Assembly (NCBI GenBank): GCA_027596075.1
Contig: JADGJC010000065.1
Coordinates: 1-64,000, forward strand
Length of the DNA: 64,000 nt
Reading direction: 5' to 3'
From: Rhizophlyctis rosea
Taxonomy: Eukaryota > Chytridiomycota > Chytridiomycetes > Rhizophlyctidales > Rhizophlyctidaceae
Made by a program: the position numbers and the translations under genes
Notes under the pieces: model-generated
What the model was told of the DNA's origin: nothing
The model's database searches: none
What the model saw: only the letters and a program-made list of their open reading frames with translations
Shown here: positions 1 to 64,000 of the stretch, one piece after another
How the letters are laid out: each line of letters opens with the position of its first letter
How positions within the stretch are numbered: position 1 is the first letter of the stretch

Positions 1-488
1 CAGTGGGTGGGCCCCCTCCCCCGCCCTCCCCCGCGCGCCCCCCCCCCCCCCCCCCCCGGCGGGCCCCACCACCACCAACATAACACCACCTCCTCCTCCT
101 CCTCCGCCTCCTCTTGATGCATGCCTTCTCCTAGTTTACTTTACTGCAAGCTACAATTATGGCGGATCCCTTCTTCCACGCGGGCGTGAAGAATGATTTG
201 AAGCCTCCTCACAATCAGCGTATTCCGTTGCAATCCAACCGTATGTTCCTTCCATGACAGCACCAATTATTTCTTCTCTTCAGCTCAATTCCCATGCCGA
301 TTCCGTCCTGGCAAAGGCCCCACCTTAAATTTAACCGCCATTCCATTTTCCCTCGCTGCCGTAGCCCTCTCCGTGGTCCGCAAATCGCAACCTCATTCTC
401 TACCATTGGCTTCCGTACCGTTATACCACTGTCTGATATATCTCTAACTTTGCATGATTGGTACCCCTACGCTGCTTCTTGCGCGCGA
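1..488. other. Low-complexity left edge, no gene
   Basis: The first 70 bases are almost pure G+C with a long C run, followed by CCA and CTC triplet repeats to about 115. This looks like a poorly resolved contig end. The rest up to 488 is the 3' flank of the minus-strand TIR-like/TPR gene, and I see no gene in it. Confidence 0.6.
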
Positions 489-1982
489 TCATGGCTCAAC
501 AGCTGCACCGTCGTTAATCCCGGCCTTCCCGCCACTTCTCTTACCCATCCTCTCCTCCAGTACATGCGCTTCCGCGTATTTGCCCCGACGTTTATAGCAA
601 TCAAGCAGCTCTTCCATCGCAACACGTGTGTGCGGATGGTTTTCGCCCAAGGCACGGCTACATCCTTCCAGGCAAGTCACGAACAGACGCTCTGCCTGCT
701 CCAAGTTCCACTGTGAGTAATAATGGCTGGCCAAATTAAAAATCGTAATAAGGGTGTTTGGATGGTCTTCACCGAGATTCCGTTCGGCCTTTTCCCAAGC
801 ATCTAAATAGAGACTTTCCGCCATTTTCATTTTGCGTTGCCCGCGATAGACCGTGGCAAGCCCATTCATTGCAACCACTACCCAATTGTCTTGGCCCGTG
901 ACCTCTCCCATTTTGTCCAAAACATCCCGGAACAACCTTTCAGCCGTGTCGAGTTTTCCTTGCGAGGTATACAAGTGGACCACATCTACGATTGAGCTGA
1001 ACGTCTCGTCATGGAATTCCCCAAGCACCTTCTTCGTTCTCTCCAAGCGGTCCAATAACAAAATTTGAGCTTCGTCCTCTTTCCCAAGTTTTACGTAGAG
1101 TCGAGCAAGATGCCCGACGGATGTGAGCGTTTCCCGATCGTTTTCCCCACATAAGGTCTTCAGCCTCTGCACGAAATCAACCCACAGCCTTTCCGATTCC
1201 GTGTACCTTCCTCCTTCCGTGTACAACATCGCTAGATGCGCCATCGCTCTGGCTTGATCTACCCGATGCCCATCCCAGTCCATCAACGACAACCTTGATT
1301 CCGATGCTCTAATCATCCATTCTAGCAGGACCGAGGAGATGATGCGGTCTAGGGCAGGGAAGCCAATACTCTGCTGGATCGACAATTTGATAGCAATCAA
1401 ATCATCCTTTTCAGTCGCGGAGCTGTTTTCCGATTTTATGTTTAACACGGTTCGGTAAAAAGCTTCAGTACTTTCTGCGAGTGCTGAGATGGAATCTCTA
1501 GTCTCTTGAGGTGGTAGGGCGATATGGAGGTTGGAGTCGGTCTTAACGCAAGTGTACAACTCATACACACACCAAGCGCGTGTCAGGGCGAGCGGGGCGT
1601 TCCACGGCGTCAAGACCATAAGAAGGTTCGAAATGCGGGAGATGGCATCGGTGAAGGTGGTTTGCAACCAGTCCGTCGCAATTCGGCTTCGTCCGTGCTG
1701 GGGGAGGGAAAATAGGTCGAACCAAACAAAGGTATCAACGGATAAGTTCTGAACACGGAAGAAGGTAATAATTGTGTCGACGACGTCGAGGAACAGATTT
1801 TGCCAGCAGTGGCTGATGAACCATTGAGCTGGTCCAATAATGGGTGGCGTTTGGTTGGAAAGCTGCTCGCAAACAGAGACGGTGGGGTCCGCCCGAGTCT
1901 TTACGAACTTCTCGCAGACTTCGGCCGTTGTGAGATGTTGCAGATCATACCGGCCGCCGCATTGTTCGACGAATTTGTTCAA
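489..1982 (-). CDS. TIR-like domain plus kinesin-light-chain-type TPR protein (copy 1)
   Basis: The open frame is about 497 residues. Residues about 50-165 form a TIR-like fold: a first-strand motif FISHCW, then VWFDLFSLPQH, then LTRAWCVYEL, whose Glu sits where TIR NADases keep their catalytic Glu. Residues about 265-480 are five or six TPRs of the kinesin-light-chain type, with repeated GE-HP/DET-L signatures. Proteins with this order usually act as signalling or NLR-like scaffolds; that role is inference. The 5' end is unsettled. The frame stays open from a stop at 2088-2090, and residues before 1982 match the N-terminus of the second copy, but there is no in-frame ATG. The first in-frame Met lies inside the TIR-like domain, so an upstream exon is likely. 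It is paralogous to the gene at 4288-6670. Confidence 0.8.
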   Translation of the reverse strand: MNKFVEQCGGRYDLQHLTTAEVCEKFVKTRADPTVSVCEQLSNQTPPIIGPAQWFISHCWQNLFLDVVDTIITFFRVQNLSVDTFVWFDLFSLPQHGRSRIATDWLQTTFTDAISRISNLLMVLTPWNAPLALTRAWCVYELYTCVKTDSNLHIALPPQETRDSISALAESTEAFYRTVLNIKSENSSATEKDDLIAIKLSIQQSIGFPALDRIISSVLLEWMIRASESRLSLMDWDGHRVDQARAMAHLAMLYTEGGRYTESERLWVDFVQRLKTLCGENDRETLTSVGHLARLYVKLGKEDEAQILLLDRLERTKKVLGEFHDETFSSIVDVVHLYTSQGKLDTAERLFRDVLDKMGEVTGQDNWVVVAMNGLATVYRGQRKMKMAESLYLDAWEKAERNLGEDHPNTLITIFNLASHYYSQWNLEQAERLFVTCLEGCSRALGENHPHTRVAMEELLDCYKRRGKYAEAHVLEERMGKRSGGKAGINDGAAVEP

Positions 1983-1991
1983 AAATGATAG

Positions 1992-2884
1992 ACGGACACC
2001 AAGTATGGAGATGCCCTTCCGTTGCCCAGTAGTGGAATCAATTGACTGCTCTGTTGCATGCGAATGAATGGGTTTGTTTACAATGTTTCAATATGACGTC
2101 AAAACCAGAAAGACCTTACCCGGTAAGAAGTTGCCCTCTTCGGGAGACGAGCCCATATTCGCTGCCCTTTGGTCCAAGCCGATCATTATGACTCCTGGAA
2201 AGCACATAGTTAGCATATTGACAAGCACTGGCAGGACCCTACTTCATATATGAGCGGCAACCTACCTGTGCAGCTAAGAAGCTTGAGACGCGTGAGTCCG
2301 TCACAAGATAAGCCCACCTTTGTTTTCGTAAACAAACAGATCAGGTCTCGATATGGCGAACAGTCAGCCCGTGACAACAACAGAAGTAACCACTCAGTAC
2401 AGGCAAACGGAACGAGTATGTCTAGTGGCTAAGGACCTTGACACGCGTGTGAGCGCAAGTACGGCTTTCAGAACCCCTGCGTGAGGCAATAGCTTCCCTA
2501 CGTAACCATTGCAAGGGTAGCAAAAGAGATCATGTCAAAACCACCAACACACGTCCTTCAGGTCCTTCAACGCAACCCACGGTCGCACAAACATTGCACA
2601 GGCTTTGTCATCCTGTCCCAGCCCGTTCCCCAACGCAGGCCGCGGAGCATCGACGCATTAATATGGAATTTGATATGTTCACATTTCGGATGGCAATGCC
2701 TTAGGGAAAGCAATATATCGATTTGCTGTGGTGGTCACCCTTGGCATCCCGATTGGGCCCATTACGTGCAACCCCATACGAATGCCAAATCGCGACTGAT
2801 CAAAAAATGCAAACTCTGCCAACTGTTATGACACCCGATCAATGGGAAACCATTTCTTGGAAACCGAGAGGGTATGGTTCGGAA
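1992..2884. other. Intergenic, no gene seen
   Basis: This stretch lies between copy 1 of the TIR-like/TPR gene and the small lectin-like gene. It is open in short frames only. The probable missing first exon of the upstream-reading gene would lie here on the minus strand, but I could not identify it. Confidence 0.4.
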
Positions 2885-3361
2885 TTACACATAAATATCC
2901 TTTACAGAGGGAATCTCACAAACTCCAAAGCGACGATCCGTGCAAGTCCATTCCGTGACAGCCCCGTTGGCCCACAAGGACAAACAAACTCCACCTCCGT
3001 AATCGTTGCCTTCCCACGAACTCACCCAGCACGGTTTGGGAATATGACTCGCCAAATACTTCGTTTGCGCCGTGTTGCTCAACTTTGCCAACGTTCCTCC
3101 GAGGGCGATGCAACCCGATGCTGTGTTGTCGTGGGTATCGGCAGGGATGACACAATAGTACCGAGAGGCATCATTCGGACCGGGGATGGTGGAGATACAT
3201 GTGGGCGCTGGCGGTTTTGTAGTTGTGATTGTTGTCGTGGTGCTTGTTGTCGGAGCTGGACAGTTGGTCACGGTGGGAGCACAACTAGTGACGGTAATTG
3301 TTGCTTGCGAACTTGCGACCATGCAGCTGACAAGGAGGATGGTGAACTTGGTGAACCACAT
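2885..3361 (-). CDS. Small secreted C-type-lectin-like protein
   Basis: The protein has 158 residues in a single exon starting at an ATG. Residues 1-20 are a clear signal peptide (hydrophobic core, AxA-like cleavage site). Residues 35-52 are a Thr-rich linker likely to be O-glycosylated. Residues about 70-150 have the C-type lectin-like pattern: Cys84 followed by LGGTLAKL, then CW at 111-112, Cys126, and a terminal Cys140 and Cys148 in the context FGVCEI. The fold would bind sugars or proteins at the cell surface or outside the cell; the ligand cannot be read from sequence. It sits between two TIR-like/TPR genes on the same strand, which may be chance. The call rests on motif spacing, not a search. 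Confidence 0.7.
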   Translation of the reverse strand: MWFTKFTILLVSCMVASSQATITVTSCAPTVTNCPAPTTSTTTTITTTKPPAPTCISTIPGPNDASRYYCVIPADTHDNTASGCIALGGTLAKLSNTAQTKYLASHIPKPCWVSSWEGNDYGGGVCLSLWANGAVTEWTCTDRRFGVCEIPSVKDIYV

Positions 3362-4287
3362 GTTTGCGTGAAAATGAAATATGGATGAAACTTATTTCAC
3401 ACATAGATACACGTGGGAATTCTATACAAAAGTCGGTTTCTCTTGGGCACGACGCAGCATTGGAACGTGGTGAAGGTGCAATGTTCCTGAATGGGATTGG
3501 GTGAACCGCGCAAGCTCGTCCGAAGTGAAAAATTCGCTAGCTACGATCGACGTTCTGGAAGCCCCTCATTCCTGAGGCCAACAACGTTTCTGCTCCCTGG
3601 ATGGCTCCGTTCCTCCAGTAACGGAGCAGCGCCCTCCGACGTTCAAATTGTCCCTGATCGTGATCACCACACAAATACCAAATTTCTTGTTTGCCATGCT
3701 TATACAGTTGATAGCGGAGAAGCTGATGCCATTTTGAGCTCAGCAGATGCCCTTTCTGCAAACAATTCGGGGCCAATGATGCGCTTCAAAATGGAAGCTG
3801 GCATTTGGCGAATAATACAAAGACGGGGAATCAATTTATCGAACAGCGACCTGAAAATGTTGGTATGTGGTGGCATTCTACCCTTCGCTGCAAAATTACA
3901 CCAACGTACAACTGGCAACATGGTTGCGCCCATCGTCAGCTCTATCCTGGAAGGGTCTCCCAAACTAGCGAACCCCGCCCATGCACTAACCACCCACATT
4001 GATCATGTCCCACCTCCGACCGGCAGATTGAAACCCCTCCCGCGTGAGAACGACCATCGGCACATGTATTTACGGTCCGTCAACTACCATTTCCGAACAA
4101 AAACACTGGTCAAAAGAACCCGCAGCCCCCTCCTCCTCCCCCCCCCCCCCACTTCTCCCTTGTGCTAATACATTCAGCAATCCCGGCGCTTTCGTACGCG
4201 TTTTGCCCCAAGTGGTGTCACAACCACTGCCGCCGATTACTTCAAACCGTGCCATACCAATTTCCGTACGAATACATAACAGTCGTT
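3362..4287. other. Intergenic, no gene seen
   Basis: There are several overlapping open frames on both strands (the longest about 225 codons on the plus strand, from 3491), but none shows a domain, a regular codon pattern or splice-site logic. A pyrimidine tract lies at about 4130-4150. I treat it as the 3' flank of the disrupted TIR-like/TPR gene. Confidence 0.4.
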
Positions 4288-6670
4288 TCACTGCAAGAGA
4301 CAACTCCGATCGCTGGATGCTATTTCGCTCGAAGCTTCATTGCTATGTTCGGTTGCGACAGCCTGGTCATCGTCCTCGATTCCGTGTTCCTGCAAAGTGG
4401 ACCCAATGGCAGCAAGCTTCTCGGTCAGTTTGAGGACGATGGGATGGTCGGGAGAAAGGATGGTCTTGACGCGTTCCGAACAATCGACGAACAGTCTGTA
4501 TGCCAGCTGGCATTTTGCTTGGTGCATCAGGACGGCGGCGAGTTCGCAGGTGGTTTGGAGAGTAGATGGATGGTTGTCCCCGAGAGTACGTTTCCGTCCG
4601 CTCAAACAATCAATAAAGGCTCCCTCTGCTTTCAACCAATTCCGTTGCTTTGCGTACATGTCGCCCATATCGTGAACCATGCTCAAAGTTGCTGGATCGT
4701 CCTTTCCCAACACTCGAGATGCGCGTTCAATGACATCTTTGTATAAAGTCTCCGCTTCCGCATCCCGCCCCGTGCAACTATATGCCAATGCTATGTTGTC
4801 TAGCGTCGCGATCATTACTAAATGATCCGCTTCAAACGTTTGCTCCACCTTCTCCAACACCTTCAGCAACTTGCACTCCGCCTCCTCGTACTTGCCCTGC
4901 ATGCACCGTATGTATGCAAGACTCACTGACGACATCAGAATGGCCGGGTGGTCATTCTCATATATTCCTTCCACTCCCAAAACACATTCACCATACAGTG
5001 CTCCAGCAGCTGTCCAATCTCCCTCCCGACAATATAAGCTGCCCAGGCTCTGGATCGCATCGAGTGTGGTGGGATTGCTGGAGCCCAATACACGTTTGGC
5101 AGTTTGCATGCAGTGCAGCAGAATAGGCTTTGCCACCTCGTACTTTCCCTGCTCAAACTGCGACCGGCCGTAGTCCTCCATCCAAGCGATCGTCTTCTGG
5201 TCATATTCGTCCCACAACCGCCGGCATTTTCAACACAATCGGCCAACAACCGTTCAGCTTTGTCGTATCTACGCAGATTAAGGTATAAACGCCCCAGGAA
5301 GTTCGAATATCGGAGACTACGTCGATCATCTTCACCAAACACCCGATTGCTTGTCTGCACACAATACAGCAGAGGAATTTCCGCCTGCGCGTAGTTTCCC
5401 ATTCCCTCATGTGCCTGAGCTAGCCCTCAAAAAGTTCTATGGCTAACGATTCATCATCGACCGTCACCGCCTTTTTCCGTTCCGTTCTTGCCTTCCACCG
5501 CGCCAAAGACTCCAAAAAGATCGATCCCGCCGCTTTGTACTCAAGCTGTTTGAGACGCAAATAACCGAGTTGCGCCATCACACTGATTGTCGTAAAGTGT
5601 TCTTCTCCAAAGATCCGTCGTGTCCGTGCCAGATTATCCAGGAGGAGCGGCTCCGCCCTTTGACAGTCTCCCTCATTGAACAGTGCAACCCCTAAATTCG
5701 CCCCACATTTCATTGTATCAAAATGATCTGTTCCCAAAACCCGCTGTCGAATTTCAAGGTACGTCGTCAACAAAGGCGCGGCCTTATCAAACGATTCCAT
5801 GCTGAAATGCAGCATTCCCAAAGTGTCCAGCCATCCAGCATATTCTTCCTGATCCTCCTTGCCGCTCGTGATATGAACGTGATCTTCAAGCACGCTGACC
5901 ATCCACGCAGATAGAAGGGATGAGACCATCCGGTCAAGCATTTCAAAGCCAACACTCTCACGGATAGCTCCATGGATGCTCAACAAATCACCCTTCTCCG
6001 TCGCGATGCTGTTCTTTGACTTTATTGATGCAATGGCTTGTCGGAACGCATTTGTGTTGCTTGGGCTGGCGAAACATTCGCGGAATATGGGGGCTTCCGA
6101 AGGTGGAAGGGCGATGTTAAAGGACGATTTGGTATGAACGCAGGCGAAGAGTTCGAACACGCACCAGGCGCGGGTTAGAGTAAGGGGTTGATTCCAGGGC
6201 GTGAGGATCATCAGCATGTTGCGGATGTGGGCGATAGCGTCGATAAAGGTCGTTTGCAGCCAATCGCTAGCGATCTTGCTGCGGCCATGTTGCGGGAGAG
6301 AAAAGATGTCGATCCAGATGATGGGTTCCGGCTCCGTCTCCGATAGCGCCTTGCCCTCAAAGTAGGATGTGATGGCGTCCACAGTATCAAGAAACACGTA
6401 TTGCCAGCAGTGGCTAATGAATAGATTCGCCGTGGTTATTCCATTCGCAGGGTCGGACAGGAGGTGGTCGCATATTGAGATGGACCGGTTGGTACGGCGG
6501 ATGATAAATTGTTCGCAAACTTGAGCCGTTGTCAAACTCCATAGCTTAGCCCTACCACCGCATTCGGCGATGAAGACTTGCAAGAAAGACACTGGGACAC
6601 CGAGAAGGGGCAGATTCATTGATGTGGAAGGTCCGGTTTGGGAGAGGTTCGGAATATCAGCAGCGAGCAT
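4288..6670 (-). CDS. TIR-like/TPR protein (copy 2), two frameshifts
   Basis: This is the tandem paralogue of the gene at 489-1982. From ATG 6670 the first frame gives 416 residues: an N-terminal leader, the TIR-like domain (IWIDIFSLPQH, LTRAWCVFEL) and the first TPRs, ending at a stop near 5420. TPR sequence resumes without loss in a second frame (about 5437 to 5217) and in a third (5217 to 4288). At each junction the protein similarity runs straight through and one extra base would restore the frame, so neither break looks like an intron. Either the gene has decayed recently or the assembly lost single bases at two short homopolymers. The final frame holds about 7 more TPRs and a Glu/Ser-rich tail. 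The role is inferred to match copy 1: a TIR-like signalling scaffold. Confidence 0.75.
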
Positions 6671-8105
6671 GAGGTCTGAAACGAAGCTGAGGCATAATAG
6701 GTGGAGGACGTGATGACTGTGACCTGGCCGGATCTAGGTATCTGCTAAAACCATGGTCAGACAGTAAATCCTCTCCGAATACATTGAAAAGTAAACTCAC
6801 TTTGTCACAAGCGCAACCTTGAACGCTGTTCAGCTTACGGCTTGACCGCTCGTCGCTGTCGCTTTTATCCGCTTGGATGTTGCAGAACGCGCTGACGTGA
6901 GCGTTGGTGGAAAGCACCATCAAGAAGTTGTTGAGGCGTCAACCTGCAGAAGTTGCACACTATTCTCGCGGGACTATGTCAATCCAGATTGCTGAGAAGA
7001 TTAAGGGAAACAGTTTGACAAGGTTGAAATTTGACCGGGTTGCCGTTGTGAGACTGTGAGACTGGTGCCACCGTGCCCACAAACTTTTGTGTAACGCTGG
7101 TGAAACGTGAGCTGTCTTTGAATGCAAATTGAAGTTGACCTCGAAATCAAGGAATGCCTGTGGCATCTGTAAGCGGCGTATAATGACATGTACCCAGTGT
7201 TGGCGGCTTTGCCAAAGCGAGCCAGCCAACCCATCGTCGAACGTGAACCAATTTAATCGAGTAATCAGGGTCAGTGTCATGCCGGAGTGTGAGCCGATGA
7301 GCCGACCGTAAAAGTACAACCATACTCATGGAGTGCCGGAACTCGAAGGGAAGGTGGTCATTTTGATGGTTACTTAGTCCTTCACTTTGGGTCCTTCACT
7401 TTAGGTTGGTTTGTTAGTCTCGGCCGGAGCACTTGTGGCGTTGGACCGGGCCAAGTGGCTTAGCCATCAAAAGCACCGCCCGCACAATCAAAACCGAAAG
7501 ACCGATGTCGCATCGCATCACATCTTCCCCCTATTCGAGATAGGCAAGGTCAATACTCGAACGGAAGGAGACGGCCTGTTCCTGACCATCTCAGTTGCGC
7601 CTTCATTCGCAAGGGGGAAAAGCAATACCGATGTGGTCTTCGCTTACAACTTACATTGTCTTTTCGTGCGGACATATGCTGTTCACTTCATGCCAGCCAA
7701 ACCCACGGAGCTCCATGCCCCCAAGCCTTACTGAGTGCAGATGATCCTTCCACTGATAAATAGTATTGGAAGGGACTGCTCAAAACTCCTTGGACACTCT
7801 CAAACTTTTTGAGTATGTTATGGTTGCCCACCGTAGCACAAGGCCAAGACCTTCGATTGACTTGAAGGTTGCCTGCCCTCGCCCAACCATGCGGCTCGTG
7901 AATTTGCCTGAAGCCGCGCCAGATTCGTTCTGACGCGTAGGACAAGCTCTGGCCGTCCCTTATTTTTGTTATTTTCAACAGAGTCCCTTCCAGCTCCGCC
8001 TGCTCCGCTCCAAACTCTAACGTTCCCGCAGCTGGTGGTCAAAATATATAAAATGAGGCCACATGTGCGAGTACTTGCCAACCCAGGCACATTCCGAACG
8101 CAAGA
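6671..8105. other. Intergenic between TIR-like/TPR copy 2 and the protease gene
   Basis: Only short overlapping frames are present, with no domain recognised. It serves as the shared upstream region of two divergent genes: the TIR-like/TPR gene on the minus strand and the aspartic-protease-like gene on the plus strand. Confidence 0.4.
8044..8053 (+). promoter_or_regulatory. Probable TATA box of the aspartic-protease-like gene
   Basis: TATATAAAA lies about 55-60 nt upstream of the ATG at 8106, in the position expected for a TATA element with a short 5' leader. This is inferred from sequence and position only. Confidence 0.4.
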
Positions 8106-10719
8106 ATGCATCTGTCAAAGACTCTCGCATGGCTGGCAACAGCTGTGCTCGCCCAACAACTCGCCGTCGCTGCTCCGGTGCAGGACGAACCCATTGTTTT
8201 GGCGAATGGCACAGTGCTCGTGACGGACACCGACGGTGGCATTCCCAACCCGACCATTCCGAAAGGCCGAACGGCAGACTTCCGCGCACGTTCGTTGAAA
8301 TTGTACGTACAGCATGGGTCCACACGCATGAGACTTTAATAGGCGCAATGTAGCTGACCATATCATTCGCAGAGATCTTGTCTACAGAAACAGGTCTTCT
8401 CACTTCCCCCGGCATCTCCGCGATCCCCGAAAAACCTTCAAAACCCCCTTCAACCGCCGTCAACTTGCCAATCCCGACGCAACCCCGGATTACACGTTGA
8501 TCAACTGGCAAGTCAATGTCACGATCGGGTAAACATCGCGCACATCACAGCACGCTTGGAATCCATGAAGCCGGCAACCACGCAGATAACTCAATTGCAT
8601 CCTTTATTTGATTCTTCAGGACCGGAACGTCAGCAAAGAAGCCTTTCAGACTCATTCCCAACACCGGCAGTCCATACACATGGCTTTCGAAAGCAGGCTG
8701 GTGCGGGTCCAGCTGTCCCAAGAACCTGACGTATTATGATCCTACATCCAGCTCAACATACAAATCCTTGGGAGGTTCATCGGCAAACATCACCTACTCA
8801 CTCGGTATGTCCGGCCAATACAATGTTCGCGAGCACATATGCAAAGCGGGACTGGAAATGGAGTAAATGATGATCATCAATTAATATCTCGCAAATGCCA
8901 TCCCTTTCTAGGTACCGGATTCCACGCCGCATACATCCAAGACTCTTTCACCCTAACCAACTCCCTCAAAATCCCCGACGTGTACTTCCTTCTCGCAGAC
9001 TGGGTCGACCCCACACTCCAACACGTCCAACAAGCTTTCGGCTGGGACGGCGCTTTGGGCCTCGCTCCAACCCGCCAACTAACCTTCCTCGGCCGTCTCG
9101 CCGACAGCTCCATAATCTCCCAAGCCGTTTTCTCACTCTGGTTCTCCCACTACAACATCACGAACTTGAACGCTGGAGTGAAAGTTAAGGGCAACCCGCA
9201 GACGACGGGAGAGTTGACGTTCGGAGGGTGGAGTCAGTCGGCGTGTTTAGGGCAATTGGCGTGGTTGATTCCGACGCAGGAGCCGATACCGGGGAACTTT
9301 AGGTTTGATATGCAGGGGTTTAGGACTGGACCGAGTAGTTCGCAGTTGGTGTATAGTGTTAAGGCTGGGGATAAGGTCAACATCGACAGTGGTACGTAAT
9401 TCCAAACCCGCTCCTGTAACGACGATTTAACGCTAACAAATCATCCTCTCCTCCACTACCATTAATCTCAATGCAAAATCAGGTTCCAACGGCCTCTTCA
9501 TCCCCTCCTACATCTACAACCAAATCTGGCCCAAAATCCTCGCCGCAGGCTCCACCACGACCACCGACCTCGGTGAAACTTTAATCGCTTGCTCCTTGGC
9601 AGATAAGTTGCCCATGCTCACCTTCTGGTTCAACGGCTACCGGTTCTTGATTGAACGTAAGTTTTTTTTTTTTTGACAAGTTTTTATTGTGTCAGCGGTG
9701 TTTCAGGAAGCTAACGCTCTTTTGGGTCATTTCGAATAGCCAAAGACTACCTCTTCCCATGGGACAACACAAAGTGCTGGATCATGATCGCTCCGTACAC
9801 AGGTAAGCGCAACCTTCATCGCCATGCATTATGCAGAAAATGTGTCAAGAGCTAATGGGTTCACAATACCTCCTCCTAGACGGCTACTGGCTCCTTGGAG
9901 AACCGTTCACGAGAAAGTACTTCACCGTGTGGGATGGTAAGTCACTCATCTACCCTTTGAATCCGTTCAATACCATCATACTGATCTCATTGCCCGTCTT
10001 AACATCCCTTCGCAGCCGACAACAAGGTCGTCGGATTCGCTCCATCAAATCAAAGCTTCAAAATTGGTAGCACGACCACGGCTGCACCGTCCACCAAATG
10101 CGGTCTAGGCAACAATTGGCAGTTCTGCCCTGCGACGCAATGCTGCAGTACGACCGGGTGGTGCGGTACCACGACTGATCATGTACGTGTGTGCCAACAT
10201 TCTGAATCAATGCACAATTCCCCACTGATGTACAACTTACTAACATCGTCTTACTTTCTACCAGTGCGCCGTAAGTCTCATCCTCCCACCTGCTCACCAT
10301 GAAAACTCGCAAAATGCACCTCCAACTAATTCTCCCTCCCCCTCACCGCCAGGTCGGAAAATGCCAACACGGCTTCGGACGCTGCACCGACAACACCGAC
10401 AAAGACCCCACACCCATCGGTACATCCTACGCCGCCTGTGGCTCCACCAACGGAGGAGCAGTCTGCACACCGGGACAATGTTGCTCTCAGGTATGTTACT
10501 CCACTCTTCTAGTGGGAAAACAACAGAATAACGTCTGTCATCACCTCTCACATCGCCCTCCAGTACGGTTACTGCGGAACGACATCCGACTACTGTAAGT
10601 ATTGCCTGAACGAGTGAAGAGCTTTGAGGGTATGGTCAATCCTTTACCTGTTTGCTGATCATGCCGTTTTTCCTGTAGGTGGCACCGGATGTCAGTCTGC
10701 TTTCGGCTCTTGTCGTTGA
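8106..10719 (+). CDS. Secreted pepsin-like protein with two CBM18 modules; first catalytic Asp is Asn
   Basis: There are twelve exons: 8106-8302, 8373-8528, 8620-8804, 8912-9391, 9483-9656, 9740-9802, 9880-9936, 10016-10182, 10265-10270, 10353-10490, 10564-10594 and 10679-10719. They give 564 residues with all phases consistent. There is a signal peptide at about 1-23, then a propeptide-like stretch, then an A1-family fold. The first active-site motif reads PNTGS (Asn132) where DTGS is expected, followed by the usual YDPTSSSTYK region. The second motif, IDSGSNG (Asp338), is intact and split by an intron. Two chitin-binding type-1 modules follow (from Cys466 and Cys524), rich in paired Cys with the QYGYCG signature. 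A wall-associated or secreted role is likely. Loss of one catalytic Asp predicts weak or no protease activity, so it may be a chitin-binding pseudoprotease. Confidence 0.88.
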
Positions 10720-11171
10720 TTGCGGTTCGCCTTTATCGCAGTTCTGAATGTAGATACGTTAGATCAATGCTTTATAATAGAAAACATACATACATTACCG
10801 TCAAAACGGGTGACGGAACCCAACCTCAATCATGAATGAAACGTGGATTTACTGATCCACTGAATGATGCATGTATACATTCAAATCGGCGCTTTAATCA
10901 CGGTTGCATTCGATCAAATAAACAATCCAAAATGGAAATCCTTGCTAAATCGGACTATGAAGAGGGACAAGGCCTTCCGACAGTTCGTTGCACAACATCA
11001 ACAGAAGAAAGTCTGTTTCAACAAAGATATAGTATATACATCCCAGTCAACTCTCCTAACTATGGTATCTAAACTTCTTGACACTTCAACACCGCCCGCA
11101 TGGTATCTACCATTATGAACAAAAGTAACAAAAGAAAAAATGTACAAACCGACCCATGGAACAAAATGCCT
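10720..11171. other. Convergent 3' intergenic
   Basis: The 3' flanks of the protease gene (plus strand) and the MYND-RING-Smr gene (minus strand) meet here. AT-rich, with AATAAA-like words near 10910-10925. No gene seen. Confidence 0.5.
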
Positions 11172-13319
11172 CTACAAAGCCTCCAAAACCAAAACCCCCT
11201 CATTCCCCACCCCCTCCCTAACCCTAACCCCCTGCACCCCCTCCAAAAACCTCCTCACCCCATCCTTCAAAACCCCAACACCACCTTTACTATGCCTCCC
11301 CCTCCCAACAACAACAAACACCCTCCCTTTCAAAACCGGCAAAACAGGAACCAAAAACTCCTCCAAAACCGCCACAGCTTCCGCAATGTGCAAGCCATGG
11401 AGGTCCACATAGACCCTCTCCCCACCCGCCTTGCCCCCAGCCCCAGCAAACCGTTCACCCATCCCCTCAACAGCGTTCATCTGCATGTATATATCCCTCG
11501 CCGCATCCGCTCTAACACTCGCCAAATCCCTCTCAAGCACTCTCAACCGTTCCAACAACCTCCTATACTCCCCCTCCCGCGAATCAAACATCCCCGCAAG
11601 CCTCCACCGCACGGCATCATACTCCTCCTGGACCGCCACAACCGGGCGTCTCGCAACCCGGTACACGCTCTGCTTCTGTTCAGTGTCCCACCCACTTGGT
11701 AAGGAAGCCGTCATAAGCCCGACCATGTTGAATACTAAATCGACGATTTTAGCGACGTCGAAGGAGCGTTTGAGGAGAAGGGTCGTGACGAGCGCCTCGG
11801 CATTCCCCCCACCCATCTCCAAAAGCGGTACCAAATCCTCCAACGCAACAATCATCTTATCCCGAACCGCCTCCCTCGCCATACTTTTCAAAATGTCGTC
11901 TGGGAGGGGTTCTCGACAGACGGCGCACCGGAAGTGGGTTTTGACTTCGCCTTCTATTGCATCGGTCGTGAATGCTTTTTGGCATTCCGAGTGGAACCGG
12001 CTTAGACAGGGTGCACACGTCGCGTGTTGACACGATGCGACAATAGCTGCGGTTTGTGTGGGAAGGTCCGTCCAAGGAGTTTGGCAAATCGGACAGGTGT
12101 CATCGTTTGTGCGGGCGTTGAGGACATATTTACGTGTAAGGAGGGTATCGGCAAAGTGGATGGACGGAGGATGGGATTTCGATTGCTTCTTAGCTAGTTT
12201 TTTCAGTTTCCTTATATTCATCGGTGGAGAACGTCGCGGGCGGGAGTATATCTGCGGGATGGTGCTGCCTTCGAGGAAGCCCCACATCTGGTCACAGGTT
12301 TTTGCTTCTTGTTCGAGGGTTTTGAAGGGTTGTGTGGTTGCGGGGGTTAGGACGTGGGAGGGGATGGCGCCGGTGTAGAGGATAAAGGTGCATTCTTGGA
12401 GGGCTTGTTTAATGTACGGGCCGGCTGGGTTGTTCTTCGCCAAAGCTATCTTGCACTGAATCTGCAACTGGAGAACCTCAAACAGGTGCTCGTAGTCGCT
12501 GACCAAGACTAACGAGGCACCAGACATCGGATTGTACATATGCGCCGTGCTCTCCGTGGTGGAACGGAGAGCGGACTGGTAGTCCCGTTTGAGCATGTAA
12601 GATTTGATTTGGGAAATGAGAGCGGGGTGCTTGAGTCTTCTACGGTGGGCACTCCTTCTAAATAGTTGGACCATTCTACGGTAACTACGTTCCTGTGAGT
12701 GAACTGTATCGTCCTTCTTCGCCGTATCTCCTACTCCGAAACTAAAACCCCAGCCACTGGAGGGTTGGGCATCGTTCTCGTCAATAACCCCAACCTGTAT
12801 CTCGCTAGTCATGGCAGCCAACGTCCACATAGTCTTTTTGTCAGATCCCACCCTCCACGTCTCATCGCCTTCCGCAGTCGTCACCTCAGCCCACGGGATA
12901 TGTTTGAGAGTCTGTGATTGCGTCCATTCCGGTAGCAGACCTTCCGGATGGGGCGAACAGGTGTTCTTATGGCTTCTGTCCCAGTGAAGTCGTTGACAAG
13001 GTAGGGAGCAATAACGAGCTGTGCGACATCGTCTGCAGGTTGGGCAACGGTGGAGGTTCAGGCGGTGGGTGCAGTGCGAGTTTGCGCATGGAGTGAAGGT
13101 GTCGGAGGGCTTTTTGGCAGAAGGGGGTTCAGGTACGGTTTGCTCGTCGACAGAGTGTGTCTCCTCCTCGTCAGTCGAGGCGTCGCAGATGTCTTCGATG
13201 GTCCTCCCTTTGGAGTTGCTCCGCTTTTGCGCCGGGTCCATCTGCAATTGCTCCCGCACGCGTTTGACTAATTGACTGAATGGGTGGAAGGGGAACTGAT
13301 TGGGGAAAGGCGAACTCAA
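11172..13319 (-). CDS. MYND-RING-Smr protein
   Basis: One exon of 715 residues from an ATG. Residues 78-121 are a MYND zinc finger (a Cys-rich set ending in HWDRSHKNTC). Residues 409-468 match a C3HC4 RING: Cys409/412, Cys430-x-His432, Cys435/438, Cys465/468. Residues about 560-615 are charged and probably helical. Residues 637-692 are an Smr domain with DLHGLH and the GRGRHSKGG loop. By family knowledge, RING suggests E3 ubiquitin ligase activity, MYND mediates protein contacts, and Smr domains act on or bind nucleic acid, often in ribosome or mRNA quality control. A role linking ubiquitylation to RNA or ribosome surveillance is inference. The combination is unusual to me. The next gene on the same strand starts from its own promoter region. 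Confidence 0.85.
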   Translation of the reverse strand: MSSPFPNQFPFHPFSQLVKRVREQLQMDPAQKRSNSKGRTIEDICDASTDEEETHSVDEQTVPEPPSAKKPSDTFTPCANSHCTHRLNLHRCPTCRRCRTARYCSLPCQRLHWDRSHKNTCSPHPEGLLPEWTQSQTLKHIPWAEVTTAEGDETWRVGSDKKTMWTLAAMTSEIQVGVIDENDAQPSSGWGFSFGVGDTAKKDDTVHSQERSYRRMVQLFRRSAHRRRLKHPALISQIKSYMLKRDYQSALRSTTESTAHMYNPMSGASLVLVSDYEHLFEVLQLQIQCKIALAKNNPAGPYIKQALQECTFILYTGAIPSHVLTPATTQPFKTLEQEAKTCDQMWGFLEGSTIPQIYSRPRRSPPMNIRKLKKLAKKQSKSHPPSIHFADTLLTRKYVLNARTNDDTCPICQTPWTDLPTQTAAIVASCQHATCAPCLSRFHSECQKAFTTDAIEGEVKTHFRCAVCREPLPDDILKSMAREAVRDKMIVALEDLVPLLEMGGGNAEALVTTLLLKRSFDVAKIVDLVFNMVGLMTASLPSGWDTEQKQSVYRVARRPVVAVQEEYDAVRWRLAGMFDSREGEYRRLLERLRVLERDLASVRADAARDIYMQMNAVEGMGERFAGAGGKAGGERVYVDLHGLHIAEAVAVLEEFLVPVLPVLKGRVFVVVGRGRHSKGGVGVLKDGVRRFLEGVQGVRVREGVGNEGVLVLEAL

Positions 13320-13636
13320 GAGTCAAAGGCAAACTTGATGCCAAACCAATGGCACAACGCAATGCCGAACGCGTGCCGAACGTCATTCATTTTGGGTATT
13401 TTGTGGCGTGACCGGGCCACGCCATGCACAGTGAAGCCACACGATGGCACAGTCGAATGAATTCCACACCCGACAATTTGTCCATTGCGGATGGTATGTA
13501 CTGTATGATTCTCAAGAAGTGAGCAAGCAAGTCAGGGGCACCCTAAAAACTGCGGGGGGAAATGGGGTACAGCCAATGGACATGTGATCCCTTGCCACAA
13601 TCAAAGTATGCTATAATGCAATGCCGGTATATATGT
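13320..13636. other. Intergenic, upstream of the MYND-RING-Smr gene
   Basis: About 317 nt between the 3' end of the acyl-CoA dehydrogenase gene and the start of the MYND-RING-Smr gene. It must contain that gene's promoter; no clear element seen. Confidence 0.4.
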
Positions 13637-15265
13637 TCAAAGCTTCGCCTTCCCTCCCCTCTTGTTCTCCTCCTCCCTCAAACTCCCCGCCCTCCCCAAC
13701 TCCCTCCTCGCAATCTGCATCATATGCACTTCATCAGGTCCTGTAATCACAACAACATCAGCACATCTAATCACATCCAACAAATACAACCACCCAAGAA
13801 ATCCCACCCACCATCAGCAATCCTCAAAGTCCTCATCCCAGCATACATATAAGCCAACGGAAAATCCTGCCCCACACCCCCAGCACCATACACCTGAATA
13901 GCCCTATCAATAACTTGACAAACAACATTCGGAACAACAACCTTCGCCATAGCAATTTCATTCATCGCCTTCTTCGCCCCAACTCTATCAATCGACGCCG
14001 CAGCTCTCAACACAAGCAACCGGGCCTGGTCGATCTCTATTCTCGATTCAGCAATAGAAGCAGCAACGGTGCCGTGTTGTGCGAGGAGTTTATTGAAGGT
14101 TTTGCGGGTGGGGTCTGTTGCGCGGAGGATGTGGTATTGGAGAGCGCGTTCGGCCATGCCTATTGAGCGCATGCAGTGGTGGATCCGACCTGTTGGTCAA
14201 TGAGTGTGAGTGTTCAAGTCTTCCTGCCAGCGACTGCATAGAGGGAGGGTGTATCCACCTGGACCTAATCGCCCCTGCACGACCTCAAACCCCCTCCCCT
14301 CCAACAAAACCATATTCTCCACCGGCACCCTAACATTCTCAAAAACCATCTCACAATGCCCATGAGGCGCATCATCATACCCAAACACCGTCATCGGTCT
14401 CACAATCTTGATCCCAGGCGTATCAGCAGGAACAATCACAACACTCTGCTGTTTATGTTTCTCCTTATTGTTTGGATCGCTCTTTCCCATGACCAAGAAC
14501 ACTGCGCAACGCGGGTCACCCGCACCGGATATCCACCATTTCCGACCGTTGATGATGTAGTGGGAGCCATCGCGGCGGATGGAGGTTTCGATGTTTGTGG
14601 CGTCGGAGGAGGCGATGGAGGGTTCGGTCATGGCAAAGGCGGAACGGATGGTGCCGTTGAGGAGAGGGGTGAGCCAGCGGGATTTTTGGGAGGGTGTGCC
14701 GTACTTTGCTAGGACTTCCATGTTGCCGGTGTCGGGTGCTGAGCAGTTTGTTGCCTGTTGAAGGGACATCATCAACTCCATCCCTCCTTTTGTGCTTGTT
14801 TACATGCGTTGAAAATACCTCAGGTGCAAGATACGATCGTCCCATCAATTCACACAACGTCGCATACTCCAAATTCGTCAGCCCCGGTCCTTCCGGATAA
14901 TAAGATGGCAAAAACAAGTTCCAAAGACCAAGGAACTTGGCTTTCGACTTCAACTCCTCGATGATTGGCGGCACTATCTGGTCCAAAAGGAAGGTCGTCA
15001 CGGGATTGGGCTACCGAGTGCCCTTTTTCAGATTAAGACGCAAACCTTCCACCGATCCGCACTTCCAATCTTTCCCATCTGGTCGTGATATGTCTTTTCT
15101 GCAGGGATACAGTCATTCTGCGTGGGAGAGCAGGTTGTCAGCCAGCCGCGAGTGAGCGAGTATGCAAGGTCCTTGTGAGTGAAATTAGCGCCGCACCTCC
15201 ACAAAGTCAGATAGGACCGCCCGCAGCTTCAGCCCGCGTTCCGAGAGAGTGAATATGTCGCCCAT
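13637..15265 (-). CDS. Acyl-CoA dehydrogenase, ACAD10/11-like, peroxisomal signal
   Basis: Six exons on the minus strand: 15265-15197, 15117-15046, 14977-14819, 14754-14259, 14189-13812 and 13740-13637. They give 425 residues, the usual family length, and an in-frame stop precedes the ATG. Seen in order: an N-terminal helix region ending [29 protein letters not shown], the FAD/substrate-region motifs [12 protein letters not shown] and [12 protein letters not shown], then [20 protein letters not shown] and LRIADGPDEVH. These are hallmarks of the ACAD10/11 branch, flavoenzymes that take two hydrogens from acyl-CoA in fatty-acid oxidation. The C-terminus is AKL, a type-1 peroxisomal targeting signal, so peroxisomal beta-oxidation is likely. 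It is divergent from the membrane-protein gene starting at 15671. Confidence 0.92.
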
Positions 15266-15670
15266 ATGGAATGTTTCACTATGCCCACGTTGTTACGTTG
15301 CCCTGGAAGATAGATGGGTGTGTTGAAAAGTAGCGCAGGGGAAAGAGGGAAAAGAGGGAAGGTTCCACAGCGTGAGCGGCCCTGGTGGGGCCAAACGACA
15401 CCTCGTGATCGTGTGAGACACGGGGTGACCGACAAGAGACAGCTTACAAGGATGACGCGTCTCTCGACTCTCCGCTGTCGAGGATAAAAAGTATCCCTCC
15501 TTCTCCATGCCACTTGCTCCTAACGGCCTTCATCGCCCATATCCATCCTTGCTTGAGAAGGCCACTTCCCACACCTCATAGCAACTCGGACTCGTGCACA
15601 GCAAACGAAAGTGTGTTGTGTGAAAGACATATCCCAAACGTCACTTTTTGCTCACTTCACACTACCCACC
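15266..15670. other. Divergent intergenic promoter region
   Basis: 405 nt separate the start of the acyl-CoA dehydrogenase gene (minus strand) from that of the membrane-protein gene (plus strand). No gene seen. It presumably holds both promoters. Confidence 0.5.
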
Positions 15671-16658
15671 ATGCCTTTCGGTTCCTCCCTCTCCTACCGC
15701 GCCCCTTCCACTCCGTCCTCACGCATAGGAGTGTTCCTATCCCTGACCTTAGCCCTCCTCGCAACAACAGCCGTCACAATCAGGGCAATAACCACCGGTG
15801 CAACACCGACAACATCACTAACAAACGCGTGGGGGGTCGTGGCTTCCCTAGATCACGTCGCGTATGTCTGCACATGTCAAAGTCCATTTACCCCACCAAA
15901 AGCACAAAAACTAAAACTCAATCCCCCACAGAGCATTAACCCTCCTCCTCCCATACACATACTACCTAGCCCCCACCCCCATCATCAACATAGCCCTAAC
16001 ACTCCTAACCCTCGCCTGCAGCCCCTTCGCAATCCTCCTCTCAATCCACCAAATAACAACCTCAAACCCCCCCTCCCTAGTCCCCTTCCCACCAGGCACA
16101 GTCCTCTCCCCCAACAAACCCTCAACCTACTACCTCCGCTACACCTCCATCCTAGCCCTAACACTCTGGGCATGGTCAGTCCTCCGTGCCTGGCACACTA
16201 GTGGTTTCGGAGTATGGTGGTTCGGAGGCGTAAGAGATGGCGGTGCGTGGGGCGTCGTGACAGTTGTAGATGATGTCGCGACGGCGGTGTGGGCTGGGTG
16301 TTATATTAGTGAGAGGGAGCACTGGAGGTGGAGTGTTTTGGGTCCGGTTTATGTGGCGTTGGTGTTGGCGGGGAATGGGTTTACGGTGAGTGCGTTCGAT
16401 ATATTCGCAGGATCATGAACGGACGTCCCGTCTTCCTGACAACTCTCTTCGTCTGTCCACACGCCGCAGTGCCTCTACTTGATTCTCGCCAGTCTCCATG
16501 CAGCGTCAATACAAGACGCCGTCATGGTCCGACGGCCAGTTCTAGGAGCAATCTGGCCGTGGAATGTTGGTGGGAGACCCGACGACATGCTGGACGGAGA
16601 AGGAGGTGCATACCTGGAAATCGACGAGGATCTCGAATGGGCCGATGAGCTGCCGTAA
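15671..16658 (+). CDS. Multipass membrane protein of unknown function
   Basis: Three exons (15671-15861, 15932-16385, 16470-16658) give 277 residues. The ATG sits in a CACCATG context. I do not recognise the family. Hydrophobic segments lie at about 20-38, 64-78, 80-101, 132-150 and 196-228, with a weaker one at about 170-188, so it has five or six membrane passes. Between passes three and four is a Pro/Ser-rich loop. The C-terminal 45 residues are polar and acidic, ending with an EIDEDLEWADEL-like stretch that probably faces the cytosol. The codon pattern and clean splice junctions support a real gene. The ORF at 16996 ends its open part with a very similar exon junction (DVA followed by a GTACGT donor), so the two may be relatives. 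Confidence 0.65.
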
Positions 16659-16995
16659 CATAGTTCTGTCTCAATATGTTTGCTCGTAAGGTCAGTGGAA
16701 TCAACATGAGACACATCACAGCAATAGGCACCGGATGGACCATCAAGCATGACAGATCCGCTCGTCCCTCCTTGTTTACCAAAGAGTCAATTTTGGCTTG
16801 AAATCTGCCGCTGGTTGCACTTGAGCCGGGCCTAATGCGATTGTCTACTGTGTTACCGCGCATCTCTCCAATCAACTGTAGGGATGATGGACGCTCTCCA
16901 TTTCTCTCCTCGTCTCAGAACCCCATATCGGCATCCTCGCCCAAGGGAACCAAACTCCAGTCTCTTTTCAGCACAGCAGAACCAAAACTCTCATC

Positions 16996-17313
16996 ATGAA
17001 ACATACCCAACTCATCCTCCACACCAAACCCCCACCAAAACCCCAAAACCGAAACATATCTGTGTTGCTCCACATCCTCTACTCCGCCATTTTCGCAGTG
17101 ATAGGCCTCCTCCAACTCACCTACTTCCTCCCCCACGGCACCCAAATCTTCTACCTAGCACTCACAACATTCTCCCTCATCGCCCTTCTCCTAATCTACC
17201 CAATCAAAGACATCGGAATCGACGTGCATAAAGTCCATCCTGACGTCGCGTACGTCCTGCTTACCACCATATTACTTCTATGCTGGAAGTTTACACAACC
17301 GTCCACTCTATAG
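16996..17313 (+). CDS. Possible first exon of a second membrane-protein gene
   Basis: From an ATG, 105 residues contain three hydrophobic segments (about 22-45, 50-67 and 86-96). A GTACGT donor lies at 17249 in the same context (DVA) as the donor of the preceding gene, so the true exon may end at 17248 and the gene continue downstream. Candidate further coding sequence lies at about 17580-17828 on the same strand, just before a G run and an assembly gap, but I could not join the pieces in phase. It may be a damaged or misassembled tandem relative of the gene at 15671. Function unknown. Confidence 0.3.
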   Translation: MKHTQLILHTKPPPKPQNRNISVLLHILYSAIFAVIGLLQLTYFLPHGTQIFYLALTTFSLIALLLIYPIKDIGIDVHKVHPDVAYVLLTTILLLCWKFTQPSTL

Positions 17314-17856
17314 TTGAGCGGGCTCAGGACGAGGGATGGTCGACTTTCGGTTTACGTGGACCCGGACGTGGGGTGTGTCAGGCCTTTAGGCCTTTGATTG
17401 ACATCCAAATCCGCCCTCCCCCCGTCAATTGGACAATGACGGGTCACACACCGCCCAACCTCTTCCAACCTATCAACATTCTCCGAATTTCCGGTTTCAT
17501 CTGTTTACTGCCGTAACGTCGCTCATCCCATTGCGTCTTCAACGCATTTCACGAACGGGCTTACCGTTCGGAACGCGTTAGGGGAATTCAGATATTGTTC
17601 CACACGCGTCTGGCCGGGGGAGGGGAATGGAGTATTGGAAGTTGGAAGATGGGATCCCGGGGGTTTAACCCTGTCTTTGAGGAGCAGCTCAGGGACTGGT
17701 GGATAGAGGATATGTGGCGGGTGGTGGGAGTGAAGGGTGTGGTTGATTTGGGGTTGATGGTTTGGGCTTGTCGGCGGGGCAGTCCGGGGTTGGAAGAGTG
17801 TTGGGAACGTAGGGGTCCAGGTTTTTGATTCAGGCGGTCTGTGGGGCATATGTGGT

Positions 17857-18055
17857 GGGGGGGGGGGGGGGGGGGGGGGTGGGGGTGGTGGTGGGTTTGT
17901 GTTTAGGCGGGGTTTTTTTGGACAATTTTAAATTTTTACAATTAAAAANNNNNNNNNNCCGCTGTCGGGGTGTCCGCCGCGGGCGCCGTGCGGCGCGGGG
18001 GGCCGCGCCGGCGCGCGCCGCCGCGCCCCCCCGCCCGCCCCCCGCCGCCCCTTAC
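17857..18055. other. Assembly gap flanked by a 23-G run and a GC-rich block
   Basis: A run of 23 G lies at 17857-17879, ten N at 17949-17958, then about 97 bases of almost pure G+C (17959-18055) before ordinary sequence returns. The composition matches nothing around it except the first 70 bases of the window. The order and size of sequence here should not be trusted. Confidence 0.85.
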
Positions 18056-18383
18056 GGTGCTTTAGGTGTAGGGTAATGCGCGGGTTGTTTGTCACAATTT
18101 GAAATATGGAAATTTTCCTCACAGAGTCGAAAATAAGGCGAATCTCGGTCTTTTTTTTTGGGGGGGGGGAACCGGACGTCCCCATTCATGGGATATCGAA
18201 TGCAATTACCAAAATGCTGAGACACACACTCCCAGCGACCAATGCTAAATGAAAGTCAGTCTTTTTGGCGTGCATATCAGAAAACAAATTTTCCTTCAAA
18301 CAAAATTTACAAATAAATAGCGCTCGTATGTACAATTTTGAACCCCCCTTCGTTTCCAACTCCCTCTACCAGGTTTTCCCGCA

Positions 18384-18953
18384 TTATACCTCGTTATCCT
18401 GTAGCAGCATATTCGGGATTCCGTCTTTGATGGGGTAAACATGTCCGCATCCATTACAGACCATCCGTCCCTCCTTCACTCTTGTCTAGGTGCAAAGGCA
18501 CATGATGAGCTTCGAGCCTCAAAGCCTCCCACGCAAGTCTGAAGGACGTACCTCCATGATGACGTTGTGCAACTTCTTCAAAAACTCCTCATCAGGCTCT
18601 TCCGGTAGTGTTTCTGGTAGAGCTATTCCCAACTACGAAAACGTCACAGGACGTCGGACGTGAGTACCAGCATCCATATTTGTGCCCAACCGAAATTCCT
18701 TAAATACATACAGAACCAGCAGTCTGAACCAACGCCCCCCACTCCAACCGACTCGTCATGCGCCGCATGAAATCTTCGTTGAAATCTGCTTCGGCGGCTT
18801 CGAGTTCGGCTTCTTCGATTCTCAATGGGAAGTTGTTGGAGGTGCAGCCTTTGGCGTGGCACTGGAGCATGTTGTGTGTTATGAGTCTGGTGAGAGAGAG
18901 GGTTAGTGGGGGTGAGGAGGGAATTGTGGGAGGACTGTGGGACGTTACTTCAT
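18384..18953 (-). CDS. TRM112: Trm112, methyltransferase activator subunit
   Basis: Four exons on the minus strand: 18953-18949 (only ATGAA), 18886-18712, 18632-18552 and 18485-18384. They give 120 residues, the usual length. The N-terminus reads MKLITHNMLQC, then Cys16 and NFPLRIEEAE. The middle holds DFMRRM and LEWGALVQTA, and the end is VCNGCGHVYPIKDGIPNMLL. Cys11, Cys16, Cys97 and Cys100 form the expected zinc site. Trm112 is the obligate partner of several methyltransferases that modify tRNA, 18S rRNA and the release factor eRF1 (Trm9, Trm11, Bud23 and Mtq2 in yeast). The 5-nt first coding exon is unusual, but it is required to supply the Met-Lys of the family. The gene ends about 330 nt from an assembly gap. 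Confidence 0.95.
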
Positions 18954-20260
18954 TTTTGGTGTGGTGGGTGATGGGTATGTGGGATGGGAGTGTGGGATGG
19001 GTGTAAAAATAGCATTCAGGTAAACGAGCTGGGTGGGAACTTGGGACTCAGTTTGGGAAACTTTTGAGCGGGCGGCGCCACATATAAGCCACCACTTGAC
19101 AGGAGAAGCTGCGCCAGGGTGCTCAGGGTCCTTCACCGAAGACCTGGCGTGTACCCAACATAATGGGCGCGGTCCCATGACATACTCAGACCGTAAACCT
19201 TCCGTGAATAAACCTTTTTTTTGGGTGGTATGGCTCAACGTTATCCCAAAGCTGATCAGCACTTTCGCTGAAAACCGCGCTGGTCGACGATATATATCTA
19301 GAGAACGATATCATCCACTCAACTGTAACAGTGATGGGAATTTGTGCCTTTGTAACTCTCTAACCAAAAAAGAATGACAGTGCCCCTCAGAATCTTAGCA
19401 TAACCCTATCTTTCTGATATAGCCAACAAGTGAACATTCTGCCAAAAGCCGACACAACAACTTTTGATTTTAGTTGAATTGCAGACCTTGTACTTGCCGT
19501 ACAGTGTTCAACCTCTTAGGGACTCACAATGCCTTTATCCAAACGCTTGGAATGGTAGCACCTTCAAGTCAAAGTCCTTTTGATTGAACTCACACAACGA
19601 CAGAACAATAGCCTCGAAAGTGCGTCGCGACTGCGTGTGTAACAAACACAAACGCATCGCATGATCTTGCGTTGATTCGTTCTTTTTAGGCGCGTTCGGC
19701 GCCTCGGCTATCAATTGTTAAGATGCGCCTTTCGGTATGCCGGTGGATGTTGGCCAGAGCTTGTATTCAATGACCAGCTTCCAAAAAAAAAGAACTACGC
19801 AAAGACTCGGGAACAAGCTGGAGACTCCACGAGCCGTGAATCACTAGAGCTTGAAGAGCTGTTGGAAAACATACTGTCCCCGTGTAGGATTGTTGCTCCT
19901 GCAAGTTCACAGAGTCAAGGACCGGTATGTCGAGCACAGAATGATGTGGACAACTTGGACAAGAAAAGTTGATTGAACTTCGGCTGCTGCGCACAATTTG
20001 TAAGCTACAAGCCACATCAAAACGCGTCTTCCTCGGAAAAATCATTTGGAATTCTGGTTCGCTTGGTGTCGTGGCTCCCTTGCAGCGTTTCCTTGCGTAG
20101 AATTTCCTCCATTACGATGGATGTAAACAAACCCATTCCTTCTAAAACAAATATAAAGGGAGCCCCACCCTGCGTCCTTCTCTGAATCAAGCCGTATACG
20201 ACTCCGCGGACCCCTTTTCGCTCCACCCTCAAATTTCAATCCCCCATTGTATCATCTAAA
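18954..20260. other. Intergenic, divergent promoters of TRM112 and the SDR gene
   Basis: 1.3 kb with only short frames. It holds the upstream regions of TRM112 (minus strand) and the short-chain dehydrogenase (plus strand). No RNA gene recognised. Confidence 0.45.
20151..20158 (+). promoter_or_regulatory. Probable TATA box of the SDR gene
   Basis: ATATAAAG lies about 105 nt upstream of the ATG at 20261. Inferred from sequence and spacing. Confidence 0.35.
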
Positions 20261-21064
20261 ATGGCCGCTCAAGCCTACAAAACCATCCTCATAACCGGCG
20301 CAAACAAAGGTATCGGCTTCCACGCCGCCCGCCTCCTCGCCGAAAAATACCCCCAAACCACAATTCTGATGGGAACCCGCACCCTCTCCAACGCCGAATT
20401 CGCTCTCAAATCCCTCCGATCCGAATCCTCCTCGCAATACACAAACCTCATCCCCTTCCAAATCGATGTTGCATCCCAAGACAGCGTCGCCTGCGCCGCG
20501 GAAGCATTCAAGCAGAAATACGGTACCTTGGATGTCCTTCTAAACAACGCCGGCATCGCGAACGATAACAGGGAAGAAGTTTTCGAAGTCAACGTCTACG
20601 GTGTGAAGCGCACCATTGAAGCCTTCCAACCCCTTTTCTCCTCCCACCCCCGCGTAATCGTCGTCTCCTCCGAAGTCGGAACCTCAACCCTCAACAAAAT
20701 GACGCCCTCCCTCCAAAAAACCTTCACCTCAATCGACACCCTCTCCTGGCCAACCCTCGAAACTCTCATAAAAGACTACCTCTCCCCCACACCTTCCCAA
20801 ACCTGGCCAAACCCCGCACAAACCTTCGGCGCCTACGGTGTGAGCAAGACGTTTATATCGGCGTGGAGCCGCCTGTACGCGCAGCAGCATCCGGAAGTGA
20901 GGGTTGCGGTGGTGTGTCCGGGGTACTGTAAGACGGATCTTGCGCCCAATGGGACGAGGGGTGCTGATAAGGGTGGGGAGAGTGTGATTTGGCCGGTGGT
21001 GGAGGATGGGTGGAAGCAAGGGGGGTTTTATAAGGATGGGGGGAGGTTGAAGTACATCTCGTAA
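20261..21064 (+). CDS. Short-chain dehydrogenase/reductase, carbonyl-reductase-like
   Basis: A single exon of 267 residues. Classical SDR elements are in place: the nucleotide-binding TGANKGIG at 12-19, an Arg at 40 after the second strand suggesting NADPH preference, NNAG at 95-98, Ser136/137 after the VIVVSS strand, and the catalytic Y192-x3-K196 (YGVSK). After the active site comes VCPGYCKTDLAP, then a GGESVIWP segment typical of carbonyl reductase 1-type enzymes. The insert between the Ser and the Tyr (about 50 residues, with a Trp-rich piece) is also a carbonyl-reductase trait. It would reduce carbonyl substrates with NADPH in the cytosol; the substrate is not predictable. The third codon base is strongly C-biased until near residue 195 and then shifts to G, as in other genes here. 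Confidence 0.92.
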   Translation: MAAQAYKTILITGANKGIGFHAARLLAEKYPQTTILMGTRTLSNAEFALKSLRSESSSQYTNLIPFQIDVASQDSVACAAEAFKQKYGTLDVLLNNAGIANDNREEVFEVNVYGVKRTIEAFQPLFSSHPRVIVVSSEVGTSTLNKMTPSLQKTFTSIDTLSWPTLETLIKDYLSPTPSQTWPNPAQTFGAYGVSKTFISAWSRLYAQQHPEVRVAVVCPGYCKTDLAPNGTRGADKGGESVIWPVVEDGWKQGGFYKDGGRLKYIS

Positions 21065-22670
21065 GAGTATATTGCTTGAGATGTTAGAATAGGGCGCAAG
21101 TTCAGTTCGAGGTCTATAAAGCTTGAATCTTTCGACATCACCATAATTCCGGTTTCAGTCGCCATTGCACCAACAACGGATGAACTCCTCTCAGCAGTGG
21201 AGGACATGGTTGGTGCACTGCTCATGGAATGCAAAAATTCCCTATGTAGTTGCAAACGTTCCGTTGCCATAACCTAATGTATATGTATTGCAATGTATTG
21301 TCAACTCGCTCTTCACCCAAAATCCCCCATCTCAATTTGATACATCTCTACCAGCGTTGGGAAGGCGGACAATGCCACTGCCTCATCGACGGAGATGCTC
21401 CATCTCAAGTATGACAACAATGACAGCAGCAGCAACTTCACGATGGACAGCAAGCCTGTGAGCAGTATTTTGTGTCCGCTCCAAGTTTCGCGCTCCTTTG
21501 GGCTCCTTGGTCTCTGAAACAATCGTCTACCTCTAAATCTTCACTCTATCAACATCCGCATCAGGCCTCCAAAAAATCCCCCGCATGCCCGGAATCGACA
21601 GATGCGAACGATACAGGAAAGTCGGGATCCGGTCTTTTTGGAATGTTGTATGGAATGTTGTACGCGAGACCAAAGGGTCTGGGACACGCATATAGAAACG
21701 TCCCTCCATGAGTGGACCTATCTGCATCCTTGGGGTGGCTGGACATTCCATGAATTCTACTCGGATATAGTAGTGAGACATTAGTTCACCGATGCAACGC
21801 GATTTGAAATTTCAATCATGATTCATGCTAAGACAATGTATGCCTCTGATTACCACATCAAGAAGGAAAAAGCAATGGGCATGAGCAAACGGACTTCAGG
21901 TGTCTCGAAATGCGCATTTCATTCCATGAGTGATTCGGGGCGCATTGCCATCCATGAGTGTTTCGGGACGGCGGATGCAGTGAATGAAAGCTAATGAAGA
22001 ACCGATGATACTGTGACGCGCTATCGGGGGACATACCAACGACTGCACGCCGGCCCATAGCCAATCGCCGATCCAGTCTCTTCCCGAGACTCGTTGCATG
22101 ATAAGCATTGTGAAACCGACACTGGGATCATCAACCACTCTCTGAATTATATTGGCATGACAACTTCCATAGCATGGTCAAACCTCTGGCGCGTGACTAT
22201 CAGTCAAATATCGGCGGCAATCATCAAGGGCACTATGCACATGGTGGTCATGAGATGCCATAAAATGGTTTCATTGCACAATCTGATGGATTGGGTGAGA
22301 CTGGCAGGGAACCCGGTTTCTGTATGCTTCATTGCTTATGCATTCCCGTCTAGAAAAATGACACATGATCCAGAAATAGCACAGACAACACCACCGAAAA
22401 TCAACACACGCACAACGTGACTATGCCATGACTTAGGCCAGCTGTGCCACCGAAAATTTCCATGTGAACTTGTGAAGGTCTCGAAGCGCAAGTTTTATCG
22501 AGAGCATCACCTTACAATAGATGATTCAATAAAAAGGGTTAACTTTGAGAGAGCCTGCAAACAAGCAGAGCCGCAAACTTACAAGTCCACACATCCGATC
22601 ACTAGAGCTGCTACCAACTACAGTCAACGAACAACTCACTCGGTCACCAGGAATAGTAGGAATCGTCACT
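21065..22670. other. Intergenic, no gene seen
   Basis: 1.6 kb with only short, mutually overlapping frames and no splice-consistent coding. It includes the promoter of the DUF3669-type gene. Confidence 0.4.
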
Positions 22671-23866
22671 ATGTCGGAAGAGCCGGTTCAATTCCACCGT
22701 ATTGGTGCGGGTTCGTTTGCGACGGTTTTCGTGTTCAGTCCGAGGGCGAATATAGCTTACAAGCAACTCGCCCACAATGGCGAGTTCAAGGCCGCAGAAT
22801 TTGACAGGGACCATAAAACTCATCAAGCAGGTAGAGTGAACCAGAGGTCACCAAAGTGTCGGCCCACTGTGGCACCGTGACTTAGTTTGTCGTTATGCAT
22901 ATAGTGTTCAAAGCGGCACACGAAGGCTCTTCACCTGCCACCCCCCTCCCGAATCAACCGCTGAGCCTCGCCGAATTCCGCGTTCCTCGCCCTGGGCAGT
23001 TCTTCTCCAATCCCCAGGCGGTCCTCAACTACCTGGACCACGACGACCCGGGGCCCCTCAAGCCAGACCTTCCTCTCTACGCGATGAGACGCCTGTTCCC
23101 CATTCCACCCAACCTCGCCAAGTCCATCCGGAACAACTTTTTCCCTTCGAAATACAGGTATGCAAGTTTGTGCCCTTGTGAACGCCAGGTGTGGGATATC
23201 AATTTTATCGTGCATTTGCAGGAGTGACAAACGTGGGTTCATTGGCCGTGTGTATTTGGGAAAATTGGCGGATTCGAGGTCTGGTGATTCTGGTGCTCCC
23301 AAGCTCATCTTTAATTCGAACAACTTTCCGCTCTACCCGTCGCGGATGCAAGCACTCGGATTCGATGTGGACTCGCTGGCTGCTTCCATGGGCAAGGTGT
23401 GTAAAGCTGTTACCAGTGTTTGTCGTTCTCCTGCAAACACGAAGAGCTGTCATGTGTAACAGTGTGTGTGCTTATGTGTGCTTGTTGTCTCCAGATCTTG
23501 GCACGCATAGTGCACCACGGCGGATTCGATCCGAGGGACATCGAGTTTGTCCTGGGGTCTGGCGACCAGAACTTCGCCGACGACGCTGGCCTCTTTGTCA
23601 TTGATTTTAATCAAGTGACCAAGCACAATGGGGACATGGAGCAGGTCGCTCACTCGATCACCATCAATGACCCATACTTTCCGAGGCCCGCAATGAACGG
23701 CTGGAACAAGTTTGCCGAAAGCTATGTTAGTGTAGCTGCTGAGCTCGGAGCCGAGGCGGAGGCTCGTGAGCCGTTCAAGATTTTGGAGAAGAAGTGGAAG
23801 AAGGATTCGAAGGACGTGCAGGAGTCGGGGAAGGAGACGGGGGAAATTGGTGGTACCTCGGAGTAA
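22671..23866 (+). CDS. DUF3669-type protein with kinase-like layout
   Basis: Four exons (22671-22830, 22905-23157, 23222-23396, 23495-23866) give 319 residues. The C-terminal half has the marks I associate with fungal DUF3669 proteins: LYPSRMQALGFD, LAARIV-like helix, DPRDIEFVLGS, IDFNQV and NDPYFPRP. The N-terminus reads IGAGSFATVFVF, then AYKQL, then a Glu about 13 residues on. That resembles the glycine loop, ATP-binding Lys and C-helix Glu of protein kinases; HHGGFDPRDIEF and FVIDFN could be the catalytic-loop and DFG equivalents. It is therefore probably an atypical kinase or pseudokinase fold. Substrate and function unknown. The tail is Lys/Glu-rich. Confidence 0.8.
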
Positions 23867-24716
23867 AGCAGAGCTGGAATTTCAGTAGCAGTTGGGTGCA
23901 TGTATAGGTAGTCATTTGCGGTTTCTGTAAATATGTAGTATATCCTTCATTGTGTTGTTTGCTGATACAGATTTCATAGTATGACTTGCGAAATTGTGAC
24001 TTGTCAATTTAACTTTAGGGAATCTGCTGTCCAACCCCTCCATAGAAGCTCATGTCAAGGTCACAATTTCCGTTTTCCTTGCCACAGCCCGCTGTGTGCA
24101 TGTAATAACTAATAACTGAGTGATCAGATAAATGCTCTCCTGAAAGAGCAGTCGCGACCTACTTAGGGTGTGACAGCCCAAAGCATGCAGTCAAATAGAC
24201 GCATCTTTGACACAAGCAAACACAACTCTTTTATGCAATAAACTCCTGGTAAATGGGCCAGCACTAACACTAAGTTAGAGATCTCACCGACAATGCGGGA
24301 ACCGTGGTCGGTAGGAATCGTAAGGAGACTGATTTCGGGTTGTGGGCCTCCAACCTCAAATCCCAAATGCCTCGCAAGAAGAAGCACAACAGGCCAACCG
24401 TACAGCGAAGCGAGAACATACACATACGCATACGCTCACTTATTGATAACCGTCGTCTACGTCGCCAGATATGAGTACCCTTCTTCTTTTCTCATGGCCT
24501 TGTAGCCCCCAGAACAGTCAAATAGCAACTTCTTGTCGCAGCAGCGAGACAAAGGGAAGTCATAGCAGGCGGTTTTAATAAGTGTAAAAAATTCAACAAC
24601 GTGGTTTACTTTGTACACTACAGCACTACGCAATACCTACGCAAGACCTACTACAGCTGATACCACCTAAATACCACACCTATATACATCCCCCTCCTTC
24701 CAATCATCCCCTCAAC
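23867..24716. other. Intergenic with a weak hydrophobic minus-strand frame
   Basis: On the minus strand at about 24450-24163 a frame of about 90 codons begins with a hydrophobic, Tyr-rich stretch (YVLASLYGWPVVLLLARHLGF). It has no ATG in frame, so it could be an inner exon of a small membrane protein, but I could not build a gene. Otherwise nothing seen. Confidence 0.3.
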
Positions 24717-27158
24717 CTACTCATCAACAGTCCACCTCGTCCTAACCTTCCCCTTCTTCCCCTTCCGATGCTTCTTACTCCCCTTATCCAAAACCCCGGC
24801 CCCCTCCCCACCCTGATGCGGATAAACCTTCGTCCTCGTCACATCCTCAGCCCGATTCTTGCCCACAGCACCAGCCCTAACAACCGGCCCACTCACAAAA
24901 AACTCTTTGTCAATACTGTTTGTACTACTTCCCGGCCCTATAGCTGCGTGGGTTGTGCGTTTAGTGGTGGAGGAGGTGGTGGTGGAAGACGATTTTGATT
25001 TTTCCGCCAGACGGGCGGTTTCCTTGATTTCTTCCAAGCGTTTACGTTGTAGGACGCGCGGGTCGCGGTAGGTGGATTCGTTGAAGAGTTTAGCGTCGGT
25101 GGTGGGTGGGGGGTGGGCGTAGAGGAGTTTGCCATTGACGTAGTCTTTGAGGATGTAACGGGCGGCGCGGGCTTCGTCCGGGTTGCCTTGGGAGGATTTT
25201 GTGTAGCCTCTTGCGACTGGGTGGTAGGAAATGGAAACATGGTATTAAATAACAATGTAGATGGGAATGGCCATCGATAATCCTTAACTTTGGAGCAAGC
25301 AACGCGTAAATGACAGAAGCCAAATACTTACTAGCATAAGCCCTCAAAAGCTCCTCCCCCCTCGGCACCCTCTCAACCTCCCTCCCCTCCGTATCCCTCG
25401 TCCTTATCCTAATCCCATACGTCCCCTCCAAAACCCCCTTCGGAACCCTCTGCGCAACCAACTCAGCCGGCCCCGTAAACTCCCTCAACTGATCAATCGG
25501 CAAGACACCATTGACAACCATCTCCGCCTTCGTCGTCGCAAAACTCGGAAACACCAACCCAGGACAATCACAGAGAATAATAGAGTCGGAAAGATGGATA
25601 GTTTGGAAGTGTTTGGTTTTGCCGGGTGTGGAGGAGACGGTTACGAGGTGGGATTTGGCGAGGGCGTTGAGGGTGGAGGATTTGCCGACGTTGGGGTAAC
25701 CGACGAAGCCGATTGTTACTTTTTGGTCTGAGAAGGATTTGTTGAGTTAGTTTGATGCACGCTTCCAATGTGACGGAATTCAAATCAAGAGGGAATACTA
25801 TCTCACCATCTGATCGTAGAGATGTAGGGCATTCTCTTGAGATGATATCAATCAATTCATCAGCTCCCACAATGCGGACCCGGTCAGGCACCGCTTGACT
25901 ATCCTGCACAAAGGCGGGCGGCTCGCTTGCCCCACGCTCCCCAGTCCCCTCCACAGAATCATCACTCTCCTCCTCCTCATCATCCTCAAACCCACCCTCC
26001 TCCCCTTCCAACTCAGCCACCACTTCGCCCTCCACCACCTCCTCATCCTCACTCTCCTCCTCCTGCCGCCGTCTCCTCTCCGCCTCCATCTCCCTCATCA
26101 TCTCCTCCTCCTTCCGCTGCTCCTCCTCCTTCTCCAACTTCTCTTTTGCCATCGCGGCAGAGAAGAACGTGTACCGTATTCCCTGTGAGTCGAACCAATC
26201 CGCCCATTGCGTTCGTTGCTCAACGCTCAACATATCCGCCTTATTGACCAATAACAGATTCTTCTTCCTCTCGTCAACCTCTTTCACGTAAATTTCCAAA
26301 TCTGTTGAACGGAACAGCAGAGGATTTCTTCCGTCGACGATCTGAACAACCAAATCGGACCGCTCAATGACACGCCATAGTTGACGCCAGACTTCGAGGT
26401 TACGTTCGTAAGGTGTAAGCAGCAAACCCTTTTCTTCTTCCAGCCTATCGAGAATTATTGCAATAAGTAACCACGTGATGACAGCATGTGGATACACTGT
26501 CAGATGACGCGATGCTCATCGGATCACTGACAGTCCTCCCGTCCTTCCAGATGGCAGATGAATTTAAACATTAAAGCAATGTTACTCACATGACCAAACC
26601 CCTCCGCCAATCCAAGAACGAATCCCTCTCTCTCCTTTGCAACTCATCAGCAGTAGTTTTTGAATCCCAATGCGGCCGTCGAGGGATAGTCAAATGCTCC
26701 TTATTCTTCTCGTGCTCCGCAAGTGTTTCTTGTTCCTTGTCGGGAGTGAGTAAGAAAGGGTTTGTGGTTGGAGTTGAAATGACGGTAATGTTCAATCGCT
26801 CGGCGGTGAATTCAGTGCCAGCAAGCTCGGCAGTGGAAAGGAAAGCGTCCAAATCATTTTCCTGGGTCACGGACTGCATTTTCATCCATGTTGCTGCGGC
26901 GTCGTCTAGTTCTGTTGTGTGCTGTGGGATGGGAAAAAGACGACTTGGTGAGACCTTGCCGGAACATACGCGGAGTACTTGAAATGCAAACCACCGGCTC
27001 CATGCCCTGCCGAGCCGGTCGTACAAGTAGCATAGACCAAGCGTGTCATTACCTACCCTAATGGAACCGTCCGGGTTTGTGTGTGTCGCGTTTGCGAACC
27101 GTGACCTCATGAGAGACTTTCCCAGCCCCGTCTTCTTCTTGCTCACAGGTAAGGGCAT
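24717..27158 (-). CDS. LSG1: Lsg1, 60S ribosome assembly GTPase
   Basis: Five exons on the minus strand: 27158-27057, 26921-26590, 26444-25807, 25727-25332 and 25216-24717. They give 655 residues. The G motifs are circularly permuted as in the YlqF/YawG group: NKAD at 212-215 comes before the P-loop GYPNVGKSS (367-375) and DCPG (411-414). The N-terminus KKKTGLGKSLMR and the GNPDEARAARYILKDY segment near residue 475 are Lsg1-specific. A Glu-rich insert lies between the two G-motif groups (about 225-320), and the C-terminus is Lys-rich. Lsg1 acts in the cytoplasm at the last step of large-subunit maturation, where GTP hydrolysis releases the export adaptor Nmd3. Length matches fungal relatives. 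Confidence 0.95.
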
Positions 27159-28086
27159 GGCAATAAGTTATCAAGATAAAGTTGAAAAATATGTTTGCCG
27201 CGGTGATTACTGATAGAGCGATTGCGTTCCCGAGGTTCTCTAGAGAGTGGTGGGTGTAGGTATATGTAAGGTGTGAGGAATTACTGAGTTTGAGCAATGC
27301 CGGTGGGAAAACAGAGATGATAGTAATCAAATGGCATCAAGCAGTCCAGTTTCGCAATCTAATGGACCCAATGGACTGATTTCAAAAAGAGTTCAACCAG
27401 CCACCGCCACCACAGCCAGCCATGTGTTGCAAGCCACCACCCGCAAGCCACCACCCACTTTCACCGCCTTTATTGGAGGCACAGTCCTCCGCGTTGCTGC
27501 GCAACTGGGCCACATTGCACTTTGCAATCCACAACAACAACTTGGCCACAAGCCGGTCACAAGCACCAACTGGCGTGGACGTTGGACTGGACCACAGAGG
27601 GGTGTGGGAGGTGCGGAGACCGCCATCCTGCGATCGAAAAACGGATGTAATCACTTTTCCTTCCCACCACTCGATAGCATATAAAGGCACCCCTGGGGAT
27701 AAGAGATATAGTCTTCTCAATCTCTCAACACGCACCTTAACGCCGCTGCGCTCGTAATCACAAGCATTCTCTATAGCCGGCGCGTTCTCAACCAAACACG
27801 CCGAGAAGTTGCTTCAGCTGAACTACAGCTGAACTTGTCCCTACATCCCACTCAAATATCTCATCCGCAGCATGTTTGTCGATGAGGGTTCATCCCTCCC
27901 GTTTTCAAATTGCTCCATTGAGGTGAGCCCAAGTCAGTATGCGAGATACATCGAGAGTCTTCAGCTTGACAGGCGACCGTACATTTCTTGCACCAGCCTT
28001 CTTCCACTGGTAGATCAAACAGACACAACAAGCGTATCACCAATCTCAACAAAGTCTCATCTCAAACACCCCATGAGACTCCAAAC
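27159..28086. other. Intergenic upstream of the ankyrin-like gene
   Basis: It carries the promoter region of LSG1 (minus strand) and of the repeat gene (plus strand). A TATA-like CATATAAAG lies at about 27678. This is 400 nt before the ATG I chose at 28087, so the repeat gene may have an upstream exon; a short frame from the ATG at 27872 is a candidate. Confidence 0.4.
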
Positions 28087-29511
28087 ATGAAGCCTTCAAA
28101 GCTAATCGTGCCCCTGGAAATAATCACTTGCATCCTCCTCTACGCACCTTCCGAAACATCCTTCCAAATCGGCATCATCCTATCCGTAAAATACCACTAC
28201 CCCGACCTCCGCGACATCCTCATCCCCAACCTCCCCGGCTGCCGCATGGACAGTGCCTCCAAAAAAGGTCAAGTCGAGCTTCTCAACTGGTGGACCTCCT
28301 GGAAAGCCCGCAAACCCTCCCGCACCCTCAAATGGTCAGTCTGCGCGATGGATTACGCGGCCCAAAGCAGCCACATCCAGGTTCTCCAATGGTGGAAAGA
28401 CAGCGGATTGGAGCTCCGCTTCACGCATCGAGCCTTGAATTGGGCCAGCGCAGGTGGCCACCTTAGCATCCTCCAATGGTGGCAAACAAACGGCCTCGAA
28501 CTAAAACACAACCAATGGGCAATAGACTGGGCCACCCAACGCTCCCACATCCCCATCCTCAACTTTTGGAAACAAACCGGCCTAGACCTATCCTACACCT
28601 CCGCCTCCATCAACGGCGCCTGCGCCAACGGCCACACCGCCGTCCTCCAATGGTGGAAAGACAGCGGCCTTGAACCACGATACACCTGCCAATCCCTCGA
28701 CTGGGCCTCCTCATACACCCACATCCCCGTTTTAGAATGGTTCCGTACCTCCGGATGGGAAATCAAATATTCCCAGCAAGCTATCGATGTTGCGAGCGAG
28801 AAGGGGCATGTTGCTGTGTTGCAGTGGTGGAAGGACACGGGGTGGTCGCTACAGTACTCTTCGGCATCCATGGACGTACCTTCCAGAAACGCCCAATTTG
28901 ACGTCCTAGATTGGTGGAAGCATTCCGGCCTCCACCTGCGATACACTCACGCAACCCTCGACCACGCATCATCATATAACCAAATCGACGTCCTCAACTG
29001 GTGGCACCAACCACCTTCACCCGCCTCCTCCTCCGACGATGACGACGACGAAGACGAAACCACGACCCGCGCCCTCCCCCCAAAATACACAACAACCGCC
29101 CTCGACACCGCCTCCGCCAACGGTCACATCGATGTCCTAAATTGGTGGTCCACATCCACACTCCTCTCCCACTCCCCACAATACACTTCCCACGCCATCG
29201 ACGCCGCCTCTCGAAACGGGCACATTGACGCCCTGGATTGGTGGCTCCAAAGCGAGCTACCCTTGAAATACACCATGAAAGCGATGGACGACGCCTCTCT
29301 CGAGGGCCGTGTGGATGTCCTAGAATGGTGGAAGCAGAGCGGGTTGGAGATGAGGTGGAGTTATAGGGCTTTGAAGGGCGCGTTTAAGTATGGGAGGAGG
29401 GATGTGGTAAAGTGGTGGAGGAGGGCTGTGGTTGAGATGGAGTATCCTGAGGGTGGGGAGGAAGAAGGGGAGGGGGAGGAGGAGGAGGTTCCGATGTTTG
29501 TTAGTGTATAA
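28087..29511 (+). CDS. F-box-like protein with Trp-rich ankyrin-type repeats
   Basis: 474 residues from the ATG at 28087; the frame is open further upstream but without an ATG. The N-terminus, with PLEIITCILLY, resembles an F-box. Then come about 12 repeats of roughly 29 residues, each with a core such as A-DWAS-GHI-VLEWWK-SGLELKYT. This is a divergent ankyrin-type unit with a conserved WW pair, a family seen in high copy in chytrid genomes. An acidic Asp/Glu insert interrupts the array near residue 310, and the C-terminus is Glu-rich. If the F-box is real, it would recruit repeat-bound targets to an SCF ubiquitin ligase; that is inference. A decayed copy of the last repeats lies at about 32168-32405. 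Confidence 0.75.
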   Translation: MKPSKLIVPLEIITCILLYAPSETSFQIGIILSVKYHYPDLRDILIPNLPGCRMDSASKKGQVELLNWWTSWKARKPSRTLKWSVCAMDYAAQSSHIQVLQWWKDSGLELRFTHRALNWASAGGHLSILQWWQTNGLELKHNQWAIDWATQRSHIPILNFWKQTGLDLSYTSASINGACANGHTAVLQWWKDSGLEPRYTCQSLDWASSYTHIPVLEWFRTSGWEIKYSQQAIDVASEKGHVAVLQWWKDTGWSLQYSSASMDVPSRNAQFDVLDWWKHSGLHLRYTHATLDHASSYNQIDVLNWWHQPPSPASSSDDDDDEDETTTRALPPKYTTTALDTASANGHIDVLNWWSTSTLLSHSPQYTSHAIDAASRNGHIDALDWWLQSELPLKYTMKAMDDASLEGRVDVLEWWKQSGLEMRWSYRALKGAFKYGRRDVVKWWRRAVVEMEYPEGGEEEGEGEEEEVPMFVSV

Positions 29512-32167
29512 AGTGAATGTACAATAGACGACCAGTTCTTCTATATGCTTCAGAGCTCTCAGTCATTTCTTCGTTTAATCGTAGTGTATACCTTTTTCTT
29601 TCGTTTCTGCCAAGTGAGCAAACGTAAACATCGTCCACAAAACTCGCTGTTGCAGTGCATCAGTGGAAATTGCCGAGAGATTGAGGGAGCGAAGTGGATC
29701 ACGAACGGGGCTGGGATTCTGAATTACCATCTGACACTATGCCATTCCAACACGGAATCAAAACCCCACATTGCTCAAGGATTTCAAGCACCGTCCAAGG
29801 ACCTCTCAACTCCTTTGTGCGAACGTCTTGTCGTTTCTTTTTCGTAGTATTTCCACCAGTACGATTGATAAAAATGATAAAATTTAGCAATGATATACCC
29901 CATACCCAACGGCCCCATACTGCTGATCACAAATGAGCTGAATGCCTCATTTTCATGTGCCAGCACATGACTTTGTGAGTCTGAGTGAGACAAACTAATA
30001 AGCGAATGCTTTGGACATATTTTTTAGTCTTTCCTTAACGTTGAGACTGTTTTGTTCATGGAATCTCTCCGATTTCGCGATTCACGACCCCGGAATGCAA
30101 GGAAAGGAGCATATGCTACTTGCCATTCCAAAAATGCGGAGCAGGTGGGCATCAATGTTGGCAAAAAACAAAGGCAAGATGACGCAAGTTATTGACTCCA
30201 TTTGCTTGCACCTTCCCATTCCGGTTGCAATCATTCACAACTGGAGGCCCAATTCGGTGAATCTCATTGCATCCCCCGCAAACTCTGTCGGCAACTGCAC
30301 CAGCTCTCGATCGAAAGCGGGGAATAGTGGAATGCGTCGCCACCAGTTCAGAGCATGTAAGAAGACGCTGAACCGGCACCTTATGACACGTCCCAGCGCT
30401 CTCATTTGTGTGAAATGATTGTAGGTGTTGAATTTGAAGTGACCAAAACGTGCCCTTCTCCAATTTAAATGCCAATAAAACATGCACCTGCATCGACATA
30501 TCTGCCCGAGTCAAAATTGCCATCCCAGAGGCGAAGAAGAATGTCAGACCGCTATGACTCGCCTGCATTCGGAAGGGAGCGATGATCTTGCACATCCATT
30601 CGGTCGGGTCGTTTGTTGTCAAAGTCTTGCACCTCTAATTCATTCGATAAGTGCCATTTACAAGTGTCTTATGTCAGACCTCTCAGAATGGTGATTCCTG
30701 AGCTGCACAGCTGAGGACGTCAATGCTTGGCCCGCACAAATTTGACATAGCCCCTTGTCCCGGCAGTATGTTGCTGCTACTCTGCAATAACTTTTTGACT
30801 AATTCCGTTTGAGGCAATCCGAAGTCAGCGCAAAATGGATTTCGACTCAAGTTCTATGCCTTCCGCCTGGACAAAGGTGAAAGCCAGGTCAGACAGCCAG
30901 TACAGCCCATTCTGCGGACGGAGATGCACCAACATCCGCGCGCTTCCAACTAATGTGAGTAATGCCAAACCCAAACAGTTTTCTTGATGAGGGAGAACAA
31001 TGCTCGTTAATGTCCCAGATTGCCACTATTGCAACACATGAACTTACATGTAGACTCATGTATCGCAATCGAGGACGATGATCTAGTTCAGTCACAACAG
31101 TCTGTGAGCTACCAGCATTTTCTCATTGAAGACTTCGACATATTTTTTATGAGTTGCTCCGAAGTACTAGGCAAAGCCTTTGCACACTTCGGCAAGATCG
31201 ATTGTGTGAAGCCACTGGAGGAAAGGGATTGTCCCGGAATCCGGTTTGGCAGAGGTGGCACCCTCATTCCAGTCCAGCTAGACTCTGGTTGAAAACAGTT
31301 CCGGCGATGCATCGCGTTCCTACATCATTTTTTGGGCAAGTTCGCTTTGAACATCGGTTGAAGTATCGATGTCGACAGCAGATGTAGAGCCGGTTGAACA
31401 GGTATTCGATTTTAGTCTTCTTCCGAGGATGAAAAAGGATGTACCGATACTCGAATTGAACACAGCGGATGCTGGTGTGAAGGCATCAGCGACCAGGCTT
31501 GAAATTCACTCGGTCCATCGCGCATCATTCTGCACGATATCTTCCTCCATATCATCTCAGCTGTAGGTTTCACCGCTCAGCATCACAGAGCTTAGGAGGG
31601 GAAAATTAAACTTCCACAATGTGACCCTGCCTGTTGCACATCCACTGTCCACTTTCACGGTGGTCGGGGTTCGGTCAAATGGCATTTGATGCGATTGGAA
31701 AGTGCATGCTTTAAGGGCGATCGTAGCATCGCGGTTTGCTCTCGTGTCAGTGAGCATGATCATGATGTCCTCTTTACCTGATCCAAGTTCTAGAACGGGA
31801 TGAAATGCAATATATCAGGATCGAGAGCCTCCCTCCAGTGATGTCAGGATCGAACGAAACTGACATTGGCAATTGCGCATGTTCAAAGAGTCGTATAGAC
31901 TCACCGTTCTCGTTTCCTTTTGTTTTCTGAGCAGATCGCCTCCTGTGTCAATATGTGCACAAATTTCTACCTTGAGGTCGAGGCTCTAAATAACTAGGTC
32001 AAATGCAACCCGGGTGTGAACAGCTTTATCAATCGCAAACTCGCAAGCCAAGTCAGTTTGTTTGCTCATTGCAGCTTCTTCTTTTTCTTCTTTTGCGCGT
32101 ACCTCTGTTATGACTCGGGAGGAGTCGTATCACCTCCCGACTAAGGCTTAATCACCGTCCTGGACTA
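29512..32167. other. Gene-poor stretch
   Basis: 2.6 kb with short frames on both strands, no domain and no splice-consistent coding. I see no tRNA or transposase. It may hold degraded sequence, given the gene relic immediately after it. Confidence 0.4.
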
Positions 32168-32405
32168 CTGGCCATGAAGGGCATCAACGCCGCGACTGTA
32201 AAAGGACGTGCGGATGTATTGGAGTGGTGGGGGGACAGTAGGTCAGAGATGCCAAGAGTTTTGAGGCTTTGAAGCGGGCGTTTATGTGTGGAAGGAGGGA
32301 TGTTGTTGGGGTGGTGGGGTGTGTGTGGCGGAAATGCAGTATCCGAAGGGGACTGAGAAGGCAGTGGAGGACGAGGAGTCGATACTGATGTTTCCCAATG
32401 TGCGA
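32168..32405 (+). pseudogene. Relic of the 3' end of the ankyrin-like repeat gene
   Basis: The DNA tracks the last about 230 nt of the gene ending at 29511. It has an AMK start of repeat, GRADVLEWW (parent GRVDVLEWW), then a frame break and stop, then FEALKRAFM-GRRDVV (parent YRALKGAFKYGRRDVV), and finally a Glu-rich end with DEESI-like and MFPNV-like pieces matching the parent's terminal MFVSV. Stops and shifts make it non-coding. The order and strand match the parent, suggesting a local segmental duplication that then decayed. Confidence 0.75.
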
Positions 32406-35400
32406 GATGTATCCAAACTCAGATGAAGTCTGTTCACAGATTAGCTGGCACGTTCATCGCAGCTCCGGGCTAAATTCCCTGTACTCTGTTGTGTTTCTCT
32501 TTTGTATTGATGACTATAAAAGAATCTGATTACACCATTTCTCCTCGCAATTTGGGCGTGTGAGGTCATGACACGCGTGTCATCCAAAAGCCCCGAAAGG
32601 CAGTAGTGAGGTGGATAACATTTTGCGACATGATACCTGTCAAGACGCTGATAGCTCGGAGTGATTCACCTGCTTGTGGGTGTCGGACGTTCTGCAAGTC
32701 GTTCGAATAGAGGAGCTCGGTGAATTGTTTTTTTCTGGCCGGGAAGTTCAAAATATCATGCAAGGCCACATACCAACGCCACTGTACGCCCCCTTTGCCG
32801 GCCTCAACCCATATGAACATGAACAGTGCAGTGAAATGGCACGACGCATTTCGCTAGTCAAATCCTTCTCGTCGCTTCGCCCATCCTTTCTATTCCACCA
32901 TACCCGGTCCCCCTGCTGCATTTGTTAACCATATTCAGTCTTCCATATGACAGTGAGTATCGTGATCTTAGGCAAAAAAGGATGGAGCCAGGGGAACTGC
33001 ATTGCCGATCGACTGCCTCCTTCCAAGCGCGATGTCCGATCTGTATCGCATCAACCTCGCTGCATCTGCCGCATTGTCATACCCCGGAATGACGTGGCAC
33101 AATCGGAAAAAAAGAAAATCATCCATTCGCGTCAGAGCGACGAACACTGATAGTCGTGAACAGTGGGCCTGCTGCTCAGAGCGAACTGAAGTATCCAGCC
33201 CGCACTGGATGATGTCGGCTACACCATCGCATGGTAAAGTTTGCATCGCGCTCACGGTCGGAGTATATGTTTCAAACATGAAATCATCATAATCGCAGGG
33301 CTCCAGCCCATAGTTCTGATTTATGGAGATGATCCTGTAAATGGAATGGTCAGCCTACGTATCAAGGCCGTCTCTTTTTTGGACCCTGATGACGAGTCGC
33401 AAATGTCGATGTAGTCTAGTCAGGGTTGCACTACGACCTATATGCATCCCATCAAGGGATCAAAACTTCAGGAAATAAATCAATTTCAAATTCAAACCCC
33501 CGAAAAGAGAATAGCAACGTCTCGGGCGAACGATCCAAGTATGTGCAACATCCAGCCGAATTTGGCAAGTGTCAACCAAAATAGTTCAAAATCCTGAAAG
33601 CCATTCTGATCTGACCCAAATGGCAAAAACGGTAATAACAGCGCAACCGCACATTGTCAGTTGGTGTGGGTGCCGACATCATTTCTTCCAGTCGGGTCAC
33701 AAGACAATGCGACCCAACAGGCGACCCAACAGTTTGTTCTTTTCATTGGCACACTACTTCGGATATGTGCAGGTCTAAGAAGGTAGCCGGATCATCATTA
33801 TGCCATAATGGATGGATGGACTACACAAGGAAGTGGCAAAAAGGAATTGAGTAAAAAGGGAACCGCCAGTGAGAAGATTGGCATCATCATCCACTGCATC
33901 CGGCGCTTATGCATCAAATTATCTGAAAGCGGTGTCGTTCCCATATGTGCTAGAGCTCCGTAAGCAACTTCCTTGGTTGCGCCCGGAACTATTCGAACAG
34001 GACGCATCTATTGCCGTCCGGGTAAAAGTGAGGGGAAAAAACGAATCACCACAAGTTCACAAATGATCAAATGACCATGTTGTGATCAATTTTCTGATAA
34101 ATTGAACATTTTGTAAAGGTATCGGGCTTTGTGCAGAGGAACAAAGTGTCTGAAGTTCACGATGGGCATTGATTTCTCTCGATTGTATCTCAACAGACTA
34201 TTTCATCCCAACCCTGTACGATGCCCTTTATTGCATCCTTGATACTAGCCATGACTCCCGCCCGCCATCGTAGCAAACAAGAACAATCGACAGGTAGTTG
34301 CAAGCAGTCGAATCCCTGCCATGCCACGTATGATCGGCTTTGTCATTGTTTGCTTTTTTTGCAGTGGCCAACATGATGTCGAGTGATACTGCGCTGCTGA
34401 CAGGGGTTGAGTAAATGTCCGGCCATTTGGGAGAGAAACTCGACGAATGCCACTGAGCGCTATCCCGTGCAAATAGGACAGCACGTGTGCAAGTTTGAAA
34501 GTGATCAATGTCGTGCAACCACTGCCATATCGATTACATCTTTGAATTCTAGGCACATCTTTGAATTCTAGGCGATGGTTCTTTTTGGGATCTCTGTTAC
34601 GCACAGAGTTTGTTGATGGAACTTCTGAAAATGGAAAGGCGGAATCCGGCGCCTGGGCGCTCAGATAGGCACAATAGTATGAATAAGAGTTTCCGTTCAC
34701 ACAAAACCAAAAATGACAAACGACGGTAGCAGTGGATGCGTCGACAGCTGGCAATTAACACATGTGATGGAATCAGCGATGTATCCAGCACCCAGCGGCT
34801 TTCCATGCCCCATCCAATGCTCGTCCAGTCCCTCTCCAGCGCTGGAGGCATTGCGGGAGGACAGTGGTGGGGTCCAGCGTATATCCAGGACTGCGATACA
34901 ATACTGGATCAGCACAACCATTGGACCCAGTGGTGGTCCAGCAATGGAAAAGTGGTCTTACAACGCTGGAGGGCCGCTGGTCCAGTGGGGCATCCGGCAA
35001 TGGACACTCCTAGTACATGGTTCCCAGAAGTTGTCGTGCGGCAAAACGCGTCGCGTTGCGCAAGCCACATCCCTTGAAACACGTTGGCCTCTGTTTCCAA
35101 CCGTTTTCGATTTGCACTGTTTGCAAGCATCTCAAACGAAAACAAATTCGTCATCGACTCTACGCCTTTTCAGCTACGGCATACGGCAATGTCACAGGTG
35201 AGCAGGGAATTGATGGTGTTCTGATATGGGCGATTAGATGGATGAGTGTTGCTGCACTGTTGCTTGCACAGGGCGAGTTGATGTACCACAATCCAACTCT
35301 CTATCAAAAACCCGGAATCTTCTGACTAGCGACCGTCAAACACCTCCCCATGCAAACGAACAACCGCTATCATAACTTGAGTGAGGAGGTCGACCACACT

Positions 35401-35731
35401 ACTTCCCATCAACCCCCCAAATATCACTCCTCACACTGCACAGCACCCAAACTTACCGCTATCCGCTGATGCCCCACCCTCCAACCAGCAACCCCGACCA
35501 TCAAGAGCAGGTTTCTGATGCAGAAAAGACTCTGCAACGTTATCCTCGCCCTACGTTGCCTGACTGTCATCATCTTCCGCATCGCCATCATGAGTCAACC
35601 AGAACCTTACCGATGCCACCATACCAGTCCACCTCCCCTATACGCATGCTGCTATTTCGGGTCAATAGGCGGCGTTCTCGGCTATTATAAAACAGAAGAT
35701 ATCTTTAATGAGTTCAGAAACTTCACCTTGT
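32406..35731. other. Gene-poor stretch with small direct repeats
   Basis: No gene recognised. It holds a 12-bp tandem duplication (33709-33732), a 19-bp tandem duplication (34536-34573) and a cluster of CCAG/CTGG words at about 34775-35010. Otherwise only short frames. Confidence 0.4.
34536..34573. repeat. 19-bp perfect tandem duplication
   Basis: The unit ACATCTTTGAATTCTAGGC occurs twice back to back (34536-34554 and 34555-34573). Seen directly. Confidence 0.9.
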
Positions 35732-37453
35732 TCAAGAAGATTGAGCCTCAACTGATATATTCGTGGCATTGATCTCGAAGGAAATCAAAGGAAGTCGAAT
35801 GAATACGGCGTCCGGCTGGACTGACAGACTGCAAATTTCATGGAACAGCGTTGCGGTGAGCGGCTGCTCAAGAACATTTTGGAGGCTGCGTGCAGCTGGC
35901 CAACCAGAGTTGTCCGTCAGCCAGCGCTCCAGGACTCTGCCCAGGAACACGTTGGAGGATGCAGCTCTCTGCAAACTCTTCACCAAACGCCTTTCAGCTT
36001 TCGATGCTGCCTGTTCAGCTTCTTCATTGGTGCAATCCAGGAGGAACTGGGCGCGCCCACCACCGCCCCGCAAACGTACAATCAGGTGGACGACTGAATC
36101 AGGCTTTATCCCATAGTCCCCCAAGGAGAAGGCATCACTGAGTTGCAGTCCACCATGGATGAGCCTTTGATGGTCGGGAGGTAGTCCTTCTGTTTCCTGG
36201 ATCAACACTTTCAAATCCTTCACCGTCGTGGCACTGCTCACGGACACGAAGCATTCTTTCCCATAGAGGGTTTTGACTAGTAATTCGGTTTTCTCATTAG
36301 CCAGCGAGGACTGCGGAATGCAGCGAACTTGATGCTCACCGGATATAGAAAAGTCATCTTGGCCCACGTCAATCCTTTCCTTGATGTGGCGGATGGTTGG
36401 GGCACGTATTCGGGCAAGCTCTCACCAACTGGGTTTCCACCGTTCCTTCCACGGAGTCACATGATCGCAGATCTATATACCTGCATAGTTTGTCGTCCGA
36501 GATTAGATTTCAGAGAACGAGAAGCCCATTTAGCGCTCGCAAACTTACGTTGAGTCGGAGAGGAGAAACCCAATGCTGGAAATTTGCCACTCCTGCTCGG
36601 CCTGGGATGTGGGCGCCGCGCCGACTTCACATTTGGGATTCATCAACAATGCCCGGAGCCAAAGACCGTTTAAACGCAAACATTCATAAATACAAACCAA
36701 GAAGTGGTATGACAAATAGGTTTCGCGCCATGGCAAATGTAAACTCGCGTTTGCTGTGAATACATGTTGCCAGTCCCCGAGGTGATGCAAATTAACAGCC
36801 ACAGTCAATGCACAAACCAGTTTACGCTGCAGGCGTACTCATCGCTGATGCAAGCAACAACACAGTGTGCTAGTCAAGCAACTCAACCTTAGCTTCCACC
36901 GGTGAGATTCATCAACATCAAAAGGGCTTTGAAACCCACCTTGTTTCGCCAGAGCATATGCCAATTGATCGAAAATTGGCACCCCTCCCGGCATCTTTTC
37001 GATATCCAGCCAAACCGCCCACCCTCGATCCTTTAGAAAGCGGGCTATGTCGCGCGGGTCGCATCTGCAGACAAGTATCCATATGCGAATTTTGTCACCA
37101 GGCAGACCTTTTCGGTAGAAGAGTGCAGCCCAACTGTCGAATCCATACCTTCCAATTGCATCTTCTGGTTTGCACGCGTCGGAAGAGTTGGCCCACGCAT
37201 AACTGACAAAAACATACGGCTTGATATTGTATGATAGTAAAATCTGTTGTTCCTCTTTCGTAAACTCTCGGTGATCGGAAGTGTTTGTACCAGCTGGGAA
37301 GCCATCCCTGAGGTTGACGTCGACGTTAGAGAGAAGTGAGGTAGTGCGCTGCCGTTTTGTATTCCGCTCCCGATTCTTCTTCTTCTTCGTCAGGAATGAA
37401 AAACAATTGAAGGCCATATTGACCATGAGTAGCGGGTTGCGAAGAACGGGCAT
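35732..37453 (-). CDS. TIR domain fused to a ubiquitin-like domain
   Basis: Seven exons on the minus strand: 37453-37149, 37064-36940, 36869-36818, 36753-36698, 36624-36549, 36480-36426 and 36379-35732. They give 438 residues, in phase throughout. Residues 1-75 are basic then polar. Residues about 79-210 are a TIR domain: PYVFVSYAWAN, DPRDIARFLKDRGWAVWLD, VVACISDEYACSVNC, then Glu164 where TIR NADases keep the catalytic Glu, and a GFLLSDSTYIDL end. Residues about 254-331 align with ubiquitin at roughly half of positions by eye. They keep the Leu8 and Ile44 surface equivalents, Lys6, Lys11, Lys27 and LRGG, but lose Lys29, 33, 48 and 63. A tail of about 107 residues follows. The ubiquitin-like exon has no ATG of its own. 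If the tail is removed after the Gly pair, a conjugatable TIR-ubiquitin-like protein would result (inference). An earlier 5' exon is possible. Confidence 0.8.
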
Positions 37454-38280
37454 CCAAGTGAGAGACCACCTCAGATCCAGCGGTTTTTGAGGGGAGCCTG
37501 AGGTGGCATTTCTGTGCTGGGGCCACCGTAAGTTATGGCTGGCTGGGCTGGAGCTGTACCCACCGGTGCAACATTAGTGCATGTCTGTATTTCGATGTGT
37601 AACGTACACCCTTTGCAATCCTGTCCCCTCGTGAAAGCTGTGGGACAATCCAAAGTATCCAACACTTGTCCGACCAGAATGCGATACGGCTTGCACTTGC
37701 ACTGTCACGTCATATTCGCACACCTATTCCGGCCATGTATTAAATTCGCTTGAGTGGTTGCCATTATGCAAATCATAATCTTATATGTACATACCGGTAT
37801 GTAGGCTTCTTACCATCCTTGTGTTGGCCATTTCGGCAAGTTTCCCAGCGCAGTTGCAATTATTCGCCGACGATCGCTTCCACTTTCTAGCTCTTTTTGA
37901 AAGAGAAATCCATTTGATAGTTTTGATAGATTTAATGAACTTAATGAGGAGCAAATGGAACCAGATTGTCGACTGGAATGTGGCTCCTACATTATATACA
38001 AATCATCCAATCCGATTCGCATCCGGCTGTCCATCCGGCTGTTGTCAAGTGCGCCACACCAATCAGCCCATGCCAAGATCTCCCCCCCACCAGCAGAACT
38101 TGGGCGCGCGAAGTTCATAGATCAACTCCATCAACATCTACGAACAGTAGGCATCTTAATCGGCTCTTATTGACCACAATAGTTGTGTGTCGTATGTTGC
38201 TGAGTGCCGCGTTGAATGCTGTAGCTGTACAGGAAACGAAACCTTCTGCGTTTGCAACTTGGTGATCAAGGGCATCCACA
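37454..38280. other. Intergenic with a coding-like minus-strand frame
   Basis: It separates the TIR-ubiquitin-like gene (minus strand) from STT3 (plus strand). On the minus strand, frames at 37665-37471 and 38366-38115 read like protein but lack ATGs and clear splice links. They might be 5' exons of the TIR-ubiquitin-like gene, or chance. Confidence 0.3.
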
Positions 38281-41003
38281 ATGTTGGGCTTAAGTTCATC
38301 CAGTGGTAAGACTGCGTCTTCCCACGCCTTGAACCGTTGACGCGGGTCCCTAACGCCGGTTACCAACAGAAACCGCCTGGTTGCGTATGACCATCCTGTC
38401 CCTGGTGGCCATTCTTGCGTTTGTCTCTCGTCTTTTCTCTGTCATCCGATTCGGTAGGTTTTTATCAATTGGATTTGAGGGGAAGCAGCCATTTATAACT
38501 CCTCCCCCACAGAGAGTGTCATTCACGAATTCGACCCATGGTTCAACTACCGTACAACTATTGAGCTTGTTGAAAATGGCTTTTACGATTTTGTCAACTG
38601 GTAAGCACAGGCAGCTGGACTCACGCGTATGCAAAGAGACTGATATGGGCATTCCAGGTTTGATGAGCTATCATGGTACCCATTGGGCCGTGTCGTTGGT
38701 GGAACAGTGTACCCAGGGATTATGGTCACAGCCGCTTTGATCCACAAATTCCTCACCACCCTCAATTTCCCCATTCATATCCGAGAAGTTTGTGTGTTCT
38801 TGGCACCTCTCTTCTCCGGCTTCACCGCGATCGCAGCATACCTCTTAACCACGGAAATGAAGGACCCCGCCGCAGGCCTCCTGGCCGCCGCTTTCATCGG
38901 CATTGCACCGGGGTACATTTCCCGATCCGTTGCCGGCTCATACGACAACGAAGGAATTGCCATTTTCCTCCTTGTCTTCACTTTCTGGCTGTGGATCAAA
39001 GCGCTCAAACTCGGGTCTGCCTTCTACGGAACGTTGACCGCTTTGTTCTACTTCTGGATGGTGTCCGCATGGGGTGGATATGTCTTCATTACCAACTTGA
39101 TCCCGCTTCATGCTTTTGCTCTCATCCTCATGGGACGTTTCTCATCACGTCTTTATGTTTCGTACTCCACATTCTACGTCATCGGTACGCTGTCCTCCAT
39201 GCAGATTCCATTCGTGGGTTTCCAGCCCACCAGGACGAGCGAACACATGGCCGCACTTGGTAAGCTGAATCCATTTGATACTTGTCCAATCTCACACACT
39301 GATCGGGACCCTAGGCATTTTCGGCCTGCTCCAAATCATCGCGTTCGTGGAGCTCGTAAGGAGCCATCTGTCTGCCAATCAATTCAAATCGCTCTTCCAG
39401 GGGTTGATTATGGGCTTTTTCCTGCTCGGTCTTGCGGCATTGGTCGGTTTGACTTTCAGCGGCTATGTAGCGCCTTGGACTGGTCGTTTCTACTCTCTCT
39501 GGGACACTGGTTACGCGAAGAAGTACATTCCTATCATTGCGTCCGTGTCTGAACATCAGCCGACTGCTTGGCCGTCGTTCTTCTTTGACTTGCAACTTCT
39601 CATGCCGTTGTTCCCGGCTGGAGTGTATCTTTGCTTCAAGGTTTGTCAGTAGCACTTACGCCATTCATTCATATGTCCATTAATTAACATGGATAATCTA
39701 GGAATTAAGGGATGAGCACGTCTTTGTGGTTCGTGTTGTTGTTTGATGTTGGCAAGGATTGAGGCATTGTCTGATAAGCATTCGACAGATCCTCTACGCG
39801 GTCACAGCATCATATTTCTCCGGCGTCATGGTCCGTTTGATGTTGACTCTCACCCCGATCGTATGCGTTGCAGCCGCTGTGGCAGCCTCCAAACTCTTTG
39901 ACATCTACTTGGCCAATTCCGGTCCTGCGCCAGTCGTTGCCACTACAACTGAGAAAGACTTAAAGCACATTAAGGAGAAAGCACCAAAGAAGAAGGAAAG
40001 CCGCTTCGGCATCTGGTCCTCAGACAGCAAAATTGCCGTCATCCTCCCCATGGCCCTCGTCCTCACCGTCTTCGCCTGGCACTGCACCTGGGTAACCTCC
40101 AACGCCTACTCCAGCCCCTCCATCGTCCTCGCCTCCCGCGGCCGCGACGGGTCGCAAGTTATCATCGACGACTTCCGTGAAGCATACTACTGGCTCCGTC
40201 AAAACACCGACGAAAAAGCCAAGATCCTTGCATGGTGGGACTACGGGTACCAAATCACCGGCATGTCAAACCGCACGGTCTTGGTCGACAACAACACGTG
40301 GAACAACACCCACATCGCCACGGTCGGGAAAGCCATGGCGTGTTCCGAAGATGTTGCGTACGAAGTCATGCGTAAACTTGATGTCGACTACGTCCTCGTT
40401 ATCTTCGGCGGAGCGATCGGCTACTCCGGCGACGACATCAACAAGTTCTTGTGGATGATTCGTATTGGGGAAGGCGTGTACCCGAATGATATTAGTGAGC
40501 GGAACTTCTTCACGGATCGTGGGGAGTATAGGATTGATGATGAGGCTAGCCCGACGATGAAGAATAGTCTTTTGTATAAGATGAGTTATTATAGGTTCAA
40601 TGATCTTTTTGGGGGGAAGCCTGGGTATGATTCGGTTCGGGGGAGTTATGTTAGTACGAAGCCGATTAAGCTTCATACTATTGAGGAAGGTGGGTTTTTG
40701 GGTTTGATTTGTGAGGTTGGTAGGGGTTATGGATGGGCTGGTTCTGATGGATTGTTTTTTTTTTCCTCTAGCTTACTCGACGGAGAGTTACATTGTTCGA
40801 ATCTATCAAGTGAAGAAGCCGGATAACCTGGGGAGGTCTCTTTCTGCTGCTTCCACGTGAGTTTTCGGGTTTTGTGCTTGCGGTTGGTTTTCTGTTTTGG
40901 TGTGATTGAGCTCATATGATTTTGCAATGCTAGGTTCGGAAAGAAGCGTAAGAGACGGTCACGCAAGCCGGCTGGGGCGAAGGGGAAGAAGGTTCGTGGG
41001 TGA
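38281..41003 (+). CDS. STT3: STT3, catalytic subunit of oligosaccharyltransferase
   Basis: Nine exons: 38281-38305, 38370-38453, 38513-38600, 38658-39259, 39315-39640, 39702-39728, 39789-40689, 40772-40856 and 40934-41003. They give 735 residues, close to the usual size. It transfers the lipid-linked glycan to Asn in N-X-S/T sequons in the ER lumen. Seen: [14 protein letters not shown] in the first luminal loop (catalytic, metal-binding), [35 protein letters not shown], and the signature WWDYGYQI near 533 followed by DNNTWNNTH. There are about a dozen membrane spans before it. The C-terminus is very basic (KKRKRRSRK), facing the lumen. The first 25-nt exon is my choice: it restores an N-terminus [12 protein letters not shown] before the first span. 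A later ATG at 38387 would also work but leaves the span without a leader. Confidence 0.95.
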
Positions 41004-44000
41004 ACGAAGGGAAGGGTTTGGAGATTTGGAGAGCATTTGTAATTATTGGAAATGCATCATTTTTTGCCTTGTATCGAGGCGCGGTGTGTCATGTTAGTTT
41101 AAGTTACATGGAAGGGCATGTTTCTGGTTGTCGGAGGAGATTTGCTTGGGAAATATTGGATGTCACTGGTGTATGCTCACCATGGCCAATGGCGCGACCA
41201 GCACGATGCAGAAGAATGGGAAACAAAGTCGATTTAGGGCCTTCGCAAAGACCATTGAGCGTTGTAGACTATGTGACGTCACATCACGGCAACGACTGAT
41301 GTCTGCATGATAATGCCGTTTTTTTTTTTTTTTTTGCTTTGAAACATCCCTTTTCTCGGGAGAGATCCGCCCATTGCGTGAGAAATGTGGCATGGGGTGG
41401 ATTCGACCATCATGGAGGGTGACGACACCTTGTTTCAGATGGTATTTGGGTGGACACAGCGGATTCTTTCCTTTTGCGCCAGAAGCAGGATACTACATTC
41501 ACTGAAGCATCTCCTACCAGAATCGCAAGATCCTGAATGCATAATCTCAACAACAGAGCAAAGAATGAGGGAACAAATGTCATTGGCTGGAGGCGAGGGG
41601 AGCGGGTAAGCTCGTTGTTCCGGCGTGCAAAAACCGGTTTTTGCCTCCATGTCGTCCAATTAACCCTTTACCGGCGAATGTTCTTTTATAAGGACAGAAA
41701 CACCAATTTTTACAAGTTTTTCTATTAAAGCACTTACAATAGACAGAATTAAGTCTGATAGTTCGATCGATGATCATCTGAGGATGCCATAGCCAAAAAA
41801 TGAAATCACGATGGACATCACATGTGTACCGAGATGCAACTCAGCAAGTAGCTGATCGACTATGATTGTGAATTTGTTCTCCGTTCACGATTTGGAAACA
41901 TGTCACATCATTTCCCCCGTGTTTAGCCCTCTGATGGAAGAGCAAAAATGGTAGCCCGCGTGCGTGAAGGGTCGGTGACTTGGGTTCTGCCAAACTTGCC
42001 AACCATGGATTTGAGCAAAGAGTTTCCCAAATCACTTGGATGGTTCCCGTGCAATCAACTGGTTCATCTTACACCACTTTGTCCTTGCCGTTTCTTGTTT
42101 TGTTAGAGGGTCATTGAATTCAGGATCTTACGATTCGAAGATGCTCAGGTGCGTGTAGGATGACTCCAGCGCAAAAAGGGGAAGTGCCAAAGGTGCCTTG
42201 ACAAATGTCATGCAACAACTTGAAGGTGTTGCAGGCCTTCGGAATGGTCGAAATTTACCCCAATACTGGTATCTGGGATCTGTACCTGAGGGTCAATTCA
42301 TGCAATTGACAAGACCGTCAAAAGCCAGGCTGTTCGTTCAATATGATGTAACAGGTGTAGAGGCCAGAAGGTGAAAGGGACCAGAGGAAAGAAAGTGATG
42401 CTGGAAGTTTCGGAATCCTTCTGGTTCTCTCCAAGCCGTTGGTGGACCGAGGCGAATCAAGTGCAATATCCAAGTTTACCGAACATCGGTCGTACGCGGG
42501 AAGTGCTGGAGTTTGGCGCGGGTAGGTACTGTTTATTTTTCCTCCGGTTCTTGGCAGCCATAGTCATCAGTTGAAAGCCAAAAAGGATCATGTTTCACTG
42601 GCCCATTCGACCATTCGAACTCCGAGAATTTGTCAGGTTGTCAATGTGGGGACACTATCGTGATTGAGATTGACATGGTGGAATGGTCATCGGTTGAGAC
42701 AACGGTGAGGGCGAACTGGGTGACAAGAGGAGCTGTTCTTAAGTTTCACGAAGCACATTCGACATGCAGCGTCCAGTAGCCGGAAACCAGCTGAAACTGG
42801 ATTTTGCCGTCCGAAGATGATGGCGGTCTTCCTTGAAACCCTGGCATTGCTGCATTACCATTGAGTCCTCTACTACCCTTGCCCCTTCTTGACCCTTATC
42901 TCACTGCATAAGAGGATATACGGGTCTCTTGTCTGATCTCGCTGCACGTGGACTTGGTACCAAATACTTGCACCGTTCCCGAACGTGAAAATCGCTCGCT
43001 TGTTGAAAGTCGGTGAGCTTGCTGGAAGCCATTTAGAAAATGACCATGGTTTTAGTCCGGCATCGTGTTGAGCACTATTTCACTTTTTTGGACGGTTTCT
43101 GCTCTGGATGACAGTTAGAGTAAGTGCGATACATGTATAATCTGAATTTTGAAATGCGAAGCAACCCCCCCCCCCCCCCCCAAAAAAAAAAAAAACAGAG
43201 CAATCTGTTGTATCTGTTGGTTGGCGGAGGTGGGCTGCGCGAAGGGTTTCTTTCAACATTCAATGGTTGGATGACATACAACAAGCTTACCAAACTTCAC
43301 CAATGAACGGTATGCTTAACCAAGTAGACTTTCACTGGCTGACAGTCTGTCAAACGTGGAGGACCGAAAAAAGAACCGCTGCGGACCGGCGAAACGAAGC
43401 ACCATGAAGCTCGTACCTTTATATCATGGCATTCGTTCAATTCGAGGGCAGTATGTGCAACTTGTGCATTACAAACGAATTCATCGCGATCCTCAAGTCG
43501 CGAAAAAACAGGTAAATACAATTATGTCGGCTCCAGGACTTTTAGATATATCTACACGGAGCAACATTAACGGGTCAGATGCAAATATCCATTATTTGAT
43601 CGGTCTAACACAGGGGAAAAGGATGTCGGGCAATGACTGTTGTGAGTGTGGCAAGACCTTCGACACAAGGAGCCATCCAAATCGTGTGCAAATTCAAAGG
43701 AAGGACCAACGTCTGATTGGCAAGATTAGGATAAGACCATCCAACACCGGATATTAGCTGTTTAATGATTTCGTGCACCACGGAAAGTCCCCAAGGGCGA
43801 TGAGGGCCAGAAAGTCTTTGGATATCCAACCGGGATCACTGCCATTTGCGAAACTTGTTACGTGCAAGAGACTGCGCTCAAGGAGTACTAATCGTGACAA
43901 GAAAGTATGAGATATTATAACCGGAGCGGAGCAATGACGATTCACGCTCGCCTTGTCGTCGGTGAAAGAACAGGGCTTGATGAGTTTGCTGGGTTCCACG

Positions 44001-45320
44001 ATGACACAGTTGGATTGCTCGCCCCTAGAACAGATTTGAAGAACTTCACGAGAGCACTGATGTCAGAATTGGTGGTTGGTCCACGAAGAGAAATTATGTC
44101 CGGTAAACTTTACGCTTACTTGTTGTAGATTAGTAGACCAGCAACAAGTGCAACACGAAAGTGTATTTATACACTTGCTCGCCTTCATTTTGCGGAGTTG
44201 ACTGCATCGAAAGCCAGTCGTCGAGCTAACAATACAATCCGTACACGCCGAATGGTGGGGGAACAAGGGCTTCCCAATCTCTACAGCAATTGGATGATTC
44301 GGATTAAAGGTCTGCTGATGGAATGTGCTCGCTGCAAAATGGTTTTGCCTGGTATGAAGTGGAATTGGCGGTCATGTCAGGGAGTGTCAGTCCACTACTG
44401 TCGCTGCTGTGCGTTTTGTGATGGCCACCTATACCACGCAAAGACTCGACAGCATCGCACATGAAGGGGTTGACTGTGTTGCGCGATAGAAATTCACGAT
44501 CACCTTCCATCAATGCACTTCAATTGGTTGTTCAAGCAGGCGGGAGGTGTTGCTGCATTCAGCTGCTGATACGCAAGGGACTCCTCAACTCTTTTGTTTT
44601 TCTCCTACCTTTTATCAACCATCGGACAATACTGTGCTGCTGCGGTCGACCAGTTATTAAACACCTGCACAAGGCACAGGGCCACAAATTGGAAAATGGA
44701 GAGGCAAACAGGGTTAAAAAGTGTTTCTACATAATCATACCCTCAGGTGGAAATTGGAGGTTGTGGTCTGATAACATCCTCGTCATATCTTTTTATTGCA
44801 ACTTGTTCATTGTCTGCAGCTGAAAGCAGGGTGTATCAATTCTGGATCCCGTTCACTTTGAACTCTTTGGGGTCGGCCGCATTACGAGAAGGACGCCAAT
44901 CGCACCACTTGCTCCTGGTCGAGTTGACTCAGCAGCAGTCAAAGTCAGTCCATGCCGAGATTGTTTCCACAACTTTTTGCCTCCGATTTTTGCACCCATC
45001 TCCGACATCAATATGTCCGATCGCTGGGTGTCAATCCAAAACGTCAACCGCTATTTAAGCACCGCCACCATCTTCATGCAGTTGATTCCCGATGGTTATG
45101 GATGTCATATTCGTCTTCTTTATTCTTGTACTTACAATACAACCCTGTGACTTCAGCGCAAAATCGACGGAGAAGTGATGTGTGCAGGGTCCGTTTATCA
45201 AAAGATCAAATTTGCGGAGGTATAGCGGCTCGGGAGCGTAGGAAACAGATTGAGACGAATCCGTTTTTTCATGGGTAATCTAATTTGAGGCTACTCTAAG
45301 GCTGGTATAACGAACAGCTC
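41004..45320. other. 4.3-kb gene-free stretch
   Basis: No coding sequence recognised on either strand. Present are a T run at about 41318-41335, an 18-bp palindrome at 41627-41644, and a C17A14 tract at 43165-43195. Frames of up to 130 codons exist but lack domains, codon regularity or splice logic. No transposase or reverse transcriptase motifs seen. Confidence 0.45.
41627..41644. repeat. 18-bp perfect palindrome
   Basis: GCAAAAACCGGTTTTTGC reads the same on both strands. It could be a dimeric-protein binding site or a chance inverted repeat. Confidence 0.8.
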
Positions 45321-46217
45321 CTAATTGTAAGATAGATGACGATAGGGACTCTGCGGCGCCTGAAAACTCTGATGGTGGAATGCGGGTTGCGCAGGAGCCT
45401 GATAATGCCCTTGAACCGTCGGTGATTGAGGTTGCCATTGCCGTTGCCCGCCCTGCGCTTGGGAAGCTTCCAATTTCGCAGTCTGTGCCTGTGTCTTCCT
45501 CCGTTTCAAGTTGTACCACGCTGCCACTACACCGATAAGAGCCGCTAGTACACCGAGGACGGCACCGACGATTTTGGCGGTCTGGGCGGGGTCGGACGAG
45601 GAGGAAGAGGAGGAGGAGGAGGAATTGGACGAATCGGACGGAGAGGAGGAGGAGGAGGTTGGGTTGGCGTTGCTGGATGAGCGGGTGGATTGGGAACCGG
45701 AGGATGGGGTTGAGGATGGAGGGCAAGCTGGCGGTGCCCAGCCAGGTACAGGAAACCCGACGAACGTATAATGACTGCGTCCACTACCACCATACCACTG
45801 CAAACACAGCGCACTCCCCCTCCCATCCGTCGTCGCTCCCACAAAGCACTCCCACCCATACGAGTTCGAACCACATTTACTAACGTCAGCCGTACTGATA
45901 CATTTAGCCTGGGCGGTGCCTTGATCACAGCACCATTCCTGATGTATCCGTTTTTGCGGGTCCTTTTGGCATTCTAGGATGGTGCTTGCTGGCATTTGTG
46001 GGTTGGAACCTGAGCCGGAATAGATGACGCTAGCGGGAACGGTCTGGGCGCTGCCGCAGGTGATGTTGCCTTGGGTGTTTGTATTGACGCATATGTCGTA
46101 CATGCCCATTCCAGTCTGTTGTGGGTCTGCGCAGAATTGACCTAATGGTAGGTCCACGGCATGGACAACAGCGACCAAAGTGGCACACCAGAACGTGACA
46201 GGGTATATTTGTCTCAT
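45321..46217 (-). CDS. Single-pass surface protein with Ser-rich stalk
   Basis: 298 residues from the ATG at 46217 (the frame is open upstream, but this ATG starts the signal peptide). Residues 1-20 are a signal peptide. Residues 25-160 form a Cys-rich ectodomain with about 12 Cys, including a WCC pair, of no family I recognise. Residues 165-210 are a Ser/Thr-rich stalk likely to be O-mannosylated. Residues 216-234 are a transmembrane helix followed by KRRK. The rest is a Gln/Pro/His-rich cytoplasmic tail. This layout is that of fungal wall sensors or receptors (for example the WSC/Mid2 style), though the ectodomain is not a WSC module as far as I can see. Function unknown; plasma-membrane location inferred. 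Confidence 0.75.
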   Translation of the reverse strand: MRQIYPVTFWCATLVAVVHAVDLPLGQFCADPQQTGMGMYDICVNTNTQGNITCGSAQTVPASVIYSGSGSNPQMPASTILECQKDPQKRIHQEWCCDQGTAQAKCISTADVSKCGSNSYGWECFVGATTDGRGSALCLQWYGGSGRSHYTFVGFPVPGWAPPACPPSSTPSSGSQSTRSSSNANPTSSSSSPSDSSNSSSSSSSSSSDPAQTAKIVGAVLGVLAALIGVVAAWYNLKRRKTQAQTAKLEASQAQGGQRQWQPQSPTVQGHYQAPAQPAFHHQSFQAPQSPYRHLSYN

Positions 46218-47933
46218 CGTTTTATGTATCTGTCGTGGTGTCGAACCGACTGGATGACTGATATTAGATACATCATAAAAGCAGCAATTGATAACAAATA
46301 TCCTTACCTTTTTCCTCGCAGGAGTCAAAATCACACTTTTGATGGGGTTGACAGCGCTTTCACAGTTCAAATACAAAAAGTCCCTTGCTTCTTCGGCTGT
46401 TGTTCAACCCCCCGCCCCTCCGAGATGGCCCCATGTGGTTGGAAGCCGAAACACCAGGGTGATCACAAGGTGGGATTGCATGGCGAGAAGTGCTGAAGGC
46501 TAAAATGTTAACAACCTTGAATTGGAAAGAATGGCGGAGGAATCTGCAACATCCCCGTTACCAGCCTTCCCAAAAAAAGAGAGGGAAGTTGAGCGAGCGA
46601 TTTTTGAAGAAAGCCCTGAACACAAAATGCGTTCCGGCCGGCCAGCCGCGCCTTTGGGCTTGGTGGTGATGAGCTAAGCTGATTACATAGCTGATTGTCA
46701 TCGTCAGTTCAGGGTCCTTCTTTTTCTATGTTACTGCACATGCAATATCAGGTGAATACCATGGATGGAGAGGGAGCCATTTGATCAACTAGATGTTCTT
46801 CATCCTCCCCGTTCTACATATCATGACTTTTCGCCGCTTGACAGCAGAAACTTGCCGAAGTTGTGCCGCTTGATCAGACCCAGTCCTCAGTCTGGATAGG
46901 CCGAAGTTCATTCACCGCACGGATGACAGCATTGTCAAGGCCTCTCAATAGAGCTGTCTGTCGTCAACCATCTGCATTTGCAATGACTGCTTGTCTGGGC
47001 CATGGTGCACCATCCCGCCGTTTCCATGTATAAGAGTGTTCCCCGGGTTGACTTGCTTGCTCACCGCCTTCCAACAGGCCTTCGCCGTCCCATGTGCGCT
47101 GCAAATGAGAAAAGGTTTAGCTGACCCCTTGTTTGGCCATATGAAATGGAATCAAATTGTTTATTTGACTGCCCGTCAGCTGATGTTTGGGCTGTGGAAA
47201 CCCTGGTATCCAGGACAAATAATGGAGACGGCGTTTCTTACCATCTTTTCACCAGGCGCCCATCGGATCAGAGCTGATCAGATTCCCGGTTGACTTCAAT
47301 AGAGTGAAGGATTGAGCACGAAAGAGCTTATTGGACGTAATAACATTCTCCGCGTTTTCATTCCCGTTTTCTTCGAATTACCTTTTGCGGCGGAATCTGT
47401 CAATCTAAACATTTGATTTGATTCTGGGTAAAACCTCGTGCGGCAGATTATGAGGTAAACGGACGAGCAAAAAGAAAGTGATAGCGACCAAGACGTAACT
47501 GTTCAGTATGCCCAATGATGGCCTCTGTCTTAAAGTGAACATCATTCAACGAACAACACATAACTTCCTTAATAGTGCTGGGGGGCATCGGCATATAGTC
47601 ATAGCAGTACTGAGAGTCAGCTAGGGTCTGTTGCTCCTTCCGACTTGATGAACCACAGGTCGATTTGGAGCGGAATGCTTGATAATTTCATTCTTGCCGT
47701 ATTCGAACTGTCCACGTCATCTCTTTTTTTTGGTTACTTTAAGTGCTTTGTTTCTGGGACCCTGGTGTTGAGTCGGCCCCAGCACCACCGCGCTGCGCCA
47801 TTCGCACCACTTTTGCCCCAACCAGCGCTTCAATCCTCGCGCTTCGTTTTGCTCCATCCATTCCATACACATTCCCAACCATCACCTCCTACGCAATCAT
47901 TCCCACAAGGTCTATCCCCCAACTCCCACCAAA
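46218..47933. other. Intergenic, no gene seen
   Basis: 1.7 kb between the surface protein gene (minus strand) and the WBP4-like gene (plus strand), with only short frames. It contains the promoters of both. Confidence 0.4.
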
Positions 47934-48789
47934 ATGTCCGAACGCTGGGTCTCGAACAAAAAGTTCTTCTGCAAATACTGCCAGATATATATACAAGACA
48001 ATAAACCGGTAAGCAAACTCCTCGACTTCCCTTTGCTCCCCTCCTTCTCACAGTCCCCCTCTATTCCCGACAGAGCAGAACCCTCCATGAACAAGGTCGC
48101 AAACACAAGGAAGCCGTCGAGGCATTCTTACAAGGCATCCATAAGAACAGTGAAGAGAAGCAGAGGGAGGATCTGGAAAGGCAGATGATGTTGGAGAAGA
48201 TCAATAATGTAAGATTTTGCTTCTCCTCACCACACGAATTTCGTCACGCTTACCAATACCTCTCTATCGGCAAATATAGGCAGCAGCAAAACAATTCGCC
48301 ACAGAAACCGGCTCAAAATACAAACCCTCCCCAACTTCCACGTCCACATCCTCAAAATCCTCCCTCCTAGACTCAATTCCCACCCTCCCCTCCCCACCAC
48401 CCTACGCCCAACCCCAAACCCACACACCCACCCAATTTTCCCACTTCACTCCAAAATTCGAACCAAAAGCCCTACCAACCTCCGACACTTCCGACGACGC
48501 ACCAGCAGACCCCTACGGCGGCTGGACTGTAATCTCCGAAACCGTTGTTCCAACGCCAGAGGAGAAGGCACAGGCTGCAGCAAAGGAGGAGGAAGCTAAG
48601 GCTAAACATGTTGAAGAGGATGATGATGATGAGGAGCCGGAGGAACATGTTAGGGGTTTCAAGATACGGGAAAAGGTTTTGGCTGTTGAGGTTGGGGATG
48701 ATGGAGAGGGTGGGGATGGGCCGGTGACGTTCAAAAAGAGGAAGTGTGCGGGGAAGGGGACGAGGAATATAAGGAAGAAGTTGGAGTGA
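47934..48789 (+). CDS. WBP4-like U1-type zinc-finger splicing protein
   Basis: Three exons (47934-48008, 48074-48208, 48280-48789) give 239 residues. The N-terminus is a U1/matrin-type zinc finger: Cys13-x2-Cys16, then DNKP, then His30-x5-His36 in HEQGRKHK. This fits WBP4/FBP21, a spliceosome (complex A/B) protein. A helical, charged segment follows (about 36-75), then a Ser/Pro-rich stretch, a DPYGGWTV motif near 155, an acidic run, and a basic end with FKKRK and a GTRNIRKK terminus like other WBP4 proteins. The WW domains of the animal protein are absent. A nuclear pre-mRNA splicing role is inferred from the family. It is convergent with the carrier gene, 139 nt apart. Confidence 0.82.
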
Positions 48790-48928
48790 TTTTTTTTTTT
48801 GGGTTGTGGAATGGTACCTAGGGTGGTAAGGTATCCAAAAAACGTTTGCATTTCATCGTCGTGCCGACTTTCGCGGTCACGTCTGTACATACAATTGTAA
48901 AATAGATGTACATTCTAGAGTCCTATAT

Positions 48929-50218
48929 CTAACGTCCGATCAGATTCATGGTAATCTCGTAGGCTACGAAGGTTGCCGCATTGACTGGTGCGGCACGGAA
49001 CATGCATGCCCAAAAGCCTGCGATGGATCATTGGGTCAGTCAATTGATGAGATGTAACAAGACGTGCCACCAGTTCTGACTGACCTCTATAAAAGCCCGC
49101 CATGCCCTGCTGAGCATACGTCTTCCGTGCACAATCTAAAGAACTCGAATATTTCCGTGTCCCAGCATCAAATCCATCCGTCTGAATTTTCGACTTGATC
49201 ACATCCTTAGACACGAGAAATCAGGTATCAGCTCTTCTCCATATGGCCATGCACTCCATCCCATTAACAATGCAATCCCATAACTTACGATAGGGTAAAC
49301 CGCAATCCACAAACTATACCCCGCCAACGCCCCATAAATACACTGCTTCCACGTCTCAACCTGATCCCTCCTCTTCCCCTCAACCCTCATAGTCCTCTGC
49401 ACCAACCACTCATAACTAGCAAAATAACACCCATACCCCAAAAACTCCCTGCACATCGTGATGCCCTGTCCCTTATACACCGCTCCAAACCCATACTGCT
49501 TCGTAATCTTCCTGATCAGATCCCACGGGCCGGCGTATTGGTGTGAGGAGGAGGATGACTGAACTTGCAGGCGGGTACGGATGTGTTCGATGGGGCCGGA
49601 GAGGGCGGAGTTAGATATGCCGGAGAAGGCACCGGCGAGGAAGAGTTGGGAGAGGCTTAGTTGGGAGGGGGTTGGGGAGTTTTGCCGGGCGTTTAGGAAG
49701 GTTAGTTGGCGTTTTGCGTATTCTAGGGCGCCGAATTGGATTGAGACGCAGGCGCCTACGCCTATGAGGGGGGTGAGAGTTCCCTGCATTGCGGATTGGT
49801 CAAGTCAACGTGTGCACGGAGATGATGTGTCTTTTTGTGTAGGTAAGATGCAAACCTCCTCCATACTTTATAAAACCCGCCGAATCCTTCATTTTTGATG
49901 GTTTTCTTCACGCAGTCGCCTAGGCCGGTGTATTCCGGCTTTTCTATGCTCTGAGTTTGCAACCGTACTTTAACAGTGTCGAAAGGCTGACGTTATGAAG
50001 CTTTAGCCTGTCGGAAACACTTGACCGAAAAACGCGTCGCACGACTCTACCTGGCCAACCAAAACCTATCATATGTGGGTGGTAAAACGCGGTCAGTTTT
50101 CAGGGCAAGTGCACGATTAGTCGCGTTTGGGTGCTCCTCATACCTGAACTATGCCGCCCACGCTACCGGCAAAAAGCTCTTGCAGAGTCTGAGTGAGCCC
50201 ACTCTTCTCACTGCTCAT
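48929..50218 (-). CDS. Mitochondrial carrier, YMC1-like
   Basis: Six exons on the minus strand: 50218-50144, 50065-50051 (15 nt), 49986-49867, 49783-49289, 49205-49085 and 49017-48929. They give 304 residues, the standard SLC25 length. Three repeats carry the signature P-x-[DE]-x2-[KR]: PFDTVK, PIEHIR and PIDVIK, each after a first helix, with GFYKG and GFYRGF after the loops. The [11 protein letters not shown] form of the second repeat and [13 protein letters not shown] of the third are what I associate with fungal Ymc1/Ymc2 (inner-membrane glutamate or glycine-linked transport) rather than the ornithine or carnitine carriers; the substrate is therefore inferred. The 15-nt exon supplies VLVGQ just before PFDTVK and cannot be dropped. 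It is divergent from the nucleoporin gene, 323 nt away. Confidence 0.92.
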
Positions 50219-50541
50219 GGTGATGACTGCCTAACGGGGGGGGGTTTGTAATGTTTTGAGAAATTGCGATGTGAGTGGGAAGATGGAGATGGACATCTTG
50301 AATGGACACACCAGATCAAGATGCCAAACAAATTTCATTTAGCTCTCCAATTTGCTATTGTTGGTTATCAAGACGTGGCGCTGGCTACCGATGAACTTGC
50401 TGCGCGTTTCCCACTATTTGAAGACCATCCATTCCACGCCTTCTTCCTTCGTTTCATCTTTCATCTTTAGCGGACTCTGTTGTACAAGCAGCCTCGCCTT
50501 CACACCACATCAACAGCACTCGACCGAACCCTTGTCATAAC

Positions 50542-52844
50542 ATGGGAGTGTGCAGCTACTTCCTCGCAGGGTCCTGCGCATTCGGTTCAAGATGCAAAAA
50601 CGAGCACAGACAACTTAGGCCTGGAGAAAGTATGTATTACTCGCATCGAAACTTTCACCCCGATAGGAAAGATATTCACACGCCCCTTCATCACACAGCA
50701 CCCGTTGGTGGTTTCAAAAAGGCACCTCAACAGAACACAGGTGGCGGATTCGGTCAAAATAGCGGAGGCACCTTTGGCAATTCCACTTTCGGGTCGTCGA
50801 CAAACGCGTTTGGAGGTGGTAGCGGGTTTGGGAGCGGGACGGGCGCGATCGGAGGTGGAGGTGGAGGGTCAGCTTTTGGTGGTGGAGGAGGGTCAGCGTT
50901 TGGTGGTGGTAGCACATCCACGTTCGGAAACAATAGGCCCAACACAGCATTTGGTGGAGGAGGAACAAGCGGGTTTGGTGGGCAAAAACCTCCCCGATTA
51001 ACAGACGAAATGAGAAAAGGGTAGGTTATTAAGAGGCGTCATAATCGCTATCAATACATCGAAAGACTGATGACACCGGTAGATTGGACAAAGACACTAT
51101 CAATTCAGATTGGAACGGTCGTCCACGTCAACAATGGCGATTATCTTGTTATGCACCTGGGAAGGAGATGCCCAACGTGCTTGCCGGAACGGATATATCT
51201 CCTGAGGAACTCAGGTGGGAGGCGTATCAGGAAATGAAAAGCACTGGCGGACTGGCAACATATGTGAGTCTCAATTGTATAAACTCCTTCTTGCATGCAC
51301 ATGTGACTCACATAGTTTCTTAGACCCAAATGACAGCACAAAGAATCCAGTATGTGGAAAACGAGCTACAACGAATCCTAAGTAACCCAATAAACGCAAT
51401 GCAACAAGCTCTCGCCGCCCGAGCGCAGCAGGATCAACAGGGAACCGCCGCTGCGGCATCGACAACGCCTACAACGTCAACATCGGCATTCGGGACGGGA
51501 TCGGCGTTTGGACAGACCGGTGGCTCGGCATTTGGGCAAAGTAGCGGATCAGCATTTGGACAAACACAGGCGGCGGCGACTCCCGCGTTTGGACAGTCTG
51601 GTTTTGGTCAAAATGCTGCGGGGACGGGATCGGCGTTTGGGCAGACTGCTGGCGGGACGGGATCGGCTTTTGGACAGGCTGCTGGGGGCACAGGGTCGGC
51701 ATTTGGACAAGCTGCTGGGGCGACGGGGTCGGCATTTGGACAGACTGCCGCCAATACAGGGTCAGCGTTTGGTCAATCTATGGGAGGGAGAGGTTCAGTA
51801 TTTGGTCAATCGACAGGGGGGACGGGCTCGGCGTTCGGTCAACCGACGGGAGGGACGGGGTCAGGGTTCGGTCAATCGACGGGAGGGACGGCGTACGGCC
51901 AGACCGCGGGTTCCGCGTTTGGACAGAGTACAGGAGGATCGGCATTCGGTCAAACTGCCGGAGGGACAGGGTCCGTGTTTGGGCAAAGGACGGGAGGAAC
52001 AGGTTCAGCCTTTGGACAACCAGCTGCCGGGACGGGTTCAGTCTTTGGTCAATCCACTTTCGGCCAAGCGCCCGCAACGGGATCCGCATTCGGTCAAACC
52101 GGGTTGGGGCAAACACCTAGCACACAATCCGCGTTTGGTCAATCTGCTTTCGGCAAAAGTGCTTCGGGTTCCGTATTTGGACAACCAGCAGCCGGTGGTG
52201 CGGCAGCGGCGACGGGATCCGCATTTGGACAGTCGGGTTTCGGTCAGCAAAGTGGTGGAGCGGCGGCTGCCACGGGATCCGCGTTTGGACAATCTGGGTT
52301 TGGACAACAACAACCACAGCAACAACAACAACAACAGCCCGGTCGAATGAGTGCATTTGGACAGCAGGCTGCTGCGTCGTTTGGTCAGACGGCTTTTGGG
52401 ACACCCGCTGCGACAACACAACCCCAACCCTCATCAGCGTTGAACACACAGGCGGCACAACAAGCTGTAACAGGTGCCTCACCTTTTGCGCCAGCTGGTG
52501 CACAACAACCGCCGTCACAACAGCCACCACAACCATCCCCATTCGGCCAACCCCAACCCGCACAACAACCCGCACCAACTCCCTTCGGCGCACCGCAACA
52601 ACAACAACAACAAGCAACCCCATCCCCGTTCGGCACATCCCAACAACAACCGCAACCTCAACAACCAATACAACCATCCGCCTCGTCGAGCACCTCCGCG
52701 CCGTCGTCGTCGTCATCATCTGCATCAGCACAACAGCCACCATCATCAGTGCCTTTACCACCCGAAGTGGAAGCAGCCTTCCGCGCCCAGACATTCGAGC
52801 TATTCAAGATCCCGGAGGTGGAGCCGCCGGTTGGGTTACGGTAA
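50542..52844 (+). CDS. NUP42: FG nucleoporin with CCCH finger, NUP42/Rip1 type
   Basis: Four exons (50542-50629, 50699-51020, 51083-51263, 51324-52844) give 703 residues. A CCCH finger starts at Cys4 (C-x7-C-x5-C-x3-H). A Gly-rich GGSAFGG region follows. Then comes a segment RQQWRLSCYAP and DISPEELRWEAY, the conserved block of the NUP42/NUPL2 family. Residues from about 240 on hold some 30 SAFGQ-type FG repeats, then Gln/Pro-rich sequence. The C-terminus, PPEVEAAFRAQTFELFKIPEVEPP, should be the Gle1-binding piece. Nup42 sits on the cytoplasmic side of the nuclear pore and helps mRNA export with Gle1 and Dbp5. The first intron (69 nt) is a multiple of three without stops, so its removal is likely but not forced by frame. 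Confidence 0.9.
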
Positions 52845-53108
52845 CGGGTTAGGGTGTTGAGGGAGATTTCCGGTTTGAGCCCGTGAGGCGGGAAAGGTGA
52901 AAAATGAAAGCGTACTTATAAAATGTAAATAAACGCATCTTCCCAAAGTGTTTGTCAATCTCATTTTACGGCCTCAACGCTCTCCTTGTTTTTGTGCCAG
53001 TTTTGTCCCAACATCCAACATGCAATCTACATTGGAGAACCCTACCGGTCGCTGTCAAATGTCGCATCCCTCCAAATGGCAAAACATAAAACACATGACA
53101 TCCTTCTT

Positions 53109-55532
53109 TCAAGAAGCAGGCAAAACCGGTTTGATTTCGTAAAACAAACACATATTCGTCGAAATACCTTCCCACCCTCTCGTGCCGGATGTCGTGATCA
53201 TATAATGCACCGACGTATCGAGTACTGGAATCCACCCAAGATCAATAGAATGACAAAATGGTTAGCACGTGCAATTAAAGCGCCTTAGCATTCAACCCCA
53301 TCTCCACGCAATCAAACCCAAACAACAACCACCCAAAATACTCACACAAACTAGAAATAACACCTCCATGATGCCCCGGCACAATCGCAAACGGCACTTC
53401 CGGTGGCTCATCATCCACTCCCACCGGTCCATCCCCTGCATTACCACCACCACCAACCTTCTCAACCCTCACCCCGCCCTCCCCATCCTCCTCATCATCC
53501 TCCCACTTGATCGGATCAATCTCCATCTCGTCTTTCGGAACCGGTGTGGACGTTTCCGGCGTAAGCGGCTTGCGAGCTGGAGCGGAGGATTTGGTGAGGT
53601 CCCAGAGGCGGACGTTGTCGTAGGATGCGCTGCGTGGTGGGGTGAGTGCGGGGTTGGCGAGTGATAGAGCAAGAAGCCAAGGGGGCACGACAAACGCGAG
53701 TATGAACCCCTTTCTGCAACATACCACAACAAATGCCGATCATTGGGCATCATGGACACGTTATACACGTGTCCGGAGTTTTGCGGTAGTTTGAGTTTTC
53801 GTAGGAGACGGCCTTCGGCAAAGTCGATCTCATCCACTATAGCAATGTCATTGTTAGAGCCCAGTAATAAACAAAATAACTGCATTCCCAGCCTCGTCCT
53901 GATCGTATGGCAACAAAACTTGAAAATGCTCCACTTACCACTACCATCACGACGACCAACATATATTCTTCGTCGATCGTTACTCCAACACGCCTGATCC
54001 AGTAAGAATACCATAAGCATTCCTCACATTGCATCGATATCCCATAAAAACACTCACAGACAAAGCCCAAGGCGGACTTCCCAACCCCTTCGCATCAATC
54101 CTCCTCACACTGCCCCCCACCGGATCCCTCACATCATACAAACAGACACTCCCATCAAAACTCGTAGCCATCAAAATCGAATCCGGTGCCGCCGCCGCAC
54201 TTTGCGCTGCACCATCCTCTCCATCCGATACATTTGCCGCCGCTGATGAAGGCGAAAAACACGCTGATGTGATTTGAGATGTCAGACCTTCGTATTCTTG
54301 GACTATTGATCCTGTGTTGAGGTCCCAGTGCTTGAACGGAAGTGAATATGATGTGAATGGAGGTTGAGAATGTGTAAGGAACGAACCAGAAGGCGTTTAT
54401 CCCATGATCCGCTGACTAGTGATTGTTCCCCTGGTGCTATCCGGAGCACTGAGACGGCTTTCTTATGGCTCCGGAGGACATGTTGACACTATGCGGCGAA
54501 TGTGAGATGCCGGTCAAAGGTCCAAATATGAAGATTGCTGTTTTCCTTACGCACGTGTCCTTCATCATGTCGTACACTCCAAAGATTTATGTCTCCGCTC
54601 TGTGGCAGTGATGATGCATAATGACGATGATACCGTAATGCGATGCCGACACCCACCTCCAAACCCGTCACACACCAAACCGCTTCAGATTGTACATCTA
54701 TGCTGTACACAGGCGATACTTTCGGTGCAGGCGCTTGACTTGGATCTTCAGATTGTGGCAAATCTCCTTCGTGGTGTATGTCAGCTCCTCCACCTTTCTC
54801 ACGGTCACAGAATCCGTTTATGCTCACCGGGTACTGATTGTTCCTCGTTTTCCCAGGCAGATAATAGGACGCCTCCCTATTTAGGGTGAGTAGATGCCGG
54901 TACAGAAAGATTTGGAATGTTGTAAGTTCACCTTTTGTATTGAATCTACGAGCCCATGGCGCTGATTTTGCGTCAGCATCTGCACGCCGTTCAGTGAAGG
55001 GGCGAAATCCCATTTGCGGATGAAACCGTCGTCTCCTCCTGTGAATAGCCATCGCTGGAGTGCAACGAAGTATATCTGCGTTAATGTTTTTTCATAGAGA
55101 TTGAGCACTCAATGTTGGCTTTGTATACCATATTTCGGGTTGCAGCAGCACAGTATATTGAACATGGATGAACGGCGGAAACCTGTGAAAGGTGTTCAAA
55201 AGAATGCCCAATCCCATGCTCACTGTCTGCGATCCTTACGACTGGTTCAAAGAGATAAGTTTCGGCTATGTCAACACCCGGTTGCGGTAGGATCTCCGCT
55301 GACGCGTACACTTTCTCCTCTGAAAGATGTGAGTGAGCATACGAAGTATGGCAACCATGATTCAGCATCCGACGACAATAGTGCAAGCCTTAATGCCAAC
55401 ACACGCACCCTTTGGGGGTTCCGGTTCTTTGACATAGCCCTCTATTTCGGCGTCGTCGTGATAAACTGCCTCTGCTTGGTCTGGCATCTGTGGCTCCTCT
55501 TCTTCCTCCATCACCTGATCTTCCCAGGTCAT
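53109..55532 (-). CDS. SPT8: Spt8, SAGA complex WD40 subunit
   Basis: Twelve exons on the minus strand: 55532-55409, 55319-55129, 55054-54932, 54876-54828, 54766-54657, 54599-54555, 54488-54387, 54330-54058, 53993-53939, 53836-53725, 53629-53346 and 53224-53109. They give 527 residues. An acidic N-terminus is followed by a WD40 propeller: RWLFTGGDDGFIRKWD, LTQNQRHGLVDS, SAWENEEQ, SGSWDKR, GSPPWALS, GRRDGSVDEID, LPQNSGHVYNV, ASYDNVRLWDL, PGHHGG, TTSGTRGWEG. These are hallmarks of fungal Spt8. It helps SAGA deliver TBP to promoters in the nucleus. The intron before GDLPQSED (54827-54767) was chosen among two acceptors because it gives a normal 61-nt intron. It is convergent with NUP42 and divergent from the CUE/Smr gene 305 nt away. 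Confidence 0.93.
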
Positions 55533-55837
55533 GGCGAATAAATGTGTTTTCTTGAACCCTCAGCAGGTGGTACTAATCATGGGTTCCGTGCCTGTGTCTG
55601 TGCTAGGATGTATTGCTGATGCTCTTTGTTTGAAAGTCGGGAGATCGGTTCGTGGAAGTTGTTTTGGTGTGGGAAGAAGTGGAAGGACGCGTGTTCGAGG
55701 GCCACCCACAAAATTGCGCAGCGCGTGGGAAACAACACCTCTTCGATCGTTGCCCTTTTCACTTTCAATCAATCAACCTCGCACCTGCGCATGCACCTAT
55801 TCTTACCTTGACGATCACCATATTGCACTGGCTGACT
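55533..55837. promoter_or_regulatory. Bidirectional promoter, SPT8 and CUE/CCCH/Smr gene
   Basis: 305 nt between two divergent starts. It contains a CAATCAATCAA stretch near 55770. It must hold both promoters; individual sites are not resolved. Confidence 0.45.
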
Positions 55838-57852
55838 ATGGCCAATACCCTCTCAAATGTCCTTGCCCAGTACAGTATACCTGAAGACCCCTATGCAGAA
55901 TACATAAATAGCATACTGATGGCAGACCCTAACGACTTGTCGGAGGGAGACAAACGCCTGGCTCTACACGAAGTGCTTGGCGAAGTTGTGGCAGAAGGTC
56001 AAGACGACAGGAAGGACGGCAAAGTCATATTAGAAGAGCTCGTCGAAAACATTCTACATGGTGGGTAAGGGATCACGAACGAGTGGCCGTTGTCTTGTTG
56101 AGGGAGTGAAAGAGGCACTTTGTCGTGGTGTTCAAACCAAATACTCACATCGCTTGGCTCTCGCCAACCACACAGCGCACACAGCGGCATCAATTTCGAC
56201 TCCAACAAATGGCAAAACCCCACCTCCTCCGGCAACGACCTCAGCAGACACTCCATCCTTCAACCTAGCCGCAGCCGAGTTTGTCCCATCCTTTCTCGTT
56301 GAGCAGCCACCTTCTCACGGGAAATTTTACGGAAATGAGGATTGCGGTACAGATTGGAAAGGATATGATCCCGCTTCTTTAGAGAACAGTGAAGATCAAT
56401 ACGACATGTTTCAATCCGCCGGACATGACGAATATCCGGATTATGAAGGCAACCACTTCCAAACATCCGCTGATTCCGACAGACAATGGGCACGGCTCGA
56501 CGCTGAGACTCCCGTCGAATCCTTCACGAACCTGACATTATCCAATAAAGACGACCTTCCACCCCGTGAAGATGAAGACGATGCCCTAACACCCCTGCAA
56601 CTTCTCCAGCAAATCTTCTCCTCCAAAAACATGTCCGCGCAAGACATCGAATCCGTTCTAGAATTGTGTGGGTGGGACTTGGGGAAAGCTGTCGAACAAA
56701 TGTTCGCGGACAACTCGTCAACCACAAAACCAACTTCACTTTCCCAACCCGTCGCAAAATCTCCTGCTGTGTCTCGCTCAACAGATTCGGACTCCAAGAG
56801 TGCATCCTCCTCTCGCCCGCTCTGCAGACATTACCTCGCAGGAGGCTGCTTCCGAGCCGATTGCTGGTACAGTCACGACATTGAACGCCGCGTATGTAAA
56901 TTTTGGGTGCGAGGCTACTGTGCCAAAGGCGACGAATGCGAGTTCGCCCACGACGTCACAGTCCCCACAACTCCCCTTCCACCATCATCTTCCTCCCCTC
57001 CTCCCACCTCCAATCCCACATCCGCCTCCCTGACAGACTTCCCCTCTCTAGCCCCACCGCCCAAACCCAAAATAGATTTCTGGGGCCCAACAGTCGAATT
57101 TTCCGAAGTTGCCAGAAAGAACAAACATAAACCAGCACCGGCTCTACCGGTCAAGAAAGGCACCCCGCCGAAGTCTGGGCTGCCGTACGCGGAACGGGAG
57201 TTGGTCGGGCAGGATCGTGATATCACAAGGACGATTCGGTGGGTGTCGACCGGGGAAAGTGTGGCGTGTGTGTATCAAAGGGAGAGGAATGAGGCGATTG
57301 AGGTCGGCAGGGAGCGAGCTAGACTGATACAAAGGTATCTTATTTGTTCTAAGATTTTGTATGTGCAATCCACCAGACGGAAGGCCGCTCTCCTCTAAAC
57401 CATGACTAATCCCGCACCCCTAAAACAGAGCAACCCAAGCCTACCTCTCAAACAACAAAGCCCTAGCCAAAACCCTCTCCCTCCGCGCCCAAGACCTCTC
57501 CACACTCCTCCAAACCCTCCACACAGCCGCCTCAGATCGGATCTTCTCCCTCCGCAATCCAATACTCTTCAACCCAACCCGTTCATCACAATCCTCCTCG
57601 CCGCCACTGATAGATTTGCATGCCTTGCACCCGAATGAGGCAGTACATCAGATGGAGAAGGCATTGAAGAAGTTGAGCAGGCAGGGATACAAGGGGGAGG
57701 TTTGTGTCGTTACGGGGGTGGGACATCATAGTAGGGGGAGGGGGAAGGTGGAGGGGGTTGTGGTGGGGTGGTTGGAGAGGGAGTGGGGGAGTGGGTGGAA
57801 GGTTGGGAAGGGGGTTGAGGGGAGGGGTGGGGTTGTTAGGGTTTGGGTGTGA
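55838..57852 (+). CDS. CUE-like, twin CCCH, DUF1771-Smr protein
   Basis: Three exons: 55838-56060, 56176-57334 (or from 56185, an alternative in-phase acceptor) and 57429-57852. They give about 601 residues. Near 100 is a PAM2-like motif (NLAAAEFVPSF), expected to bind the MLLE domain of poly(A)-binding protein. Residues about 210-250 look like a CUE/UBA-type ubiquitin-binding fold. Residues 290-332 are two CCCH fingers. Residues about 444-485 are a DUF1771 helix pair, followed by Smr (519-600) with IDLHALHPNEA and TGVGHHSRG. Family knowledge (Cue2, NONU-1 and N4BP2 relatives) suggests an endonuclease that cuts mRNA at stalled or collided ribosomes, guided by ubiquitin. The C-terminus is extremely Gly/Val-rich. 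Confidence 0.88.
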
Positions 57853-58287
57853 GGAGCCGGGATGGGGTGGGGCAATGATGGGGTGTAAGACAAGTTTTGG
57901 TGTATGCTCATGAGGCTTTTGTGCATGGCGCAAAGAGTGATTGCTACAGACTTGAGTGCAAACATAATCTTGCATGCATTGAATTCTGGCACCATAACCT
58001 CCGTACGATCCCTGGTGAATGATGGCAGGTTTTTGCAACTTACAGGTGGTCGGCGATGTGCAAACAGAAACGACCGTTAGCAAACTTTTAGGAGAGTGAA
58101 GGTATGATGCCTATGTAAACGTATTTTGCTGGGCCTTTGGAAGGTAAGGTCTGTGTGAAATGCCTTTATTGCGACTCGCGTTTACCGACTGGAGGATGTG
58201 CGGTCTGTCTCTGTTTCTGAGATTCACAAACCGGGCTCCGGCCTTTCACCACTAGTACATATTTATGCTTCCTTTTTTCCATTCTGC
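57853..58287. other. Convergent 3' intergenic
   Basis: 435 nt between the 3' ends of the CUE/Smr gene and the PLD-like gene. No gene seen. Confidence 0.5.
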
Positions 58288-59694
58288 TCAAAATCGATTG
58301 ACCGCTGCCTGAATGCGACTGGGGCAATTTTTGAGGATGAAGATGCTTTCATGATTACGTTCGTAAGCATTCGAAGTGTAGTTGTACGTGCCAGTGATGA
58401 GTCGGTCGTCGTCCACAATCATCGATTTCTCGTGAAAGTTGGCAAAATGTCCTTCTTTGCATTTTGCCCAACGGACCTAATCGCGGAACGAAGAAACATG
58501 AACAGACGGCCATTTGAAACGGAAATCGAAAGGGAGTCATCAATTACATACTTTGATCCCGGCTTCCCTTGCACGCTTCGCGACGGGTTCATTCTTCCCA
58601 TCCGGGTGTAGCAGAATGCGGACTTTCCGCCCGTTTTCGTGCGCAGATATGAGATGGTTTAGCAAGATATTGTCAGTGAACCGGTACATCATGATGAGGA
58701 TGCGGGACTCGGCATTATCGATACGTCTGATCAAAACCTCGCGCGGATGGGAAGTATTTTCGTTCATGCCGTACGTGGTGTACTGTTTCCAAGTGCCCGC
58801 TGCATGTGATGGATCAATGGACTGGTAGGCGTGGACAGTCATAAAACTCATTTGGTATACCTGGTTCCTTCCGCGTACTGCAAGCAAGCTCGAGACACTT
58901 TTGCTTGAGAGAGTGGTTGTGATCTTGCAGCTTTTGCATTTCCGATTCTAGGTGCTCTTTTTGTTTCTGCAGCTGCTCGCTTTCATCTTGCGCCTTCTTC
59001 TTCTCCTTGGCCAGCTGCTTCTTCTCGTCTTCCGATTGCCTCTTTCCTTCCTCTAACTGCTTCCTTTCCTCTTGCAGCTGCTCCTTTTCCAGTTTCAGTT
59101 GCTCAACCTTTTTCTGCAAGTCGCGCTGAATGCTTTCCATTTGAATTTCCGTGGCAGCTAGTGAGCGGATGTGTTTCTCGAGTACATCTTCCAACAAGCG
59201 AATCTTGTCCTGAAGGAAGGAAGATGTCGGTTTCGAACCTTTTTCGAGTCGAGTGTGCATTTGTTCGTAGGCGGAAAAGACTACCTGAAGAGCCACGCAC
59301 GTTCTAATCAGCCACTCCTCCGAAAGCAACTTGATGGACCTTCGATCCTACCTTCTGCTGTAAGTTCAATTTCTCGAATCTCTCCTTCATGAGAACTTCT
59401 TGCGGCACCTCAGCGCTGGCGTTCTCGTCTGTGAATGGTTGAAGTATGCCAATGGTTTTACAATTTGATGGGTTGAGAAGTGCTAGTCAGGCTCACGTAA
59501 AGGCATAACATCCAGGACCAATCCATACCATGAGCCCGATTATAATTTGCCACTCGGGGATTCATTGTTGTGTCGGTGCCCATTGTTGCAGACAGCCCTT
59601 CCAAAGTGAAGTCTTGGGAATTGCTCGCTCCATCCTGTTGAGCAAGCGTGAAGAGTTTGCAGACATCTTCCTGCGTTTCGACTATTTCAGACAT
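58288..59694 (-). CDS. Coiled-coil phospholipase-D-like protein, single HKD
   Basis: Five exons on the minus strand: 59694-59529, 59428-59352, 59284-58861, 58799-58552 and 58476-58288. They give 367 residues. Residues 1-80 are polar without a known domain. Residues about 115-215 are a long Glu/Lys/Gln coiled coil. Residues about 235-360 are a PLD-type domain: REVLIRRIDNAESRILIMMYRFTDN, VRILLHPDG, then one HKD motif, His320-x-Lys322-x4-Asp327, followed by LITGTYNYT and NHES. A single HKD means it must dimerise to form an active site, as in bacterial Nuc and mitochondrial PLD6/Zucchini. It could be a phospholipase or a nuclease; the sequence does not decide. No mitochondrial anchor is visible. 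It is divergent from the flagellar gene 378 nt away. Confidence 0.85.
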
Positions 59695-60072
59695 GTCTGA
59701 TTCGGTTGCAACTCCTTTCACAGCGCGCAAACTTCACGCGGAAAGGATTGAGAACCTGTGAGGTCATTGTCAGGACGGAAAATCTGTAGCCCTCGGATGT
59801 TGTCCCGTTACGCCGCATCATGTTGCTGTCGATTCAAGCTGTACCACCTGTCAACGGCGAAGACTCCTCCTAAGAAGAAGGGTTGATGCCAGATGGACGA
59901 CCCTGAGCGAGTGGCTTGAGGCGGCAGATGCTCTGACCAAACTTGCCCGTGCCACCGCAACAGGACCCTGAGGAACTGAATTCCTGGTCGTGAACCCCAG
60001 CTCATAAAGTTCCCGATTTCGAAATCACAACCATACCTTATTATTCCACAAGTAACCTCTTACAATCCTCAA
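59695..60072. promoter_or_regulatory. Divergent promoter region, PLD-like and C1a-32-like genes
   Basis: 378 nt between two divergent starts, no gene seen. It presumably holds both promoters. Confidence 0.4.
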
Positions 60073-61775
60073 ATGTCTACAACACCAGCAACACAAACTC
60101 CATCTCAACCTCAACAACCACGCAACACCCCACCCAGCAGCGGACGCGACCGCCGGCCACCTTCCAGTCGTGGAATTGGGAAGCAGAACTCCAAATCGGA
60201 GATTCTGGGTGGTGGATCTGGCGGCGGGGCTGCAACTGGGAAGAAGAAGGAAGGAAAGGAGAGAAGAGAGAGGGAGAAGAGTGAGCGGAAGGAGGATGAG
60301 GTTTGTCTCTTAAGGATGACGTGTATGGCATGAGGGGCCGTAATATTCAAGATCTGACGTGATATTGTGGATCGTGGAACAGACGGAAGAACGCGGCACA
60401 CCCGTGCCATTAACATACGCCCTCTTCACACAAGATCAACTAAACGAACTACGAGGTGCGGATATTGAAGATGGTGTGAAGTAGGTACTCATTCTGTTGA
60501 TCAACTGGAGCTCTTGCACGGCTGATCACCAACTTCTGACAGCAAGATTGCCCAATTCCTTTCCTTTACGACATGGCGCGAAGACCTGCAGACAAACATC
60601 CTTGTCTCTTTTCATTACAGTAACTACATGTGAGTTCCGCGTGATGGGCACAGCCGAGTCGCATAACATCACTAACCAATACGCTCTTTACGATTGCCAC
60701 CCAGTTTCGCGAAAGACAACAACTTCACACCCTCTCAAATTGGTGCGTTCTGTAGTATCATGAAGACCATTCTGGATAGGAGCGTAGGTATGTTGCAGTA
60801 CAGCAACCATCTTTGTGTGAAACAGTTTGGTATTGATGACGATAAATTGACAAACTTCGAACGCAGAGAAAGCCCTTTCCCTAAACGAATCGATAGCCCT
60901 ATTCAAAAAACTCCTCCTAGGCCATTTCTCTCCAACAGTAGACCGAGAGAAAGACCCCGAACCAGGTGGATGGGAGATCTTTGGTGCGCGGGAGGTCAAG
61001 CTTGCGTCTAAATGGGCGATGACAGGGTATGTGCACCAGTGAAGACCTGTAACCTGATTGTCACTCAAAGTGCACTTCCCACAGACTATTTCAACATTAC
61101 CGCCTCCACACCCACGTCCTAACAACCGACCAAGACCGCGAAGACACAGAAATAACCCTCACAGTAGAATACCCACCCATCCCTCCAACTCCACCGCAAC
61201 CTCCCACACCCCAACCAACAGATCCGGAACAACAGCCACAACCACAAGCGGGACTCCCAACCTCACAATCAACGACCTTCCAAGCAGCACAACCACCAGC
61301 AGAAGAAGGGGCATCACCTGAGAGTGGAGGAAAAGAACTGGTGGAAACGGAACGATGGTGGCCGCCCCCATTATCAGAGTCCGTCACGTTGGAAGAATAC
61401 GAGGCGGAACAGGAAAGACAGAGAGAGAGGGATGAGCAGATGAGGATTGAAGAAGAGAAGCGGAGGAAGGAGGAGGAGGATGCCGGTAAGCTGTTGCGCT
61501 AGTCATCATCCTTCATATCCTGCTCTCCTTCTTGAGTTTCTTTCCCATCTTTCCCATCTCCAAAACTACGCTCTGACCATGCTCAACCCCACTTTTTACA
61601 TTCATTTCACTCATCAGCGGCAAACCCGTTCGCAGTCCTCTCACCGGATCAAATCAAGCACATTGCGGTGGATGCCGTCTCGGCAGCCATGGCAGCCGTA
61701 ACAGCGGAGGTTGAAAAGGCGATGGAGGAGCAGAGGGGAAAGTTCATGAGTGGGGTTGCGAAAGTTGTTGGATGA
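60073..61775 (+). CDS. Flagellar C1a-32/CABCOCO1-like protein
   Basis: Seven exons: 60073-60300, 60383-60480, 60543-60629, 60705-60787, 60867-61026, 61085-61485 and 61618-61775. They give 404 residues. The N-terminus is low-complexity, first Pro/Gln/Ser-rich and then Lys/Glu-rich. Residues about 85-200 hold KIAQFLSFTTWREDLQ, SFHYSNYIFAKDNNFTPSQIGAFCSIMKTIL and LFKKLLLGH. I associate this pattern with the flagellar central-pair C1a-32 / CABCOCO1 family. The C-terminal half is Pro/Gln-rich and then a charged coiled coil (EEYEAEQERQRERDEQ). The C1a projection regulates flagellar beating. If the family call is right, the organism makes motile flagellated cells, as chytrid zoospores do. Family assignment is by pattern recall and needs a profile search. 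Confidence 0.72.
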
Positions 61776-62150
61776 ATTGGAGGTGCAAATACACAGTATG
61801 TCTCGTGGGCAAATGATGTTTTTCAGCGCGCTCAGGAACGAAATGGTTGTTAGGATGAGGTTTTTTGTCTTGGTGAATGAGCAGATCACCATGTGAACAA
61901 TAAAAGTAATGGTGGAACGGAAGGTTTCGGCAGATCGCAATACGAACATTTGACGCCAAATGAAGTCAAATTGCACAATGCGCCACCATTCGAGATAAAT
62001 GCTCAGCTTAAGCTACAAGCATTCTATTATTACATACATGCACGCGAAAACCTCGACCAGAATTACTAAATACATGGGATTTTACTCAACATATGTACAG
62101 CGATATGACATTCCAGCCCAAATCCTACCATTATTCAGATGGTCTCACTC
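61776..62150. other. Convergent 3' intergenic
   Basis: 375 nt between the ends of the flagellar gene and the 5-phosphatase gene. No gene seen. Confidence 0.5.
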
Positions 62151-64000
62151 TCAATGCCACCATCTCCACTTCCCAACTTTCCCCTTCGCCTTGCCCTTCC
62201 CCTTCACCCCACTCCACCCTACTTCCCCAACCTCCCTCTCCTCCCCACCCTCCCAAACTGGCACAACAACATCACACACAAAAATCCCAACGACAGGTTT
62301 ATGATCCGAGCAACACACAGTCCGACAACAATCGTACCATTCTACTCCTACACGTCGATTATCCACTCCACCTACTCCATCTTTCCCATCTGGAAGAGAC
62401 AGGGTTCCGCCGCCACCCTGAACAACCCACTCCCCCCTCGCTTTCCGTGCCTTATACAATATCCGATCCGTCCACGCCGGGATCCGCATCTTCGAACTGG
62501 TATCGTAGCGATCACCTTCTACTTCACCTTTCGCTCCTCCCCCTCCTCCTCTGCTTCCTTCCCCACTGCCCTTTCCGCTCCCATCGCTCCCCTCACCCTC
62601 CTCCTCGTCCTCCTCATCATCTATATCAATGATAGCTTTCACAGGTGACCCACTAGTTGGTGATCCGTTTGATACTGGGTGGGCTACGTCGAATTTGTAT
62701 GTTGGACGGAATTTGATGGGTGCTTCGGTGAATGAGGGGAAGACGTTTCCGCGGTGGCGTTCGAGGGTTAGTTGGTCGTTTGGGAGGAGGGCCTATTTTA
62801 CGAAGAGTAGAATATCAACATTAGAACGCATTTGGCTCCGAATAGCAGAGGAGGACAACAAACCTCAACCCGATCATTCTCCAACAAGGCATCAACAATG
62901 GCTCTCGTCCCATTGATACGATAGTTCAAATCTCCGAACCAAAAAGCGAAATCGTAGCGGTCCACGGCTCCGGGACTGGCTGTAGGGAGGAAGTTGGCGG
63001 GGATTAGCGAAAGATCCAAATACGCGTGAAAGACTCTCCCGCGAGTGATAGTGCCGGAATGCATCATCAAGTCCAACATCCACCAACCTCGATCCTCATC
63101 CCCATATCCGAACAACTTCAATTCCGTATTGATTTTCCAGACATCGTCATTGCGTTCGACCACTCTCCTATGTCCCGCTGCCGATGCAAGTGAACAAAGT
63201 ATCAGCAAAGAAGAAGAGACGGCATGGTGATGAGTACTTCTTACAAACTTTCATCCTGTTTTCCCAGAGAACTTACCCGTCAAATGACTATTAACAAACA
63301 GTAAACTGGTTTCGCTAAACTTCATACCAACACCAATTCCTCCTTTATTACCAATATTTCCAACGACTTTGCTGATACCTGTTGGGACGCGGTGCACGTG
63401 CACATCTGATAAACCGCATGAGGGAGGAAAACATTTTAATCCTCCTCGCAATTCTCAATCCACCACACCAATCCTACCAATTCCCATCTCCCACCTCACA
63501 AACCAACCACAATGAACTCACCCTTCACCAACCCCCTCCACCCCCTCCTAACAAACACCGCTAAATGCAATCCAACCATCGTATCCGTAACCACCAGCTC
63601 GTACTCCGAACCATAATGCTTGACCAAGTGATCTTCCCATGCTGTCTTTGAGGGCAAGAAAACCGATTTCTCAAGCGGTGAGAGACACTCCTGAGTGCCG
63701 ATGATGATGAGGTGGGCGTTTGTGTATGAGGGTTGTTGGATGGTTGAAGCCGGTGGAGTGGGGTGGCCTAAGAAGGGGGAGATGTCGTGGAGGGGTAGCT
63801 GTGTTTGTGGAGAGGGTGGTGGGACGGGAGTTAGTGTGAGGCCGGCTAATCTTACACGTTCTACTCTTGCAGAGCAGACTTCGAACCGTCCACCTGGCCA
63901 TTCCCACCTTCACCATGTCCTTGTCAAGAAGTGCATTCCATTGCAAAGCGCTTCCAACCCACCCCTCACAAAACTCACCCGTCCATTCATATTCCAAGTC
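62151..64000 (-). CDS. Inositol polyphosphate 5-phosphatase, 5' part beyond window
   Basis: Exons on the minus strand within the window: 64000-63979 (cut by the edge), 63798-63522, 63405-63277, 63177-63088, 62979-62864 and 62792-62151, for 424 residues. The catalytic fold is nearly complete: TWNMNG at the edge, then IIIGTQECLSPLEKS, GNKGGIGVGMKF, NSHLT, ERNDD, FWFGDLNYRI, FRPTYKFD, PAWTDRIL and CCSDHKPV. These are the IPPc motifs that bind Mg2+ and remove the 5-phosphate from phosphoinositides or inositol phosphates, as in synaptojanin, OCRL or fungal Inp5x proteins. An Asp/Glu/Gly-rich insert lies before PAWTDR, and a Gly/Lys-rich tail ends the protein. The 108-nt intron at 63087-62980 is in frame without stops; I removed it because it restores normal spacing before FWFGD. 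Confidence 0.9.

Follow-up and report, generated by a model that had tools for sequence, protein, structure and literature searches.

A Rhizophlyctis rosea gene predicted to join a TIR domain to an internal ubiquitin-like domain ending in LRGG

We analysed a window of 64,000 nucleotides (G000:C573:1-64000) from the 44.1 Mb assembly of Rhizophlyctis rosea, which consists of 634 contigs. On the minus strand, between 37453 and 35732, lies a gene of seven exons that have GT-AG borders and join in phase (Table 1). The sequence-only reading had proposed that these exons form one protein, and the splice borders bear this out, with the qualification that the last acceptor is ambiguous. As far as the last junction, the exon structure can be read directly; for the gene as a whole, the sequence supports a predicted fusion of a TIR domain with a ubiquitin-like domain (UBL) as the simplest model. 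The first ATG of the open frame in exon 1 is at 37453, and a start further upstream is possible. An STT3 oligosaccharyltransferase gene (38644-40826, plus strand) adjoins the TIR-UBL gene. Elsewhere in the window, at 492-6733 on the minus strand, TPR repeats above their cut-offs occur in three frames; this region also has nephrocystin-3-type TPR matches under the cut-off and is possibly part of an NLR-like gene.

Table 1. Features of the TIR-UBL gene, in window coordinates
Feature	Position	Strand	Remarks
Exon 1	37149..37453	-	variable N-terminus and start of the TIR (VFVSYAW box)
Exon 2	36940..37064	-	CDPR motif and WLDIEKMPGG region
Exon 3	36818..36869	-	CISDEYACSVN; split Cys codon TG/C at its end
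Exon 4	36698..36753	-	CKREF, including Glu164, a catalytic-type Glu
Exon 5	36549..36624	-	EWQISSIGFLLSDS
Exon 6	36426..36480	-	YIDLR, then the rest of the TIR C-terminal part
Exon 7, two options	36379-35732 (438 aa) or 36310-35732 (415 aa)	-	
Intron 6	36311..36425	-	115 nt, acceptor CCGCAG; in-phase alternatives of 46, 91 and 133 nt
Ubiquitin-like domain	36062..36289	-	76 codons, LRGG at the end
C-terminal tail	35732..36061	-	109 codons and stop; coding weakly supported; no relatives found

The junction between exons 3 and 4 builds a Cys-x-x-Glu motif, reading SVNCKREF across the splice. We accepted this junction because paralogues in the same genome have introns of the same position and phase. 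An intron in the split Cys codon before x-x-Glu is common to six of the seven paralogues tested, where it measures 61-97 nt; the exception, locus L040, lacks a clean GT donor there. In another three paralogues (C333, C12 and C9) the motif is uninterrupted by an intron, so that the split-Cys intron is found in six of the ten paralogues looked at. Another donor, GTAAAC after exon 3, was rejected, since with it either the reading frame is disrupted or the catalytic Glu drops out, and since the paralogues show the TG/C intron.

The choice of acceptor at the exon 6/7 junction is ambiguous, and this counts against the interpretation that we favour below. The donor that follows exon 6, GTGAGA, is in phase with four usable acceptors (giving introns of 46, 91, 115 and 133 nt), and the TIR and the UBL fall in one frame with any of them; a fifth in-phase AG, 7 nt past the donor, is too close for use. 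Among the four candidates only the 115-nt intron, which leads to a protein of 415 residues, ends in CAG. Seven other introns, of 57 to 84 nt, serve as comparison (the remaining five in the TIR-UBL gene and, identified by eye, two in STT3), and five of the seven have this same ending. The 46-nt intron yields a 438-residue model that fits the residue numbering of the sequence-only reading, and Glu is at residue 164 in both models.

Pfam TIR_2 matched residues 106-211 of the 415-residue model (profile positions 14-110 of 122) with 52.2 bits against a cut-off of 28 (1.1e-13). At E <= 1 the only Pfam families in this model were TIR_2 and those of ubiquitin type; ARM, SAM, NACHT and NB-ARC gave no match at that threshold. 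We aligned nine TIR domains from the genome, the window TIR included, with their exons joined by hand. The window TIR is 28-41% identical to the other eight, and twelve columns of the alignment are invariant. Among these are Cys and Glu in the CxxE motif, as well as Trp and Asp in WLD. The earlier claim of a TIR with Glu164 as candidate catalytic residue is upheld by the TIR_2 score and by the invariance of this Glu in all nine domains. A profile made from the nine matched 28 distinct PDB sequences at E <= 0.01, with CRISPR-associated Cat1 (3.3e-09) and TLR, plant, bacterial and SARM1 TIR structures among them; as a single sequence, the window TIR gave weak PDB matches, the best at E 0.031. 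A tree of the nine TIRs has no well-supported branch and does not place the window gene. The Glu of Cys-x-x-Glu type has an established catalytic role in other TIRs, and we infer that the window TIR, as a predicted effector, would consume NAD or form scaffolds.

The ubiquitin-like part was matched by Pfam ubiquitin (PF00240) at residues 233-304 of the 415-residue model, over the full profile (1-72 of 72) and with no gap, at 71.5 bits against a cut-off of 25.4 (4.9e-20). LRGG occupies residues 303-306 and sets the di-Gly at ubiquitin positions 75-76, in agreement with the gap-free alignment and intact LRGG end that had been read from the sequence. The domain shares 36 of its 76 residues with human ubiquitin, again without a gap, and 37 with an R. 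rosea ubiquitin on C393. It retains Leu8, Ile44 and His68 (with Val70 replaced by Ile), and Arg42, Arg72, Leu73, Arg74, Gly75 and Gly76 (with Leu71 replaced by Val). The alignment to human ubiquitin also shows the pattern of lysines noted earlier, in which Lys6, Lys11 and Lys27 are retained and Lys48 and Lys63 are lost, to Leu and Pro respectively; Lys29 has become Leu and Lys33 Thr. A beta-grasp fold is implied by homology, on which this assignment rests because AlphaFold, run on exon 7 as a single sequence with no alignment, gave a model of low confidence that tells nothing of the fold (mean pLDDT 45.1). Not one Met occurs in exon 7, and its translation would therefore require a start upstream.

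Past Gly76 the frame continues for 109 residues, made up of GG and then 107 more. The earlier reading recognised nothing in this tail, and the searches agree: no Pfam family was above its cut-off, no exon 7 match elsewhere in the genome extends more than about 12 residues beyond Gly76, and the UBL and tail, searched together, gave no hit in the protein collection (233 candidates of limited length, E <= 0.001). We regard a coding tail as possible. When its last 108 codons were shuffled by single bases 2000 times, 1.2% of the shuffles were stop-free. Its codon usage score of 0.005 is matched by 44.6% of 2918 open non-coding frames, in a test that has little power because the N-terminal part of exon 1 fares no better (-0.002). 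AlphaFold of the tail alone, as a single sequence, gave four helices followed by four strands, but at a confidence too low to be informative (mean pLDDT 59.5, pTM 0.46).

The TIR_2 profile matched 23 places in the genome, 20 of them above the cut-off, and the window TIR as a query gave eight more loci, itself among them. R. rosea has at least 31 TIR places (loci L009-L045), some of which may be haplotype copies. Reading downstream of the TIR in ten paralogues, we found Sel1 or ankyrin repeats in five, with Sel1 on C2, C11, C187 and C279 and ankyrin on C333. On C12, where four pieces of the deposited protein HDV00_000607 can be read at locus L036, the TIR forms the end of that protein, and the downstream frames on C335, C9 and for two paralogues on C102 showed no repeat behind the TIR. 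NACHT was found at nine places, seven of which are preceded, at no more than 2.3 kb and on the same strand, by a TIR place (C75, C301, C398, C375, C149, C285 and C491); the TIR on C149 is below the cut-off, and on C491 the TIR and NACHT share a single open frame. On C57 a long N-terminal region without a Pfam match precedes the TIR. Viewed alongside these genes, the window gene appears to add a further pairing to a TIR repertoire of mixed and matched domains. The genome searches also returned 20 Zn2Cys6 places, and five matches to the flagellar family IFT46_B_C on C4 and C238, which are paralogues or haplotype copies; both findings suit a zoosporic fungus.

TIR-NLRs in Chytridiomycota are mentioned in a passage of PMC9815663, and an older survey, PMC4986451, records that NLRs were not found in chytrids. 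PMC6040629 describes choanoflagellate TIRs fused with ankyrin, armadillo and SH2 domains. Passages of a 2026 TIR atlas (PMC13142454) report that EukProt yielded fungal TIRs from one species and InterPro yielded none, and state that very few had been reported earlier.

The DNA of exon 7 occurs once in the genome. Comparison of the TIR places with 46 ubiquitin-family places, both lists being lower bounds, showed the two close together only in the window; the next closest pair, on C279, is about 16.5 kb apart. Among the ubiquitin-like proteins of the genome are four divergent ones (C34, C1, C605 and C318; loci L057, L059, L062 and L066) that end in GC before the stop, Cys taking the position of Gly76. 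Five frames (L052, L055, L007, L056 and L058) have an internal ubiquitin domain, with LRGG in four of the five, followed by what appears by eye as FVDL...APRWR...GL..EG.C. A RING match on C290 is under its cut-off.

With the fusion as a protein query, no match was found at E <= 0.001 among 6503 candidates of limited length, which is weak evidence of absence since these protein searches are insensitive: ubiquitins themselves were not returned. The own-genome TIR profile gave five hits in the protein collection, R. rosea included. The others, from Cladochytrium tenue, Nowakowskiella sp., Chytridium lagenaria and the alga Rhodomonas salina, are proteins of 112-253 residues with TIR families only in their Pfam lists and, as deposited, with no TIR-UBL fusion. 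In the literature searched, which takes in a minority of subscription papers, we found no eukaryotic protein combining a TIR with a ubiquitin-like domain, and the relevant passages of PMC7075850, PMC10197012, PMC12881547, PMC3710099 and PMC8195603 contain no such layout; within that scope, the earlier view that the arrangement is undescribed still stands.

The fusion itself has to be weighed against a model in which the protein consists of the TIR alone and terminates within intron 6, and the UBL belongs to a gene of its own or is a relic. With intron 6 retained, translation would run 18 codons beyond exon 6 before a stop after QGKD and produce just such a protein; moreover, splicing of two tiny ATG exons to exon 7 is formally conceivable, and no such fusion came from a protein collection in which R. 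rosea is represented by at least HDV00_000607. However, exon 7 has no Met and yet encodes a complete, gap-free UBL, the GTGAGA donor is in phase with four acceptors, and a separate UBL gene would presumably need a promoter within the TIR gene. We therefore consider the unfused model unlikely and retain, despite the two ATG exons, the earlier judgement that the UBL exon is hardly a gene of its own. Another way to view the 18-residue end and its stop is as the product of regulated intron 6 retention, by which one gene would give TIR-only and TIR-UBL forms. The 115-nt intron, with its CAG acceptor, is indeed longer than each of the five remaining ones in the gene, but an early stop would give this picture in any intron, and we think such regulation very unlikely.

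If the domains are fused, LRGG could act as a processing signal: a deubiquitinase would cut after it, and the exposed Gly76 would let E1, E2 and E3 enzymes attach the TIR-UBL, as an NADase, covalently. LRGG is intact, and Arg42, Arg72, Ile44, His68, Gly75 and Gly76 are all retained. We also scored UBLs at 14 ubiquitin positions that we take to be E1 or deubiquitinase contacts, at which the window UBL is identical to ubiquitin in 11 cases against 25 of 62 positions elsewhere (hypergeometric P 0.01). A bacterial analogue, with a Ubl and an effector-recruiting adaptor domain (EAD1) in a longer protein, is proposed in PMC7159879. On the other side, C1 (ending in GGC) and C605 (ending in CGC) also match at 11 of the 14 contacts without a di-Gly end, so the contact count alone fails to single out a conjugated modifier, although with 29 and 33 identities at the 62 non-contact positions they are somewhat less contact-biased than the window UBL. 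The remaining scores, out of 14, were 11 for C164, 9 for C34, 6 for C157 and 14 for both C290 and C56. Nor is LRGG alone proof of cleavage, because the UBLs on C290, C56 and C106 lie within longer frames and keep LRGG with an extra Gly after it. The earlier proposal of cleavage and conjugation thus gains no specific support; conjugation of the TIR via LRGG is possible, and we judge a pro-modifier of this kind rather improbable. Its extension to immunity, in which the ubiquitin cascade would direct NAD consumption by attaching the TIR NADase to chosen proteins or membranes, appears distinctly improbable. A cut after LRGG might also serve to free the tail as a separate polypeptide, and a UBL followed by GG and 107 residues does resemble ubiquitin-ribosomal fusions in outline. 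The tail, however, has neither a family above cut-off nor codon-usage support, and the UBL is not N-terminal, which leaves this carboxyl-extension logic with scarcely any probability.

We favour the reading that a single R. rosea gene encodes a TIR effector whose ubiquitin-like domain stays uncleaved and serves for docking within the same chain, and give this reading about even odds. An uncleaved domain is preferred because LRGG also occurs in other internal UBLs of the genome and because the UBL stands where several paralogues have interaction repeats. The TIR would be an NAD-consuming or scaffold-forming member of the large R. rosea repertoire, and the UBL a docking or regulatory module at the place taken in paralogues by Sel1 or ankyrin repeats. 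Its Leu8-Ile44-His68 face could bring the TIR to ubiquitin receptors, E3 ligases or deubiquitinases, and docking of this kind would control the location, assembly or turnover of the TIR. The fusion is presumably expressed. Against the docking reading stand the single copy of the gene, the lack of any relative in the searches, the five of ten paralogues in which no repeat was shown, and the three in which no intron interrupts Cys-x-x-Glu.

TIR domains and ubiquitin are both central switches of immunity and cell death, and are usually linked via separate adaptors. The significance of a TIR and a UBL on one chain is that it would make this link direct and testable; the gene, moreover, belongs to a lineage of fungi for which few TIRs are on record.

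Compared with the TIR-Sel1, TIR-ankyrin and TIR-NACHT genes of R. rosea, the window gene has a related TIR, the split-Cys intron (shared by six of seven) and the same placing of the TIR before a second module, but in those genes the second module is Sel1, ankyrin or NPHP3_N/NACHT and not a UBL. The 415-residue model lacks the nucleotide-binding domain of a TIR-NLR such as TIR-NACHT. With the TIR NADases SARM1 and those of plants and bacteria it shares a TIR recognisable by profile and a catalytic-type Glu after Cys-x-x, whereas the ARM and SAM domains of SARM1 are absent. The R. rosea frames on C290, C56 and C106 are alike in having a UBL inside a longer frame, with LRGG and an extra Gly, but differ in continuing into the FVDL...APRWR...GL..EG.C region, and those on C290 and C56 have no TIR match. 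The carboxyl-extension proteins eS31 and eL40 likewise have an extension after LRGG; their ubiquitin, however, is N-terminal and nearly invariant, whereas the window UBL is internal, has no start Met of its own and matches human ubiquitin at the 36 of 76 positions given above. Finally, the bacterial FtsH-ternary EAD1-Ubl proteins, which passages of PMC7159879 propose to recruit effectors to conjugated targets, resemble the window gene in joining a Ubl to an effector-recruiting module within a longer protein, but they have their own E1, E2, E3 and JAB components and carry EAD1 rather than a TIR, so the likeness is one of analogy only.
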